A DNA stretch of 32,484 nucleotides from a virus. Below are positions 1 through 32,484 of this stretch, piece after piece (the stretch's first letter is position 1; each line of letters starts with the position of its first letter). The position numbers and the translations under genes are program-made. The stretch is taken from the IMG/VR virus record IMGVR_UViG_3300014839_000028, positions 1 to 32,484 of that record; one strand, 5' to 3'. A model generated the notes under the pieces. That model saw only the letters and a program-made list of their open reading frames with translations. It had not been told where the DNA came from and did not search any database.

Positions 1-363
1 CCAGTATTTCTTATACCCACCACCACTCCAGGTCGCTAGGAGATACCTATTTGGCGGTGTCTCAGCGTAAAAAGCCAGATACCCGATGAGAGAGCCCGTT
101 CCGCCCCGCGTCCGGCATTGCAGCGTGGCCGGCGTCGTGGGCGTCCCGGTTGCGCAATCAGATGAGGCGGCAAACCGCTGCAGCGTGATGGTGCCGCGCT
201 TGACCTTCTTCCGATACCAGCGTTTTGGCGTCGCCGGGGCCGTGAATTCCTCGAACCCGCAAAACGGAGCGACGCCCGACTTATATTGCCCGACCAGGGC
301 GACCGGCCCGCCGCAGCAGCAGGGGTCGCCAGCGGCTCCATGGAGTTTGGCAGCGATTTTCAT
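1..363 (-). CDS. Partial tail-region protein, cut by window start
   Basis: An open frame runs leftward from an ATG at 361-363 through base 1 without a stop, giving the first 121 residues. The start overlaps the stop of the hub-like gene in an ATGA, which supports it. The visible part has a Cys cluster near residues 15-17 (PCCCGG), two further Cys, and a Gly/Thr/Tyr-rich remainder ending in GGGYKKYW. There is no signal peptide or membrane segment. I do not recognise the family. Its place after tape measure and hub suggests a distal tail or tail-tip protein, which is an inference from position. The paired cysteines could bind metal, as small phage tail-assembly proteins sometimes do. Confidence 0.75.
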   Translation of the reverse strand, partial: MKIAAKLHGAAGDPCCCGGPVALVGQYKSGVAPFCGFEEFTAPATPKRWYRKKVKRGTITLQRFAASSDCATGTPTTPATLQCRTRGGTGSLIGYLAFYAETPPNRYLLATWSGGGYKKYW

Positions 364-1670
364 CCCACCCCTGGACTGAGCACGGTGACCGTCGAGCCAT
401 CGCACAAATCCAACCTCACGGAATTGCCGGCATTGGAAGGCTGCAAACCCGTCGAGTTGGCCGCGATCGACCCGGCGCCGCCCGGAGTGTCCTTCCGCGC
501 GAATTTGCCGGTGAGCAGCAACGTGAGGAAATCGGCCGCAGCCATGGAAGAAGGAGCGCCGAAGCGCAACTTCGTGACTCCGGTCGTAAAATTCTCATCG
601 ACCTCCTGCAGGACCGCGCCGGCCTCCCATTCCGGTCGACCATTGAGGAATGTGACCAATTGCCCCGGATGCCAGGTGCCGGGGCATTCGGCATGCTTGA
701 GGGTCAGTAGGCCGTCGAAATGCACCGTTTGGAGGCTGTCAAAATAATCCTGGGCGAGGTATTTGGTGCCCCCGACCGGCACAGACAGATATGGCCCGAT
801 CTCGTTTTCCAGGGCCGTGAGATCGAGCGTCTGAATGAGCACTCTTGGACCAACGGTAGCGCCGGCAACAGAGGTAGTGAACCGCGAATATAAGGATCCG
901 TCGGCTGAATTGCTCTCGGCTGTCTGGAAAATGAGGACGACGCCTCTCGGCACGAGGTCATTCCGAGGCCGACAGTCGAATTGCAGGACCTGCGTTGCTC
1001 CAGTCAGATCGATTGAGGCCGTGTCCATGACCGCCCTCCGGTCGACGTTGAGCGCGGGGGGAGCCGCAGAGTAGTCGACCCAGGACCCAGAATCGGGCAC
1101 CCACAGCTGGCAGCGCCGCAATGCCGCTGCCACAGTGATATCCCGCGCCTCCGACCAAGGCGGCTGGACGGCGTCGCCCGCCACGACGCGGCCACAGGAG
1201 ACCCCCGCTGTGCGGGCGAAATCAATCAGGGCCTGGATCTGCTCGTTTGTGGTCCAATGCGCCCAGCTCTTGGTGATGTCGTTGTAGAGTGGATTTCGGA
1301 ATAACGTGACCTGGGTGGTCGGCACATCGGTCTTGCTGACGAAATCGCCGGCGACCACCTTCCGGTTCTGCTGGTAGACCAGGCATTCGAGGTCATCGAA
1401 GAAATTGGCGCAGGTGAATGCCACCGACTCCATCGTCGGTTCGCCTTTGGTCCTATCGCCCCGGATTTTGCCGATGAATCGCGTGACGCCGTCCTGGCGC
1501 AGCTCGACCTGGTCATCGTAGGCGAAATCGGCCGCGGAGAGGCAATCCTGGCGTCGGATGGTGAATTCGAACTCGTCTTTCTCGAAGGATCGACGCGTTA
1601 GGACCGGCAACGAGATACCCCAGTTCGCCAGCGATTGCTCCCGGCCGCCTTTGATGATCGTCAAGGCCAT
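360..1670 (-). CDS. Tail hub / late-control-like protein
   Basis: This 436-residue protein is likely part of the tail tip or baseplate hub. The N-terminal 110 residues are beta-rich and resemble the first domain of gpD/gp27-type hub proteins (MALTIIKGG..., then FTIRRQDCLSAADFAYDDQVEL and RFIGKI, a pattern of local-frame definition followed by a shift). A segment near residues 185-215 reads CQLWVPDSGSWVDYSAAPPAL. The start at 1670 lies 4 bases past the stop of the tape-measure gene, with GGGAGG about 8 bases upstream. The stop overlaps the next start in ATGA. Position directly after the tape measure fits a hub. The family match is by pattern only and the exact role is inferred. Confidence 0.6.
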   Translation of the reverse strand: MALTIIKGGREQSLANWGISLPVLTRRSFEKDEFEFTIRRQDCLSAADFAYDDQVELRQDGVTRFIGKIRGDRTKGEPTMESVAFTCANFFDDLECLVYQQNRKVVAGDFVSKTDVPTTQVTLFRNPLYNDITKSWAHWTTNEQIQALIDFARTAGVSCGRVVAGDAVQPPWSEARDITVAAALRRCQLWVPDSGSWVDYSAAPPALNVDRRAVMDTASIDLTGATQVLQFDCRPRNDLVPRGVVLIFQTAESNSADGSLYSRFTTSVAGATVGPRVLIQTLDLTALENEIGPYLSVPVGGTKYLAQDYFDSLQTVHFDGLLTLKHAECPGTWHPGQLVTFLNGRPEWEAGAVLQEVDENFTTGVTKLRFGAPSSMAAADFLTLLLTGKFARKDTPGGAGSIAANSTGLQPSNAGNSVRLDLCDGSTVTVLSPGVG

Positions 1671-1674
1671 GGCG

Positions 1675-3384
1675 TCAACCTCCCAGGCCGTTGTTCCGGA
1701 TTTCTTGCGCCTGCTGTTTCAGCGCCTGGACCATAGAGGAGGACTGCGCGTCCATAGCCCCGAAGAAGTCGTCGAGCGCGGCGGTCACGGTGTCGTTCGC
1801 CGCACCTGGCGCGATTGTCCTAGTTACACCGTCTGGACCGGTGATTGTGCCGCCGGAGTGGCTGGCAACGGCTGCGGAGACGGCATCGCCGATCTTTCTA
1901 GGCAGCTCTGCGAGAGCCGCGGTATTTGCCGCGACGGCCAGGGTGTGGTCCCGCGTCACAGAATCTGCCTTCTCCTGGACGTCTGCAAGGTGGACGCTTA
2001 TCTGGGTTTGTCTCTCATTGACATCCATGAGGCGAGCGTCGATCTCAGCGAGCCTGTCGGTTCTGGCCTGCTGTTCTGGAGATGCACGCGGCGCAACGCT
2101 CCGGGTGCGCGCATCCTCCAACGAGGTCCTCTCTGCGAGAAGTTGCTGCTGCTCTGACTCCAGACGGGTGAGTTCCGGCTCAGATTCTCGCGAGGCCTTT
2201 GCGACGGATTCCTGCGCGCGAATTGCCTGCTGGTTTGCTCGATCAACATTTTTTGCCGCTAGCCCAACGTCGATCGCGGTCGAACGGATTGGAGCCGCGT
2301 CAAGGATAGCGTTTTGGTCGTCGATGATGGCCTGCTGGGCGTCGCTGATATCCAGGAATTTCTTCTGCGCTTGGGCAGCGGCATTCCGTAAACTATCAGC
2401 TTTCGCCTTAGCCACCCTGGCCGCGGCCTGTAGATCGAGCGTCCTATTGGATATCTTGCCGCCATCGGATTCGCGCGACGAACCCCCCTTAGCGATCGCC
2501 CCACTGGCGGCGAATTCCGCATCTGAAGCGATGGCTTCGGCGTCGTCGCGAGCATCCCGCGCTTCTTGCTGCGCCTGCTCGGCCCGTTTTTTCCGGACCA
2601 GGGCGCCTATTCGCTCGTTTTCGATGTCTTGTTTTGCGCCGGCCGCCAAGTACGAATCTTGCTCCTGCGCATATTTCGCTTTGATCGCTTCCCGTTCCTC
2701 TGGAGATGAGGCATCGGAGATTTCTTTTTGTTGGGCCAAATCCTGCCCGGCTTGACGCGCTTCCCGCTGAGCAGAAGTCCTCGTCTTGTCCCGTTTTTCA
2801 CTCCGCTCGATGTAAGCGATAGTGGCCTCCATTCGCTTGTCGACCTCGTCGAGATCGGAAATCATTTCATTTTTCAGTCTATCGGTTTCACCGGTCACTC
2901 CGGCTAAAGCTTTCTGGAACCTTTCGGCGCGGTTGGTCGATGCTTGGAGACCGGCGGCACATTCATCCTCCCATTCTTTGCTGCGCCTCTTCAGCTCGAT
3001 CATGCCGACCGAGAAAGCACCTATGAAAGGAGCCAATACGGCGCCGGCGCCTATCAGGCTCGACGTCAGTCCACCAGCGAGCAATGAGCCAAGGCCGCGC
3101 AGCGCCAGAATTGTGCCGCGCAAGCCACCTTCCGAGAGGCCTACAAATATACGCTCCGCATTATGCCCCGCATGGCCGAGTTCGGTGATGCTCTTCGCTG
3201 CGTTATCGCTTTCCTTCGCGGTCTGGCCGAGGGCCCCGAGGAATTCGATTTGCGTTTTTGTGGACCCCTTCGCGGTCGTTCCAGCCTCCTGTGTCGCCGC
3301 GCTGACACTTCCGATCTCGCCGGCGGCCTGTTGGGCGCCCTGAACTCGGATCTCGAAATCTAGCGATGGACGGCCGTCTGACAT
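1675..3384 (-). CDS. Tail tape measure protein (short)
   Basis: This 569-residue protein has the architecture of a tail tape measure protein. A short soluble N-terminus is followed by a hydrophobic Gly/Leu-rich segment at about residues 90-130. After that comes a very long charged, Ala/Glu/Arg/Gln-rich coiled coil (about 135-490) and a short C-terminal region. Tape measure proteins set tail length and are ejected through the tube during infection. At 569 residues it would specify a fairly short tail. The gene lies upstream of the hub-like gene with 4 bases between them. Oddly, the large fibre gene sits immediately before it rather than after the hub. The call rests on composition and synteny, not on a specific motif. 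Confidence 0.72.
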   Translation of the reverse strand: MSDGRPSLDFEIRVQGAQQAAGEIGSVSAATQEAGTTAKGSTKTQIEFLGALGQTAKESDNAAKSITELGHAGHNAERIFVGLSEGGLRGTILALRGLGSLLAGGLTSSLIGAGAVLAPFIGAFSVGMIELKRRSKEWEDECAAGLQASTNRAERFQKALAGVTGETDRLKNEMISDLDEVDKRMEATIAYIERSEKRDKTRTSAQREARQAGQDLAQQKEISDASSPEEREAIKAKYAQEQDSYLAAGAKQDIENERIGALVRKKRAEQAQQEARDARDDAEAIASDAEFAASGAIAKGGSSRESDGGKISNRTLDLQAAARVAKAKADSLRNAAAQAQKKFLDISDAQQAIIDDQNAILDAAPIRSTAIDVGLAAKNVDRANQQAIRAQESVAKASRESEPELTRLESEQQQLLAERTSLEDARTRSVAPRASPEQQARTDRLAEIDARLMDVNERQTQISVHLADVQEKADSVTRDHTLAVAANTAALAELPRKIGDAVSAAVASHSGGTITGPDGVTRTIAPGAANDTVTAALDDFFGAMDAQSSSMVQALKQQAQEIRNNGLGG

Positions 3385-3405
3385 GGAGATGGGATTGGAG
3401 CGCGA

Positions 3406-6400
3406 TCAGTCGACCAGGTGTCCCCGCACGGTGTGCTGGAGTGCGTCGGTGCCGTTGGAATTGCACCATAGGGCGGCGCTGGCGGCCAGGGGGGTTACGA
3501 GCGTCACCTTGTTGCGTCCGGCCGCGGCGGTGCCCCCGTTGAGATATTGCGTCCCGGCGCTCGCGCTACCCAGGCTGATCGTCTTGCTCGTGCCGGCGTT
3601 ATTCACGCACCAGTCGTCCAGGAGGATCTTCGTGTAATCGACGAAGACGGAGGCGCCGCAGAGCTGCTGGTTGCCGCTGGTGGTCGTATTCCACTGGATG
3701 ATCCAGTCTCGGCGGTCGGTGACCGGACTGACTCCGGCCACGAGCACGCCAGCGATCTTGTTTGCGCCGGTGTCCGCCACAACCAGAACCGGCTGCACGA
3801 TCGGCCGAAACAGCGGACCGATCGGCGTGAACGTCATCCCATACAGGTAGAACCGATCGTCAGTCGATGAATTGGCTCCCGTAAGGGTTGGAGAGCCGTT
3901 CACCGTCGCATACGCGATCCAGACAAAACCACCGTTGCCGAAAGCTGTCATCTCATAGCTGAACGCCGTCCATGCTCCAGTGGTTGACACAGCCACACCC
4001 CCATAGCGCACCGAATCGTTGCCGGCCATATTATTGCAAATAAGCACTCCATTTACGTGGGTCTGGCCAGTCGGGATATATACCCAACCTGAGCAGCGAT
4101 ACCTCTGGCCATAGACCAGCTTCGAAGCGATCGGCGCACGACGAGCGTAGTGAGAAGTTGAGGCTGTGGCATCGGCGTAGTAGAACAGGCAGTCGTTCTT
4201 CGATATAGTGCCGTCGGAGATTGCGTCTATGTTTCCGGCAATGGTTCCGCGAACACCCGTGAAACTATCTGCATCGGTGCCCCACGCCGGCGTATAGGAC
4301 GCGACCATTGAGCCCGTCCCGAGCTCTGCCCATGGTGGCAATTTCCCGGTCTGCACTTCACATGTGATGTCTGCCTGGGTGAGAACTCCGTTGATCGGAG
4401 CGCATGGTATCACCCGGCCATAAAACAGATCCGCCGCCGCGAAGATTCCGAGTGAGAAGAACGCGTCATCCACCGCCTGCGTCCATGCCGGCGGGGTCCC
4501 GCCGGTCGTCTCCGTCATGGTCTGCAGGACGCTGTTGATGTAGACCAATGGTGCCGATGTCCCATTCCATGTGACATGCAACGCAGTCCAACGGCCGGAG
4601 TATAGCGCGCGGAAGCCAGTGAGAGCAAGCTGCCTGTAATTCGCACCGGTCGGATCGCAGATCGCGATAATGAGCGTCCCAGAGCTGTTGATCCGGGCGG
4701 AATAGGCCCATGCGCTCGTTGAGCTATACGTTGCGTTGCTTGAACAGAGCAGCCACAGACCGAAATTTGCCGCGGCGTTGAACTCCGGAACGACGCCGAG
4801 CCAACGGATAGTGTTATTGCCAGCTCCGATCCCGGTTCCTGGCGTGCCCAAAGTCCAGTAAGGCCGCCCGTTCGCGGTCTGCCCATCGAAGAACAGGTAA
4901 TCCCGCGTCCCACGGGTCACGATCAGCGGAGCGATCTCGGAAGGGGTCGTATTCCCGCTCGCATCGAGCGTTCCGCCGCCGTCGACGTTCAGGCCTGGGA
5001 TGTGTTGAATGACCTTCGAACTGGCATCGAGGGTGGCCACTCCGGAGGCCGCGCCCATCTCGGTGCGCTTCACCTGGGCATCGTTGGTGACGTTGGCTAA
5101 ATCTCCTCCGAGCGCCAGGGTGCGGACGGTATTGGTCGATTGGGTATAGGATAGCAGGGTGCCATCGTTCTGAATTTGTCCGGAGGCTGGAGTCGCGACG
5201 GCAACTCCCAAGGGGATTGAGAGCGGCGCTCGGTATGCGTTCCCAGGCCCGAGCGTGACACCGAGGAATATCGGCGTGCCGCTCGTGCTCACATCCTGGT
5301 TGATGGTGCTACTTTTCGCGCTTGCGCTGATGCTATAGGTAGTCGACGCACGGGTCCAGGTTACGGCCGCGAAGATCGTGGCCGCATCGAGCGCGAATCC
5401 GATGGTGCTATGATGCAGGTCGTCCGCGCTCGCGTTCGCGGCGAGCAGATAGGTATGGTCAGCGGGGTCCTGAAGGTTGGTGGAAAGGTCGGCTTTATAA
5501 TTCACGCCGGTGGGAGAGGCGCTGAGAATCCACGCATTGACCGTAGTGCGCACGGTCTCACGTCCCGAGGTGTATGATGCGTTCCCGTTGAATGGTGTGA
5601 TCGTGCAGGCGATGACTTGCGCGCCCGTCGCTGCCGCGGCGGTATAGAGCGCCTGGAGGCTGGCCTCCACCGTGGCGGCCGATATATCGGCGGTGATGTC
5701 GTTAATCCCGCCCCAGATGACGATGTATTTCGCGTCCCCAGGCGCGGCGACTTCGAAGGGAAATCGAACGGCCATCCGTGTGAGAGTATTGCCGGGGACT
5801 CCGCGGCTCACGACATCCCAGCCAGCTGCGGAGCCGCCGAGCAGGGACAATAGAGTCGGCTCAAAAGTACCATAGGACAGACTATCGCCCATGCAATAAA
5901 CTCGCGTGGTCTGGACGACGGCGGCGGGAGCCAATGCCGCGGCGGCCTGCGCGGCCGTCATGTCGGTATGCGCGGCCGTCCCGCTTGTGGCGTTGCCGAC
6001 GAAACTATAGGCCGGGGCGTTCGCCATCATGGTCGTGGTGACCTGGCCGGCTCCGATCGTGGTTACGCCGCCGGAGTTGATCGTGACGTTCCCGGTCATC
6101 TGCAGGTCCGTCGCCACATTTGAAGCATTTCCGACCCGGATGTGGCCAGCGCTGAGGGCCGTGGATTGCTTCGAGTTGAAGAGCGACCAGTCGGCCGAGG
6201 CCAAATACCCGGCGACGGAGCCGCTCGCTTGGGGTATCGTCAGATGCGCGATGCTGATCCCCGTGCCAGTCAAGGGAGCGTCAGCAGTGACGAAGGAGAG
6301 TTTCGCGTTGAAGGCCGTCCAGTCGGCGGACGAAAGATAGCCGGCCGTAGAAGCGGTCGATTGAGCGATTGAGATAGCGGGCGTAACGCCCCCGGTGCTC

Positions 6401-6714
6401 GCAATCGGCCCGCTGCCGGTTACCGCTGTGACCGTGCCAGTACCTGGAGCGATCACCCAGGCACCGTCCCCGCGCAGGAACGTGCTCGATGAGGGAGTGC
6501 CGGTGATAGTGAGTTTACCAAGGCCGATCGACAGGTCGGGCAGAGTGAAGGTCGCTCCGGCGGCAATAGTCAGCGTACCGCCGCTGTCGATCGTCAGTGT
6601 GCCCCCAGACACTACCTGGCCGTCGCCGGACAGTTTCGGGGCGACGATCGGGGTGGCGGACCAGATCGACATGACCGATAGGACGAATAGGACGAATGGG
6701 CGGATGGTTCTCAT
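3406..6714 (-). CDS. Tail fibre/receptor-binding protein with SGNH (GDSL) esterase domain
   Basis: This 1102-residue protein has several modules. Residues 1-20 look like a signal peptide or membrane anchor (MRTIRPFVLFVLSVMSIWSA). Residues 25-90 are Gly/Thr-rich beta repeats. Two copies of an AGYLxSADWxxFNxK motif lie at about 124-138 and 168-182. An SGNH hydrolase domain spans about 270-450 with GDSLSYG (276-282), GGIND (335-339) and DDLHH (431-435), so the Ser, Gly, Asn and Asp/His blocks all appear intact. A LamG/jelly-roll-like stretch lies near 640-790, followed by carbohydrate-binding-like beta domains. It probably binds the cell surface and removes acyl groups from a glycan. The N-terminal signal is unusual for a virion protein, and placement before the tape measure is also odd. 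Confidence 0.75.
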   Translation of the reverse strand: MRTIRPFVLFVLSVMSIWSATPIVAPKLSGDGQVVSGGTLTIDSGGTLTIAAGATFTLPDLSIGLGKLTITGTPSSSTFLRGDGAWVIAPGTGTVTAVTGSGPIASTGGVTPAISIAQSTASTAGYLSSADWTAFNAKLSFVTADAPLTGTGISIAHLTIPQASGSVAGYLASADWSLFNSKQSTALSAGHIRVGNASNVATDLQMTGNVTINSGGVTTIGAGQVTTTMMANAPAYSFVGNATSGTAAHTDMTAAQAAAALAPAAVVQTTRVYCMGDSLSYGTFEPTLLSLLGGSAAGWDVVSRGVPGNTLTRMAVRFPFEVAAPGDAKYIVIWGGINDITADISAATVEASLQALYTAAAATGAQVIACTITPFNGNASYTSGRETVRTTVNAWILSASPTGVNYKADLSTNLQDPADHTYLLAANASADDLHHSTIGFALDAATIFAAVTWTRASTTYSISASAKSSTINQDVSTSGTPIFLGVTLGPGNAYRAPLSIPLGVAVATPASGQIQNDGTLLSYTQSTNTVRTLALGGDLANVTNDAQVKRTEMGAASGVATLDASSKVIQHIPGLNVDGGGTLDASGNTTPSEIAPLIVTRGTRDYLFFDGQTANGRPYWTLGTPGTGIGAGNNTIRWLGVVPEFNAAANFGLWLLCSSNATYSSTSAWAYSARINSSGTLIIAICDPTGANYRQLALTGFRALYSGRWTALHVTWNGTSAPLVYINSVLQTMTETTGGTPPAWTQAVDDAFFSLGIFAAADLFYGRVIPCAPINGVLTQADITCEVQTGKLPPWAELGTGSMVASYTPAWGTDADSFTGVRGTIAGNIDAISDGTISKNDCLFYYADATASTSHYARRAPIASKLVYGQRYRCSGWVYIPTGQTHVNGVLICNNMAGNDSVRYGGVAVSTTGAWTAFSYEMTAFGNGGFVWIAYATVNGSPTLTGANSSTDDRFYLYGMTFTPIGPLFRPIVQPVLVVADTGANKIAGVLVAGVSPVTDRRDWIIQWNTTTSGNQQLCGASVFVDYTKILLDDWCVNNAGTSKTISLGSASAGTQYLNGGTAAAGRNKVTLVTPLAASAALWCNSNGTDALQHTVRGHLVD

Positions 6715-6722
6715 CGGAGGGG

Positions 6723-7397
6723 TCAGGCGCAGGCGATCCAGGAGAGCTTGTAGCCGCTGGCAGGCGCCGGGGCCGATAGATCGGCCGTGAAACCATTAGC
6801 CGTGACGGTGGCGTCGCGGACGATCGCCCAGAGCTGGTCGCCGGCGGCCGGCCGCTGGATGCTGGCGACGACGGCGGCCGGTGGCGCGGAGAACGGCGGC
6901 GAGAAGGCCACGTCAATATGGTCAGCTGCGGCCGCAATGGTTGTCGTTCCGCGCTTGAGCATGTCGGAAGTGGGTTCTGTGAGTTCTGGTGGAGGGTACT
7001 CCGTTACTGGCGAGGAAACCTTGAAACTGTAGCGGAATGCACCGGTGATCCCGCGCACGGGCCCGCAGGCCGCGGAATCGATGACGGCATCGAGGAAAGA
7101 GACGATTTCCTGATCCCCCATCGGCCCGCACCAGAACCGCAGATCTTCCTGCTGCGGCAGGTCCCAGAAATACGTGAGCAATTTCCGCTCGGCGATCCGC
7201 TGCGTCGCATGGGAAACTGAGGCGACGAAGCTGATCGTCGCCGAGCGATTGCCACGCGGGAAGAAGGTGCTCGCGAGAGCGCGGATGAACTGAGCCTCGT
7301 CATTAACTTGCTGGCCATTGACCGTAAGGCTCCCACTGATCAGGCCGGTAGCCAGGTCATCGGTCGCCAACCAAAGGTTGCCGAAGGCGATTTTCAT
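6723..7397 (-). CDS. Tail protein, possible C-terminal lectin-like domain
   Basis: This 224-residue protein of unknown family lies between the tail-tube candidate and the fibre gene. The N-terminal half (MKIAFGNLWLATDDLATGL...) is soluble and mixed alpha/beta. The C-terminal 70 residues (ADHIDVAFSPPFSAPPAAVVASIQRPA, ending in GYKLSWIACA) have the repeating hydrophobic pattern of small fibre-tip beta domains such as H-type lectins. It ends 9 bases before the fibre start and begins 13 bases after the tube stop, so the three are probably translated from one message. It may be a tail-tip component or an adaptor for the fibre. The role is inferred from position and the domain resemblance is weak. 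Confidence 0.6.
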   Translation of the reverse strand: MKIAFGNLWLATDDLATGLISGSLTVNGQQVNDEAQFIRALASTFFPRGNRSATISFVASVSHATQRIAERKLLTYFWDLPQQEDLRFWCGPMGDQEIVSFLDAVIDSAACGPVRGITGAFRYSFKVSSPVTEYPPPELTEPTSDMLKRGTTTIAAAADHIDVAFSPPFSAPPAAVVASIQRPAAGDQLWAIVRDATVTANGFTADLSAPAPASGYKLSWIACA

Positions 7398-7409
7398 TCA
7401 CGGCGCGAA

Positions 7410-8573
7410 TCAGGGAGAGGCTACCCCGACAAAGAACCGGGAGCCGGACGTGGTGGCAGCGCCGCGGGCCTCCAGCTCGCCGGCGCGCGGGCCGGTCGGG
7501 GAGAATGTCTGGGGCAATTGCCTTGGCGCGGCATTGCAGACCTTCGTGTAGACGCCAGTTCCGGTGATGATCAGGTCGCCGCGCACCCTGGTCGCCCCAC
7601 GAGCGACCGCACCGCCTTGCATGCCCAAGAGGTCGAGCATCTGCTGCTCGCTGAACCCCATCGGGGAGAATGTCGCGCCGACATCGAGGCCGGAGATCCT
7701 CAGACCGAGCGTGCCGCGCCCATCGGTGACGATCGGCTCGGTCTTCAGCTGCGGGTTAAGGGTGATCGGGCCACGCGATTTGAAGGTGTCCCAAGGAGCG
7801 GCTCCGAAAGCCAGGGAGTACTCCTGGGTCGGGACGTTGGCGACCACCGGAGGCGTGGTGTCGGCGAGGGCCATCTTCGTGACGGTGTAAAGGCTGTTCG
7901 CATCGGACCAGGGGGCGTTGTTCTTTCGGAAACATCCGAAGGATACCGCGCCCAGCATGCTCGCGATCGCGGAGTGAATGATCGATGGCATTCCCGTCAC
8001 GGCGCCGTTCCAAAACGTGATGCGTCGGTTCGCGGCGAGACAGTCGATCTGGACGTATTCCTGTTCGATGATTGCAAAGTCGCCGCTGCCGACCGCGGTG
8101 ATGTCCACCTTGTTCGTCGCTGCGATCGCATGGGCCTCGGTATCGTGAAGGGTTCCGGCGACTCCCCAGAAATACGTTGTCGCTTCGGAAAGACCGGTCG
8201 GAACGGCCGCGCTCGGGAAAAGGCAGAAACGCACCGGGCAGCCAGTCCGGGGGGCGGCTGCGCCAACCAGCGTGATGACGTCGGTGTCGGCCGCGACCGT
8301 GGCCACGTCATAGCGCGGCGTGACCAATTGGCCGATGACCGGAGAGGTCCACCGGTGGAGAACTGCCAGCGCCAGGGCGGTCCATTCTCCGATCGGAGTG
8401 CCGGTCAAGATGACGGAATTGTCGAGCGCGCGCTGGTCGAGCGGACCGTAGAGGTCGCTGTCGATCGAGAACATGTCGGCGAGCGGAGTCAGTGTGAGTC
8501 CGCCCTTGAAATGGAAAGTCTGGCCGCGATGCGTGACGTTGGCCGGGCCTTCGAGGAGTGTGGCGAGGTTCAT
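7410..8573 (-). CDS. Major tail (tube) protein candidate
   Basis: This 387-residue soluble protein begins MNLATLLEGPANVTHRGQTFHFKGGLTL. It has no membrane segments and is rich in beta-prone stretches. Its position after the tail-terminator candidate and before the tape measure is where non-contractile phages keep the major tube gene. No separate sheath gene is seen nearby, so a siphovirus-like tail is favoured. The C-terminal part (FSPMGFSEQQMLDLLGMQGGAVARG, then GDLIITGTGVYTKVCNAAP) may form the inner tube sheet. The gene starts 24 bases after the upstream stop. A sheath subunit is an alternative, but it is short for that and no matching tube gene follows. Confidence 0.55.
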   Translation of the reverse strand: MNLATLLEGPANVTHRGQTFHFKGGLTLTPLADMFSIDSDLYGPLDQRALDNSVILTGTPIGEWTALALAVLHRWTSPVIGQLVTPRYDVATVAADTDVITLVGAAAPRTGCPVRFCLFPSAAVPTGLSEATTYFWGVAGTLHDTEAHAIAATNKVDITAVGSGDFAIIEQEYVQIDCLAANRRITFWNGAVTGMPSIIHSAIASMLGAVSFGCFRKNNAPWSDANSLYTVTKMALADTTPPVVANVPTQEYSLAFGAAPWDTFKSRGPITLNPQLKTEPIVTDGRGTLGLRISGLDVGATFSPMGFSEQQMLDLLGMQGGAVARGATRVRGDLIITGTGVYTKVCNAAPRQLPQTFSPTGPRAGELEARGAATTSGSRFFVGVASP

Positions 8574-8597
8574 GATGGGATTTCGTTGAGTGGCGGA

Positions 8598-9317
8598 TCA
8601 GGTGAAAGTGGCCTGGAAAACGTTGCCGGCATCCATTCCGTCCTTGAACGCTCCGGCGCGGAGCGTCATTCGATCTGCGACCTGAAATGGAGCGGCGTAG
8701 AGATGAGCGGAGGCATTGGTCGGCGTGGGCGCAGAGCCGTCGAGGGTGTACCAAATAGCGGCGGCGGCGGTGGCGCAGGTCAGGGTCACCTGCTGCGGAG
8801 CTGCCCCCGTGTCCGGATCGATGAGCACGTTGCCGACCTTCGACGCGCGCTCGTCCATGCCGTTGCGGTGAAAGTTGACGGCATAACTGCGCATCCCGTC
8901 GCGCGCGTTGATCGGCTCCTGGCCGGCAAAGTCGAAGACATAGCCGCGACCAGGCGCCCAGTAATGAATCAGCTGGCGGACCCGCGTAGCGATCTGCTCG
9001 ACGAATTTGCCCGTGCCGGAGTCGCCGAGATTCATGAGCGGCATCTCAATGACCTGGACGGTAGCTCCGACGCGGTAGGCTGGGCCCGGAGAGCTTTGCG
9101 TGGGCGGCTGCAGCGTCGGCATGAGCACGATCGCGATCGCCCCGCATTTTCCGGTCTTCTCGTTGACCGCGCCCAAGGCGACTTCGATGTCGTTTTCAGT
9201 GATCCCCTTTCGCTCCAAGATCACCGGGATGTCCGAAAAATACGGATCCGCGGCCAGGCGCGCGGCGATGTCCTCCTGGTCCAGTACGATCGGATCGAGG
9301 ATGAGTGCGTCACTCAT
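8598..9317 (-). CDS. Tail terminator-like protein fused to a chitobiase C-terminal-type domain
   Basis: This 239-residue protein has two parts. Residues 1-165 resemble tail-terminator or minor tail proteins (Mu gp37 position): an alpha/beta fold containing ENDIEVALGAVNEKTGKCGAIAIV and, near 105-120, a helix before APGRGYVFDF. Residues 175-239 (QQVTLTCATAAAAIWYTLDGSAPTP... and AGAFKDGMDAGNVF) match the CHB_HEX_C_1 pattern, known from chitobiase-type enzymes and common in cell-surface proteins. The start ATG overlaps the preceding stop in ATGA. The terminator would cap the tube at the head-tail joint. The added domain would project outward and may bind carbohydrate, which is an inference. The CHB_HEX pattern is clearer than the terminator assignment. 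Confidence 0.65.
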   Translation of the reverse strand: MSDALILDPIVLDQEDIAARLAADPYFSDIPVILERKGITENDIEVALGAVNEKTGKCGAIAIVLMPTLQPPTQSSPGPAYRVGATVQVIEMPLMNLGDSGTGKFVEQIATRVRQLIHYWAPGRGYVFDFAGQEPINARDGMRSYAVNFHRNGMDERASKVGNVLIDPDTGAAPQQVTLTCATAAAAIWYTLDGSAPTPTNASAHLYAAPFQVADRMTLRAGAFKDGMDAGNVFQATFT

Positions 9318-9958
9318 GACTGGCCTCCAGTCGCGTCACCTGCGCGGGCATACAACCGCTCCACGTAGGAGCCGACGTCGCGCTCAATGCGTGTGCCGAT
9401 CAGTTCGGTGTATGGCAGCACAGTCTCATCGGGCGCCTGGTCGACCGAATGCTTGAGCCAGAACATCACCTGGAACTCGACCTTCCGCTTCCCATAGAAG
9501 CGTTTCTGGCCTTTGACGGTCCGCGATCCGAGAATCGTCTGCGCATAGCGGACGAGCGCCGGCTTTCCTCCGAGCACGACGAATGTGAGGCCGGGAAATT
9601 CGCTCGCCCGATGCCCATAGGCCTCGGGACAGGCTGGGATCGTCAGCAGCTTCACTTTCTTCGCGGTGATCACCCCGCCGAAATAGCGTTGCGCCATGCC
9701 AACCTGGTTGATCGAGATCTTGACGCCGTCGGCGACGGCGTCGAAGTGCGTGCCCCGCGCAGCCGACGCATAGAAGTTCGTCCGGGCGCCGCCCATCGCG
9801 TTCGGGCGGGTTTGATTGAGGCCGAACAGATGCTCGCGGATCGTGTTGACTCCGGAGCGACCGACGATCGGGAAAAGACGATCCGGCTGTAGTCCGATCT
9901 GAAGACGGCGTGCGGCCGGGCCGATCTCATCACGCGCGATTATGATTGAGAAGCTCAT
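9314..9958 (-). CDS. Virion morphogenesis protein, Mu gpG-like
   Basis: This 214-residue protein is taken from the internal start MSFSIIIARDE at 9958, because that ATG overlaps the stop of the preceding gene in ATGA; an in-frame ATG five codons upstream would overlap it more. The section KISINQVGMAQRYFGGVITAKKVKLLTIPACPEAYG resembles the phage virion morphogenesis family (Mu gpG, P2 gpS), whose members act in tail completion and head-tail joining. Its location between the MuF-like and tail-terminator-like genes agrees with the order in Mu-type phages. There are no membrane segments. The role is inferred from family resemblance and synteny. Confidence 0.68.
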   Translation of the reverse strand: MSFSIIIARDEIGPAARRLQIGLQPDRLFPIVGRSGVNTIREHLFGLNQTRPNAMGGARTNFYASAARGTHFDAVADGVKISINQVGMAQRYFGGVITAKKVKLLTIPACPEAYGHRASEFPGLTFVVLGGKPALVRYAQTILGSRTVKGQKRFYGKRKVEFQVMFWLKHSVDQAPDETVLPYTELIGTRIERDVGSYVERLYARAGDATGGQS

Positions 9959-10776
9959 GTGGCTGCCCCCCATCGCAAAACGCCCTCGGAATCGAATCGT
10001 GCAAGGCCCTTGAACAGCTCCTGCAGCGCCGATTTCAGGGAGTTGTCGCGGACGTCCGGAGACGCCTGCAGGTCCTGGTTGAACCCGCGCGATTGCGGCA
10101 CAACCTGGGTATCGCGATCAATCAGGCCGAGTTTGATTGCCTCATCGCGGTCGACGTCCTGGACATCCATCCCGGAGTTGAACGCGAACGGAGGATAGGG
10201 ATTGTCGAGCCCGTCGTCGAAAAGGTCTGAACTGCCGAGCTGCTCCCAGACGGGATCGTCCTTGAGAGCGATCATGCGGCCTCCGTAGAACAGGCCTCCG
10301 GCGAGCGCCCATCTGGCCGGCCAATTACGCTGGGCCTTCGTGTCAATGACACGGATCAGCTCCTGAGCCGGCCATTGGTCAAGGATCGCGGGATCCTGAC
10401 CTTCCTCGAAATGCCCGTAACCCTGAGCCATCTCCAGATTGGTATCGAGGATCAGATTCAGCCTAGTGTCGCTGGAGAGATCGACCAACGTGCCTTCCGT
10501 CCCTTCTGCCGGCCCATAGCCGAGCTGCTCCAGGAGTTGTTTGAGCTGTGCCCGCTTTGTTGCCCGATCTGTAGTTCCGGCGACCAGCTCGTCAATTGAG
10601 TCGGACGCCTTTTGGAGAACCTCCACATTCGTCACTCCGGCAGAGAACATCGAACGCTCGCGCAACGCGGCCGGGATCTTCCTCAGGAGCCATGTCCGAA
10701 AATCGGTCGGCAGGAGCGACTTCACCTCGCGGCTGTCGATGGCCTGGCTGAACGGCAATGGAGCGGAAAAAAGCAT
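9955..10776 (-). CDS. Minor head protein, MuF-like
   Basis: This 273-residue protein starts at MLFSAPLPFSQAID (10776), two bases after the stop of the gp36-like gene. A longer in-frame start at 11004 would overlap that gene by about 225 bases and gives an Arg/Pro-rich non-protein-like leader. The stretch LILDTNLEMAQGYGHFEEGQ recalls the DTN...G motif of Mu gpF/SPP1 gp7 minor head proteins. The following WPARWALAGGLFYGGRMIALKDDPVW and NPYPPFAFNSGMDV recall their C-terminal region, although the usual Cys/His pairs are absent. MuF proteins sit at the portal and join head assembly to ejection. In Mu, F follows the portal gene; here it follows gp36. Confidence 0.55.
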   Translation of the reverse strand: MLFSAPLPFSQAIDSREVKSLLPTDFRTWLLRKIPAALRERSMFSAGVTNVEVLQKASDSIDELVAGTTDRATKRAQLKQLLEQLGYGPAEGTEGTLVDLSSDTRLNLILDTNLEMAQGYGHFEEGQDPAILDQWPAQELIRVIDTKAQRNWPARWALAGGLFYGGRMIALKDDPVWEQLGSSDLFDDGLDNPYPPFAFNSGMDVQDVDRDEAIKLGLIDRDTQVVPQSRGFNQDLQASPDVRDNSLKSALQELFKGLARFDSEGVLRWGAAT

Positions 10777-10778
10777 GA

Positions 10779-11231
10779 TCAGAGTCCGTCCATTTCGTGC
10801 TGGTGTAGATGCGATCCATGTCGGATGACTTGCGAGGCTGTGCCTCCGGCGGCCTGGTCGACCGAGCGATTCGCCGGCTGGACCACTAGGAACCTGCAGC
10901 CGGCGACGTCGCGTAGGAGTGTGAGCGCATTCGCATTCGCGGTGCGGCGATCCTCGGTAAGCAGTGAGCTGACTGGAAGCCTGGTGGCCAGTTCGAAGCG
11001 GCAACGGCTCACGGCCGCCCCGAGTAACTCGTCTGGAATGGTCGCTCCGTCGCCGAGCTTGTTCCGAGCGCAGGCGGCCACGTAGCCGCGGATCTCCAGC
11101 ACGACCTGGCTGATCACTTCAGTCAGCGGATTCGCCTGCGCGGTGCCGAGCGCGGCCGTCTTCATCGCCGCGAGCTCGGGGCCGCTGAGCTTAGCGATGA
11201 CGTTGGCTTCAGTGAGAGTGACCCAGGACAT
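10779..11231 (-). CDS. Mu gp36-like head-tail connector protein (DUF1320)
   Basis: This 150-residue helical protein has MSWVTLTEANVIAKLSGPELAAMKTAALG at the N-terminus. It continues with a helix containing VVLEIRGYVAACARNKLGDGATIPDELLGAAVSRCRFEL. This is the DUF1320 (Mu gp36) pattern, a head-completion family. It lies directly after the major capsid protein gene, as gp36 does in Mu-like phages. A GGAGG-like sequence (TCCTCCGATG) precedes the ATG at about 5 bases. It ends two bases before the MuF-like start, suggesting coupled translation. The last 25 residues are His- and Gln-rich. Family assignment is by pattern and synteny. Confidence 0.72.
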   Translation of the reverse strand: MSWVTLTEANVIAKLSGPELAAMKTAALGTAQANPLTEVISQVVLEIRGYVAACARNKLGDGATIPDELLGAAVSRCRFELATRLPVSSLLTEDRRTANANALTLLRDVAGCRFLVVQPANRSVDQAAGGTASQVIRHGSHLHQHEMDGL

Positions 11232-11336
11232 CGGAGGAAAGTGCGGGAAACGGAGTGATGAGTTCTAAAGAGCCGCCGCGGACCGTTTACATTTTAGCGG
11301 CATGGCGCAGCAGCTCGAAGAACTCACATGAACAGG
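11232..11336 (-). other. Structured gap between capsid gene and gp36-like gene
   Basis: This 105-base gap can form a nested structure. The outer arms TGAGTTCT (11259-11266) and AGAACTCA (11319-11326) are perfect inverted repeats 52 bases apart. An inner pair GCCGC/GCGGC lies near 11272-11276 and 11297-11301. No T-run follows on the leftward transcript, so it is not a classical terminator. It may set the ratio of capsid to downstream messages by attenuation or RNA processing, which is an inference. Confidence 0.35.
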
Positions 11337-12329
11337 TCAGGAGTTGGTGACGACGATCGACTCGACGCCTGAACCGGTGGCGACGATGTTCTCATAGAAC
11401 TCGACGGACACGTCGGTGAACTTTTCGTGATCCTCCCGGTAGACGCCGTACTTCAGCCCGCCGCGGGCGCTTGAGGTGAAGCGCTTGACCGCGCTCGGGT
11501 CATCCTTGCCCGCGCCCTGGATGGCCAGATAGGCGTAGATGCGAGCCGCGAGCAAAGTTGCCTTCGCGGTCGCGGTGCTCTGGTAGCGTGCCTTGATGAT
11601 CTCGACCACATCCGCGTTCAGGTACGCGGCGAGTTGCTGCGGGGTGAAGTTTGCTCGGTTCCCGCCATTGACGCGCGCCACCGCCTCATAGGCATCGAGG
11701 CGGTACGTCCAGGCCAGTTCGCCGATCGCATAGACATTCGGGAAGACGCCCGTGGTGTCGGCGCTGGTCACGCCCATGGCTCGGATCAGCCCGTCCGGAT
11801 TGGTGGTGACGTCGAACTTCGCGCTGGAGCCCGCATGATCCACCGTTTCCAGCAGGGCCATGCCACGGCGTAGCGAATTGCGCTTCAGCCGCTGGAGGAG
11901 GCGGTCCACGGTGCGTGTGACCTCGGCTTCGAGATCGTCAAACTCGTCATGGTCAATCGAGATGGTAAGACCGCGATTGTATGTCTTGTCCGAAGCGCTC
12001 GTCCCGGAGTAACTGACCTTTTTGAACGGTGAACCGATTGGCCGAAGGTCATCCGTCTCGGAGAGAAACGCCTCGGCATTGACCGCCTTCTTGAATTCGA
12101 AGCGGCGCCCGACCGGCACTTCTGGGAAGATGCGCTGGAGAACGGCATCGAGGTTTTCCGGATCTTTCCAGCCGACCGTATAGCCGGTCAGCGGCTCGGA
12201 ATAATGACCCGCGGTGAAGCGCGCCTCGTTGGCTGCGCAAATGATACCAGGCCGATTGAGGCCGGCGCCGAGATCGACGCCCATGGGGCCTTCGATTTCG
12301 GCGAGAGAGGAGATGATCTTGTTTCGCAT
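11337..12329 (-). CDS. Major capsid protein
   Basis: This 330-residue protein begins MRNKIISSLAEIEGPMGVDLGAGLNRPG. It contains features of an HK97-fold capsid subunit: an early region (IFPEVPVGRRFEFKKAVNAEAFLSETDDLRPIGSPFKKVSYSGTSA), then a long helix at about residues 133-160 (DDLEAEVTRTVDRLLQRLKRNSLRRGMALLETVDH). A loop and domain around AYEAVARVNGGNRANFTPQQLAAYL follow. Its length, placement after the decoration-protein gene, and the gp36-like gene downstream fit Mu gpT. No long delta domain is evident before residue 40, and scaffolding is probably supplied by the protease gene. A 105-base structured gap follows it. The family was not confirmed by alignment. Confidence 0.75.
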   Translation of the reverse strand: MRNKIISSLAEIEGPMGVDLGAGLNRPGIICAANEARFTAGHYSEPLTGYTVGWKDPENLDAVLQRIFPEVPVGRRFEFKKAVNAEAFLSETDDLRPIGSPFKKVSYSGTSASDKTYNRGLTISIDHDEFDDLEAEVTRTVDRLLQRLKRNSLRRGMALLETVDHAGSSAKFDVTTNPDGLIRAMGVTSADTTGVFPNVYAIGELAWTYRLDAYEAVARVNGGNRANFTPQQLAAYLNADVVEIIKARYQSTATAKATLLAARIYAYLAIQGAGKDDPSAVKRFTSSARGGLKYGVYREDHEKFTDVSVEFYENIVATGSGVESIVVTNS

Positions 12330-12380
12330 GAGATGAGAGATTGAGGTGAGGAATTCTGGGTGAATGGATGGCGGGTTGAA

Positions 12381-13088
12381 TCAGGTCGTGGCCCAGGCGA
12401 CGTCGGCGTCGGAATTGAGGGCGGCCTTGAGGACGTAGAAGTCCGCCTGCAGCTTGCCGGCTTCGGCGAGGAGCAGGTCGTGGTCGGACTTGGTCGGATT
12501 GACCGCGGTGGAGTTCAGACCGGCAATCTGGGTCGCCGCGGTCTGCGTCAGTGCGGCCACGACGATCAGCTTGCGCGGCTTGCAGAGCGCGACTTCAACG
12601 GGGTCATTCGCGGCGCCAGGAGCAGTGAGCGCCACTCCGACACGCCAATAGGTGCCGGCGGCGGTGGGCTTCACGTCGACCTTTCCGAGCGCGGTCGCAT
12701 AGACGTCGGCCGCGACGGCGATCGCGCCGGCGGCGACCAAAGGCAATGTCCGATTTCCGACGCCGAGGAGTTCGACGTTGACAGGATCTTCCGCCGCCGC
12801 GGCTTCGTCGGTGATGACGCCGATCGGCTTTTCGGAAGTGGCAGCCACGACAGCGATGTGCTCATCGTCGGCGCCGGCCTTCGCCAACAGGTAGCGCGTG
12901 GCGACGGCTGCGCTCGCCAGATAGCGCCGGGAATTCTTGGAACTCCCGACATTTCCCGGCAGCGTGTTGATCGCCGGGATGAGGTGCCGGCTCCGGTATT
13001 TCGAGCCCCGCGCCCAACTGACAAGGAGCGCGCTGGCGTAGATCAGACAAAACGCGATGAAGATCGCGGAGAGGAGAGTTTGGATCAT
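12381..13088 (-). CDS. DUF2190-like head decoration protein with N-terminal membrane helix
   Basis: This 235-residue protein is called from the ATG at 13088; the longer frame would run into the protease gene. Residues 60-200 (ATRYLLAKAGADDEHIAVVAATSEKPIGVITDEA... and GVALTAPGAANDPVEVAL) match the DUF2190/decoration pattern found next to major capsid proteins. Members stabilise the capsid surface. Unusually, residues 1-25 (MIQTLLSAIFIAFCLIYASALLVSW) form a clear hydrophobic helix, followed by a basic ARGSKYRSRH stretch. No good Shine-Dalgarno precedes the ATG and no conventional later start was found before the conserved part. The helix may be real, for membrane-associated assembly or later removal, or the start may be non-standard. 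Confidence 0.65.
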   Translation of the reverse strand: MIQTLLSAIFIAFCLIYASALLVSWARGSKYRSRHLIPAINTLPGNVGSSKNSRRYLASAAVATRYLLAKAGADDEHIAVVAATSEKPIGVITDEAAAAEDPVNVELLGVGNRTLPLVAAGAIAVAADVYATALGKVDVKPTAAGTYWRVGVALTAPGAANDPVEVALCKPRKLIVVAALTQTAATQIAGLNSTAVNPTKSDHDLLLAEAGKLQADFYVLKAALNSDADVAWATT

Positions 13089-13146
13089 GGTTTCGAGTGG
13101 TTGAGTTTGCAGAGACGGGAAATGGTTGATGAGGAAAGCGCGGCGC

Positions 13147-14322
13147 TCAGTCGGCGCTTGCGGAGAAGAGGTCGGGCTTCTCCTTGCGGACTGCCTGGAA
13201 GGCGTCGAAGTGGTTGAGTCCCTTCTTCTCCTTCTCGGCCACGGCCTCGTTGATCGCACGGATCGTCTCGGAGGATGCGGCCTGCTCGCCCTTGCGGGCG
13301 CCGAGATCGGCGACGGCGCTCTTCGTGTTCACCGCCTTCTTGAGATTGCCGAGTTCGGTCTCGGTTGCGGAGAAGTCCGTCGCGGCGATGAGCTTGCCTT
13401 TCCACTCGGGCCGCTGCGCCTGGCTGATGCGGCCTTCGTTGACTGCGCGGGTCAGCACGATCTCCGTGCGGGCTTCGCGCTCGGCTGTGACTGCGGCTTT
13501 CGCGGCGGCAGCCTCATTGGTCGCAGTAGTGAGCTGGGTCTGCATGGCAGACTTTTCGTTCACGGCCGCGGTGAGCAGCGACTTCGCCGAGGAAAGTTCG
13601 CCCTGGGCCGCGACGGCGGCGGTCGCCTTGGGCAGAGCTTCGTTGACGGCCGTCGTCACCTTCGTTTCGTCGGAGTCGGCGGCTACGGTGAATCCGAGGG
13701 CCGCGAGGAGTTTGAGGAGTTGTTCTTTCATGGGAAATTGTTCGGCGGGCATGGCTTCATTGATGCCGATCGCCGTGTCGGGGATGTTCGGATTGTTCGT
13801 GAGTCCGATGGAAAAGAGCTTCATCGGCCGGCAGACCGTGTCGTTGACCGGAAGGAGTCCGAAATGCGGGCTCTGCGAATCAAAGGGAGCTCCCTCGCCG
13901 CTGATGAGTGCGGCACCGGCCTCGTTCATCGCGTGCCGGCCCCAGAGTCCATCTTCGCGCGCCTGCAGCTCCTTGATCCGGCCCTGGGCGGAGGTGGGAG
14001 TGCCCGGATGCTTGGCTAGCCATTCCGGATCATCGGGATGTCCGATGTAGATCGGCAGGCCGCGGAACAGCCGGGCCGTGCGGCCGGCGAGGCTGTTGAA
14101 GCCAGCGACCATTTCGTCGGCGGCTTTGCGGTCAACCCGCTGGATGACGCGCTTTTTGCGGCCGTCGACCGTGACGGTCACGGGGAAATCGCCGTACGGA
14201 CTGATTCGAAACCATGCCTGCGCAGCATCGAAGGCGTCGTTGATTGCGCCGAGCAGATGGATTTGATCGGCCTCGTTGATGGCCCGGATGAGCGGGCGGA
14301 AGAATCGGAGAATGAATTTCAT
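13147..14322 (-). CDS. Head maturation protease/scaffold, Mu gpI-like
   Basis: This 391-residue protein has an N-terminal protease-like half and a C-terminal coiled-coil half, as Mu gpI does. GLPIYIGHPDDPEWLAKHP lies near residues 88-106 and a conserved-looking MKLFSIGLTNNPNIPDTAIGINEAM near 167-191. From about residue 198 (MKEQLLKLLAALGFTVAADSDE) the rest is Ala/Glu/Lys-rich with long predicted helices, as expected of a scaffold. The enzyme would process scaffold and head proteins during capsid maturation. The start overlaps the portal stop in ATGA (14319-14322). In Mu the scaffold Z is made from an internal start in I; Met198 at 13731 is a candidate here, though without a clear Shine-Dalgarno. 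Confidence 0.78.
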   Translation of the reverse strand: MKFILRFFRPLIRAINEADQIHLLGAINDAFDAAQAWFRISPYGDFPVTVTVDGRKKRVIQRVDRKAADEMVAGFNSLAGRTARLFRGLPIYIGHPDDPEWLAKHPGTPTSAQGRIKELQAREDGLWGRHAMNEAGAALISGEGAPFDSQSPHFGLLPVNDTVCRPMKLFSIGLTNNPNIPDTAIGINEAMPAEQFPMKEQLLKLLAALGFTVAADSDETKVTTAVNEALPKATAAVAAQGELSSAKSLLTAAVNEKSAMQTQLTTATNEAAAAKAAVTAEREARTEIVLTRAVNEGRISQAQRPEWKGKLIAATDFSATETELGNLKKAVNTKSAVADLGARKGEQAASSETIRAINEAVAEKEKKGLNHFDAFQAVRKEKPDLFSASAD

Positions 14323-15911
14323 GGCGTGGAAACCTTTTGTGCCTGGGCGGCCTCGCCGGCGCCGGAGACCACGGCCGCGCCGAGGATCTCCTCGAAGGCT
14401 GCGGCCAGGGACGGATCGGATAGGACCGTATTGTAGAGCGCGGGAAGATCGGCCTTCAGCTTCGCAAGTCCCGCTTCGAACGCCTGGTCATCGAGAGTCG
14501 AGAGCGCCTGGACGCGCTTGACCAGTGGGGCAAGCGATGCCTGCTGGGCGCGGGAGAGGAGCTGGATGGCGTGGGCGCGGAAGGCGGCATCGCGGCCCAC
14601 CGCCCCCAGCGGACGTTCATTGAAGGCGGCCGCAGGCAAATCGCGCAGGGGAAATGCCCCCGCGCCAACCGGAAGATTTGATCCCTGCTGCGGTGCAAGC
14701 TTGAGCAAGGCGTCCTTCGAGTCGGGCAACGGCCGTTGATATCGCTCCGCAAACTGCTGCTGGCTGATCGGATGTCCGCACCGCAAGGCGAAGTCGTCGA
14801 TTTTCAAGTCGAGTTCGACGCTCTGCTGGTTGGCCGATCGTACCTTGAAATAGGCCAATGCCGGCGTGCCCTCGCCGAAGGTATTGTCCAGGACCAGGCG
14901 ATCGAGCTTGAGCTGGAGCGTCTCGCTGAGCCAGGCGGCGTCGTCTTCCTCGATGAGATCGGCCTCATGCGCCTGGAGGCTCGCGCCCTGGCCCTGGCCG
15001 GATCCCGCGCTGATCGTGGAGAGATCCGCTCCCCGCCAGAGTGCGGCCAGTGCGCGGTCCATGCGCTCCACGAGCGGCGGATAAGGCAGCGTTCCCTGCG
15101 CCGTGAAGTCGATCGTCTTGATCTCCGAATTGCGGTTGCGCACCCACTTGAAATTCGAGGCGGCGGACTGGACGGCCGCGACCAACGTATCCCATTCGGG
15201 CGATCCTTCGGCCGCGTCGGTGATGCCTTCGATCCCCGGCATTCCATGGCGCTGGCTGTAAAGAAGCCAATCCCGCAGCGGAAGATGCTTGAACATCCAC
15301 GCGACTGCGCAGGCGATCATGACGCCCTGGCCGCGGGTCACCAGCCATTCACCCGGAGCCATCGGAACGCCGTCGTAGCCATAGGCGTTCTCGATGAAGC
15401 GCATCCGTCCGGTCGAGTTCTCGAAGAACCAGAGCGGGGTGAACCAAAGGGTGGCGGTGTACCGGCCGCCGTCTTGCGGCTGCCAGACGATGTTGTGGAC
15501 GGCGTAGCGCTTGCCCTTGGCGTCCATCATCTGCCGCAGCAGCAGCGATACGCCCCCCAGCTCGTCCTGGTCCAGCGCGTTGGTGACGCGCAGATTGTTG
15601 TAGAACGCCTCCAGTGCTGCCTTCTGCCCCTGGGCCTGCGCCGCGGTGGCGTTGTCCTCGGTATTGACCGTGAGGATTTCCCATCCGTGTCGGGCGACGG
15701 CGCTCTTTGCCTTTGGAGCGACAGAGGCCAGGACGTCGTCGCGCTCCTCAATTGCGTCCATGACCAGGGCGAGATCCCGCAGCCGGCCGGCGCGGAAGCT
15801 GTCCATGTACCGGGTCAGCCGGGCCGGATCGCAGTGGCGCAGCGGATCGAATCGGGACATCTTGTCCATCGCGACCATCGCCAGGGAAAAGAAGGGGTTT
15901 TCGTCGCTCAT
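14319..15911 (-). CDS. Portal protein, Mu gp29-like (DUF935)
   Basis: This 530-residue protein fits the DUF935 portal family. An N-terminal region contains MDSFRAGRLRDLALVMDAIEERDDVLASVAPKAKSAVARHGWEI. The middle contains KRYAVHNIVWQPQDGGRYTATLWFTPLWFFENSTGRMRFI and LRDWLLYSQRHGMPGIEG. A C-terminal Ala/Leu-rich helical part follows. The portal forms the ring at the head vertex through which DNA is packaged and ejected. It lies next to terminase, separated only by a 64-codon gene, and both its start (ATGA at 15908-15911) and its stop (14319-14322) overlap neighbours. The length is typical of the family. This is one of the surest morphogenesis calls. Confidence 0.85.
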   Translation of the reverse strand: MSDENPFFSLAMVAMDKMSRFDPLRHCDPARLTRYMDSFRAGRLRDLALVMDAIEERDDVLASVAPKAKSAVARHGWEILTVNTEDNATAAQAQGQKAALEAFYNNLRVTNALDQDELGGVSLLLRQMMDAKGKRYAVHNIVWQPQDGGRYTATLWFTPLWFFENSTGRMRFIENAYGYDGVPMAPGEWLVTRGQGVMIACAVAWMFKHLPLRDWLLYSQRHGMPGIEGITDAAEGSPEWDTLVAAVQSAASNFKWVRNRNSEIKTIDFTAQGTLPYPPLVERMDRALAALWRGADLSTISAGSGQGQGASLQAHEADLIEEDDAAWLSETLQLKLDRLVLDNTFGEGTPALAYFKVRSANQQSVELDLKIDDFALRCGHPISQQQFAERYQRPLPDSKDALLKLAPQQGSNLPVGAGAFPLRDLPAAAFNERPLGAVGRDAAFRAHAIQLLSRAQQASLAPLVKRVQALSTLDDQAFEAGLAKLKADLPALYNTVLSDPSLAAAFEEILGAAVVSGAGEAAQAQKVSTP

Positions 15912-16102
15912 TGGGGATCCTCCTGGCGGCCGGATTCAGAAAACCGGGCTTTTGAACGATGGCCTGGGACAACCGCCGCCTCATAATCGCCTGTTGCAGC
16001 CATTGCAGCCGAATTGCAGGGGGGGTGAAGCGCAGGTTGGGGTGCTGATACTCCTTGGGAGGAGATCGCCCGTTTACGGCGATTTGAGGAGTTGGCGCTC
16101 AT
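15908..16102 (-). CDS. Small hypothetical protein between terminase and portal
   Basis: This 64-residue frame is coupled on both sides: its ATG overlaps the terminase stop (ATGA, 16099-16102) and its stop overlaps the portal start (ATGA, 15908-15911). Two such overlaps make translation likely. The protein is basic at the N-terminus (NSSNRRKR), then Pro/Ala/Ser-rich and probably disordered. It has no recognisable domain. In lambda the same slot holds gpW, a head-tail joining protein, but nothing here resembles it. It could also serve mainly to relay ribosomes from terminase to portal. Confidence 0.6.
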   Translation of the reverse strand: MSANSSNRRKRAISSQGVSAPQPALHPPCNSAAMAATGDYEAAVVPGHRSKARFSESGRQEDPQ

Positions 16103-18192
16103 ATTACGACCTCCCGGCCGCGCGGACTGCGGACAAATTGATCATCGATGCCGTCCATGCCTGGTGCCGCCGCCTGCTGGGATGGCTGCGCCACCGGCCG
16201 GAAGGCAAAGGGCCGGAGCCTGACGCCTGAGACAACGAGCTCGGCCAATCCGCTGTAGGCGTCGCAGAGCAGAAGATGGTTCTCGATCTGGTCGGCGTAG
16301 TCGCCCATCTCGCCGCCTGGCAGTTCCTCGCGCTCGGAGCCGGCCAGCAGGTGGGTATCGAGCGTCTCCAGGATGCTCGGAGATCCGGGACCGCGCCGCG
16401 GCAGACGCATTGAAGGAGCCGATCGGATGTAGGGAGCCGCTCCCGGCTGCGTGAATACTTCCGAGACGTTCTCCGCGGGGGTGAGGAATTCCCGAACTAC
16501 CCGGTCGATCGTCTCATAGCGGTTCGCCTCGATAAGCGGCACGAACATCTGCCGGCCGTCCTTTTCAAATCGGTCGAAGCCCTGGCGGATGCCGGAGCCG
16601 AGCTTCTTCAGGTTGAAGGCCACCACGGCGCAGCGCAGGTTCTCCCAGCGGCCGGCCGGGCCATTCCAGCGCAGCCCCGACGGGAAGGAGACGTAGGAGT
16701 CAGCCGTCTCGGGCGCCTTCGGCCAGTCGTCCAGACCCTCCAGTCCATTGAGCCGGAGCGCGATCGTGCGGGCGGCATCGGTCTCCGGCGCCTGGTCGAT
16801 GAAGATGGCTGTTAAGCCGAGGATCGGGAACAGCGCGGTGGCGCGGGCGATCAGGTTGCCGATCGCGATCTGCTCGGCATGCAGCAGCCTCTTGCGGTCG
16901 GGCGCCTCCACCTCGCGGGCGAAGAACCAGCAGCGCCGGCCGGTGTCGATGCCGCCGAATGCGGCGCAGCCAGGCCGCCGGGCGGATAAGTCGTAGATCT
17001 CAACGGCGCGCGAGCGATCCAGGACAGCCGGGGTGATCTTCTGCGCCGTGCTCTCCGGCATGGCCTTTCGGTCGCAGCAGAAGGCGACCATGATCTCGGG
17101 GTCGACGACGGCCCGAGCCCAGTCGGCTACGATCTGGGAGACGTCGATTGCCGGGATCCCGAATTGCGAGATCCGGAATGACCAGTTGCGCAGTTTCACC
17201 TGCTCCGGGCGGCGGTGCGTCCAGCGGAATCCATTGACCCGGTCCAACTCCGATCCGCACCGCGTGCATGCGAAATAATACCGGTTCTCCGGATCGTGCG
17301 TGGCCAGGCCCGGACCATTCTCCTCGCGCCGGAAATCGCCGGTATTGGTGAGGAAGGGATCGCCCGGTTGTGGCGTGCCGTCGAGCGCCAGCCGGCAGCA
17401 TTGCGGCCAGCTCTCCTCCAGGTTGAGCTCGTGACCACAGGCGGGGCAGCGGTGCATCATGACGCCCTGGCTGCCATCCTTCCACGACTTGTTCATCCCG
17501 CGGCCGGCGATGCGCTGCGTGCCGAGCTCGATGCTAAGGCGCAGGCGGCTGGACGTCATGCGGCCGCGCACGAACTTCTTCAGCTTCGGCTTGATGTCAT
17601 CGACCTCGTCGAGCGTCGTGACGTCGAAGGTGAAACTGGTCGGCACCTTGTTGAGCCCGATGATCATCCCCTGGCTCTGGCGCTTCCCGTCGGTCACCGT
17701 GAAGGCGCCCTTGCGGTTCACAGCCCGACCCGACTTGTTCACGGCCCGGCCGACCTGCGTCATCTTCGCAAACCAGTCGAGCTGGTCCAGGATGTCCGGG
17801 CGGAACTTGGTATCGACCATGCCCTCCACCAAGTCGGCGTCCGGGAGATAGAAGCCCCAGTTGAGCCAGGCAAGGGACGTGCAATAGGCGCCCAGGTTCA
17901 ACTCGGTCACCGATTTGCCAAACTGGGCGCCGCCGGCGAGGGCGATCGAGCAGTCAGGCAGCGGCTTCCCCGACTTTGAGCCGAGCGCGATGTCGATCGT
18001 CTCTACGACCTCGATCAACGCCTCGCGGCCGGCGAAAGTGTACGGGCCATGCTCGCCGCGGCCGTTGGGCACGCGGGCGACCTTCTCCAGGAAGTCGCGG
18101 AAGCTGTGAATGTCAGGCGTAGCGACCACGCGGCCGTCCGACTGCAGGCGGGCGTCGAGGGCGGCGACGGCGGATTTGCGGGGAGCGGCCAT
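16099..18192 (-). CDS. Terminase large subunit, GpA-type
   Basis: This 697-residue packaging motor and nuclease has a Walker A-like AGGAQFGKS at about residues 86-94 and a Walker B-type LDEVDD at 194-199. A four-Cys zinc-ribbon insertion is made by CPAC (249-252) and CTRC (309-312), as in the lambda gpA class. The nuclease domain shows FGGIDTGRR (Asp416) and IFIDQ (Asp466), with acidic residues later (GDYADQIEN). It would cut concatemeric or host-joined DNA and pump it into the prohead. The start overlaps the small-subunit stop in TGATG. In Mu-like phages the enzyme packages inserted copies with flanking host DNA. The assignment is strong from motif order and neighbours. Confidence 0.88.
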   Translation of the reverse strand: MAAPRKSAVAALDARLQSDGRVVATPDIHSFRDFLEKVARVPNGRGEHGPYTFAGREALIEVVETIDIALGSKSGKPLPDCSIALAGGAQFGKSVTELNLGAYCTSLAWLNWGFYLPDADLVEGMVDTKFRPDILDQLDWFAKMTQVGRAVNKSGRAVNRKGAFTVTDGKRQSQGMIIGLNKVPTSFTFDVTTLDEVDDIKPKLKKFVRGRMTSSRLRLSIELGTQRIAGRGMNKSWKDGSQGVMMHRCPACGHELNLEESWPQCCRLALDGTPQPGDPFLTNTGDFRREENGPGLATHDPENRYYFACTRCGSELDRVNGFRWTHRRPEQVKLRNWSFRISQFGIPAIDVSQIVADWARAVVDPEIMVAFCCDRKAMPESTAQKITPAVLDRSRAVEIYDLSARRPGCAAFGGIDTGRRCWFFAREVEAPDRKRLLHAEQIAIGNLIARATALFPILGLTAIFIDQAPETDAARTIALRLNGLEGLDDWPKAPETADSYVSFPSGLRWNGPAGRWENLRCAVVAFNLKKLGSGIRQGFDRFEKDGRQMFVPLIEANRYETIDRVVREFLTPAENVSEVFTQPGAAPYIRSAPSMRLPRRGPGSPSILETLDTHLLAGSEREELPGGEMGDYADQIENHLLLCDAYSGLAELVVSGVRLRPFAFRPVAQPSQQAAAPGMDGIDDQFVRSPRGREVVI

Positions 18193-18710
18193 CAGACGGC
18201 TCCTTTCGCGAGCGCGGCCTTCATCGCCTCGTAGTGTTCCAGCGCGGCTGGGTTGCCCTTGATCTCGTCGAAGAGCGCGTCGAGGCCCTTCTCCCAGTCC
18301 TTCCGCTTCGACTCCTCGAACTTCTCTCGCTCCAGCCGCAGGCGCTCTTTTTCGAGGGATGCCTTGCCGAGCATGGCGTACAGCTCCACGTCGTGATTCT
18401 GCGCGGCCATTAGCTCAAAATTGACCTGGGCAACCTGCGATGCCTGGTCGGCTGTGATTTGCAGATCCGGCAACTTCCGCAGGGTCGTTTCCAGCTGCGA
18501 GGATGCGTCGGCAGCAAGGCGCGTCGTGAGGCCGCGCACGTACCAATCGAAGAACGCGCTGAGGGCGCTGGGCGAAGTGGTGACGTTGTGCTTCTCCAGC
18601 AGCCAGGCCATGGCCGATTCCTGGGTTTGCCGCAGAAGCACCTGGTAAAGCGCCTCCTGCGCTCCAGGCGGGAGCGTCTTGAGTTTGGAGTCTCCCCGTG
18701 GCTTTTTCAT
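18192..18710 (-). CDS. Terminase small subunit-like, Mu gp27 (DUF3486)-like
   Basis: This 172-residue protein begins MKKPRGDSKLKTLPPGAQEALYQVLLRQ, which follows the DUF3486 pattern (basic start, then a K..LP...Q..L.. helix). A second helical block reads NVTTSPSALSAFFDWYVRG, resembling the family's DNA-binding helix-turn-helix. The C-terminal half is a charged coiled coil (EKERLRLEREKFEESKRKDWEKG). The small subunit recognises the packaging site and recruits the large subunit, whose gene overlaps it by one base. The upstream gap of 120 bases contains two hairpins. Confidence 0.7.
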   Translation of the reverse strand: MKKPRGDSKLKTLPPGAQEALYQVLLRQTQESAMAWLLEKHNVTTSPSALSAFFDWYVRGLTTRLAADASSQLETTLRKLPDLQITADQASQVAQVNFELMAAQNHDVELYAMLGKASLEKERLRLEREKFEESKRKDWEKGLDALFDEIKGNPAALEHYEAMKAALAKGAV

Positions 18711-18725
18711 GCAGGGAGAGCGGAC

Positions 18726-18755
18726 AGCGCCGGCCGTACCCCTACAGCCGGCGCT
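18726..18755 (-). other. Hairpin upstream of small terminase gene
   Basis: Perfect 9-base inverted repeats AGCGCCGGC (18726-18734) and GCCGGCGCT (18747-18755) enclose a 12-base loop. On the leftward message this lies just before the small terminase start. No T-run follows, so it is more likely an RNA processing or attenuation element, or a protein-binding site, than a terminator. Confidence 0.45.
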
Positions 18756-18794
18756 GCGATTACGAATCCAGCGTTATTCCGTGATACTCCAAAG

Positions 18795-18808
18795 CCCCCT
18801 AGTGGGGG
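18795..18808 (-). other. Short GC hairpin in the same gap
   Basis: CCCCC and GGGGG flank a 4-base loop TAGT. Leftward, the second arm is followed by CTTTGGAG, only a weak T-run. Together with the neighbouring 9-base-pair hairpin it makes this 120-base gap strongly structured. It may partly uncouple the early late-operon genes from packaging genes. Confidence 0.35.
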
Positions 18809-18831
18809 AAGTGATATGGCCTTGCGGAGCG

Positions 18832-19089
18832 TCATGATTGTCCGAGTCCTTCCTCGGCCAGGACGGCCTCCGCGCGGGCCATGATGCGCCAGCGTTTGCC
18901 GCTGAGCGGCGAAAGGAAGGAATTCGCCAATGACGCGTCGAGCAACTCGCGCAGGGCGAGCTGCAGCTGCGGAAGAGCGAGCTCCCGATGCCCCTCCGGG
19001 CGCAGGCGATCGAGCAGCTTCTGCTCCGACAGACCAAATTGAGCCTCGCGGCGCAACTCGATCAGAATATCGATGTGGAGCTCAGTCAT
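18832..19089 (-). CDS. Small protein, Mu gp26-position, possible winged helix
   Basis: This 85-residue protein has alternating helices and short strands (MTELHIDILIELRREAQFGLSEQKLLDRLR..., then RELALPQLQLALRELLDASLANSFLSPLSGKRWRIMARAEAVLAEEG). The pattern of helices followed by a hairpin is reminiscent of a winged-helix fold, and Mu gp26 occupies the same place between gp25 and the small terminase. Its start overlaps the preceding stop (19086-19089, ATGA). The function is unknown; a DNA-binding role in packaging or regulation is an inference. Confidence 0.65.
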   Translation of the reverse strand: MTELHIDILIELRREAQFGLSEQKLLDRLRPEGHRELALPQLQLALRELLDASLANSFLSPLSGKRWRIMARAEAVLAEEGLGQS

Positions 19090-19595
19090 TGGATCAGCCC
19101 TTTAGTCTCCCGCAGCAGGTTGATCACCCGCCCCGGTACGGCATCGATCCGGGCATTGGTGCTCTGAACTTCAACTTTGAGTTCACCCAGCGTCGCGGTC
19201 TGCCGGCCGGTCTCGGCCTGCAACACCTTCACGTCGCCGGCCATGGCTGCAAAATCCTCGTGGATCTTCTTGCGCGCACTGCGTTCGCGGCCCAGTTCCT
19301 CGTCCATCTTCGCGGCGAGCTCTTTGCGGGCCCCGCGTTCCTGCTCAAATTCCGACTCGATGCGCGCATGGCGGCCTTCGCATTCCGCCTCGGTGGGGGG
19401 CCGGTCTGCCGCCTGGACCATCAGCGGATCGGGCGGCCTTACGTTCATGACCTTGTCATCCGAGGAGCGCAGCTTTTTCACCGACGCGGCGATGCCAAGC
19501 AGCGCGTAGATGATGCCGGCGAGAAATGCCACGACGAACAGCCATTCCCGAAGGGCTTCGGCGGTCGGCGTCGCATCGGCTAAGATCGGGATCAT
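19086..19595 (-). CDS. Membrane-anchored coiled-coil protein, Mu gp25 (DUF2730)-like
   Basis: This 169-residue protein has one N-terminal membrane helix (about residues 16-38, LREWLFVVAFLAGIIYALLGIAASV). A linker and a long charged coiled coil (about 70-165, with EFEQERGARKELAAKMDEELGRERSARKK) follow. This architecture and the position match Mu gp25 (DUF2730). It is overlapped at both ends by neighbours with ATGA junctions. It could act in lysis as an inner-membrane spanin-like partner of the lipoprotein encoded just upstream, since that pairing (anchored coiled coil plus small outer-membrane lipoprotein) is the classic two-part spanin. That reading is an inference. Confidence 0.68.
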   Translation of the reverse strand: MIPILADATPTAEALREWLFVVAFLAGIIYALLGIAASVKKLRSSDDKVMNVRPPDPLMVQAADRPPTEAECEGRHARIESEFEQERGARKELAAKMDEELGRERSARKKIHEDFAAMAGDVKVLQAETGRQTATLGELKVEVQSTNARIDAVPGRVINLLRETKGLIQ

Positions 19596-19789
19596 TGGCG
19601 TTCGAGCTGGAATTCCAGCTGGTTGATCGTCTTCAGCGCATCACGGCACCATTCGGGCGCGGCCTGGCGGGCGGCGGCGAAGTCGGGCCGGGCGATGAGT
19701 CGCTTGGCGTTGTCGAGGCGGACCGTCGCGCAGCCAGCAGTCAGAAGGCAGATGCCGGTCAGGACACAGATGCAGAGCAGGCGCTTCAT
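19592..19789 (-). CDS. Small lipoprotein, o-spanin-like
   Basis: This 65-residue protein has a lipoprotein signal: MKRLLCICVLTGICLLTAGC, with a lipobox ending in Cys20. The mature part of about 45 residues contains APEWCRDALKTINQLEFQLERQ. It would be attached to the outer membrane. Its place among holin-like and coiled-coil membrane genes suggests an Rz1-like outer-membrane spanin, although Rz1 proteins are usually Pro-rich and this one is not. The start overlaps the preceding stop (ATGA, 19786-19789) and its stop overlaps the next start in the same way. Confidence 0.7.
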   Translation of the reverse strand: MKRLLCICVLTGICLLTAGCATVRLDNAKRLIARPDFAAARQAAPEWCRDALKTINQLEFQLERQ

Positions 19790-19965
19790 TGTGCTTTTGG
19801 TGGCCCGTCGATCGCGGCGTCGACGGCGGCGTCCTTTGCGGCCAGGCGGCCCGTCGCTTCGCGCTCACGCTCCTGGTCCCGCAGTGTGATCGCCTGGCGG
19901 ACCAGGCTCTCGACGGCCGGGAGAGCGCGCATCAGCGCAAGAAGAGCTGAGAGGAACGCGGCCAT
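19786..19965 (-). CDS. 59-residue lysis-cassette protein
   Basis: This small gene is bracketed by overlapping junctions: its ATG at 19963-19965 overlaps the holin stop (TGATG), and its TGA overlaps the lipoprotein start (ATGA). The protein begins MAAFLSALLALMRALPAVESL, a short hydrophobic segment that could associate with membrane. It continues as a charged, Ala/Glu/Arg-rich helix (TLRDQEREREATGRLAAKDAAV) and ends GPPKAQ. Its place between holin-like and lipoprotein genes suggests a lysis or spanin accessory role. No family is recognised. Confidence 0.65.
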   Translation of the reverse strand: MAAFLSALLALMRALPAVESLVRQAITLRDQEREREATGRLAAKDAAVDAAIDGPPKAQ

Positions 19966-20369
19966 CAGGCCTGCGGTTTCGCGGTGAACTGCGTGCCGAT
20001 CTTCACCGAGGCGAAGAAATCAAGGAGCCAGCATGCCCATTTGAACGGCAGGGAGGCTTCGACTTTGAACATCGCTGCATCGTCGGCGGTCGACGGCGTC
20101 GACTTCACATAGGCTTCGACCATTGAGACGATCGGTTTCGCGAAGAATCGCAGCGTGCCCATCACCGCGAGGATCGTGAGAATGACCGGGTATTTGAGGG
20201 CCAGGCCCGCGACAAGCGGAGTGGCCACGGCGCCGGCGGTGTCGGCCGAAATCAACGGCGATGAATCGGGCGGCGGGGATTGAGAGAACACGGAAATCGG
20301 CAGCATGCATACGACGCAAAAGGCGACTAAAGCGGTCGCGAGAAACAGGCGGGGGAGCAGGGTTTTCAT
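19965..20369 (-). CDS. Holin-like membrane protein
   Basis: This 134-residue protein is called from MKTLLPRLFLATALVAFCVVCMLPI at 20369; the longer frame adds a Cys/Arg-rich leader overlapping the gene upstream. Residues 6-28 form a signal or membrane segment, followed by a Pro/Ser-rich linker. A second hydrophobic segment spans about 46-72 (AGAVATPLVAGLALKYPVILTILAVMG). A basic, aromatic C-terminal part contains WACWLLDFFASVKIG. Size and topology suit a holin that permeabilises the inner membrane for lysis. It heads the tightly overlapped set that includes the lipoprotein. No endolysin motif is visible nearby. Confidence 0.6.
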   Translation of the reverse strand: MKTLLPRLFLATALVAFCVVCMLPISVFSQSPPPDSSPLISADTAGAVATPLVAGLALKYPVILTILAVMGTLRFFAKPIVSMVEAYVKSTPSTADDAAMFKVEASLPFKWACWLLDFFASVKIGTQFTAKPQA

Positions 20370-20376
20370 GGGAAAA

Positions 20377-20715
20377 TCATTCAGCCGGGAATGGCCGGCC
20401 GCGCCGGCGTTGGATTGGCGATCTGGGCAGGATCCGGAGCAGATCGGTCGCAAATGCGCCGGCCTGGTCGCGCGGGATGCGCAGCAGGACCTGCAGACTC
20501 TTGCCGTCAAGCGTGCCGAAGGTCAGGAGCGGCCCAGGCCCAGCGGCATTCTCGGCAGCCGCCGCGGTGATCGCTGTGAAGCAAACCGAAATCAGCGCGC
20601 GGGCCGGATGCGACCGGCGCGCGAGTTCGTCCTCGATATGAGCGAGGCGTTTGCCTTGGTCATCTCCAGTGTCGCTCTGACAGATTTCGGCGTGACTTTG
20701 CGGGGCCGGGGGCAT
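20377..20715 (-). CDS. Hypothetical protein upstream of holin-like gene
   Basis: This 112-residue frame ends 7 bases before the holin-like start, as expected for a cotranscribed gene. It begins MPPAPQSHAEICQSDTGDDQGKRLAHIEDELARRS. A small hydrophobic stretch (ALISVCFTAITAAAAENAAG) and a compact segment (LLTFGTLDGKSLQVLLRIPRDQAGAFATDLLRILP) follow; the latter looks protein-like. The hydrophobic part could be a membrane helix, giving an N-in topology. A comparable frame exists on the opposite strand but reads as low complexity. The start is uncertain. No family is recognised. Confidence 0.5.
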   Translation of the reverse strand: MPPAPQSHAEICQSDTGDDQGKRLAHIEDELARRSHPARALISVCFTAITAAAAENAAGPGPLLTFGTLDGKSLQVLLRIPRDQAGAFATDLLRILPRSPIQRRRGRPFPAE

Positions 20716-20729
20716 TGAGTGCCGCCCAG

Positions 20730-20769
20730 TAAAACAGAAATCCCACGCAGGCGTTAACCTTGCGTGGGA
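20730..20769 (-). terminator. Candidate rho-independent terminator before the late block
   Basis: Arms TCCCACGCA (20741-20749) and TGCGTGGGA (20761-20769) are perfect 9-base inverted repeats around an 11-base loop. Read leftward, the stem is followed by TTTCTGTTTT, a T-rich tail. This would stop repressor-operon transcripts before the lysis genes. A further direct copy of GCGTGGGAA (20762-20770 and 20771-20779) abuts it, so the same site might also bind a regulator. Confidence 0.5.
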
Positions 20770-20793
20770 AGCGTGGGAAAGGTGACGACTATT

Positions 20794-20976
20794 TCAGCGC
20801 TTTGCCGCCTGCTTCGTGAAATTCTCGACGATTGTCACCGCGGAATCTATCGCGCAACCGATCCCGCCGCAATGGGGTCCTACCCGCATAAGATATTGGA
20901 GCGTCTCCGGCTTGATGCGCTGCGCTGGAAGCGTGACGCGGCGCGGGCGTGGTTGCCGCTTTGGATGGTGTTTCAC
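20794..20976 (-). CDS. Possible small basic protein
   Basis: This 60-residue frame begins MKHHPKRQPRPRRVTLPAQRIKPETLQYLM and ends NFTKQAAKR. It is strongly basic at the N-terminus and could bind nucleic acid. It lies between the secreted-protein gene and the terminator-like hairpin, in line with the repressor operon. A longer frame on the opposite strand (20764-21111) and another on this strand (20789-21079) compete with it. I prefer this one because it is on the strand of its neighbours and its composition is the more natural. Support is limited and no family is recognised. Confidence 0.38.
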   Translation of the reverse strand: MKHHPKRQPRPRRVTLPAQRIKPETLQYLMRVGPHCGGIGCAIDSAVTIVENFTKQAAKR

Positions 20977-21017
20977 TGGGACAATTTGATATCAGCGTGT
21001 GACCGGTGGCGAATATT

Positions 21018-21773
21018 TCAGTCGCCGCTCGATGGAAGGGTATATGAGAGCTCCGCTTCGGTATTGATGCCCCGAGCATTCGCTTCTTTCACCAGAAGAG
21101 TATCTACGTAGATCTGGATCCGGAAAGTCTCGCCACCGGTTGAACCTTCCTTCGCCCAGAAATATAATCGGTCACCGGTGCGAGCCTGGCAGGATCGGCT
21201 CCAGCCAGTCATCGCATTCACGTCGTGCGTTTGATTGTGCTGCTCGTTCTCGCCTGTCCGAACCTCCAGGCCAAGCGCCTCCCCGGAGAGCCGGTATTCG
21301 ACGAAATGAACTGCACGGTTAGCATCGGCGGGAAGTAGAACCGTAGAAACCTCTGTTGACATAGTCCTCGGCGTATTTTGCCTGGTTTCGGAGCGCGTGA
21401 CGCTCGCCGGTTGGGGATCGGATTTCGTTGGAGCCTGCGCCGATTGGGCGACGGCGGCGCGGTCCTGATCCTCTTTGGCTTGCGCTTTTTCGAGGGCTTC
21501 CTTCTCGATCGCCTCCTTCGCCGCGGCCGCTTTGGCGACGGCTTCCTTGTCGATGGGATAAACCTTGAGCAGCGCTTCGGGGAGAAATCGTTTCTCAAAC
21601 TTCAGTCCTCCGCCCTTATGCTTGATCGTGACCGTCGTGGCGGTCTCAGAGAGAACCTGCCAATCATAAAAAACCCGGCCATCCAACAGGCGGAGCGGTT
21701 CGTTTGCGGCCGAAGAGACGAAGAGCCATCCAATGACCGAGAATGCGAGAAAAGCGGCCTTGAGCGTTTTCAT
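21018..21773 (-). CDS. Secreted protein of the repressor operon, verrucomicrobial-type N-terminal domain
   Basis: This 251-residue protein starts at MKTLKAAFLAFSVIGWLFVSSAANEP (21773), in a TAATG overlap with the preceding gene; the longer frame overlaps that gene heavily. Residues 1-23 are a signal peptide. Residues 27-75 (LRLLDGRVFYDWQVLSETATTVTIKHKGGGLKFEKRFLPEALLKVYP) match a small beta domain I know as frequent in exported Verrucomicrobiota proteins. A Lys/Glu/Ala coiled coil (about 80-115) and a soluble C-terminal domain with several beta strands follow. Being made with the repressor, it is probably expressed in lysogens. A role in altering the envelope or excluding other phages is inferred, not shown. 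Confidence 0.72.
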   Translation of the reverse strand: MKTLKAAFLAFSVIGWLFVSSAANEPLRLLDGRVFYDWQVLSETATTVTIKHKGGGLKFEKRFLPEALLKVYPIDKEAVAKAAAAKEAIEKEALEKAQAKEDQDRAAVAQSAQAPTKSDPQPASVTRSETRQNTPRTMSTEVSTVLLPADANRAVHFVEYRLSGEALGLEVRTGENEQHNQTHDVNAMTGWSRSCQARTGDRLYFWAKEGSTGGETFRIQIYVDTLLVKEANARGINTEAELSYTLPSSGD

Positions 21774-22069
21774 TAGGATGAAGGTCGATTTCGAAGGAGC
21801 CGGGCTGTTTCCTCCGTCGCCGCAGTGATGCGGGTAACCTGCTGGAAGAACTCGGCCAGGCCGAAGAACAGCCCACAAGAGACAATGCTGATGAGGCCTG
21901 CAATAATCACCGGGCTATTGAGGCTCATACCACCGACAACAAGAGCACCGCACCCGCCAATCATCGTTATCCACCCGAGGACAAGATAACAGGAACTGAA
22001 GATCGACCGCGCCGGCGCGGGCACCCCCGCGGGTGGCGTAAGTTCTGGCTGCAGACCTGAGATGATCAT
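21773..22069 (-). CDS. Two-helix membrane protein of the repressor operon
   Basis: This 98-residue protein has a Pro-rich N-terminus, then two membrane helices at about residues 23-49 (SIFSSCYLVLGWITMIGGCGALVVGGM) and 53-76 (PVIIAGLISIVSCGLFFGLAEFF). It ends in a polar C-terminal helix (QQVTRITAATEETARLLRNRPSS). Its ATG overlaps the repressor stop (ATGA, 22066-22069), and its stop overlaps the next ATG (TAATG). The coupling indicates synthesis with the repressor in the lysogenic state. With the secreted protein downstream it forms a candidate lysogenic-conversion or superinfection-exclusion pair. No specific family is recognised. Confidence 0.72.
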   Translation of the reverse strand: MIISGLQPELTPPAGVPAPARSIFSSCYLVLGWITMIGGCGALVVGGMSLNSPVIIAGLISIVSCGLFFGLAEFFQQVTRITAATEETARLLRNRPSS

Positions 22070-22518
22070 GCTCCCTCCCGTTTAAGCCGTTCCGGTTTAT
22101 CGAGCGGAAATTTGTCCCGAAGTTCGAGGTAGGTATGTCCCACCCAGCAAGGAAGCGGTTTTCCGCGGCGGAGGTACTCAGCCAGGTATTCCTGACATTG
22201 TTGCTCTGTCGGCTCGGAGGCCGGCGGCTCGTGACCAGGGGTAATGGTCATAGGCGTGCTACGCGACGCAGAATAGGGTGGGCGCGCCTCCTCGAATCGC
22301 AATCCCTCTTCGTTTCGAGTGTTCCCTGGGTATACAAAGGCCAACTTCAACGCGTGAAGAGCTTGGAGCACTCGGACAGAAGGCGTTTTGTCCCCGCTCT
22401 CTATTTTGGCGATATAATTACGAGAGAGGGACAATCGCCCCGCTAGTCCAAGTTGGGTGAGTCCAAGAGCCGCGCGGACTTCACGGAATTGCTCTGCCGC
22501 TGTGTTCTTTTTTTCCAC
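22066..22518 (-). CDS. Phage repressor, Xre-type helix-turn-helix
   Basis: This DNA-binding protein has a classic Xre helix-turn-helix: AAEQFREVRAALGLTQLGLAGRLSLSRNYIAKIESGDKTPSVRVLQALHALKL. I prefer the GTG at 22516-22518 (about 150 residues, VEKKNTAAEQF...). The in-frame ATG at 22590 would place the operator-like palindrome inside the gene and run into the start of the divergent regulator. The C-terminal half (from about LRFEEARPPYS to LDKPERLKREGA) is Pro/Glu/Arg-rich and has no LexA-type Ser/Lys peptidase signature, so induction by RecA-stimulated self-cleavage is unlikely. It probably holds down the rightward early promoter and regulates itself. It is the first gene of a three-gene overlapping operon. 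Confidence 0.8.
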   Translation of the reverse strand: MEKKNTAAEQFREVRAALGLTQLGLAGRLSLSRNYIAKIESGDKTPSVRVLQALHALKLAFVYPGNTRNEEGLRFEEARPPYSASRSTPMTITPGHEPPASEPTEQQCQEYLAEYLRRGKPLPCWVGHTYLELRDKFPLDKPERLKREGA

Positions 22519-22520
22519 TT

Positions 22521-22539
22521 TCGTTGTTGACTCGTTGTT
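22521..22539. promoter_or_regulatory. Direct repeats in control region
   Basis: TCGTTGTT occurs twice (22521-22528 and 22532-22539) with starts 11 bases apart, about one helical turn. It lies between the repressor start and the palindrome at 22546. Such spacing is typical of side-by-side protein binding, so these are candidate operator half-sites. TTGACT at 22527-22532 overlaps them and could be a -35 element for the rightward genes, though no good -10 was found at the expected distance. Confidence 0.45.
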
Positions 22540-22545
22540 CTCTAT

Positions 22546-22561
22546 GTCCACAACTGTGGAC
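22546..22561. promoter_or_regulatory. Operator-like palindrome between repressor and Ner-like gene
   Basis: GTCCACAACTGTGGAC is a 7-base inverted repeat around a 2-base centre. It sits 13 bases before the ATG of the rightward regulator and 27 bases before the preferred repressor GTG. It is the best dyad in the divergent region and a likely binding site for the repressor or the Ner/Cro-like protein. Confidence 0.6.
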
Positions 22562-22563
22562 GG

Positions 22564-22592
22564 AGTAGACACATATGCATCCCAAAGCACAA
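22564..22592 (-). promoter_or_regulatory. Candidate leftward promoter for the repressor operon
   Basis: On the minus strand TTGTGC (22587-22592) and TCTACT (22564-22569) are separated by 17 bases and each matches four of six consensus bases. Transcription would start within or beside the palindrome, which would allow self-regulation. Matches this weak arise by chance, and the promoter would overlap the 5' end of the rightward regulator gene. Confidence 0.3.
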
Positions 22593-22757
22593 GAAAAATT
22601 CAGGCAGCGCGTGAAGATCTGGCTGGTCGCGAACAACAGAAGTGTCACGACGCTCGCAGCAAAGATCAGGCGTAGACGGGACACCGTTTCAAAGGCGATT
22701 AACGGCGGACGGTTTCCGCGTGTGCAGGATGAAATCATCCAGGAGATCGAGCGATGA
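22575..22757 (+). CDS. Ner/Cro-like early regulator
   Basis: This 60-residue basic protein contains a helix-turn-helix: VKIWLVANNRSVTTLAAKIRRRRDTVSKAINGGRFPRVQDEIIQEIER. It is the first rightward gene and is divergent from the repressor, the position of Ner in Mu and Cro in lambda-like phages. It would bind the operator region to turn down repressor and early transcription after infection or induction. GGAG at 22562-22565 lies 9 bases before the ATG. Its stop overlaps the next ATG (22754-22757, ATGA). It is shorter than Mu Ner and not clearly homologous; the functional name is by position and fold. Confidence 0.72.
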   Translation: MHPKAQEKFRQRVKIWLVANNRSVTTLAAKIRRRRDTVSKAINGGRFPRVQDEIIQEIER

Positions 22758-22978
22758 CCCCAGGACTTCCAGCCAAGGAATTTCTCGCCGAGTTCATCCT
22801 CGAACAGGCATCCGAGCAGCCATTGGAACGGCGCATCCTGCTTTACCGAGCGCTCTCTGTTGAGCTTCGCCATCGCGACCTTCAGAAGAAATGCACAGCC
22901 CTGGCCGACGAACTCGAATCGATCGAGGCGCGGCACAATCAGCTGCTGCTCGACCTGCGGCAAGGAGGGGCGAAATGA
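22754..22978 (+). CDS. Hypothetical early helical protein
   Basis: This 74-residue, mostly helical, charged protein begins MTPGLPAKEFLAEFILEQASEQPLERRILLYRALSVELRHRD. It continues into a coiled-coil-like segment (KKCTALADELESIEARHNQLLLDL). It has ATGA overlaps at both ends, so it is firmly embedded in the early operon. No family is recognised. Its size and helical content are compatible with a small regulatory or host-interaction protein, which is an inference. Confidence 0.65.
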   Translation: MTPGLPAKEFLAEFILEQASEQPLERRILLYRALSVELRHRDLQKKCTALADELESIEARHNQLLLDLRQGGAK

Positions 22979-23319
22979 AGTGCATCGCCCTATTCCTGAT
23001 CCTCTGCCTGGCCTGCGCGATCGCCTGCGCGGCCGAGCGCAAACCGACCACTCACGAGCTCTACGGCCCGATCCCGGCCCAGGTGATCAAGGCCATCCTC
23101 TCCGAGCACGGACTGCCGCCGACCGTCTTTACCGTGGTGCGCCGCGTGCCGCTGGAGTTGGGGGGGACGAACGCGAAGGAGAACCTCATGATCATCTCCT
23201 TGGTCGATCTGCCGGACAAGTTCCAGTTCGAGCGTGTCGTGCTCGCGCAGATCCGGGTCGACAAGACCCGCATCGAGCAGGCGGTCAAAGACGTGTCCTC
23301 GTGGGAGCCATCGAGGTAA
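22975..23319 (+). CDS. Exported small protein with HNH-like motif
   Basis: This 114-residue protein is called from MKCIALFLILCLACAIACAAERK (22975), whose ATG overlaps the previous stop. Residues 1-19 are a signal peptide; Cys in LACAIACA could also make it a lipoprotein, though the lipobox is poor. Residues 58-71 read VPLELGGTNAKENL, close to the HNH nuclease pattern (DHIIPLELGGxNxxxNL), but the catalytic Asp-His is replaced by Arg-Arg and no later metal-binding His is evident. It may be an inactive HNH relative working in the periplasm. An export signal in an early phage operon is unusual. Confidence 0.68.
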   Translation: MKCIALFLILCLACAIACAAERKPTTHELYGPIPAQVIKAILSEHGLPPTVFTVVRRVPLELGGTNAKENLMIISLVDLPDKFQFERVVLAQIRVDKTRIEQAVKDVSSWEPSR

Positions 23320-23340
23320 TCGGAAATCCAGAATACCCCA

Positions 23341-23745
23341 ATGTCTGCCGTCCTCCAGATGCCCCCGCAGGCCGCGCCCAGAAAGGTGACGACCAGGTCA
23401 TCGATCTCGGCCAGTCAACTGCAGTTCGACTGGTTACTTGGCGAGCGGCAATTCTGGAGCCTGAAGAGCGCGGCCGGACTGCTCGGAGTAAGCGACTCGT
23501 TTTTGGAGAAGCTCTGGGATGCCGGCCAGATTTCCGGGCACGAATTCAACGCCGGAAGGAACCTGCGCATGACGAAGCGTATCCCGCGGGCATTCCTCGT
23601 GGCGCTGCTGGTCGCCACGGCGCGCTATTCTGGCGAAGCGAAGCTCCAGGCAGTGATCTCGACGTTCCGCGAGTTCGGCGTCACCGACCTGCGCACGATG
23701 CGCGCGGCGATCGATGCTGAGATCGCCCGAAAGGAGCGCTCGTGA
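23341..23745 (+). CDS. Helix-turn-helix protein, Xis/MerR-like
   Basis: This 134-residue protein has a disordered N-terminus (about 1-30) and then a likely DNA-binding domain: QFWSLKSAAGLLGVSDSFLEKLWDAGQISGHEFNAGRNLRMTKRIPRAFLVALLVATARY. This matches the excisionase/MerR-type arrangement (helix-turn-helix followed by a wing). The C-terminal part (FREFGVTDLRTMRAAIDAEIARKERS) is helical. It lies 21 bases after the exported protein gene and overlaps the next gene by GTGA (23742-23745). In this location it may control early genes or act at phage ends; both are inferences. Confidence 0.68.
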   Translation: MSAVLQMPPQAAPRKVTTRSSISASQLQFDWLLGERQFWSLKSAAGLLGVSDSFLEKLWDAGQISGHEFNAGRNLRMTKRIPRAFLVALLVATARYSGEAKLQAVISTFREFGVTDLRTMRAAIDAEIARKERS

Positions 23746-24239
23746 AAACTGATTCTCTGGTCGAGTGCCTCTACACCTGCTCTGTCTGCGGCCAGGCCGG
23801 ATTCACCCTGCGCGGGCTGCGCGCTCATTGCTGCCGATCGAAACCCGGCCGGGCGCGCCTGACCAACGCCGAGATCGGCAGATCACTTTCTCCGTCAGCC
23901 CCGAACGAAACCGCTGGACGTCTCCCACGAGATGCTCGGAACCGTAAGGCCCGAGGTGAACAAGTAGAGGCGGCCGGAGAAGCTCTTTGCGGCGCCAAGG
24001 CCGCGTTTGCAACAGGCCCCGCGACTGCACGTCGGATGACCGGCGCTTCGACTCCTATGCGACCGGGTGTTAGCGGTGCGTCGCTCCGAGCACCGGGAAC
24101 GTGCGGATCGGAGCAACCCTCTTCCTGTCCGGCTGTCATGCCGGCCACTGTCGCACGGTGTGCGACCTCCGCTGCGCTGTCCACCGACGGCAAAGCCAAC
24201 CAGGCCCCGGTCGGGCCGGACGGGAAGCTTCTTCGATGA
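23742..24239 (+). CDS. C2HC zinc-finger-like protein with unusual C-terminal tail
   Basis: The gene starts at GTG within a GTGA overlap and its stop overlaps the next start in ATGA (24236-24239), so both ends look genuine. The 165-residue product has a small finger at residues 11-32 (YTCSVCGQAGFTLRGLRAHCCR: Cys13, Cys16, His29, Cys30 or Cys31). From about residue 47 the sequence is Ala/Ser/Pro/Arg-rich with scattered Cys and looks disordered or frame-shifted (for example RMTGASTPMRPGVSGAS). The finger half may bind nucleic acid. The tail could be a true linker or the remnant of another reading frame. Confidence 0.55.
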   Translation: MKTDSLVECLYTCSVCGQAGFTLRGLRAHCCRSKPGRARLTNAEIGRSLSPSAPNETAGRLPRDARNRKARGEQVEAAGEALCGAKAAFATGPATARRMTGASTPMRPGVSGASLRAPGTCGSEQPSSCPAVMPATVARCATSAALSTDGKANQAPVGPDGKLLR

Positions 24240-24958
24240 AAGGAAACCACTCTCAGGCAAACTACGCCCTGACCGTCCTGGCGGATGCCGAAATCCGCAC
24301 GGTCGTGACGGTGACCAAGCTCCAGGCAGCCGCAATCGACCAACTGGCGGCAATCCCGCGCATCGAACGCGAGGCCGCCCTGCGCGCGATCCTCTGTGGG
24401 CTCACTTTGCATCGGGTGAAGGCGAGTCTTCCCCACGGCCAGTTTGGGGTGTGGATCGATCAAATGCGACCTAGTGGGTCGCATTTGCCGGCGGTCACAA
24501 GGCGCCATTGCCAGCGCTACATGCGCCTGGCCGTCGCGGCCATCCAGAAGACCAAAGCCACCGTGCCGGAGATTCTCGCGCTGCCCGGCGATCAAAAGGA
24601 ATTGGCACTCGAATCGACGGACGAGACGGCACGCCATCTGATGCAGAAGCTGGCAACCTGGGTGGGTGATCGCTCGCTCAACGAGATGCTCTGTGACCTC
24701 GGCATCAAGGCCGCCGGCAAACTCGGCGGCGCGCGTGAGAAGTCCGACGACGACGCCCCGATCGATCCCGAGCAGCTCGCCGCCCAGGCCCGCGAGGAGC
24801 TGAGCGCCTGGCATGAGATGGGACGGCAGTTGCTTCTGACGGACAACGTCTGCTCGCGCCTCACGCCCGACGAGATCCGCGCGCTCGATGAGAGCCTGGA
24901 CGCCATGCTCGCACAATGGCGCCGTGGCCTGAAGGAAACCCTCGCCAAGCCCGCCTGA
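24236..24958 (+). CDS. DUF3102-like early protein
   Basis: This 240-residue protein is taken from MKGNHSQANYALTVLADAE (24236), overlapping the previous stop in ATGA. Residues 10-75 contain a long helix and then ILCGLTLHRVKASLPHGQFGVWIDQM, matching the DUF3102 pattern (G..L...K..L.HG.F..W) found in phage and plasmid proteins. The middle (HCQRYMRLAVAAIQKTKATVPEIL) fits the same family. The C-terminal part is charged and helical. A perfect 11-base inverted repeat lies inside the gene (24461-24487), right after the HG.F..W motif. It precedes the transposase and may aid regulation or replication. The function is unknown. Confidence 0.62.
   Translation: MKGNHSQANYALTVLADAEIRTVVTVTKLQAAAIDQLAAIPRIEREAALRAILCGLTLHRVKASLPHGQFGVWIDQMRPSGSHLPAVTRRHCQRYMRLAVAAIQKTKATVPEILALPGDQKELALESTDETARHLMQKLATWVGDRSLNEMLCDLGIKAAGKLGGAREKSDDDAPIDPEQLAAQAREELSAWHEMGRQLLLTDNVCSRLTPDEIRALDESLDAMLAQWRRGLKETLAKPA
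24461..24487. repeat. Perfect inverted repeat inside the DUF3102-like gene
   Basis: CAAATGCGACC (24461-24471) and GGTCGCATTTG (24477-24487) are perfect 11-base complements around a 5-base loop TAGTG. It encodes QMRPSGSHLP. A dyad this long within coding sequence is unexpected by chance. It could be a protein-binding site, an RNA hairpin that modulates transposase expression downstream, or a small mobile palindrome. Confidence 0.65.
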
Positions 24959-25007
24959 TCTCCCGCTTTCACCTCACCCCTCACTTTCCCCTTCATCCCT
25001 CTGCCCC

Positions 25008-27263
25008 ATGTCATCCGAAACTGCCCTGCGAGCGTTCGCCCTCGAATCCCCGGCGGCCGAGTCTCACCTGGCCGCGCCCGTTCGATTCACGGTGCCGCTC
25101 CTCGACAATGACGAGTTCGCAAGCCTCAAGGCGAAGCGGCGCAGCGAGGTGAACCTCACGCTTCGAGTCCTGGAGCGCATTCACGCGCTGCGCGGCGAGC
25201 GAACCTTTGTGGCGGCGGTCGGCACGATGGCGATCGGCTACCGGCATATGCGTGGCTTTTCGGCGGCGTCGCTCCTGCGCAACTATTACGTCTTTATCCG
25301 CAGCGGCTGCGACTGGCGCAGCCTGGTCAAGGGCTACAAGGCGCCCTCGCAGCAGCCCAAGGAGTTCCAGGACTTCGTCAAGGGCCTGATCGAGCAGAAC
25401 CCGCGCAGCATCGCCCAGGCGCTGAGCGTGCTGCGAGATGAGCTCTGGCCGGCCGGCGTGTCGATCCCCGGCTATGGGACATGGCAGGAATGGTACGCAC
25501 GGACGTTTCCCGCGCAGGAAGTGCCAAAGGCATTCCCCCGCGTCTGGCCGGTGGGATGGAATGTGGGCAACCTGCGCCGCTACGGCCCAAGCCGAGCGCA
25601 GCGGGCGCTGTGGCAGCGGGGCATTGCGGCAGCGCACGGGCTGCTGCCGACGATCGTCCGGGATACCTCCCGCCTGCGGCCGATGGAGATGATCGTCATC
25701 GACGATTTCCAGCTCGACACGATGTGCTGCTTCCGTGGCGACCCGGAGCGCGGAATCAAGCCGCAGATCGCCTACGTCGCCGGACTGATGTCCATGTGCG
25801 TGGGCACGCGCAAGCCGCTCTCCTGGCTGCTGGGGCCGCTGGTCGAGCGCCAGGTGAAGCAGGCCGACGGCACGATGAAGGCGGTCGTCTGCAACATCCG
25901 TGCAGTGGACGTGCAGATGCTCCTCTACAAGATCTTCCAGGAGCACGGCCTGCCGCCGTACCCGATCACGATCCTCTGCGAAAACGCCACTGCGGCGATT
26001 TCGCCGGCGCTGGAGCTGATGCTCTCGACAATCTACGAAGGGCGGATCCGCGTCCATCGGACGTCTCTGATCGAGCACAAGACCCTCACCAACGGCTTTG
26101 TCGAGCGCGGCGGCACGCCGTGGGAGAAGGGCTGGATTGAGAGCTATTTCAACAAGCTCTGGAACATGCTCGCGCAGAGTCAACGCGGCTACAAGGGAAG
26201 CAACGAACGCCTGAACGCCCCCGGAGACTTGTCCGACAAGCTGAGAATCTGCGCCCGTCTGCTGGGCCAGGGCGCGGGCAAGCTCAATCTACCGCCGGAA
26301 GTGATCGACCTGCTTAAGACGCCGTTTCCGTCTTTGGAAGAGCTGGAGCAGGCATTCGCGAACGTCGTGTCGATGTCGGAGCGCCGCACGAAGCACAAGT
26401 GCCTCGGATTCGGCACCGTCACGGAATTTCGCTGGTCGCAACCGGAGCTTCCGGCGCCGGCGGGCATCGATCCCACCGGCCCGAACACCTTCCGCTCGCT
26501 GGCGTGCATCGCGCCGGAGCAGCAAAAGCTCATGCTCCCCGAAGAGCGCAAGGAGTCGCCGCTGGAGCGTTGGGAGCGACTGTCGGCGGACAATCCCCGC
26601 GTCGCGCTCAGGGCGCAAACGCTCGCCCTTTTCCTGTTATCGCCGAACAAGGCCACCTGGCGGAAGCACGCAGTGACCTTCGTTCGGGAAGGCACCGGCT
26701 ATAGCTACGTCGACGATGAGAACAAGCTAGCCGAAGTGCCAGAGGGGACGGATCTCCTTGCCTACGTCGACACCGCGCGGCCGTCCGTGGCGCTCGTGAC
26801 CAAGGTCGATGGCAGTTCGCTCGGCGTTCTTCGAATGCTCGGCAATAGCCCCCGCGGGGTCGACATCACCGACACCGCCGCCATGGACGATGCTCGGGCG
26901 CGCCGGGCCGCGATCGTCAACCGCTTGCTCGCCACGGTGCGGGCACGGCCGTTGCACGAGGCTGCCAACCAGCAGCTGGCCGCCAACCAGGCGCACAACG
27001 ACGCGATCGTCGATACCTGGAAGCGGTCCATGACACCCGCCGCAATCGTGCCCGGTGCGCCCCGGCCGGAGGCGGCGATCGCCACAGCCGATATGGTCGC
27101 CGCCGGAATCGGCGTAGCGGCCTCACGCCAGGCCGAGGCCAGCGCCCAGGCACGCGCGCTGCGCCGCTGTAGCAACGAGGCCGAGGCACTCCTTACCGAG
27201 GCCGCAATCCCCGCCGCGCCGGCTTCGCAGTCGGCGGAATTCCGACCCGAAGACCTTCTGTAA
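25008..27263 (+). CDS. MuA-like transposase
   Basis: This 751-residue DDE-family transposase for replicative transposition lies directly upstream of a MuB-like ATPase. Residues 40-200 carry helical DNA-binding regions. The catalytic core includes MEMIVIDDFQLD (Asp232/233), TILCENATAAIS (residues 321-332) and KGWIESYFNKLWN (Glu378). The position expected to hold the second catalytic Asp is Glu325 (codon GAA). The C-terminal 130 residues are Ala/Arg-rich, where MuA contacts MuB and ClpX. The core layout resembles MuA, whose length is 663. No Shine-Dalgarno is visible; the 49 bases before the ATG are pyrimidine-rich. This enzyme is the strongest evidence that the element is a transposable phage. 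Confidence 0.86.
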   Translation: MSSETALRAFALESPAAESHLAAPVRFTVPLLDNDEFASLKAKRRSEVNLTLRVLERIHALRGERTFVAAVGTMAIGYRHMRGFSAASLLRNYYVFIRSGCDWRSLVKGYKAPSQQPKEFQDFVKGLIEQNPRSIAQALSVLRDELWPAGVSIPGYGTWQEWYARTFPAQEVPKAFPRVWPVGWNVGNLRRYGPSRAQRALWQRGIAAAHGLLPTIVRDTSRLRPMEMIVIDDFQLDTMCCFRGDPERGIKPQIAYVAGLMSMCVGTRKPLSWLLGPLVERQVKQADGTMKAVVCNIRAVDVQMLLYKIFQEHGLPPYPITILCENATAAISPALELMLSTIYEGRIRVHRTSLIEHKTLTNGFVERGGTPWEKGWIESYFNKLWNMLAQSQRGYKGSNERLNAPGDLSDKLRICARLLGQGAGKLNLPPEVIDLLKTPFPSLEELEQAFANVVSMSERRTKHKCLGFGTVTEFRWSQPELPAPAGIDPTGPNTFRSLACIAPEQQKLMLPEERKESPLERWERLSADNPRVALRAQTLALFLLSPNKATWRKHAVTFVREGTGYSYVDDENKLAEVPEGTDLLAYVDTARPSVALVTKVDGSSLGVLRMLGNSPRGVDITDTAAMDDARARRAAIVNRLLATVRARPLHEAANQQLAANQAHNDAIVDTWKRSMTPAAIVPGAPRPEAAIATADMVAAGIGVAASRQAEASAQARALRRCSNEAEALLTEAAIPAAPASQSAEFRPEDLL

Positions 27264-27268
27264 AGAAT

Positions 27269-27298
27269 GCGCCCCGGCCGTTCCAGCGGCCAGGGCGC
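27269..27298 (+). other. Hairpin between transposase and MuB-like genes
   Basis: Arms GCGCCCCGGCCG (27269-27280) and CGGCCAGGGCGC (27287-27298) pair over 11 of 12 positions with one C/A mismatch, around a 6-base loop. It begins 6 bases after the transposase stop. No T-run follows, so an RNA stability or attenuation role is more likely than simple termination. Confidence 0.55.
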
Positions 27299-27335
27299 GA
27301 GTAGCCACAACGTCAGTCCAGCAAAGACCCCCATC

Positions 27336-28502
27336 ATGGCCAACGATACCCAAAACCCAAATCCGCCTGAGGAGCAACCCTCGGGTGTTCCCTCCGGCAA
27401 CCGGGGCGACACTGTCCGCGCCTCCTGGTACGTATCCCTCGACGATCTCCGCAAGGCCGTAAGCAATTCAAGCGAGCATGCCCAGGAGCTGATCGTCTGG
27501 TGTTACCTCTGGTGCATTGATGACGGGCATCCCGTCAGTCTCGCCGAATTCTCCGAGCGAGTCGCCGTCGATAAGACGACGATCGGGCGGATAATCCGCG
27601 GCTCTTACACTCACCCGGAGAGCGGCAGCCGGCTGCCGATCAGCGACAAGCTCGTGCGGGCCATGGAGCTGTTCCGGAAGATGGAGCAAGAGCGCGCCCG
27701 CGCCACCGACACCGGCTTTGTCCCGACGCCCACGGCGAAGCGCATCTGGACCGCATGCGATCTCGCCCGCGAGAGCCAGAGCCCGGTCTTCATCGTCGGC
27801 CCGTCACACATCGGCAAGACAAAGGCCCTGATCGCCTACAAGGAGGAGAACAATCATGGCCACACCGTTTACGTGCGGCTGCAGGCCGCCAGCGGCCTCG
27901 GCGGCATGGTGAAGCGCATCGCCAAGGAGCTCGGCGTTTCGGACAAGGCCAACACCGCGGACCTGGTCACGCGCATCAAGCGCGCCCTGCGGCCCAACAT
28001 GCTGCTCATCCTCGATGAGGTGCACGAGCTCATGTACACGTACCGCAAGGAGAGCTTCTTCGCCTGCATGGAGGTGATCCGCGAAATCTATGACGAGACC
28101 ACCTGCGGCCTGGTGCTCTGCGGGACGAAGCTGCTCTTCAGGCGGATCGAAGAAAACCGCGCCGAGCTGGAGCAGTTGCTGCGCCGCGGCGTCCACAAGG
28201 TCGTCCTCGCCGATCAGCCAACCAAGGGCGACGTGACCGCGATTCTCAACGTCGTGGGCCTGGATCTGCCAGACAAGGCAATGGTCGTGACCGTGCGGGT
28301 TGGCGGCCAGGCCGTGGCGGAGCGGCCGTACGAGCTGCTGAAGCAGATCGGCCGCGAGGAGGGCCTTAAGTCTATCTGCGAGCGCCTGCGCTACGGCCAG
28401 AAGTTCGCCAACAAGGCCGGCGAGAAGCTCACGTGGGATCACGTCGTGCGCGCCCACCTGACGATCAAGAAGAACGCGATGCCGGACAACGACTGGGACT
28501 GA
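27336..28502 (+). CDS. MuB-like AAA+ ATPase, transposition target protein
   Basis: This 388-residue protein starts at MANDTQNPNP (27336); the longer frame includes the hairpin and reads poorly. A disordered start is followed by a helix-turn-helix near residues 66-90 (VSLAEFSERVAVDKTTIGRIIRGSY), as in the MuB N-terminus. The ATPase core has Walker A GPSHIGKT (155-162) and Walker B MLLILDEVHEL (222-232), with a likely sensor at GLVLCGTKLL. MuB binds target DNA, brings it to MuA and stimulates strand transfer, and it protects DNA near the phage from self-insertion. Position after the transposase confirms the pairing. MuB itself is 312 residues; this one is longer. Confidence 0.87.
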   Translation: MANDTQNPNPPEEQPSGVPSGNRGDTVRASWYVSLDDLRKAVSNSSEHAQELIVWCYLWCIDDGHPVSLAEFSERVAVDKTTIGRIIRGSYTHPESGSRLPISDKLVRAMELFRKMEQERARATDTGFVPTPTAKRIWTACDLARESQSPVFIVGPSHIGKTKALIAYKEENNHGHTVYVRLQAASGLGGMVKRIAKELGVSDKANTADLVTRIKRALRPNMLLILDEVHELMYTYRKESFFACMEVIREIYDETTCGLVLCGTKLLFRRIEENRAELEQLLRRGVHKVVLADQPTKGDVTAILNVVGLDLPDKAMVVTVRVGGQAVAERPYELLKQIGREEGLKSICERLRYGQKFANKAGEKLTWDHVVRAHLTIKKNAMPDNDWD

Positions 28503-28511
28503 GGAGGCACC

Positions 28512-28904
28512 ATGAAGACCAAATCCATTCTCAAGCTCACGCCGGCGAAAGGCGTCACCGGAACCAACGGAAAGCCGTCGGTAGCCACCAAGTGCGGCTG
28601 CGCTAAACCGGAGTCGCCCGTTGAATTCTCCCGCCTGGACATCTTTCTGAACGGGGTGCGCCAGGGTGTCCTGATCGCCCAGGTCAGCAAGTCTCCATTC
28701 CGTTCCTTCATCGAAGGCTATGTCGAGCTCGACACCGCGATTGCCGGACTGGCCGCTAAGAATGGACGCGCGACAACTGTGGAGGAGCGAGATGTCGCTC
28801 TCTGCAGGATCGCGACCATCGCGGCGCGACTGTCCGTCGATGTGGTGATGCCTGAGTTCTCGGCCAAACATGGATGGCGGCGGCAGAAAGGCGGCGCGTC
28901 ATGA
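28512..28904 (+). CDS. Hypothetical early protein
   Basis: This 130-residue protein has a good Shine-Dalgarno (GAGGAGG, about 6 bases before the ATG), 9 bases after the MuB-like stop. The N-terminal 35 residues are Lys/Thr/Gly-rich with CGC, probably flexible. The rest is mixed alpha/beta (FSRLDIFLNGVRQGVLIAQVSKSPFRSFIEGYVELDTAIAGLAAKNGRATTVEERDVALCRIATIAARL). No membrane segment or known motif is seen. Its stop overlaps the next ATG (28901-28904). I do not recognise the family. Confidence 0.68.
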   Translation: MKTKSILKLTPAKGVTGTNGKPSVATKCGCAKPESPVEFSRLDIFLNGVRQGVLIAQVSKSPFRSFIEGYVELDTAIAGLAAKNGRATTVEERDVALCRIATIAARLSVDVVMPEFSAKHGWRRQKGGAS

Positions 28905-29062
28905 GATCCCATCCGCTCGAAAACGCCTGCGATGAGCGCGGCGAATCTTGGGCCGAGCTCGTCACCCTGCTCATCGTCGCCCTGTTCGCCGGCGTCGTAT
29001 GCATGATCTGGGACGGTGCGGTCGACGCCTGGCGTGCCGTCACGCGGAGGGCTCGCCGGTGA
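28901..29062 (+). CDS. Small single-helix membrane protein
   Basis: This 53-residue protein starts in an ATGA overlap with the preceding stop and ends in a GTGA overlap with the following start. A charged N-terminus (RSHPLENACDERGES) is followed by one membrane helix (about residues 17-38, WAELVTLLIVALFAGVVCMIWDG) and a basic C-terminal tail (WRAVTRRARR). By the positive-inside rule the tail would face the cytoplasm. The role is unknown; small early membrane proteins of phages often alter the host envelope or block other phages. Confidence 0.68.
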   Translation: MRSHPLENACDERGESWAELVTLLIVALFAGVVCMIWDGAVDAWRAVTRRARR

Positions 29063-29340
29063 AATACATCATCTTCCGCTCTCCCGAAGGCCCGCGCGTC
29101 TCGATCTTCGCGGCCCCAACCACGCACGCTGAAGAGGCCGCGGCACACCCCTCGTGGAAGCCAGAGTCCGCCGGCTTCCTGGTCTTCCGCAGCATTGACT
29201 GTGTCCAGTGCTTCGACCGCTCGGAATCTCTCAACCTCAAACCTCGCGCGATGGACGACTCGATGATCGAGGTGCTCACCGCGGCGACACTCATGCTCAC
29301 CACCGTTCCTCCCCCACCAGTCACCGTCCGTTTCCAATGA
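29059..29340 (+). CDS. Hypothetical early protein
   Basis: This 93-residue product is read from GTG at 29059 in a GTGA overlap with the preceding stop, giving MKYIIFRSPEGPRVSIFAAPTTHAEEAAAHPSWKPESAGFLVF. The N-terminal 60 residues look like a compact alpha/beta domain with Cys-rich SIDCVQCF. The C-terminus is hydrophobic to Pro-rich (LMLTTVPPPPVTVRFQ). The longer frame starting at 28948 is an artefact, since its leader overlaps the membrane-protein gene. Its stop overlaps the Gam start. No family is recognised. Confidence 0.65.
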   Translation: MKYIIFRSPEGPRVSIFAAPTTHAEEAAAHPSWKPESAGFLVFRSIDCVQCFDRSESLNLKPRAMDDSMIEVLTAATLMLTTVPPPPVTVRFQ

Positions 29341-29924
29341 CTACTCGCATCAAACTCCCCACACTTAAAACCCGCGAGGATTTCGACTTCGCCATCGGCG
29401 AGGTCGCGCAAATCACGGTTCAGATCCGCAAAATCGAGGCCGCCCGCGACCACACTGTCCAGGCCATCCAGGCCGCGTACGGCGGACATATCTCTCCGCT
29501 GCAGGCCAGGTGCAACGCCCTTGTCGCCCAGGCTGAGCAATACGCCGAGGCACACCGCGACGAGCTGCTGCCGGGCAAACTCAAGAGCGCTGATACTCCG
29601 CTCGCCACGTTCGGCTTCCGTACCGGCATGCCGGCATTGAAGCTCCTATCGAAATGGACCTGGGAGAAGGTGCTGGAGCATCTTCGCACCTCCTATGGCC
29701 TCGATTGCTTCATCCGCAACAAGCCCGATGTTGACAAGGCCAAGATCATAGCTGCGACCGAGGACGGCGCGCTGTCCTTTCCTACGCTCACACCCGACGG
29801 AGAGGAGATGACCTTTGAAATTCCGGTCGCGCAGATCGGCGTGAAGATCGTCCAGGAAGAGACGTTCTTCATCGAGCCGAAGCTCGATGACGCCAGCCAG
29901 GTCAAGGCAACCGCTGCGAAATAG
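29337..29924 (+). CDS. Gam-like host-nuclease inhibitor (DNA end protection)
   Basis: This 195-residue protein starts at MTTRIKLPTLKTREDFDFAIGEVAQITVQIRKIEAARDHTVQAIQ (29337, ATGA overlap). The long N-terminal helices match the Mu Gam pattern. So does the following beta region (PLATFGFRTGMPALKLLSKWTWEKVLEHLRTSYGLDCFIRNKPDVDKAKI). Mu Gam is a Ku-related protein that binds DNA ends and shields phage DNA from exonucleases. Mu Gam is 174 residues. The C-terminal part (FEIPVAQIGVKIVQEETFFIEPKLDD) continues the typical family ending on the idea that infecting DNA needs end protection. The assignment is good and fits the transposable-phage setting. Confidence 0.83.
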   Translation: MTTRIKLPTLKTREDFDFAIGEVAQITVQIRKIEAARDHTVQAIQAAYGGHISPLQARCNALVAQAEQYAEAHRDELLPGKLKSADTPLATFGFRTGMPALKLLSKWTWEKVLEHLRTSYGLDCFIRNKPDVDKAKIIAATEDGALSFPTLTPDGEEMTFEIPVAQIGVKIVQEETFFIEPKLDDASQVKATAAK

Positions 29925-29932
29925 GAGGAGCC

Positions 29933-30364
29933 ATGACCCCAAAAGAGATTGCCAACCTGCTTTACGACGAGTCGATCCGCGTCGAACAAATCATCTGGCT
30001 CGCGGCGAATCATGACCAGCCTTGCGATGCCTTTCGGGCGCTTGTTGAGGACGAAGATCCTGCGCGCCTTGCCAAACTGCTCGGGATTGATCGCGAATTC
30101 TTCGCGGAAGACTGTGAACTGTCTGATCTGGGCAACACGCTCGCCAGGAAAGGACTCTCCGGCTTTCTGGTCCAGGTAAGCACTCCAATCCCCTTGGCCT
30201 TCCATCGGGACGGTTTCACGACTGGAGGGTTTGGCTATACCACGCTGGAATGGCTCTATACGGAGGCCATCGACGACGCGTTCATTAAGCGCATGACGGA
30301 GTGGAAGGACGCGTTCATTAAGCGCGCCCGCGCGAAGGCGCAGAAAACGGCAAAAGCTAGATAG
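29933..30364 (+). CDS. Hypothetical early protein with internal repeat
   Basis: This 143-residue protein starts MTPKEIANLLYDESIRVEQIIWLAANHDQPCDAF. It has a strong Shine-Dalgarno (AGGAGG) within a 15-base block that recurs before the next gene. The N-terminal 75 residues are helical and acidic. A Gly-rich segment (FTTGGFGYTTLEWLYTEAIDDAF) follows, and the C-terminus is basic (RARAKAQKTAKAR). The peptide DAFIKR occurs twice, encoded by a perfect 18-base direct repeat (30275-30292 and 30308-30325). No family is recognised. Confidence 0.65.
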   Translation: MTPKEIANLLYDESIRVEQIIWLAANHDQPCDAFRALVEDEDPARLAKLLGIDREFFAEDCELSDLGNTLARKGLSGFLVQVSTPIPLAFHRDGFTTGGFGYTTLEWLYTEAIDDAFIKRMTEWKDAFIKRARAKAQKTAKAR

Positions 30365-30375
30365 GAGGAGCCATG
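30361..30375 (+). repeat. Second copy of 15-base start-region block
   Basis: ATAGGAGGAGCCATG occurs here and at 29921-29935, so the gene at 29933-30364 is flanked by direct copies spanning its own stop/Shine-Dalgarno/start. This could be a trace of gene insertion or duplication by short homology, or two ideal ribosome sites conserved independently. Confidence 0.6.
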
Positions 30376-30570
30376 GACAACAAAATGCTGGCCAAAGCCA
30401 TCCGCGGAAAGGCGGAGGAAATCCGCGATGCGAGGGATGCCGACACGTTCGAGCTGGTCTGCGTGCTGGCGCGTGTCGTTGAAGGCAAGTCGCTCGTGTT
30501 TGTCAGGAAGGCCGATGGCGGAGAAATGTTCCCGCAGATCGCGGGCCTGGCGCCCGTTAAATCCGCATGA
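30373..30570 (+). CDS. Hypothetical small early protein
   Basis: This 65-residue protein begins MDNKMLAKAIRGKAEEIRDARDADTFELVCVLARVVEGKSLVFVRKADGGEM. Helical first half, then short beta stretches. It has AGGAGG 7 bases before its ATG and its stop overlaps the polymerase-X-like start (ATGA, 30567-30570). It may be an accessory of that nucleotidyltransferase given the coupling, which is inference. No family is recognised. Confidence 0.65.
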   Translation: MDNKMLAKAIRGKAEEIRDARDADTFELVCVLARVVEGKSLVFVRKADGGEMFPQIAGLAPVKSA

Positions 30571-31091
30571 ATCTCGCCCTCGCACAGCGCCTCGCCGAAC
30601 GGTTCGCAGTCGAGCTGCAGCCCCATTGCAGCCGGATGGAAATCGCCGGGTCGATCCGCCGCCGCCGGCCCGAGGTCGGAGACATTGACCTGGTGTGCAT
30701 TCCCCGCGGAGTCGAAGGCCGGGCGGCGATCCTGGCGCGCTGCGCACTCGGCCCGACAGCCAAGAAGATCAAGGAGGGGGAGCAGTACGTCGTTTTCGAG
30801 TATGTTTCCCCTGGCGGATGGGCCGCTCAGCTCGACCTTTGGTTCGCCCATGAGGACCAGAACGATCTGTTTGATTTCACGCCGAGCAATTGGGGAATGC
30901 TCCTTCTCGCTCGGACCGGTTCTGCAATGCACAACGTCTATCTCGCGCAGAAGGCGAAAGCCCATGGCCTGCATTTCCAGCCCCACAAGGGGATTATTTC
31001 GGGCGACCAGGTGGTCGCCAGCCGCACCGAATCGGAGATCTTCCACCTATTGGGGCTGAATTTCATCCGCCCGGAGGATCGCGAGCGATGA
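30567..31091 (+). CDS. DNA polymerase X-type nucleotidyltransferase
   Basis: This 174-residue enzyme resembles the catalytic palm of DNA polymerase beta/lambda. Near residues 26-44 it shows IAGSIRRRRPEVGDIDLVC, the GS...R...DxD signature with Asp39 and Asp41. Near 87-93 it has AAQLDLWF with the third Asp90, so the metal-binding triad is intact. The remainder (NWGMLLLARTGSAMHNVYLAQKAKAHGLHF...) corresponds to the thumb. The N-terminal helix-hairpin-helix lyase domain of full polymerases is absent. It could fill gaps left at transposition joints or add nucleotides to another substrate. The start overlaps the preceding stop and its own stop overlaps the next start. Confidence 0.82.
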   Translation: MNLALAQRLAERFAVELQPHCSRMEIAGSIRRRRPEVGDIDLVCIPRGVEGRAAILARCALGPTAKKIKEGEQYVVFEYVSPGGWAAQLDLWFAHEDQNDLFDFTPSNWGMLLLARTGSAMHNVYLAQKAKAHGLHFQPHKGIISGDQVVASRTESEIFHLLGLNFIRPEDRER

Positions 31092-31327
31092 GCACTCTCA
31101 AAGACAAGCCCGGCCGCCAGATGAGACTCATGGTGATCGTCGATCGAGAGCGCAACCTAGTGCAGGTCATTCGAAACCTCCACAATACGAAGGGATTCTT
31201 GGTCGACAGCGGGAATATGGGCTGGATGCCTCTGACCGAATGGCGCGTTTTTCTGGAGCGCGAGTTGGTACTGGGGGGAGAGAAGCCTCCGTCGCTATAT
31301 GAGCAACTGACCCGCAAAGCCCAATGA
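31088..31327 (+). CDS. Hypothetical early protein
   Basis: This 79-residue protein is read from MSTLKDKPGRQMRLMVIVDRERNLVQVIRNLHNTKGFLVDSG (31088, ATGA overlap), ending YEQLTRKAQ. Mixed alpha/beta with no membrane segment. A longer frame beginning 198 bases upstream reads as shadow of the polymerase gene. Its stop overlaps the start of the Cys-rich gene (31324-31327). No family is recognised; it is a short, soluble early protein. Confidence 0.65.
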   Translation: MSTLKDKPGRQMRLMVIVDRERNLVQVIRNLHNTKGFLVDSGNMGWMPLTEWRVFLERELVLGGEKPPSLYEQLTRKAQ

Positions 31328-31611
31328 GCACCTGCCGAATATGCGGCTGCACTGACGTCGACTGCACCTGGTGCGTGGTGCTGACTGGGGAGCCCTGCTC
31401 CTGGACTGAACCCGATCTCTGCTCGACCTGCGCCGGCATGGGCAAGACTGATGAGCAGCGCGCGAAACGCCGGGGTAGGATCGCCCATGACAAGGCTTAT
31501 GCGCGCGCCCGCGGCGCACCCGGAGCCGAGGCGCTATTCGCGCACCGCGACCGCATGCTTAGGGTTTGGGCACGGATCAATGTCCGGCGCACCAGGAGAG
31601 CAGCAACATGA
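31324..31611 (+). CDS. Cys-rich zinc-binding protein
   Basis: This 95-residue protein has an N-terminal Cys-rich module: CRICGCTDVDCTWCVVLTG..., then CSWTEPDLCSTC. Seven or eight Cys within 35 residues suggest two zinc sites; similar modules with a CGCT...C..C...DLC..C pattern occur in other phages. The C-terminal half is basic and helical (QRAKRRGRIAHDKAYARARG and RDRMLRVWARINVRRTRR), so nucleic-acid binding is likely. It overlaps neighbours at both ends in ATGA. The role is unknown. Confidence 0.72.
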   Translation: MSTCRICGCTDVDCTWCVVLTGEPCSWTEPDLCSTCAGMGKTDEQRAKRRGRIAHDKAYARARGAPGAEALFAHRDRMLRVWARINVRRTRRAAT

Positions 31612-31832
31612 GCCGAGAGCGTCTTTGGCCGCTCGCCAGCTATATGGCGACCATCATCGGGATCCTCGAACTCGGCATGGACGGGAAGATCAGAACCGCG
31701 ATCCATGCCTCAAAAAACGGCCTCCGACTTTCCATTGGTGGAACGACCGTGGCTCGCGGACGAGACGGATATGAACTGCAGCGGAATTTCGATCAGGCGC
31801 GGATCGATGCGAAGAAGAGGGCATCCACATGA
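31608..31832 (+). CDS. Hypothetical early protein
   Basis: This 74-residue protein starts at MSRERLWPLASYMATIIGILELGMDGKIRTAIHASKNGLRL (31608, ATGA overlap). It has a hydrophobic start (WPLASYMATIIGILELG), possibly a buried helix rather than a membrane anchor, then beta-like and basic sections ending RIDAKKRAST. The stop overlaps the next start (31829-31832). No family is recognised. Confidence 0.65.
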   Translation: MSRERLWPLASYMATIIGILELGMDGKIRTAIHASKNGLRLSIGGTTVARGRDGYELQRNFDQARIDAKKRAST

Positions 31833-32338
31833 CCGACCTACAGCATCGCAAATACCTATCGGAGTGGGGCCTTGTTCGGAAGCACTTCCGGGCAGCCGGC
31901 CTGGAGCCGAAGGCCTGCGATGCGAAGCGGCATGAGCTGCATAAGCGAGCCCTGGGCCGGGACAAGAGCTCGCTGGACCTGACCAATGCCGAATTTGACG
32001 CCGTCCTGGCCGTTTTCAGCGGCATTTCTCGGCCGGCGGACCTATCGACGCAGCTGCGCCTCCAGGAGCAAGCCCCGGAGCGCGCCGCGCGGAGGAATTT
32101 CCGAGCCAACCAACTGCTCGATTCTCTGGCCGTCGACGCCCCCGGCCGGGCGGCCTACCTCGATGAGCTTTGCCGCAAGATTTGTGGCCGGGCCTGGGAC
32201 CGGCTGGCGGAAATCGAGCAAGAGAAGATTCTCGGCGTGCTGGCGGCTGCTGAGCGGCGGATGCACAAGCAATCTGGGAACCCCAAAGCCCAATCGGGGA
32301 ACCCGCCTTCACAGATTACGGGAGAGACTCCATTCTGA
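31829..32338 (+). CDS. Possible GemA-like (Mu gp16, DUF1018) early protein
   Basis: This 169-residue protein contains DAKRHELHKRALGRDKSSLDLTNAEFDAVLAVFSG at about residues 31-65. That resembles the first half of the Mu gp16/GemA family (basic helix, then G..SS..LT..E...VL..F). The second part (AAYLDELCRKICGRAWDRLAEIEQEKILGVLAAAERR) resembles its C-terminal helical region. GemA modulates host gyrase and expression in Mu, in the same early region. The C-terminal tail is low-complexity with the SGNP motif twice. The match is suggestive only. The start overlaps the preceding stop in ATGA. Confidence 0.55.
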   Translation: MTDLQHRKYLSEWGLVRKHFRAAGLEPKACDAKRHELHKRALGRDKSSLDLTNAEFDAVLAVFSGISRPADLSTQLRLQEQAPERAARRNFRANQLLDSLAVDAPGRAAYLDELCRKICGRAWDRLAEIEQEKILGVLAAAERRMHKQSGNPKAQSGNPPSQITGETPF

Positions 32339-32484
32339 TGGATGCAACGGCAGACCTCGCACTCAAGGTCACCATCTCCAGCGTCACGCCGGAGCAGGTC
32401 GAACTCGTGGCCGACTTTCTGAGGGGCAGGGAATGGGTCAGAGGCTCCGAAATCTGCGCGGCGTTGTCCATTAGCGATCGTCGG
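32338..32484 (+). CDS. Partial early protein, winged-helix-like, cut by window end
   Basis: A frame opens at ATG 32338, overlapping the stop of the preceding gene by one base (TGATG), and stays open to the end of the window (49 residues). The sequence contains TPEQVELVADFLRGREWVRGSEICAALSISDRR, which looks like the first helices of a winged helix-turn-helix domain. It could be a regulator such as a Mor/C-type late activator, but too little is visible to say. Confidence 0.6.
   Translation, partial: MDATADLALKVTISSVTPEQVELVADFLRGREWVRGSEICAALSISDRR

Follow-up and report, generated by a model that had tools for sequence, protein, structure and literature searches.

A membrane protein and a secreted protein in the repressor operon of a B3-like phage of Verrucomicrobiota: a candidate superinfection-exclusion cassette

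Directly after the immunity repressor of a phage of Verrucomicrobiota, a little studied group of phages, lie two genes, one for a membrane protein and one for a secreted protein, and the locus raises the question of what such a pair might do in a lysogen. The window, i.e., the whole stretch of DNA analyzed here, is an IMG/VR virus contig of 32,484 nucleotides. PHROG matches identify a transposase (25008-27263, + strand), a MuB-like transposition protein (27267-28502, +) and Gam (29208-29924, +), while portal, protease, major head protein and TerL are found on the opposite (-) strand. In the gene map the early genes run rightward, divergent from the repressor and late genes, which run leftward, and this layout is the one described for the B3-like phage Fc02 (PMC9936078). 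The window is thus a transposable phage of Verrucomicrobiota with MuA, MuB and Gam homologues, and is B3-like in layout. Its TerL relatives come from genome assemblies of Verrucomicrobiota as well as from IMG/VR contigs. Relatives were recovered via TerL and then via TerL and MuA alignments, of which the MuA alignment added further ones; viral scans with one protein at a time (secreted protein, membrane protein or transposase) returned zero relatives. Elsewhere in the genome, a 1102-aa tail-region protein (3406-6714, -) starts with a signal-like hydrophobic stretch, which is unusual for a tail gene.

The repressor operon and its two downstream genes

The immunity repressor (22066-22590, -) carries an HTH_3 domain (Pfam E 7.7e-12), matches repressor PHROGs and aligns with the repressors of six relatives. 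Judged by the alignment with relative L052, its translation probably starts at a GTG at about 22518 and not at 22590. The first early gene, which is divergent from it, encodes a ner/cro-like regulator (22575-22757, +; PHROG transcriptional repressor, E 6e-4) and is conserved in L052, L054 and L060. Two genes after this switch, an early-operon gene (22975-23319, +) encodes a protein with a signal peptide and, by eye, an HNH-like motif (RRVPLELGGTNAKENL), which has no Pfam nuclease match.

The first-pass annotation had proposed that the two genes overlap the repressor and each other and that lysogens therefore likely make both proteins, and both overlaps are indeed present. The TGA of the repressor overlaps the ATG of the membrane-protein gene (21773-22069, -) in an ATGA (22066-22069, -), an arrangement also seen in L003 and L054, and the TAA of the membrane-protein gene overlaps the ATG of the secreted-protein gene (21018-21773, -) in a TAATG (21771-21775, -). 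A good Shine-Dalgarno sequence for the membrane protein (GGGAGGGAGCATGA) sits within the 3' end of the repressor gene. No clear Shine-Dalgarno sequence was found ahead of the TAATG, and the secreted protein therefore probably relies on membrane-protein translation for its own.

The placement of both genes in the repressor transcription unit is also supported. There are no minus-strand terminator-like sites within 21018-22590, and the unit ends at a strong intrinsic terminator (20741-20769, -; TCCCACGCAAGGTTAACGCCTGCGTGGGA followed by TTTCTGTTT, -19.3 kcal/mol; z -2.8), which was equalled by 0 of 20 shuffled sequences and separates the repressor unit from the late genes. The last ORF ahead of this terminator, after the secreted-protein gene, is a possible gene for a 60-aa cytoplasmic protein (20794-20976, -), for which the ORF is the evidence. 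Beyond the terminator lies a late-operon head gene (20377-20715, -) with apparent counterparts, by eye, at the equivalent position of several related phages; the gene matches no Pfam or PHROG family. The pair thus has the structural features of a conversion cassette in a repressor operon, as it is on the same strand as the repressor, directly after it with no terminator in between, and cut off from the late genes. The gene order and location of the pair are well supported, and since both genes are on the message of the repressor, both proteins are expected in the lysogen, where their production is very likely.

Two envelope proteins and a host-type secreted domain

The membrane protein has 98 amino acids, and hydropathy gives the two membrane helices that had been claimed for it, followed by a C-terminal tail. 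Searches of Pfam, PHROG, NCBIfam and PADLOC gave no family above cut-off for it, and its coding score is weak on its own (7.3). The secreted protein, with 251 amino acids and a homologue in the corresponding place of L003, is clearly coding (score 46). The domain order predicted for it at first pass was recovered in full, the C-terminal domain at low model confidence. A signal peptide (residues 1-23; 21705-21773, -) is evident from sequence and hydropathy, and is followed by a verrucomicrobial secreted N-domain (residues 25-73; 21555-21701, -) that is modelled as an SH3/Sm-like small beta fold with pLDDT of about 80-87. Foldseek aligned this domain with Hfq/SH3-like small barrels at an rmsd of 1.3-1.5 over 40 residues, with E above 0.4 and thus not significant. 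The structure model continues with a coiled-coil helix (residues 76-111; 21441-21548, -) and is poor past residue 112 at full length. A single-sequence model of residues 138-251 (21021-21362, -; pLDDT 63) suggests an all-beta, Ig-like domain, for which the fold matches are weak. An MmpS-type domain (PF05423), considered for this C-terminal part, was rejected, as no Pfam family matched at E up to 5. The whole protein matches no PHROG, NCBIfam or PADLOC family above cut-off, exclusion and defence families included. An envelope location of the pair is highly probable.

The first reading, by which both proteins are unlike anything known, is only partly right. It stands for the membrane protein, which matched no family, and fails for the N-domain, a domain that many secreted proteins of the host share. 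This domain is 39% identical to that of P0005, the same-position gene of L003 (E 5e-8). A two-row profile detected it in 51 of 288 Verrucomicrobiota genomes (E 0.01), and a 14-row profile in 112 of the 288 with at most seven copies per genome (E 1e-5). The alignment of its members (A6) has the motif DGRxF...H.GG...LP, in which H, L and P are invariant. The members have no relevant Pfam match, and the sole NCBIfam match, to an N-terminal domain from Leptospira, is below threshold. The host proteins that were read usually have a signal peptide ahead of the domain and a coiled coil after it, and the window protein has the same composition, with the motif domain after its signal peptide and then the coiled coil. 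The nearest host relatives are 37% identical over about 110 residues, spanning the N-domain and the coiled coil. However, the host proteins differ in that they are chromosomal, in ordinary neighbourhoods without phage genes at the loci examined, and have other C-terminal parts. The C-terminal domain of the window protein has no true relative in the 288 genomes, the lone match being a wrong-frame artefact.

Envelope proteins after the repressor in related phages

The interval from the repressor to the first late gene, here called the slot, was read gene by gene in 17 phages including the window. At least one envelope-directed slot protein (signal-peptide, lipoprotein or membrane) is present in 15 of them, the two without being L007 and L011. 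L003, with a TerL 63% identical to that of the window, has the same order of repressor, ATGA, membrane protein and secreted protein with the same N-domain. L003 is also the only other phage with this domain in the slot among 16 related phage or host records searched. The remaining phages carry lipoproteins (L005, L006, L052, L053, L060), membrane-anchored proteins (L009, L010, L055, L061), two-helix proteins (L054, L056, L058) or a secreted protein (L057), and the upstream regulator of L005 resembles a ribbon-helix-helix protein, not an HTH repressor.

By a hydropathy rule, envelope-directed genes make up 19 of about 25 in the slot; among the early genes the figure is 21 of 173, and among the late structural genes it is 17 of 73. 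Using a conservative 19 of 27, the enrichment has Fisher p-values of 6e-10 against early and 3e-5 against late structural genes, in what is a rough test, with slot genes counted by hand and control genes taken from a simple gene caller. Additionally, the mean G+C content is 55.5% in the slot and 62.8% in the late genes, and lower in the slot in 13 of 14 phages (p 2e-4). Hairpins similar to the terminator of the window (TCCCAC...GTGGGA) occur at the same place in L055 and L058, and other strong hairpins in L006, L011, L052, L053, L057 and L060, i.e., in eight relatives; the remaining phages have no clear terminator at the slot end.

The cargo is mostly unrelated in sequence across the phages. 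BamE-like slot proteins, all on the minus strand, are a lipoprotein of L060 (7324-7698) above the Pfam cut-off, a protein of L061 (7155-7526) just below it and a weak case in L052 (6592-7248). L056 has a DUF2971 protein in the slot (6614-7543, -; Pfam E 1.7e-10, above cut-off), which overlaps the end of the repressor gene. A lipoprotein of L053 (7159-7713, -) has a C-terminus that is TonB/TolA-like by eye, with no Pfam match. The two-helix proteins of the window, L003 and L054 all start at an ATGA overlap with the repressor gene. Common ancestry of the two-helix proteins in the window, L003, L054, L056 and L058 was tested and is unsupported except for L054 with L056 (hhalign 97%). Therefore, these proteins share position and topology and are not a demonstrated family.

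The position after the repressor had been described as typical of superinfection-exclusion or lysogenic-conversion genes. This is partly supported by the relatives, which place other envelope proteins there, as expected of exchangeable lysogeny cargo. These results suggest that the slot is a swappable site for changing the surface of the infected host, and its cargo probably protects that surface. Since most slot proteins of the relatives are not related to the pair in the window, the function need not be common to all.

Superinfection exclusion and its alternatives

Several known systems resemble the pair. In the Pseudomonas phage Fc02, as in the window, the repressor and late genes are on one strand and ner and the transposase are divergent, and an accessory gene directly follows the repressor ahead of the holin-endolysin and packaging genes; the immunity region of Fc02 contains exclusion genes (olg1/gene 10), and the two phages were compared by layout (PMC9936078). 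The Fc02 lysogen transcribes repc together with the next gene, e4 (PMC9936078). However, olg1 lies ahead of the repressor and encodes a soluble protein, and e4 has no known function. Genes 43 and 44 of the Gordonia phage CarolAnn, one of which encodes a membrane protein, are cotranscribed with the immunity repressor and are sufficient for defence of the lysogen (PMC6426606), and in the lambda cI-rexA-rexB operon, as covered in PMC6426606, the lysogen likewise expresses two genes that follow the repressor; the window proteins differ in having no defence-family match. Envelope-located exclusion proteins are known from the prophage of Streptococcus thermophilus phage TP-J34, where the lipoprotein Ltp of the lysogeny module is transcribed and stops DNA injection (PMC3952083), and from P22, where the inner-membrane protein SieA is made from the prophage (PMC10883804). 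Ltp differs in being a lipoprotein of a phage with a Gram-positive host, and neither PHROG nor Pfam links it to the window proteins. SieA is not known to be encoded in a repressor operon and has no PHROG link to them. As no known exclusion family was matched, the unit is not assigned to one; it is a new version of the known repressor-operon cassette arrangement.

From the position of the pair and the precedents of Fc02, CarolAnn, Ltp and SieA, we propose superinfection exclusion as its most likely, though tentative, function, with a probability of about 0.45. The two genes would form a lysogenic-conversion cassette in the repressor operon, made when the prophage is repressed and blocking superinfecting phages. 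Translation of the repressor would feed that of the inner-membrane protein via the ATGA, and this in turn would feed translation of the secreted protein via the TAATG, such that repression of the prophage would always entail production of both. The secreted protein, which combines a host-envelope-type domain with a phage-specific beta domain through the coiled coil, would most likely be periplasmic, near or together with the membrane protein, and might stop the DNA injection or receptor use of superinfecting phages. The envelope location, the host-type domain, the phage-specific second domain and the rapid exchange of the slot fit exclusion at the step of DNA entry or receptor use.

The same four properties are also compatible with the main rival, a lysogenic conversion without exclusion, where the pair would copy or modulate a host envelope function and raise the fitness of the lysogen. 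The widespread occurrence of the N-domain in host secreted proteins from ordinary chromosomal neighbourhoods argues for such a role, as do the nearest host relatives with their 37% identity over about 110 residues of domain and coiled coil. However, the C-terminal domain is without a host relative in 288 genomes, and the quick replacement of slot cargo is more in keeping with an arms race than with a gene of lasting fitness value; we regard a fitness role as unlikely, though still a serious competitor. Less probable is an abortive infection resembling Rex and CarolAnn, with the two-helix protein as a gated channel and the secreted protein as its sensor or brake. Two genes in the unit of the repressor, one of them for a membrane protein, are what CarolAnn 43/44 and cI-rexA-rexB have in common with the window, whereas the partners in those systems are cytoplasmic, as is RexA, and the partner here is secreted. 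The membrane proteins also differ, as RexB has four helices and CarolAnn gp43 reportedly has four transmembrane domains and a DUF4747-like partner, compared to two helices here, and no sequence match was found.

Since the slot adjoins lysis and packaging genes, a lysis role could alternatively be considered, with the membrane protein as holin or antiholin and a spanin function for the secreted coiled-coil protein, and slot proteins of L010 (E 3e-4) and L055 (E 6e-5) have weak Rz-spanin PHROG matches. Such a role is very unlikely, given that past the terminator the window has a lysis-type set of its own at 19086-20372 (holin-like, lipoprotein and membrane coiled-coil genes). Moreover, a holin expressed from the repressor operon would kill lysogens, and neither window protein matches a lysis PHROG, spanins included. 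The membrane protein has a weak coding score and close relatives are lacking, which would also suit late or structural genes or non-functional ORFs, but the terminator divides the pair from the late genes, the secreted protein is clearly coding and the order is conserved in L003, which leaves this explanation with hardly any probability.

Beyond the window, superinfection exclusion could extend to a more general and more doubtful picture, where transposable phages of Verrucomicrobiota have a common repressor-operon slot for rapidly exchanged, envelope-targeted exclusion modules, and where a periplasmic targeting domain of the host has been fused to a blocking domain of the phage. If this reading of slot and fusion is true, the secreted protein would represent a new class of exclusion proteins that arose by domain capture from the host, and would show how phages reuse a secreted host domain. 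The gene after the repressor, which is easy to locate, would then point to a large and unrelated set of envelope proteins by which lysogens are changed or protected.
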